A stretch of 12,423 bases of DNA from Clostridiaceae bacterium AF10-41 (GTDB taxonomy: Bacteria; Bacillota; Clostridia; Clostridiales; Clostridiaceae), in assembly GCA_027686065.1 (NCBI GenBank), contig JAQCTH010000090.1:1-12423 (forward strand), given 5' to 3'. Made by a program: the position numbers and the translations under genes. The notes beneath the pieces were generated by a model. The model searched no databases and was not told where the DNA came from. It saw only the letters and a list, made by a program, of their open reading frames with translations. Of the stretch, positions 1-12,423 are shown piece by piece; within the stretch, counting starts at the first letter, position 1; the number at the start of each line of letters is the position of its first letter.

Positions 1-2
1 AT

Positions 3-920
3 ATATTCATTTATTATTCAATATCATATAAATTAAATGGGAAAAATATATTTAAAATATTATTAAATTCTTATATATTTATTTCAATTCTATCAAGTTT
101 ATTTAGTATAATTCAATTACTTAAATATAAATTTAATAATATATCATTAGATGATGAACATAGAATTTCATCATTTTTAGAAAACTCCAATAATTTAGGT
201 GCATACACTATATTATCTATATTTATAGTTCTTATGCTACTTATTAATAGTAAGAAAAAGGGTGAAAAAATATTTTTATCATTATGCTCAGTCTTACTTT
301 TTTCCAACATAATTTTATCCCAATCTCGTAATGCCATATTAGCTTTGCTATTGGGGTGTATTTTAATAGCAATAGTTTATGATAAAAGATTTCTAATTGT
401 ATCAATAATTCTGCCTATAGTATTATTGATTATTCCTCAAAGTAGAATGAGATTCTTAGCTATTCTAGATTTAAATCAAAATAGCAGTAGATTTAAAATA
501 TGGAAAATAGCAGAACTTATGATAAAAGATAATCCTTTATTTGGAGTTGGTAATAGTAATTTTGCTACTGAATACCCTGTTTATATATACCATAATCCTG
601 ATTTAATGATCCATGGTAGCTATAGGGCACTACATCCACATAATATCTTTTTAAAAATACAATCTGAACTAGGCATTTTAGGTAGCATATTTTTTCTTTT
701 ATTTTTAGGTTTAACACTATTCTCATTGATATCTTATATTAAAAATTGTAAGAATAATGAACTAAAGCCTATATTAGTTGGAGTGACAATTGCATTTATT
801 AGCTTTCAATTTATGAACTTATTAGATTGCTATTATGACTCATTAAAAGCAATTATTACAATGTTTATTGTGTTATCAATTGCAAGTTATTGTAACAATA
901 TTAATAAAGACCTATTATAA
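3..920 (+). CDS. O-antigen ligase / Wzy polymerase-like membrane protein, 5'-truncated by window edge
   Basis: The reading frame is open from base 3 to the TAA at 918-920 (305 visible codons), so the real start lies before the window; the first in-frame ATG at 234 is only an internal methionine. The fragment is very hydrophobic, with several membrane spans. It carries the signature order of the Wzy_C/O-antigen ligase family: SQSRNA in a membrane span (about 321-338), then an R-x3-W segment (489-503), PLFGVGNSNF (534-563), HPHN (633-644) and SELG (663-674), followed by two or three more spans. Members act in the cytoplasmic membrane, polymerising undecaprenyl-linked repeat units or ligating finished glycans; sequence alone does not separate these roles. 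It is convergent with galU and ends before a strong hairpin. It differs from the second family member at 9832-11286, so two separate polysaccharide loci may meet here. Confidence 0.85.
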   Translation: MFIYYSISYKLNGKNIFKILLNSYIFISILSSLFSIIQLLKYKFNNISLDDEHRISSFLENSNNLGAYTILSIFIVLMLLINSKKKGEKIFLSLCSVLLFSNIILSQSRNAILALLLGCILIAIVYDKRFLIVSIILPIVLLIIPQSRMRFLAILDLNQNSSRFKIWKIAELMIKDNPLFGVGNSNFATEYPVYIYHNPDLMIHGSYRALHPHNIFLKIQSELGILGSIFFLLFLGLTLFSLISYIKNCKNNELKPILVGVTIAFISFQFMNLLDCYYDSLKAIITMFIVLSIASYCNNINKDLL

Positions 921-966
921 ATATAAAAAAATTTTGCAACTACAGTATATAGCTTCTTTACTTTAT

Positions 967-1010
967 ATAAATAGAAGCCACTAATTTTCAAATTAGTGGC
1001 TTCTATTTAT
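967..1010. terminator. Perfect 21-bp hairpin between wzy-like gene and galU
   Basis: Bases 967-987 and 990-1010 are perfect reverse complements (21 bp) around a two-base centre, so in RNA a few central pairs will open to form the loop. It begins 46 nt after the stop codon of the wzy-like gene and is followed on the plus strand by a T-rich tract (1005-1018), as expected for a rho-independent terminator. It touches the galU stop codon (1010-1012), so it can serve both convergent genes, although the minus-strand side lacks a clean T run. A short extra copy of GCTTCT at 952-957 could pair with AGAAGC at 973-978 and compete with the main stem. Confidence 0.8.
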
Positions 1011-1879
1011 TATTTATTCCAATCTCTACTTGTCAAATATTGAATAAAAGGTTCTCTAAGTTCTTCTCTTTTCAAAGCATATTCTACTGTTGCTTGCAGG
1101 AAACCTAATTTATCTCCCACATCATATCTTTTTCCTTCAAAATTATAGGCATACATAGCTTCATTTTCAATTAAAGTTTGTAATGCATCTGTAAGTTGAA
1201 TTTCTCCGCCTTTACCTGGTTTAGTATTTTGTAAAATATCAAATATTTGTGGAGTTATTATATATCTTCCTAATATAGCAACATTACTTGGAGCTTCTTC
1301 TATAGCTGGTTTTTCAACCAATTTTTTTACTTTATAAACCCTATCTTCAATATGAATTCCATCCACTATTCCATATTTATTTACATCTTCTTGATTTACT
1401 GTTTGAACCCCTAAAATAGAAGTTTTATATTCCTTATAGCAATTCATTAATTGTTTTAAGCAAGGAACTTCTGAGTCCACTACATCGTCGCCTAATAATA
1501 CTGCAAAAGGCTCATTACCAACAAATGCTCTTGCACATGAAATTGCATGCCCTAATCCCTTAGGCTCTTTTTGTCTTATGTAATGAATATCTACCATATC
1601 AGATATTCCCCTTACAAGTTCCAAAAGATCTTCTTTATGATTTTTTTCAAGTTCCATTTCTAATTCTACTGACTTATCAAAATGATCTTCTATGCACTTT
1701 TTATTTCTTCCTGTGATTATAAGAATTTCTTCTATTCCTGATGCAACAGCCTCCTCAATAATGTATTGAATAGTTGGCTTATCAACTATTGGAAGCATTT
1801 CTTTAGGCTGTGCTTTAGTTGCTGGTAAAAATCTAGTTCCAAGTCCAGCCGCTGGTATAATAGCTTTTCTTACTTTCAT
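1010..1879 (-). CDS. galU: UTP--glucose-1-phosphate uridylyltransferase
   Basis: This is a 289-residue GalU, normal for the family (about 290-300). It makes UDP-glucose and pyrophosphate from glucose 1-phosphate and UTP in the cytosol, supplying glucosyl donors for capsule, teichoic acid and glycolipid. Residues 6-30 hold the nucleotide-binding loop ([12 protein letters not shown]) and the KEMLP segment; then come [18 protein letters not shown] with the metal-binding aspartate, YGIVDG, VEKP and the GGEIQLTDA motif, and the protein ends with the usual [12 protein letters not shown] stretch. I chose the ATG at 1877-1879: a GAGGG ribosome binding site lies six bases before it. An in-frame ATG five codons upstream (1894) has no comparable site. 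It has its own promoter (1926-1954) and may also receive read-through from the LpxD-like gene, since I see no terminator between them. Such genes commonly border polysaccharide loci. Confidence 0.95.
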
Positions 1880-1925
1880 ATCTATCCCTCTCATTCATAT
1901 ATCTTTACATAATATAACCAATTTT

Positions 1926-1954
1926 ATTTTAGCATATTAAACTATATAATTCAA
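1926..1954 (-). promoter_or_regulatory. Predicted sigma-A promoter of galU
   Basis: On the minus strand TTGAAT (1949-1954) is followed by a 17-bp spacer and TAAAAT (1926-1931), with TGC directly before the -10 giving an extended -10 element. Transcription would start near 1919, leaving a leader of about 40 nt. An 11-bp inverted repeat (1946-1956 and 1970-1980) covers the -35 hexamer and could be an operator. Confidence 0.6.
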
Positions 1955-1980
1955 TTTATACACCACTATAATTGAATTAT
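1946..1980. repeat. 11-bp inverted repeat over the galU -35 region
   Basis: ATAATTCAATT at 1946-1956 is perfectly repeated in inverse orientation at 1970-1980, with 13 bp between the arms. The left arm contains the whole predicted -35 hexamer of galU. The arms are AT-rich, so chance is possible, but position and length fit a dimeric repressor or activator site. No known operator consensus was recognised. Confidence 0.35.
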
Positions 1981-2076
1981 TTTACAATTTTCATTAATAC
2001 TACCTATAATCTTTTCTAAGAGAACTACATTTCTTTAAAAATACTATAGATTATTATCTTACTTATGAAATCCTAC

Positions 2077-2967
2077 TTATCTAATACCTTTTATAAATTC
2101 TATATATTTGTCATGATTAATTGCAAAATTTCCAGATACTTTTTCACCATCATTAATATTTTTAGTCACTACAGATCCAAGACTAATACTAACCTTATTC
2201 CCTAAAATTAATCCATTAGAAATAATAGCTCCTAATCCAACCCACGAATCATCTCCTAATATAGTTCTTCCCCCAAAAGTTGTTCTTGATGCAACTAAAC
2301 ATCTTTTTCCTATTTTAACACCATGCTCTATATGAACTAAATCATCCAACTTAGAATAATCTTCTATTATTGTGTTATCCCAAGTATAAAGTGCTTTATC
2401 TATACATGAATTATATTGAATTTCTACATTGTTTCCTATAATTACACCACCACAATGATTAACATTCATTATTATTCCATCTACCCTCTTATATTCATAC
2501 CCTTCGCCACCTAAGACTGTACCAGATCTTATAATAGAATTATCTCCTATTACTGTATTTTCTCTAATAACAACAAATTCTTCTATTTTAACGTTATTAC
2601 CTATTTTTACATTTCTTTTACTTATAGAAGCTAGAGGACTTATTTCGCAATTTTCACCAAATATGCTATCAAACTCTTCCCTTTTATAACTATCTATTTG
2701 AGATAATTTATTATGTAACTTAAAATAATCCATCCTAGGGTTACTTGAAATTATAACTCCATATTTATTTTTAAGTTTATCACCTATTTCTTTTGTTGTT
2801 ATTAAACAAGTAATTTTATCACTTAGCCCACTAATATATTTTTCATTTTCAATAAAAGAAAGTAATTTTTCTTCGCATACTGAAACTGCTAAACCTAAAG
2901 ATGTAAATTCTCCATCTTTAAGAAGGTTCAAATCTTCTTTCAATTTTATAATTTCACTTAATAACAT
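2077..2967 (-). CDS. LpxD-like UDP-sugar N-acyltransferase (left-handed beta-helix)
   Basis: The 296-residue protein has the two-part LpxD design. Residues 1-100 resemble the uridine-binding domain (SNPRMDYFKL, 75-84, matches the NPr-x-aF element). Residues 105-275 are hexapeptide repeats of a left-handed beta-helix, including GGEGYEYKR (153-161), NHCGGVIIGNNVEI (170-183) and KLDDLVHIEHGVKIG (206-220). H215 aligns with the catalytic histidine of LpxD. LpxD transfers a hydroxyacyl chain from ACP to UDP-3-acyl-glucosamine in lipid A synthesis; a clostridial cell should have no lipid A, so an N-acyl or N-acetyl transfer to a UDP-amino sugar for surface glycan is more likely (inference). It is shorter than typical LpxD (about 340), lacks the C-terminal helical extension, and has leucine (L253) where E. 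coli LpxD has a second conserved histidine. The start has AGGAGG seven bases upstream; a promoter lies at 3027-3055. Confidence 0.8.
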   Translation of the reverse strand: MLLSEIIKLKEDLNLLKDGEFTSLGLAVSVCEEKLLSFIENEKYISGLSDKITCLITTKEIGDKLKNKYGVIISSNPRMDYFKLHNKLSQIDSYKREEFDSIFGENCEISPLASISKRNVKIGNNVKIEEFVVIRENTVIGDNSIIRSGTVLGGEGYEYKRVDGIIMNVNHCGGVIIGNNVEIQYNSCIDKALYTWDNTIIEDYSKLDDLVHIEHGVKIGKRCLVASRTTFGGRTILGDDSWVGLGAIISNGLILGNKVSISLGSVVTKNINDGEKVSGNFAINHDKYIEFIKGIR

Positions 2968-3001
2968 TTTATTGCCTCCTAAGCTTTCTATATTTAATAA
3001 T

Positions 3002-3027
3002 AATTTTAAATATAAATTTTAAATATA
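3002..3027. repeat. Two tandem 13-bp direct repeats near the LpxD-like gene's start site
   Basis: The 13-mer AATTTTAAATATA occurs twice head to tail at 3002-3014 and 3015-3027. The second copy ends on the last base of the predicted -10 hexamer of the LpxD-like gene, so the pair covers its expected transcription start. It may be a regulator site or a simple slippage product in AT-rich DNA; nothing in the sequence decides this. Confidence 0.4.
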
Positions 3028-3055
3028 TTATACCATTTTTTCACTAATGTTTTAA
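3027..3055 (-). promoter_or_regulatory. Predicted promoter of the LpxD-like gene
   Basis: On the minus strand TTAAAA (3050-3055), a 17-bp spacer and a perfect TATAAT (3027-3032) form a sigma-A-type promoter. The start site would be near 3020, giving a leader of about 50 nt that ends in AGGAGG. The -35 lies 12 bp from the -35 of the divergent brnQ promoter. Confidence 0.6.
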
Positions 3056-3067
3056 TTTATTAATTCA

Positions 3068-3096
3068 TTGAATATTTTGTCGTATTATGCTAATAT
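3068..3096 (+). promoter_or_regulatory. Predicted promoter of brnQ
   Basis: TTGAAT (3068-3073), a 17-bp spacer and TAATAT (3091-3096), with TGC just before the -10 as an extended -10 element. The layout is the same as at the galU promoter. The start would be near 3103, leaving a leader of about 140 nt that is AT-rich and shows no riboswitch or T-box that I recognise. Confidence 0.45.
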
Positions 3097-3242
3097 AAAA
3101 CCTGCATATTTAATGTTTATTTAAAAAAATTATACTTTTCTTATTAAATTATTAAGTTTTTATTATTCATAATATTTTGGATTTAAGTGAATTTATTGAT
3201 TGAAAATTATATAGAAAGTATTTATATGGAGGAAATAAAATA

Positions 3243-4514
3243 ATGAAAAAAAGTACAAAAGATTCTATTATAGTTGGCTTCGCCTTATTTTCAATGTTCT
3301 TTGGAGCAGGTAATCTTATATTTCCAGCTTTCCTGGGAAATAGAATAGGAAGCGAATATTTATTAGGTATTATAGGATTTATTACTACTGGAGTCGGACT
3401 TCCACTCCTAGCTATCTTTGCTTGCTCAAAAGGAGATGGAACTTTTGAAACCCTTTCAAATAAAATTGGTAAAAAATTTTCAATAATACTTACTGCTGCT
3501 CTATTCATAGCCGTCGGACCCCTGCTTGCAATTCCAAGGACAGCAGCTACTACTTTTGAACTTACAATAAGCCCATTTTTCCCTAGTGTATCTCCATTTA
3601 TAGTTATGACTATATATTTTATAATAAACTTGTTTTTTGTTTTAAAAAGTACTTCTATAATTGATACACTTGGTAAATACTTAACCCCAGCTTTAATAAT
3701 TTTACTTGTAATTCTTATTGCTAAAGGATTTTTTATACCTATTGGAAATATAGTTGAAACTGATGCTATAAATGTTTTTCCCTCTTCTTTACTAGAAGGA
3801 TACCAAACAATGGATGCTATAGCTGCTCTATTATTTGCAGGTATAATAACTGATTCATTAAAAAATAAAGGTTACAAAGATAATCAAATGTCTACTATGA
3901 TATTAAAATCAAGTTTTGTTGCAATTATTGGACTTGCTTTTGTTTATGGAGGACTAACTTATATAGGCGCTCAAACTGTTAATTTAGCATCAAGTGATAT
4001 TGGAAAGACCGCACTTTTAGTATTAATAGCTAAAAATATACTAGGTCAAATTGGCCCTATAGTAATTGGAGTTGCTATGGGTCTTGCATGTTTAACAACA
4101 TCTATTGGATTATTAACATCTAGCTCAGAATTTTTTGAAAGAGTATCAAAGGGTAAATTACCATATAACTTAAATGCTATTGTTATATCTATTGTTAGCT
4201 TAGCTATCGCAACCCTAGGCGTTGATAAAATAATAGTTTTATCAATTCCAATACTTAATATATTATATCCTGTATCAATTACTTTAATTGCTACTACTCT
4301 TTTATCTAATATATTAAAAAATATTAATGCTATAAGACTTGGAGTTTATACTTCATTGATTTTTGGAATACTATTTGAAATTCCTTTGATTAATTTAAGT
4401 TTTATTCCACTTTCAAATCTAGGATTTGGATGGGTACCTCCTACTATAATTTCAATAATAATAGGATACGCTATTTTTTCTCCTAAAAATAAAAATGCTA
4501 TGCAATTAGACTAA
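3243..4514 (+). CDS. brnQ: Branched-chain amino acid carrier (LIVCS family)
   Basis: The 423-residue, almost wholly hydrophobic protein matches BrnQ of the LIVCS family, which imports leucine, isoleucine and valine by cation symport across the cytoplasmic membrane; length is normal (about 430) and around 12 membrane spans can be traced. Diagnostic stretches are FGAGNLIFP near residues 21-29, the TTGVGLPLLAI segment that follows, GYQTMDAIAALLFAG in mid-protein and LTTSIGLLTSSSEFF near residue 285. ATG 3243 is preceded by GGAGGA at 3228-3233 (spacing 9). The gene is single, divergent from the LpxD-like gene and convergent with the ytr-type operon, so it probably forms its own transcription unit. 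Genes of this type are often under CodY control in Firmicutes; only a weak CodY-like sequence (3194-3208, four mismatches) is visible in the leader. No truncation or missing segment is seen. Confidence 0.93.
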   Translation: MKKSTKDSIIVGFALFSMFFGAGNLIFPAFLGNRIGSEYLLGIIGFITTGVGLPLLAIFACSKGDGTFETLSNKIGKKFSIILTAALFIAVGPLLAIPRTAATTFELTISPFFPSVSPFIVMTIYFIINLFFVLKSTSIIDTLGKYLTPALIILLVILIAKGFFIPIGNIVETDAINVFPSSLLEGYQTMDAIAALLFAGIITDSLKNKGYKDNQMSTMILKSSFVAIIGLAFVYGGLTYIGAQTVNLASSDIGKTALLVLIAKNILGQIGPIVIGVAMGLACLTTSIGLLTSSSEFFERVSKGKLPYNLNAIVISIVSLAIATLGVDKIIVLSIPILNILYPVSITLIATTLLSNILKNINAIRLGVYTSLIFGILFEIPLINLSFIPLSNLGFGWVPPTIISIIIGYAIFSPKNKNAMQLD

Positions 4515-4698
4515 GCAAAATTTCTAGTTTGAAGTTCATAAGGCACAGTTCCTCGTTTTTTATTTTTATAGACTTTAAGAAACAAGGCTAAGTATAAAAT
4601 GGATAATTAGAAATTTAATTCAGTATATATTCAACAAATGAGCTTAATACTAAATTATAACTGAGTTCACCCTATTAAGTATCCAATAATTAATATTA

Positions 4699-4756
4699 AA
4701 AACCTTGATTTGTTTTTCCCTAAAAGCTACATTATGAAAAAACAAATCAAGGTTTT
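4699..4756. terminator. Bidirectional terminator between brnQ and the ABC operon
   Basis: Bases 4699-4717 and 4738-4756 are perfect reverse complements (19 bp) around a 20-base loop. The core is CCTTGATTTG with its complement, flanked by A and T runs, so each strand shows stem then T-rich sequence. It lies 184 nt after the brnQ stop and 254 nt after the permease stop and can serve both convergent units. The loop is larger than usual for a terminator. Confidence 0.65.
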
Positions 4757-4791
4757 CCTTATTTACTATTTAACTTTAAAAACCCTAAACT

Positions 4792-4833
4792 CTATTACCC
4801 TTTACCTGCTATCTGTTACTTGTTCCCTAAACT
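4792..4833. repeat. Degenerate heptanucleotide block A (CTATTAC-like)
   Basis: Six consecutive 7-base units in one register: CTATTAC, CCTTTAC, CTGCTAT, CTGTTAC, TTGTTCC and CTAAACT. The first four clearly follow the CTRTTAC consensus of block B; the last two are decayed. The sequence then moves into AACTGTGAACT, the motif of the right-hand GTGAACT family. Confidence 0.7.
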
Positions 4834-4851
4834 CAACTGTGAACTAAAAAC

Positions 4852-4928
4852 CTGTTACCTTACACCTATTACCGCTTACCTACCACCTATTATCTATTAC
4901 CTGTTACCTCTATTACCTTACCTGTTAC
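4852..4928. repeat. Degenerate heptanucleotide block B (CTRTTAC consensus)
   Basis: Eight units of exactly seven bases run without a gap from 4852 to 4907: CTGTTAC, CTTACAC, CTATTAC, CGCTTAC, CTACCAC, CTATTAT, CTATTAC, CTGTTAC. After a two-base insertion come CTATTAC (4910-4916), a five-base remnant CTTAC, and CTGTTAC (4922-4928). The register is kept although units differ, which suggests an old array grown by slippage or unequal copying. It lies outside any gene. On the minus strand the units read GTAATAG/GTAACAG. Confidence 0.85.
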
Positions 4929-4942
4929 TTTATAAAAAAACT

Positions 4943-4971
4943 ATGAACTGTGAATTGTAACACCGTGAACT
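4943..4971. repeat. GTGAACT-type heptamer block
   Basis: Units ATGAACT (4943-4949), GTGAATT (4950-4956), GTAACAC (4957-4963), a single C, then GTGAACT (4965-4971). The period of seven is shared with blocks A and B but the consensus differs. A related AACTGTGAACT occurs at 4835-4845 inside the other family, so the two are interspersed. Confidence 0.6.
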
Positions 4972-4973
4972 GA

Positions 4974-4994
4974 ATAAATTGCTTAGCAATTTAT
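4974..4994. repeat. Small perfect hairpin downstream of the permease gene
   Basis: ATAAATTGC (4974-4982) and GCAATTTAT (4986-4994) pair perfectly around a TTA loop. It lies 15 bases after the permease stop codon in the direction of that operon. The following minus-strand sequence has only a short T-rich stretch, so it may be a weak terminator or an RNA 3'-end stabiliser. Confidence 0.4.
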
Positions 4995-5009
4995 AACTAA
5001 TCACAACTA

Positions 5010-6041
5010 TCATAAATAGTACTTTTCCTTTTTAGAACTTTTGAATTTTTTAAATAGAATATGACTTATAAATGATATTATTATAATAATTATTACTCTT
5101 AATAAAAATAACCTTTTTTCAAATAACGAATTACGAAAATAGAAATCATTAATTAAGTTACTTAAATATGGAGCTGTTATTATTCCTATGAAGGTTTGTA
5201 GCATGAACTCAGCAATCTTCTTAGGGAAATTAAGAATTATTCCTTCATTCATATGTTCTACTAGCATATTATTCGTTAATCTTTTAGCTATAAATATTAA
5301 AATTACTCCTGTTATTACGAAAAATGCTGATATAGTAATTATTTCTAATTTACTTATACTACTTCCTATATGAACTCCATTCAAATATTCTATTATCCTA
5401 TTATATACATATCTTATTCCTTTATTTTCATAATTAATATAGCTATAAAGCCCTGATTCTAAATTTAGTATTAAAGCAATAAAATATATAAATATAAATA
5501 TTCCTGAACCTATTAAATAATATGTATTTGCGAATATTGAATCTAACAACGCTAATCCACCTATTGTAATAGTTGATATACTAATTATTCTAATTACATC
5601 CATAAAAATATTTTCTTTAAAATCCCCAATATATCTAATAATTTCAGCATTTTTTATTGCTCCCTGTCCTATGATAATTAAATAACCTATTAAATAAAGT
5701 ATTGCACAAATTATTATTAATATAAGTTCTCTTTTCCTTATATCCAGCCTTGAAAATGGCCCAGATAATAAGGTTGACCACTTTTTTCTTTTAAACATTC
5801 CTACTATTATTATATAACTAATTATTAAATATAATATCAATATAACTACACACTCAAAAGAGTAAATAAGATTATTATTATATCCATTATAAAGATTTCC
5901 TTTTAATCTCCAATTAAAATAATCATCAATAATAATTTTAGTAATTAAAAACACACCTACATATGCTAGTGCTAAAGGAAGTATTATTTTTGCATCTCCT
6001 TGATAAAATAAACTTTTATTCAAATATTTCTTCATAATCAC
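5010..6041 (-). CDS. ABC-2-like transporter permease of the ytr-type operon
   Basis: The 343-residue integral membrane protein has roughly eight hydrophobic spans (about 19-38, 61-82, 105-125, 147-170, 175-193, 233-253, 281-300, 312-331) and a basic C-terminus (KKFKSSKKEK). Between spans 2 and 3 the cytoplasmic stretch LLSGPFSRLDIRKRELI (91-107) resembles the PFSR element common in ABC-2-type permeases such as YtrC/YtrD and BcrB relatives. It overlaps the upstream ATPase gene by 26 bases, so the two are translationally coupled and very likely form one exporter or envelope-acting complex. The start is GTG at 6039-6041, five bases after AGGAGG; an ATG two codons later (6033-6035) is the alternative. 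The substrate is unknown; relatives respond to cell-wall-active antibiotics. The operon is reduced compared with B. subtilis ytrGABCDEF, with only one permease visible. Confidence 0.75.
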   Translation of the reverse strand: MIMKKYLNKSLFYQGDAKIILPLALAYVGVFLITKIIIDDYFNWRLKGNLYNGYNNNLIYSFECVVILILYLIISYIIIVGMFKRKKWSTLLSGPFSRLDIRKRELILIIICAILYLIGYLIIIGQGAIKNAEIIRYIGDFKENIFMDVIRIISISTITIGGLALLDSIFANTYYLIGSGIFIFIYFIALILNLESGLYSYINYENKGIRYVYNRIIEYLNGVHIGSSISKLEIITISAFFVITGVILIFIAKRLTNNMLVEHMNEGIILNFPKKIAEFMLQTFIGIITAPYLSNLINDFYFRNSLFEKRLFLLRVIIIIIISFISHILFKKFKSSKKEKYYL

Positions 6042-6912
6042 ACTTCCCTCCTATTCTATGTATAAATATCTCTTCAAGACTTAAGTCTATTTCTTCAATA
6101 AATAGAGGTTTAAATCTATTTAATTCACTCTTAAACTCATCATTATAGTTTTCTGTTATAATAGTGAATACTCTTCCAACTTGTGAAATACTAAATATAC
6201 CTTCTATATTTAAATCTTCTTCATAAACTGGCATATCAAATGCCACTTGAATTTTCTTTATATTTTTCTTTATATTTTCTAATGAATTATAATATTCAAG
6301 TTTTCCATCATTAAGTATCATTATATCATCACATACTCGTTCAAGCTCTCCTAAATTATGAGAACTTATTATAACTGATTTTTCTTTACCATATACTTCA
6401 TTCATAATTATTTTTAAAACATTTTCTTTTAATATAGGATCTAATCCTGATGTAGGCTCATCTAACACTAAGACTTCACATTCTAATGAGAATGCAAGCA
6501 TTAAATTAACTCTCATTTTCATCCCTTTAGATAATTGTAAAAATCTTTTGTTTAATGGAATTTTAAAAAGTCTGTTAATCTTATAAAATTTAGTCTCATT
6601 AAAATCAGGATATATAATTTTATAGTAATTTATTATTTCTTTTAAGGTTATTAAATAAAAGCTACTGTGCTCATCTGGAACAAAAGCTATTCTTTTTTTT
6701 ATTTCTGGATTATCATAAACTTCTTCTCCATTTAAAAGGACTTTCCCATAACTCCCCTTGTATACCCCAACTATTCCTCTTATTAAAGATGTTTTTCCTA
6801 CTCCACTTGGACCCACAATTCCTAAAACCTTTCCTTTATCCAATGAAAAACTTATATCTTCTAATATCTTGATATCTCCATAATTTAAGGAATAGTTTTT
6901 TAATTCTAACAT
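6016..6912 (-). CDS. ABC transporter ATP-binding protein (YtrB/BcrA-like)
   Basis: The 298-residue ATPase carries all core motifs: Walker A GPSGVGKT (34-41), ABC signature LSKGM (127-131), Walker B EVLVLDEP (146-153), D-loop SGLDP (155-159) and the H-loop histidine H185 in SSHN. The Q-loop position reads FVPDEHSSF, with an acidic residue in place of the usual glutamine, as is common in YtrB-like ATPases. The last 80 residues form the extra C-terminal domain seen in BcrA/YtrB-type exporters. It hydrolyses ATP at the inner membrane face to drive the permease encoded next. Its ATG follows the repressor gene's TAA after one base, and its GGAGG site lies inside the last codons of the repressor gene, so synthesis of the two is coupled. 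Its own 3' end overlaps the permease gene by 26 bases. Confidence 0.93.
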   Translation of the reverse strand: MLELKNYSLNYGDIKILEDISFSLDKGKVLGIVGPSGVGKTSLIRGIVGVYKGSYGKVLLNGEEVYDNPEIKKRIAFVPDEHSSFYLITLKEIINYYKIIYPDFNETKFYKINRLFKIPLNKRFLQLSKGMKMRVNLMLAFSLECEVLVLDEPTSGLDPILKENVLKIIMNEVYGKEKSVIISSHNLGELERVCDDIMILNDGKLEYYNSLENIKKNIKKIQVAFDMPVYEEDLNIEGIFSISQVGRVFTIITENYNDEFKSELNRFKPLFIEEIDLSLEEIFIHRIGGKCDYEEIFE

Positions 6913-6913
6913 A

Positions 6914-7297
6914 TTATATTCCTCCTCTTATTTCCTTAAATCCTTCACTTAACAATAAAATCAAATCATTTTCTTCAATTCCTAAGTAATTAGCTTCTAA
7001 TATTAATCTTTTTATATCTACGATTAGTTTATTCTTCTCATGCTCTGAAGCTTTTTTCTCATATTTATTCGATACAAATGTTCCTTTACCTCTTATTGTT
7101 TCTACAATATTATCACTTTCAAGTTCTCCGTATGCTTTACTTACAGTATTAGGATTTATAGTTAGTATAGTAGATAACTCTCTAATTGATGGTAATTTAT
7201 CTCCAGGTTTCATTATCCCTCTTAATATCAGTTCTTTTATCCCAATTATAATTTGTTCATAAATAGGTGTACTACTTCTTGAATCAATTATTAACAT
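6914..7297 (-). CDS. GntR-family transcriptional repressor, YtrA subfamily
   Basis: At 127 residues this is the small YtrA-type GntR protein: an N-terminal winged helix (PIYEQI at 11-16, PGDKLPSIREL at 31-41, recognition segment NPNTVSKAY at 48-56, wing RGKGTFV at 69-75) followed by only a short helical tail of about 45 residues that serves for dimerisation, with no ligand-binding FCD or UTRA domain. YtrA-type repressors control neighbouring ABC transporter genes and are released under cell-wall antibiotic stress. The promoter in front of this operon has an inverted repeat matching AGTGTA-N13-TACACT exactly, the form reported for B. subtilis YtrA, so this protein most likely represses its own operon. 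The start has GAGGTGA four bases upstream. It is the second gene, 21 bases after the stop of the membrane-anchored protein; usually the regulator comes first or second in such operons. Confidence 0.93.
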   Translation of the reverse strand: MLIIDSRSSTPIYEQIIIGIKELILRGIMKPGDKLPSIRELSTILTINPNTVSKAYGELESDNIVETIRGKGTFVSNKYEKKASEHEKNKLIVDIKRLILEANYLGIEENDLILLLSEGFKEIRGGI

Positions 7298-7318
7298 AAT
7301 CTCACCTCGCCTAAAAAA

Positions 7319-7945
7319 CTATTTATGTTCTACAGTATAATAATCAACTACATACCCTTCTTCTTCATCTATAACTACTAAATAAAAATCTATTTCTGTA
7401 GCTACTTGTTCGTTATATATTTCTTGTTTAGATATTTCATCATATGATTTATATATTCCATCTTTATTTACTGTTCCATCTGAATTCACAAAAACTTTAT
7501 CTACTTCATTATTATAAATAATTAAAGCGCTTAATTTATAAGTTCTAACTTCCTTTGCTCTTTGATAATTTGGTATATTATTAAAAGATTCTTCATAATT
7601 TACTCTTAAGTTTCCTAGGTTCTCTATATTTACCTCTGCTATTTCATAATCTAAAAATATTGGTATTTGTTCATTAATATATTTAGTTCCATTATAATCA
7701 TTCAAATATAACCTATATCTTCTTGATATACTTTCAAGAAATTCTTTTGGTATAATATTATAATATCTATTTTTATTTTTAACTACTTCATAACTATTAG
7801 CATATCCAATAAAATTAGCTATTGCCTCTTCTGGAGTATTGTATCTTACTTGTTTCTCATATACTTTAGTTTTATCTCCAAATGATGTTATTATAATAAA
7901 TATTATGATAAGTCCGCTAACTGCTAAAAGTGTAGATTTTTTCAT
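7319..7945 (-). CDS. Membrane-anchored extracytoplasmic protein of unknown function, first gene of ytr-type operon
   Basis: I do not recognise this 208-residue protein. It starts MKKST and has one hydrophobic segment (about 6-22) with no cysteine for lipid attachment, so it is probably an uncleaved N-terminal anchor with the rest outside the cytoplasm. The exposed part is rich in tyrosine, asparagine, glutamate and lysine: an initial TPEEAIANFIGYAN segment (37-50), a helical region, then alternating hydrophobic strands ending DFYLVVIDEEEGYVVDYY. This suggests an alpha+beta fold of the kind found in small NTF2-like or DUF4829-like secreted domains, but that is a weak guess. The start has AGGGGGA six bases upstream. 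It stands between the YtrA-type operator and the repressor gene and should be induced with the ABC system, so it may help sense or protect against envelope stress. Confidence 0.75.
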   Translation of the reverse strand: MKKSTLLAVSGLIIIFIIITSFGDKTKVYEKQVRYNTPEEAIANFIGYANSYEVVKNKNRYYNIIPKEFLESISRRYRLYLNDYNGTKYINEQIPIFLDYEIAEVNIENLGNLRVNYEESFNNIPNYQRAKEVRTYKLSALIIYNNEVDKVFVNSDGTVNKDGIYKSYDEISKQEIYNEQVATEIDFYLVVIDEEEGYVVDYYTVEHK

Positions 7946-7970
7946 ATAAAATCCCCCTTATTTAGAAAAT

Positions 7971-8014
7971 AAAAAAATACTAAGTGTATTACTCAATGTA
8001 GTACACTTAGTATT
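7971..8014 (-). terminator. Terminator of the polysaccharide operon, shared with the YtrA-type operator
   Basis: Read on the minus strand, the 13-bp stem (8014-8002 with 7988-7976) is directly followed by a run of seven T (7977-7971) and more T-rich sequence, a standard rho-independent terminator. It would stop transcripts coming from the oxidoreductase gene that ends at 8108. Transcripts from the promoter at 8012-8040 should start near 8005 and lack most of the first arm, so they would not be terminated. Confidence 0.65.
7976..8014. promoter_or_regulatory. YtrA-type operator (AGTGTA-N13-TACACT)
   Basis: AATACTAAGTGTA (7976-7988) and TACACTTAGTATT (8002-8014) are perfect 13-bp inverted arms with 13 bases between them. 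The inner six bases of each arm give exactly AGTGTA-N13-TACACT, the operator reported for the GntR repressor YtrA of B. subtilis. The right arm overlaps three bases of the -10 hexamer (8012-8017), so a bound dimer would block RNA polymerase. The YtrA-type regulator is encoded two genes downstream at 6914-7297. Confidence 0.88.
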
Positions 8015-8040
8015 ATATGGAATAATTTGTTTTTTAACAA
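8012..8040 (-). promoter_or_regulatory. Promoter of the ytr-type operon
   Basis: On the minus strand TTGTTA (8035-8040), a 17-bp spacer and a perfect TATAAT (8012-8017) form a strong sigma-A-type promoter. The expected start is near 8005, about 60 nt before the first gene's ATG. The -10 overlaps the YtrA-type operator, fitting repression by steric block. Confidence 0.8.
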
Positions 8041-8064
8041 TCATTATTTTCTTAAGATATATTC

Positions 8065-8093
8065 ATTAATCTTAAAATTTCCTTAAGATTAAT
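8065..8093. repeat. 11-bp hairpin just after the oxidoreductase gene
   Basis: ATTAATCTTAA (8065-8075) and TTAAGATTAAT (8083-8093) pair perfectly around a seven-base loop, 14 bases after the oxidoreductase stop codon. A third CTTAAGAT copy lies at 8051-8058. No T run follows on the minus strand, so it is unlikely to terminate alone; it may stabilise the 3' end of the polysaccharide mRNA. Confidence 0.45.
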
Positions 8094-8107
8094 ATTTATA
8101 TTCTTAT

Positions 8108-9190
8108 TTATTTCATATCTGAACTTGAAAAATTATTAAATGGGAAGTTAACAGGCATTCCTGTTTTTCTTGATTTATATGCCGCTAAAATTATTGATAA
8201 AGGTACTATAGCATCTTCACCACTTACATATGGTTTTCTATCTTCATTTACAGCTTCTATAACATCTCTAAATAAAGGAGTATGCCCTTTACCATACACA
8301 CTATCTATTTCAACTTGCAAATCTTTTTTAACTACTTCTTCATCTTCGCCTTCAAATCTCCAAGTCTTAAGCTCATTTACAGCAAGTCCGCCTATTACTA
8401 CTGTTCCCTCTGTACCAAATACGCTTAACGTTTCTTCTAAGTTCTTTGGATATACTACTGCACTACCTTCTACAATTCCTATAGCTCCATTTTTAAATCT
8501 AACTACTATAGCCCCAAAGTCTTCAGCCTCAATTTTATTTTTAAATGTATCACATTCTGCATAAACTCTTTCTACTTCAGCTCCAATCATCCATTGTAGT
8601 AAATCTATATTATGTATACATTGATTCATTAAAGTACCGCCATCTAAATCCCAAGTACCTCTCCATGGAGCTTGCTTATAATAATTATCATCTCTTCTCC
8701 AAAGAATCCTAGCTGTTCCATTCATTATTCTTCCTAATTTTTCTTCTTCTATCGCTTCTCTAAGCTTTTGAATTGGTTTATTAAATCTATTTTGATGTGC
8801 AACTGATAGCTTAACATTATTTTTCTTTGCAACTTCTATCATTTCGTTAGCATCATCTATAGACATAGCCATTGGTTTTTCTACTATTACATGCTTTCCT
8901 TTATTCATGCAATAAATAGCTATTTCAGCATGATATCCACTTTCTGTAGCTATAGTAACAACATCAATGTCCTCTTCTTCTATCATTACTTTATAATCTT
9001 CATATACTCCAATTTTTAAAGATGATTCATTCATCTTTTCAAGATATTCGTTCTTCTTTTCTTCTGCTAACTCTATTTTTACATCACATGTTGCAACCAA
9101 ATTTGCTAAATCTTTATTTTCAACTAACCCTTCTACATGCTTATATGAAATTCTTCCACAACCAATAATTGCAAAATTCAACTTTTTCAT
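8108..9190 (-). CDS. Gfo/Idh/MocA-family sugar (UDP-sugar) oxidoreductase
   Basis: The 360-residue NAD(P)-dependent oxidoreductase has an N-terminal Rossmann fold starting FAIIGCGRISYKH (6-18), the family's EKP motif (104-106) with the catalytic lysine, and the C-terminal sugar-binding domain with GGTLMNQCIHNIDLLQWMIG (184-203), where D196 and its neighbouring H193 are the usual catalytic site. The stretch VAHQNRFNKPIQKLREAI resembles WlbA/WbpB-type enzymes, which oxidise UDP-N-acetyl-glucosaminuronate at C3, but the partner aminotransferase and acetyltransferase genes are not in the window, so the substrate stays open. ATG 9190 has AAGGTGG upstream. It follows the phosphoglycosyl transferase by 12 bases and is the last gene of the polysaccharide operon, ending before a hairpin and a terminator. 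The inferred role is making or modifying a nucleotide sugar for the surface glycan. Confidence 0.88.
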   Translation of the reverse strand: MKKLNFAIIGCGRISYKHVEGLVENKDLANLVATCDVKIELAEEKKNEYLEKMNESSLKIGVYEDYKVMIEEEDIDVVTIATESGYHAEIAIYCMNKGKHVIVEKPMAMSIDDANEMIEVAKKNNVKLSVAHQNRFNKPIQKLREAIEEEKLGRIMNGTARILWRRDDNYYKQAPWRGTWDLDGGTLMNQCIHNIDLLQWMIGAEVERVYAECDTFKNKIEAEDFGAIVVRFKNGAIGIVEGSAVVYPKNLEETLSVFGTEGTVVIGGLAVNELKTWRFEGEDEEVVKKDLQVEIDSVYGKGHTPLFRDVIEAVNEDRKPYVSGEDAIVPLSIILAAYKSRKTGMPVNFPFNNFSSSDMK

Positions 9191-9202
9191 TTTTTTCCCA
9201 CC

Positions 9203-9808
9203 TTATAAACATTTTATTATAGTTTTTATTATTAAATAGATATCTATTAATATATTATTTTTTTCTATATACTCTAAATTCAATTCTAATTTATCTTTCA
9301 TTATTACAGTTATATAGTATTCTTCTGGATTATCCACTTTTCCTAATATATCATTTTCATCCTTATATCTCAATGAAGCTAAGTCTGTAATACCTGGTTT
9401 TACATCTAAAACCTTCCTCTGCTCTTCACTATATAATTTTACATATTTAGGCACCTCTGGTCTTGGTCCAACCAAACTCATATCTCCCATAAATACATTA
9501 AATAATTGTGGTAATTCATCAAGCTTATATTTTCTTAGAACTTTACCTACAGAGGTTATCCTCTTATCCTCTCCGATAGTTATTTGCTTTCCAAGTTTTT
9601 CAGCATTAGGTACCATAGTTCTAAATTTTAATATTTCAAAATTTTTCATATTTTTACCTACTCTGACTTGTTTGAAAAAAATTGCTCCCTCCGATGAAGC
9701 CTTTATTAATATACATATAATTATCAGTATGGGAGATAAAAATATTAGTCCTAATCCAGAAGCTAATATATCCATTAATCTTTTTAATAATTTATTTACT
9801 AATTTCAT
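9203..9808 (-). CDS. Initiating sugar-phosphate transferase (monotopic phosphoglycosyl transferase)
   Basis: The 201-residue protein belongs to the bacterial sugar transferase family (PglC/EpsL/WcaJ catalytic domain) in its small form. One N-terminal hydrophobic re-entrant helix (about 14-36) is followed by the catalytic domain: FFKQVRVGKN (44-53), EILKFRTM (58-65), the DELPQL dyad (97-102, D97/E98 acting through a covalent phosphosugar intermediate), SLVGPRPE (111-118) and VKPGIT (136-141). It moves a sugar-1-phosphate from a UDP-sugar to undecaprenyl phosphate at the inner membrane face, the first committed step of glycan repeat-unit synthesis. Length is normal for PglC-like enzymes (about 200) and no key residue is missing; the usual KPGITG reads KPGITD here. 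ATG 9808 has GAGGAGAG four bases upstream. It lies 23 bases after the Wzy-like gene and 12 before the oxidoreductase, within one operon. Confidence 0.93.
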   Translation of the reverse strand: MKLVNKLLKRLMDILASGLGLIFLSPILIIICILIKASSEGAIFFKQVRVGKNMKNFEILKFRTMVPNAEKLGKQITIGEDKRITSVGKVLRKYKLDELPQLFNVFMGDMSLVGPRPEVPKYVKLYSEEQRKVLDVKPGITDLASLRYKDENDILGKVDNPEEYYITVIMKDKLELNLEYIEKNNILIDIYLIIKTIIKCL

Positions 9809-9831
9809 AGTGCTCTCCTCTATTATGGTAT

Positions 9832-11286
9832 CTACATAAATTCGTTAATATTATCCCTATAAAATAATACAAATAATATCATAAAAGTTGGTGTAAAGCT
9901 ATATATTTGATTAATATTATAGAAATTCATTCCTGTAAGATTTCCATACAATAATATTACCCCCATAATAATTAATAATGAAAGATAATTCAATTTAATT
10001 TTCTTATCTCTTTCCTTAAAGAATTTTATTAATGATTCAATTGTTATTATTAATAATAGTATTAATGATACAATCATAAAAGGTAATCCTAATTCAGAAG
10101 ACATATTTATTAAAATGTTATGAGAATCACTGTATCCTTTGTTAGTTCCTGAATACTCATTAAAGAAATACTTGAAGTTTCCTGCTCCAACCCCTGTATA
10201 TTTATAATCATTTGTTACTAATATACCTGTTTCCCACAATACTTGCCTAGTTTTGCTCTGACTTTTTATTACTTTAGCCAAAACTCCACCTATCTGTACA
10301 TCCTCTAAGCTTTTTCTATCAATATTATCAGCTGCTATCATTTCTTGCAATTCTTTAATACTTTCATCATTAGCTACATCACTTCTACTAGCCACATTAT
10401 AAGATAAAATTCCTCCAAATACTAAGAATACTGCAACATACTTCTTCCAATTTTTTATATCGAAAATTATATAAGCAATAAATATCGCTACAAATGATAA
10501 TAATGCTCCTCTAGACATTTGCATAGAAATTATGAATGACATTGCTAATGCTAAAATAGTCCATATATTTTTCCAGCTATTTTCTTTAACCCATTTATTC
10601 AAAACTAATACATATGCTAATAAAAAGTAACTTAGGATAAAGTTTGATCCTAGAGGTCCAAACAATCTTATATTTTTATTACCTTGTATCCATGTTAAAA
10701 TGAATTGAAGTATGTCTGGAGCTGATGAAATTATGCATCCCAAAACAAAGGAAATTAAAATCTTTTCATAGAATCTTTCCCTATCTCTTAAATTAATAGC
10801 TCCTATTATATAGAAAAATATTATAAATGGTAAAAATGATAGAGTTATTATCATAAATGATAATTGTTTGTTGTATGCAAAAATTATATTAATAATTAGT
10901 AATATAATTAATATTGATTTTATTATTTTATTTTTTATTACTAATTTATCTCTATTAATATTTTTAAATACTTTATGCTTTAGCATTATAAGAAGTGTTC
11001 CAATATAAAAGATTGAATATACTATCCATTGATAATCAAGCATCTTTGCTCTATTCATTAAATATCCTGTTATTGGTATCATTGGAACTAAAAATGTAAA
11101 TATCAAAATAGAATTTTCTAATGAAATAAGCATTAAATTTACTAGTATTATACAAATTGGAATTGCTAAAATACCTATAGCAGTTGTAAACAATCCCGCT
11201 TTTCCTCCTAATACTAAGAATAGTGCTGCTTCTAATATTATACATATTATTATATTTATTAATAAAACTTTCTTATCTAATCTCAT
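9832..11286 (-). CDS. O-antigen ligase / Wzy polymerase-like membrane protein
   Basis: The 484-residue protein has about 11-12 membrane spans and the Wzy_C landmarks: MSRGALLSF in a membrane span (257-265), a large outside loop (about 297-395) with TRQVLW (346-351), GVGAGNF (365-371) and YSDSHN (385-390), then SELG (397-400) and three or four final spans. The arginines and the histidine in the loop are the residues usually essential in polymerases and ligases. It would join undecaprenyl-linked repeat units made from the phosphoglycosyl transferase pathway outside the membrane, or attach finished chains to an acceptor. ATG 11286 is preceded by AAAGGA seven bases upstream. It sits 32 bases after the deacetylase-like gene and 23 before the transferase gene, so it is in their operon. 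It is only distantly similar to the protein at 3-920. Confidence 0.88.
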   Translation of the reverse strand: MRLDKKVLLINIIICIILEAALFLVLGGKAGLFTTAIGILAIPICIILVNLMLISLENSILIFTFLVPMIPITGYLMNRAKMLDYQWIVYSIFYIGTLLIMLKHKVFKNINRDKLVIKNKIIKSILIILLIINIIFAYNKQLSFMIITLSFLPFIIFFYIIGAINLRDRERFYEKILISFVLGCIISSAPDILQFILTWIQGNKNIRLFGPLGSNFILSYFLLAYVLVLNKWVKENSWKNIWTILALAMSFIISMQMSRGALLSFVAIFIAYIIFDIKNWKKYVAVFLVFGGILSYNVASRSDVANDESIKELQEMIAADNIDRKSLEDVQIGGVLAKVIKSQSKTRQVLWETGILVTNDYKYTGVGAGNFKYFFNEYSGTNKGYSDSHNILINMSSELGLPFMIVSLILLLIITIESLIKFFKERDKKIKLNYLSLLIIMGVILLYGNLTGMNFYNINQIYSFTPTFMILFVLFYRDNINEFM

Positions 11287-11318
11287 CCTTTTATCCTTTC
11301 ATATAAGTTTTTCATTAT

Positions 11319-12423
11319 CTAATAATATTTTTCTACTAAATTAACAATATCTATACCGGATAATCCAATTGAATTTTCTAAATAGGCATATTTTAATATC
11401 TCTTCATAAACTTTTTCCCATCCACACCAATTACTATTACTATCTAAAGAAGAATTATGCCATAATAAAGCGAAAACTCCATTATATTTTTTAACTATAT
11501 CATATATTTCCTTACATTTCTCTATAGCAAGGTCTATATCCATTCCCATATAACTATCACTATTTAAAGTTGTATCCATTATTATAAGTGGAATTTCCCA
11601 ATAATCCAACTCTTGTTCTTCATTTAAATCATATATTTTAAATTGCGAACATGTCCCACACCTAAATCCTATATTTTCTGCATATCCTACTGTTGAATCA
11701 TATTTTAATCCAAGTTCTTTATGAATTCTCCATGTTTCCTTGATATTAAATCTTAAAAAATGTTGTCTAATACCATATATTTTCATATTAACTTCATTTT
11801 CTAATTTGTCTATTTCATGTTTAAGAACATTTTTATTGTTATAACTATTATAACTTCCATGAATTCCAATTTCATTTCTATACTCTTTTAATTCATTGAA
11901 TATTCTTTTTAATTTTTTATTTTTTATAGAATAATTATTATCCTTTGTAGTTTCTCCACCACTCATAAAATAATAACTAGCCCTAAATCCATATTTTTTT
12001 TCTAATTCCAGAAAATATTCAAATTTCCAATATGGATCATTCTTAGAGTTCCTTATATATTTAAAATTTCCTTCAATTAATGAAAGTGATTTTTTTATGT
12101 TCTTTTCCCTTATTATATATGATGCTAATTTTCTATAAAACTTATCGTTATATTTAGATATAGAATCTATATCATGACTTATGAAAATTTTGCCTTTTTC
12201 AAAAAATTTATCTAATATATTAATCTTAGGGTTTAGTTTCAAAATTAACTTTTTTAAGAAAATAGAATACTCATTCACTATAGGTCTATCAAGCAAAGAT
12301 TCTTTAAATAATATTGAATCTTCAATAGAAAATCTATTATGATTTTCTAAGTTATTTCCTATCACATATTCTTCATATCTACTTAACAAAAAAAATGTAT
12401 CTGATACTATATCAAAATTTACT
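11319..12423 (-). CDS. Polysaccharide deacetylase-like protein, 5'-truncated by window edge
   Basis: The frame stays open past the TTG at 12389 to the window edge (11 further codons, VNFDIVSDTFF), and FFLLSRYEEY is an internal motif of this family, so the real start lies beyond 12423. Visible are 367 residues. Numbered from the leucine at 12389: FISHDIDS (69-76) with the metal and base aspartates, EIGIHGSY (173-180) with a metal histidine, IRQHFLRF (207-214), DSTVGYAENIGFRCGTC (231-247) and LLWHNSS (308-314). This order is typical of the NodB-fold group with an extra N-terminal domain found in surface-glycan loci. Members are thought to remove N-acetyl groups from glycan or lipid-linked sugars using a divalent metal; activity here is inferred. 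The second histidine of the classic HxxxH motif is not seen. A run of eight A (12388-12395) lies in the coding region. Confidence 0.85.
   Translation of the reverse strand, partial: VNFDIVSDTFFLLSRYEEYVIGNNLENHNRFSIEDSILFKESLLDRPIVNEYSIFLKKLILKLNPKINILDKFFEKGKIFISHDIDSISKYNDKFYRKLASYIIREKNIKKSLSLIEGNFKYIRNSKNDPYWKFEYFLELEKKYGFRASYYFMSGGETTKDNNYSIKNKKLKRIFNELKEYRNEIGIHGSYNSYNNKNVLKHEIDKLENEVNMKIYGIRQHFLRFNIKETWRIHKELGLKYDSTVGYAENIGFRCGTCSQFKIYDLNEEQELDYWEIPLIIMDTTLNSDSYMGMDIDLAIEKCKEIYDIVKKYNGVFALLWHNSSLDSNSNWCGWEKVYEEILKYAYLENSIGLSGIDIVNLVEKYY

Follow-up and report, generated by a model that had tools for sequence, protein, structure and literature searches.

A stretch of 12,423 nt from Clostridiaceae bacterium AF10-41 (contig JAQCTH010000090.1), the whole of which is called the window here, carries a long palindrome in front of a four-gene unit that encodes a small GntR-family regulator. 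In sequence, the palindrome conforms to the YtrA-subfamily operator type, and genome comparison makes it highly probable that the 127-aa regulator binds it and represses its own four-gene unit. Operator and autoregulation are well supported by comparison, because the site is linked to the GntR gene, paralogous GntR genes lack it and it is found at two operon types. The GntR unit is another case of a known kind of switch; the second candidate target is newly seen. A broader proposal, to which we give about even chances, is that one repressor lineage would govern a Clostridium membrane regulon of two operons (the exporter unit with its new membrane-anchored accessory protein and, for certain species, an ABC/MoxR/DUF58/BatA machine), and that YtrA-subfamily regulators would share a single half-site code, AGTGTACTA, with two dialects (25 and 24 bp), the dimer geometry of each clade deciding between them. 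If true, the exporter and the MoxR machine would answer the same signal. The features of the unit are collected in Table 1.

Table 1. Coordinates of the four-gene unit, its candidate operator and its predicted promoter in the window.
Feature	Position	Strand	Remarks
208-aa protein, first gene of unit	7319..7945	-	predicted membrane-anchored
GntR-family regulator, 127 aa, YtrA-subfamily size	6914..7297	-	PF00392, 61 bits
ABC transporter ATPase, 298 aa	6016..6912	-	PF00005, 87.7 bits
Membrane protein, 343 aa	5010..6041	-	GTG start (ATG two codons further in)
Palindrome, candidate GntR operator	7976..8014	.	perfect 13-bp arms
Operator core AGTGTA-N13-TACACT	7983..8007	.	0 mismatches
Predicted -10 hexamer TATAAT	8012..8017	-	shares 3 bp with palindrome
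Predicted -35 hexamer TTGTTA	8035..8040	-	promoter scan
Run of seven T after palindrome, transcribed strand	7971..7977	-	sequence

An earlier note on this DNA had described a perfect 13-bp inverted repeat containing AGTGTA-N13-TACACT, and it is present as described: the arms, AATACTAAGTGTA (7976-7988) and TACACTTAGTATT (8002-8014), match without exception over 13 bp, and with one mismatch allowed the repeat grows to arms of 17 bp that are separated by 5 nt. The core is the sole perfect copy in the window, and none of 200 dinucleotide shuffles of the window contained one. Cores with up to three mismatches are near background (12 sites against a shuffle mean of 6.8, with 8/200 shuffles reaching 12). 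Operators of the YtrA subfamily are described as long palindromes with GT and AC distant from the centre, usually as a single site (PMC4494728; papers are cited here by PMC number and from the part of each text that was available). The palindrome in the window is likewise long, holds GT and AC far from its centre and stands as a single site before the operon. The repeat also overlaps the promoter that the note had proposed, TTGTTA-N17-TATAAT on the minus strand (8040 to 8012), a 10/12 promoter match. In DNA as AT-rich as this, promoter-like matches in general show no enrichment (2 found against 2.7 expected), so the predicted promoter rests mainly on conservation; an exact TATAAT accompanies 24/31 sites, at offset -9 in 18 and at -10 in 6.

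The surroundings of the operator contain further features. The interval that separates the upstream gene from the operator promoter holds a second inverted repeat (8057-8101, 19 nt, 84%). The minus strand upstream of the operon (8108-12389) holds polysaccharide-type genes, for a Gfo/Idh/MocA oxidoreductase, a sugar transferase, an O-antigen ligase-like protein and a DUF7033 protein. Towards the other end of the window, a perfect inverted repeat of 21 bp (967-1010), its arms 2 nt apart, is found at the end of a minus-strand ORF (1010-1894), which we take to resemble a UTP-glucose uridylyltransferase, and faces a plus-strand ORF ending at 920; this repeat is possibly a bidirectional terminator.

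In the ORF list of the window, four minus-strand genes running from 7945 down to 5010 form one unit, in the order 208-aa protein, GntR regulator, ABC ATPase and membrane protein. Both the four genes and a repressor of YtrA-subfamily size among them agree with the earlier description. The N-terminal GntR winged helix-turn-helix domain of the regulator scores well above the PF00392 cut-off of 27 bits, and the match stops at residue 75 of 127, leaving 52 residues as a short C-terminal part, close to the 50 or so that define the subfamily. Its closest solved chain is 4ham, the Lmo2241 protein, a small chain matched over nearly its full length. A further feature of the subfamily is an ABC transporter in the regulated operon, and ABC_tran is found in the gene next to GntR. 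The best NCBIfam match of the ATPase is PmtA, at 157 bits and under its cut-off of 350. The 343-aa membrane protein is likely an ABC-2 type permease, a class (with the type V exporters) characterised by the fold of ABCG2, NosY and PmtCD-type permeases. The ectodomain of the first-gene product is tentatively NTF2-like, by which a cystatin-like alpha+beta fold is meant; the fold comparisons for this protein were weak. Sequence searches among solved structures returned nothing significant for either the 208-aa or the 343-aa protein.

The closest named genome found was C. sartagoforme, whose GntR is 93% identical, and 68 genomes of its genus were compared. GntR was called at E <=1e-20, and an extended site, AGTGTACTA-N7-TAGTACACT, at two mismatches or fewer. 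Each was found in 30/68 genomes; 28 genomes contain both, 2 only GntR and 2 only the site. The extended site is found in 28/30 GntR-bearing genomes against 2/38 without GntR (Fisher p = 1.7e-14, kinship ignored), which bears out the earlier suggestion that a repressor-operator code is conserved here, and links it to GntR. With the control pattern, the site reversed, 9 sites turned up in 7/68 genomes. The 39 extended sites fall largely at two operon types (35/39), with 29 at the four-gene unit (28 with GntR, 1 without) and 6 at an ABC/MoxR-type operon. The four that fit neither type (G003, G014, G027 and G057) have two mismatches each.

A closer inspection of the sites reveals that AGTGTACTA-N7-TAGTACACT is the widely conserved part of the operator. 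In 5/31 sites, from the closest kin only, the window's arms are kept over all of their outer 7 bp. In nine sites the outermost pair is not A/T, with both arms changed complementarily in four and one side changed in five. Among individual genomes, G028 has a symmetric variant site that is reached only at three mismatches, and G041 has GntR without a site, in an operon carrying a 115-aa ATPase fragment. An operon of this type without a GntR gene (L201, in G043) has the symmetric variant AGTGTACCA-N7-TGGTACACT, an orphan operator. At L198 (G012) operator and operon are separated by a transposase gene (DDE domain), with the operator ~1.8 kb upstream, and because of this distance G012 is scored 'none' in the half-site count and tree mapping described below. 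The gene set itself is also widely kept, in that an ORF of 293-305 aa adjoins GntR in 31/32 loci and ABC motifs occur in 31/32, the ABC tallies being of motif patterns rather than profiles. The 208-aa first gene was listed in 28/32 loci. Three more (L135, L146 and L155) were missed by the overlap rule of that listing, and the operator lies 558-573 nt before GntR there; C. tetanomorphum (L008) has no first gene and its operator is 38 nt before GntR. The permease frame is split in two at L131.

The C. sartagoforme genome contains a single perfect core, at the four-gene operon. A genome scan for further cores, which the earlier note had proposed as a way to define the regulon, thus recovered the operon's own site there, but a larger regulon in close relatives did not emerge: cores with at most one mismatch were no commoner than the reversed control in six genomes (6/5, 4/6, 5/8, 5/4, 4/2 and 8/8). 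A second perfect core in G004 (C2:854432) is without the extended CTA/TAG letters and was taken as chance. No site was found upstream of 13 paralogous small GntR genes in six genomes, where the best matches had 6-7 mismatches of 18 and one of the 13 regions was covered over 154 nt only. Another small GntR gene in G028 (L209) is preceded, at about 27 nt, by a perfect palindrome with 18-bp arms; this one differs in sequence and perhaps serves a paralogous regulator as its operator.

The extended site is also found before a gene for a ~790-aa protein in six genomes (G009, G018, G024, G026, G035 and G037), all of which have GntR. In two of them (L219 in G024, L220 in G009) this gene is followed by those for an ABC ATPase, a membrane protein and a 515-533-aa protein and by three further genes. 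In G024 the three last genes match MoxR-type AAA, DUF58 and BatA, and the membrane protein matches ABC-2 permeases; in G009 the genes were assigned by their order and the likeness of their first residues. The ABC/MoxR-type operon is a probable second target in the six relatives. The start of the 790-aa gene was in view in 22 genomes, four further matches being fragments that were left out of the site scan. The site is present in 6 of the 22 and absent in 16, where the best matches have 6-8 mismatches of 18. Three of the 16 were covered over 118-446 nt upstream of the gene, and no second site at two mismatches was found anywhere in their genomes. Five of the 16 (G001-G005) have GntR and no site before the 790-aa gene, and on these counts the MoxR-type operon was rejected as a target in the window's kin. 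Where present, the candidate target offers a way into the regulation of an operon type about which little is understood.

Half-sites and spacing were followed further in 106 GntR upstream regions, comprising the window, 31 clostridial loci and 74 wider loci, with a half-site call allowing up to 4 of 18 mismatches around a 7- or 6-base centre. Similar half-sites were found before 92/106 GntR genes from several phyla, against 3 for reversed patterns. The centre has 7 bases in 60 of these and 6 bases in 32. Mapped on the GntR tree, which has few columns and several long branches, the three centre states need 9 changes against a shuffled mean of 40, a contrast that near-copies inflate. Three 7-base rows sit inside a mainly 6-base clade. 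The mapping suggests that centre length largely follows the regulator tree. Both lengths were known, the 25-bp form from AGTGTA-N13-TACACT of B. subtilis (PMC8060467) and the 24-bp form from GGTG-N16-CACC of X. citri (cited in PMC6746942), and long YtrA motifs before ABC operons have already been described (PMC4494728). By motif search, an ABC ATPase-like gene lies within 4 kb downstream of GntR in 89/106 regions. In 24/31 wider loci having a site, the operator is 19-55 nt before GntR. Eight loci of Anaerovoracaceae/Family XIII-type and kin (L013, L014, L018, L023, L026, L027, L029 and L036) have an operator that does not follow a -10 but overlaps a -35-like element, TTGACA; these use the same operator code with another promoter placement. 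The candidate second target and the 7-/6-base spacing difference reach beyond the first finding.

The spread of similar half-sites over so many GntR relatives and several phyla means that the operator does not reveal the inducer. It identifies the kind of regulator, not its inducer. This is a warning that an exact YtrA-type operator alone does not predict an antibiotic-response function. The earlier note had called the operon an envelope-stress unit, and in such a unit of true ytr type GntR would sense cell-wall inhibition and the operon would answer lipid II-binding antibiotics. An operator form shared with YtrA (PMC8060467), an ABC exporter-like gene set and, in six relatives, the presence of the site before another operon that encodes membrane proteins all speak for this, but the half-sites are too widespread to identify the inducer, the gene content is unlike that of ytrGABCDEF and, in the available part of a 2025 study, the system had no consistent role in antibiotic survival in B. 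subtilis itself (PMC12772383). The name was not retained, and we regard this reading as possible but rather doubtful. Somewhat less probable still is a module of PmtR/PmtAB-like type that would export amphipathic peptides and be released by the substrate it carries. PmtR and PmtA are indeed the best NCBIfam matches of the window's proteins, but scores of 79.9 bits for PmtR (NF047563, cut-off 200) and 157.4 bits for PmtA (NF047565, cut-off 350) are far too low for membership of either family, and in the two genomes searched the PmtR model is matched better by other small GntR genes (123-133 against 74-78 bits).

The palindrome might instead work at the RNA level, where it could end transcription of the polysaccharide-type genes upstream as an intrinsic terminator or form a hairpin at the 5' end of the operon mRNA. 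The gene next upstream (8108-9190) runs in the same direction and, read from that side, the RNA folds at -17.1 kcal/mol with the T-run behind. However, T-runs of at least five follow the operator site in all six closest loci and in 2/25 other loci, that is behind only 8/31 sites, whilst the arms persist; moreover, the short distance to GntR in most wider loci and the overlap with TTGACA in eight also argue against such a role, and a terminator scan of the window found none. We consider an RNA role improbable and rejected it as the main one from the T-run counts and the terminator scan. In the close kin of the window, the palindrome could have both roles, in RNA and as an operator.

In the favoured scheme of autorepression, a GntR dimer is predicted to sit on the palindrome, over the -10 and the start site, a position that fits the autoregulation which the earlier note had predicted and which comparison of genomes supports. 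Bound GntR would repress the four-gene unit, its own gene included, and an inducer would relieve this repression. On relief, an ABC exporter of one ATPase and one permease would be made together with the membrane-anchored accessory protein. By analogy with YtrA and PmtR, an amphipathic or envelope-active compound would be the most likely inducer. Searches of the open-licence literature found no paper joining YtrA, Clostridium, ABC transporter and operator, and none joining YtrA family, ABC transporter and Clostridi; MoxR, DUF58, GntR and ABC transporter came together in a single paper. Operator, regulator and a few targets are now joined by genome comparison, which makes the unit directly testable.

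The nearest published parallel in operator form is B. subtilis YtrA, for which the earlier note had named the same form. There AGTGTA-N13-TACACT likewise precedes the repressor's own ABC operon; the available text gives YtrA only two target operons, ytrGABCDEF and ywoBCD (PMC8060467). The second target is ywoBCD in B. subtilis, and where present here it is the ABC/MoxR-type operon. The gene sets differ, since ytrGABCDEF encodes two ATPases, two membrane proteins, YtrF and the 45-aa YtrG, whereas the window unit has only four genes, with one ATPase, one permease and the 208-aa anchored protein first. The label 'reduced ytr-like operon', used by the note, does not suit such a gene set. Pmt of S. 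aureus has two ATPase-permease pairs, as against one pair and an extra first gene in the window unit. Likenesses to PmtR and pmtA-D are a small YtrA-type repressor encoded in an ABC exporter operon and an operator that overlaps the start site, and PmtR illustrates that exported peptides can be the signal for a related switch (PMC5080381, in part). YtrASa of S. acidocaldarius resembles the scheme proposed here in exerting autorepression from a site that covers the transcription start and, in the text available, in having only two targets, both membrane-protein loci; it differs in a 14-bp core, against a 25-bp palindrome with distant half-sites here (PMC6746942). The same source describes for the YtrA-like regulator of X. 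citri distant half-sites with a total of 24 bp, as in our 6-base-centre class; the window's class has one base more in its centre. Taken together, and as far as the available parts of these reports go, a regulon of the own operon plus one further membrane locus would parallel those of B. subtilis and Sulfolobus (PMC12772383, PMC8060467, PMC6746942).
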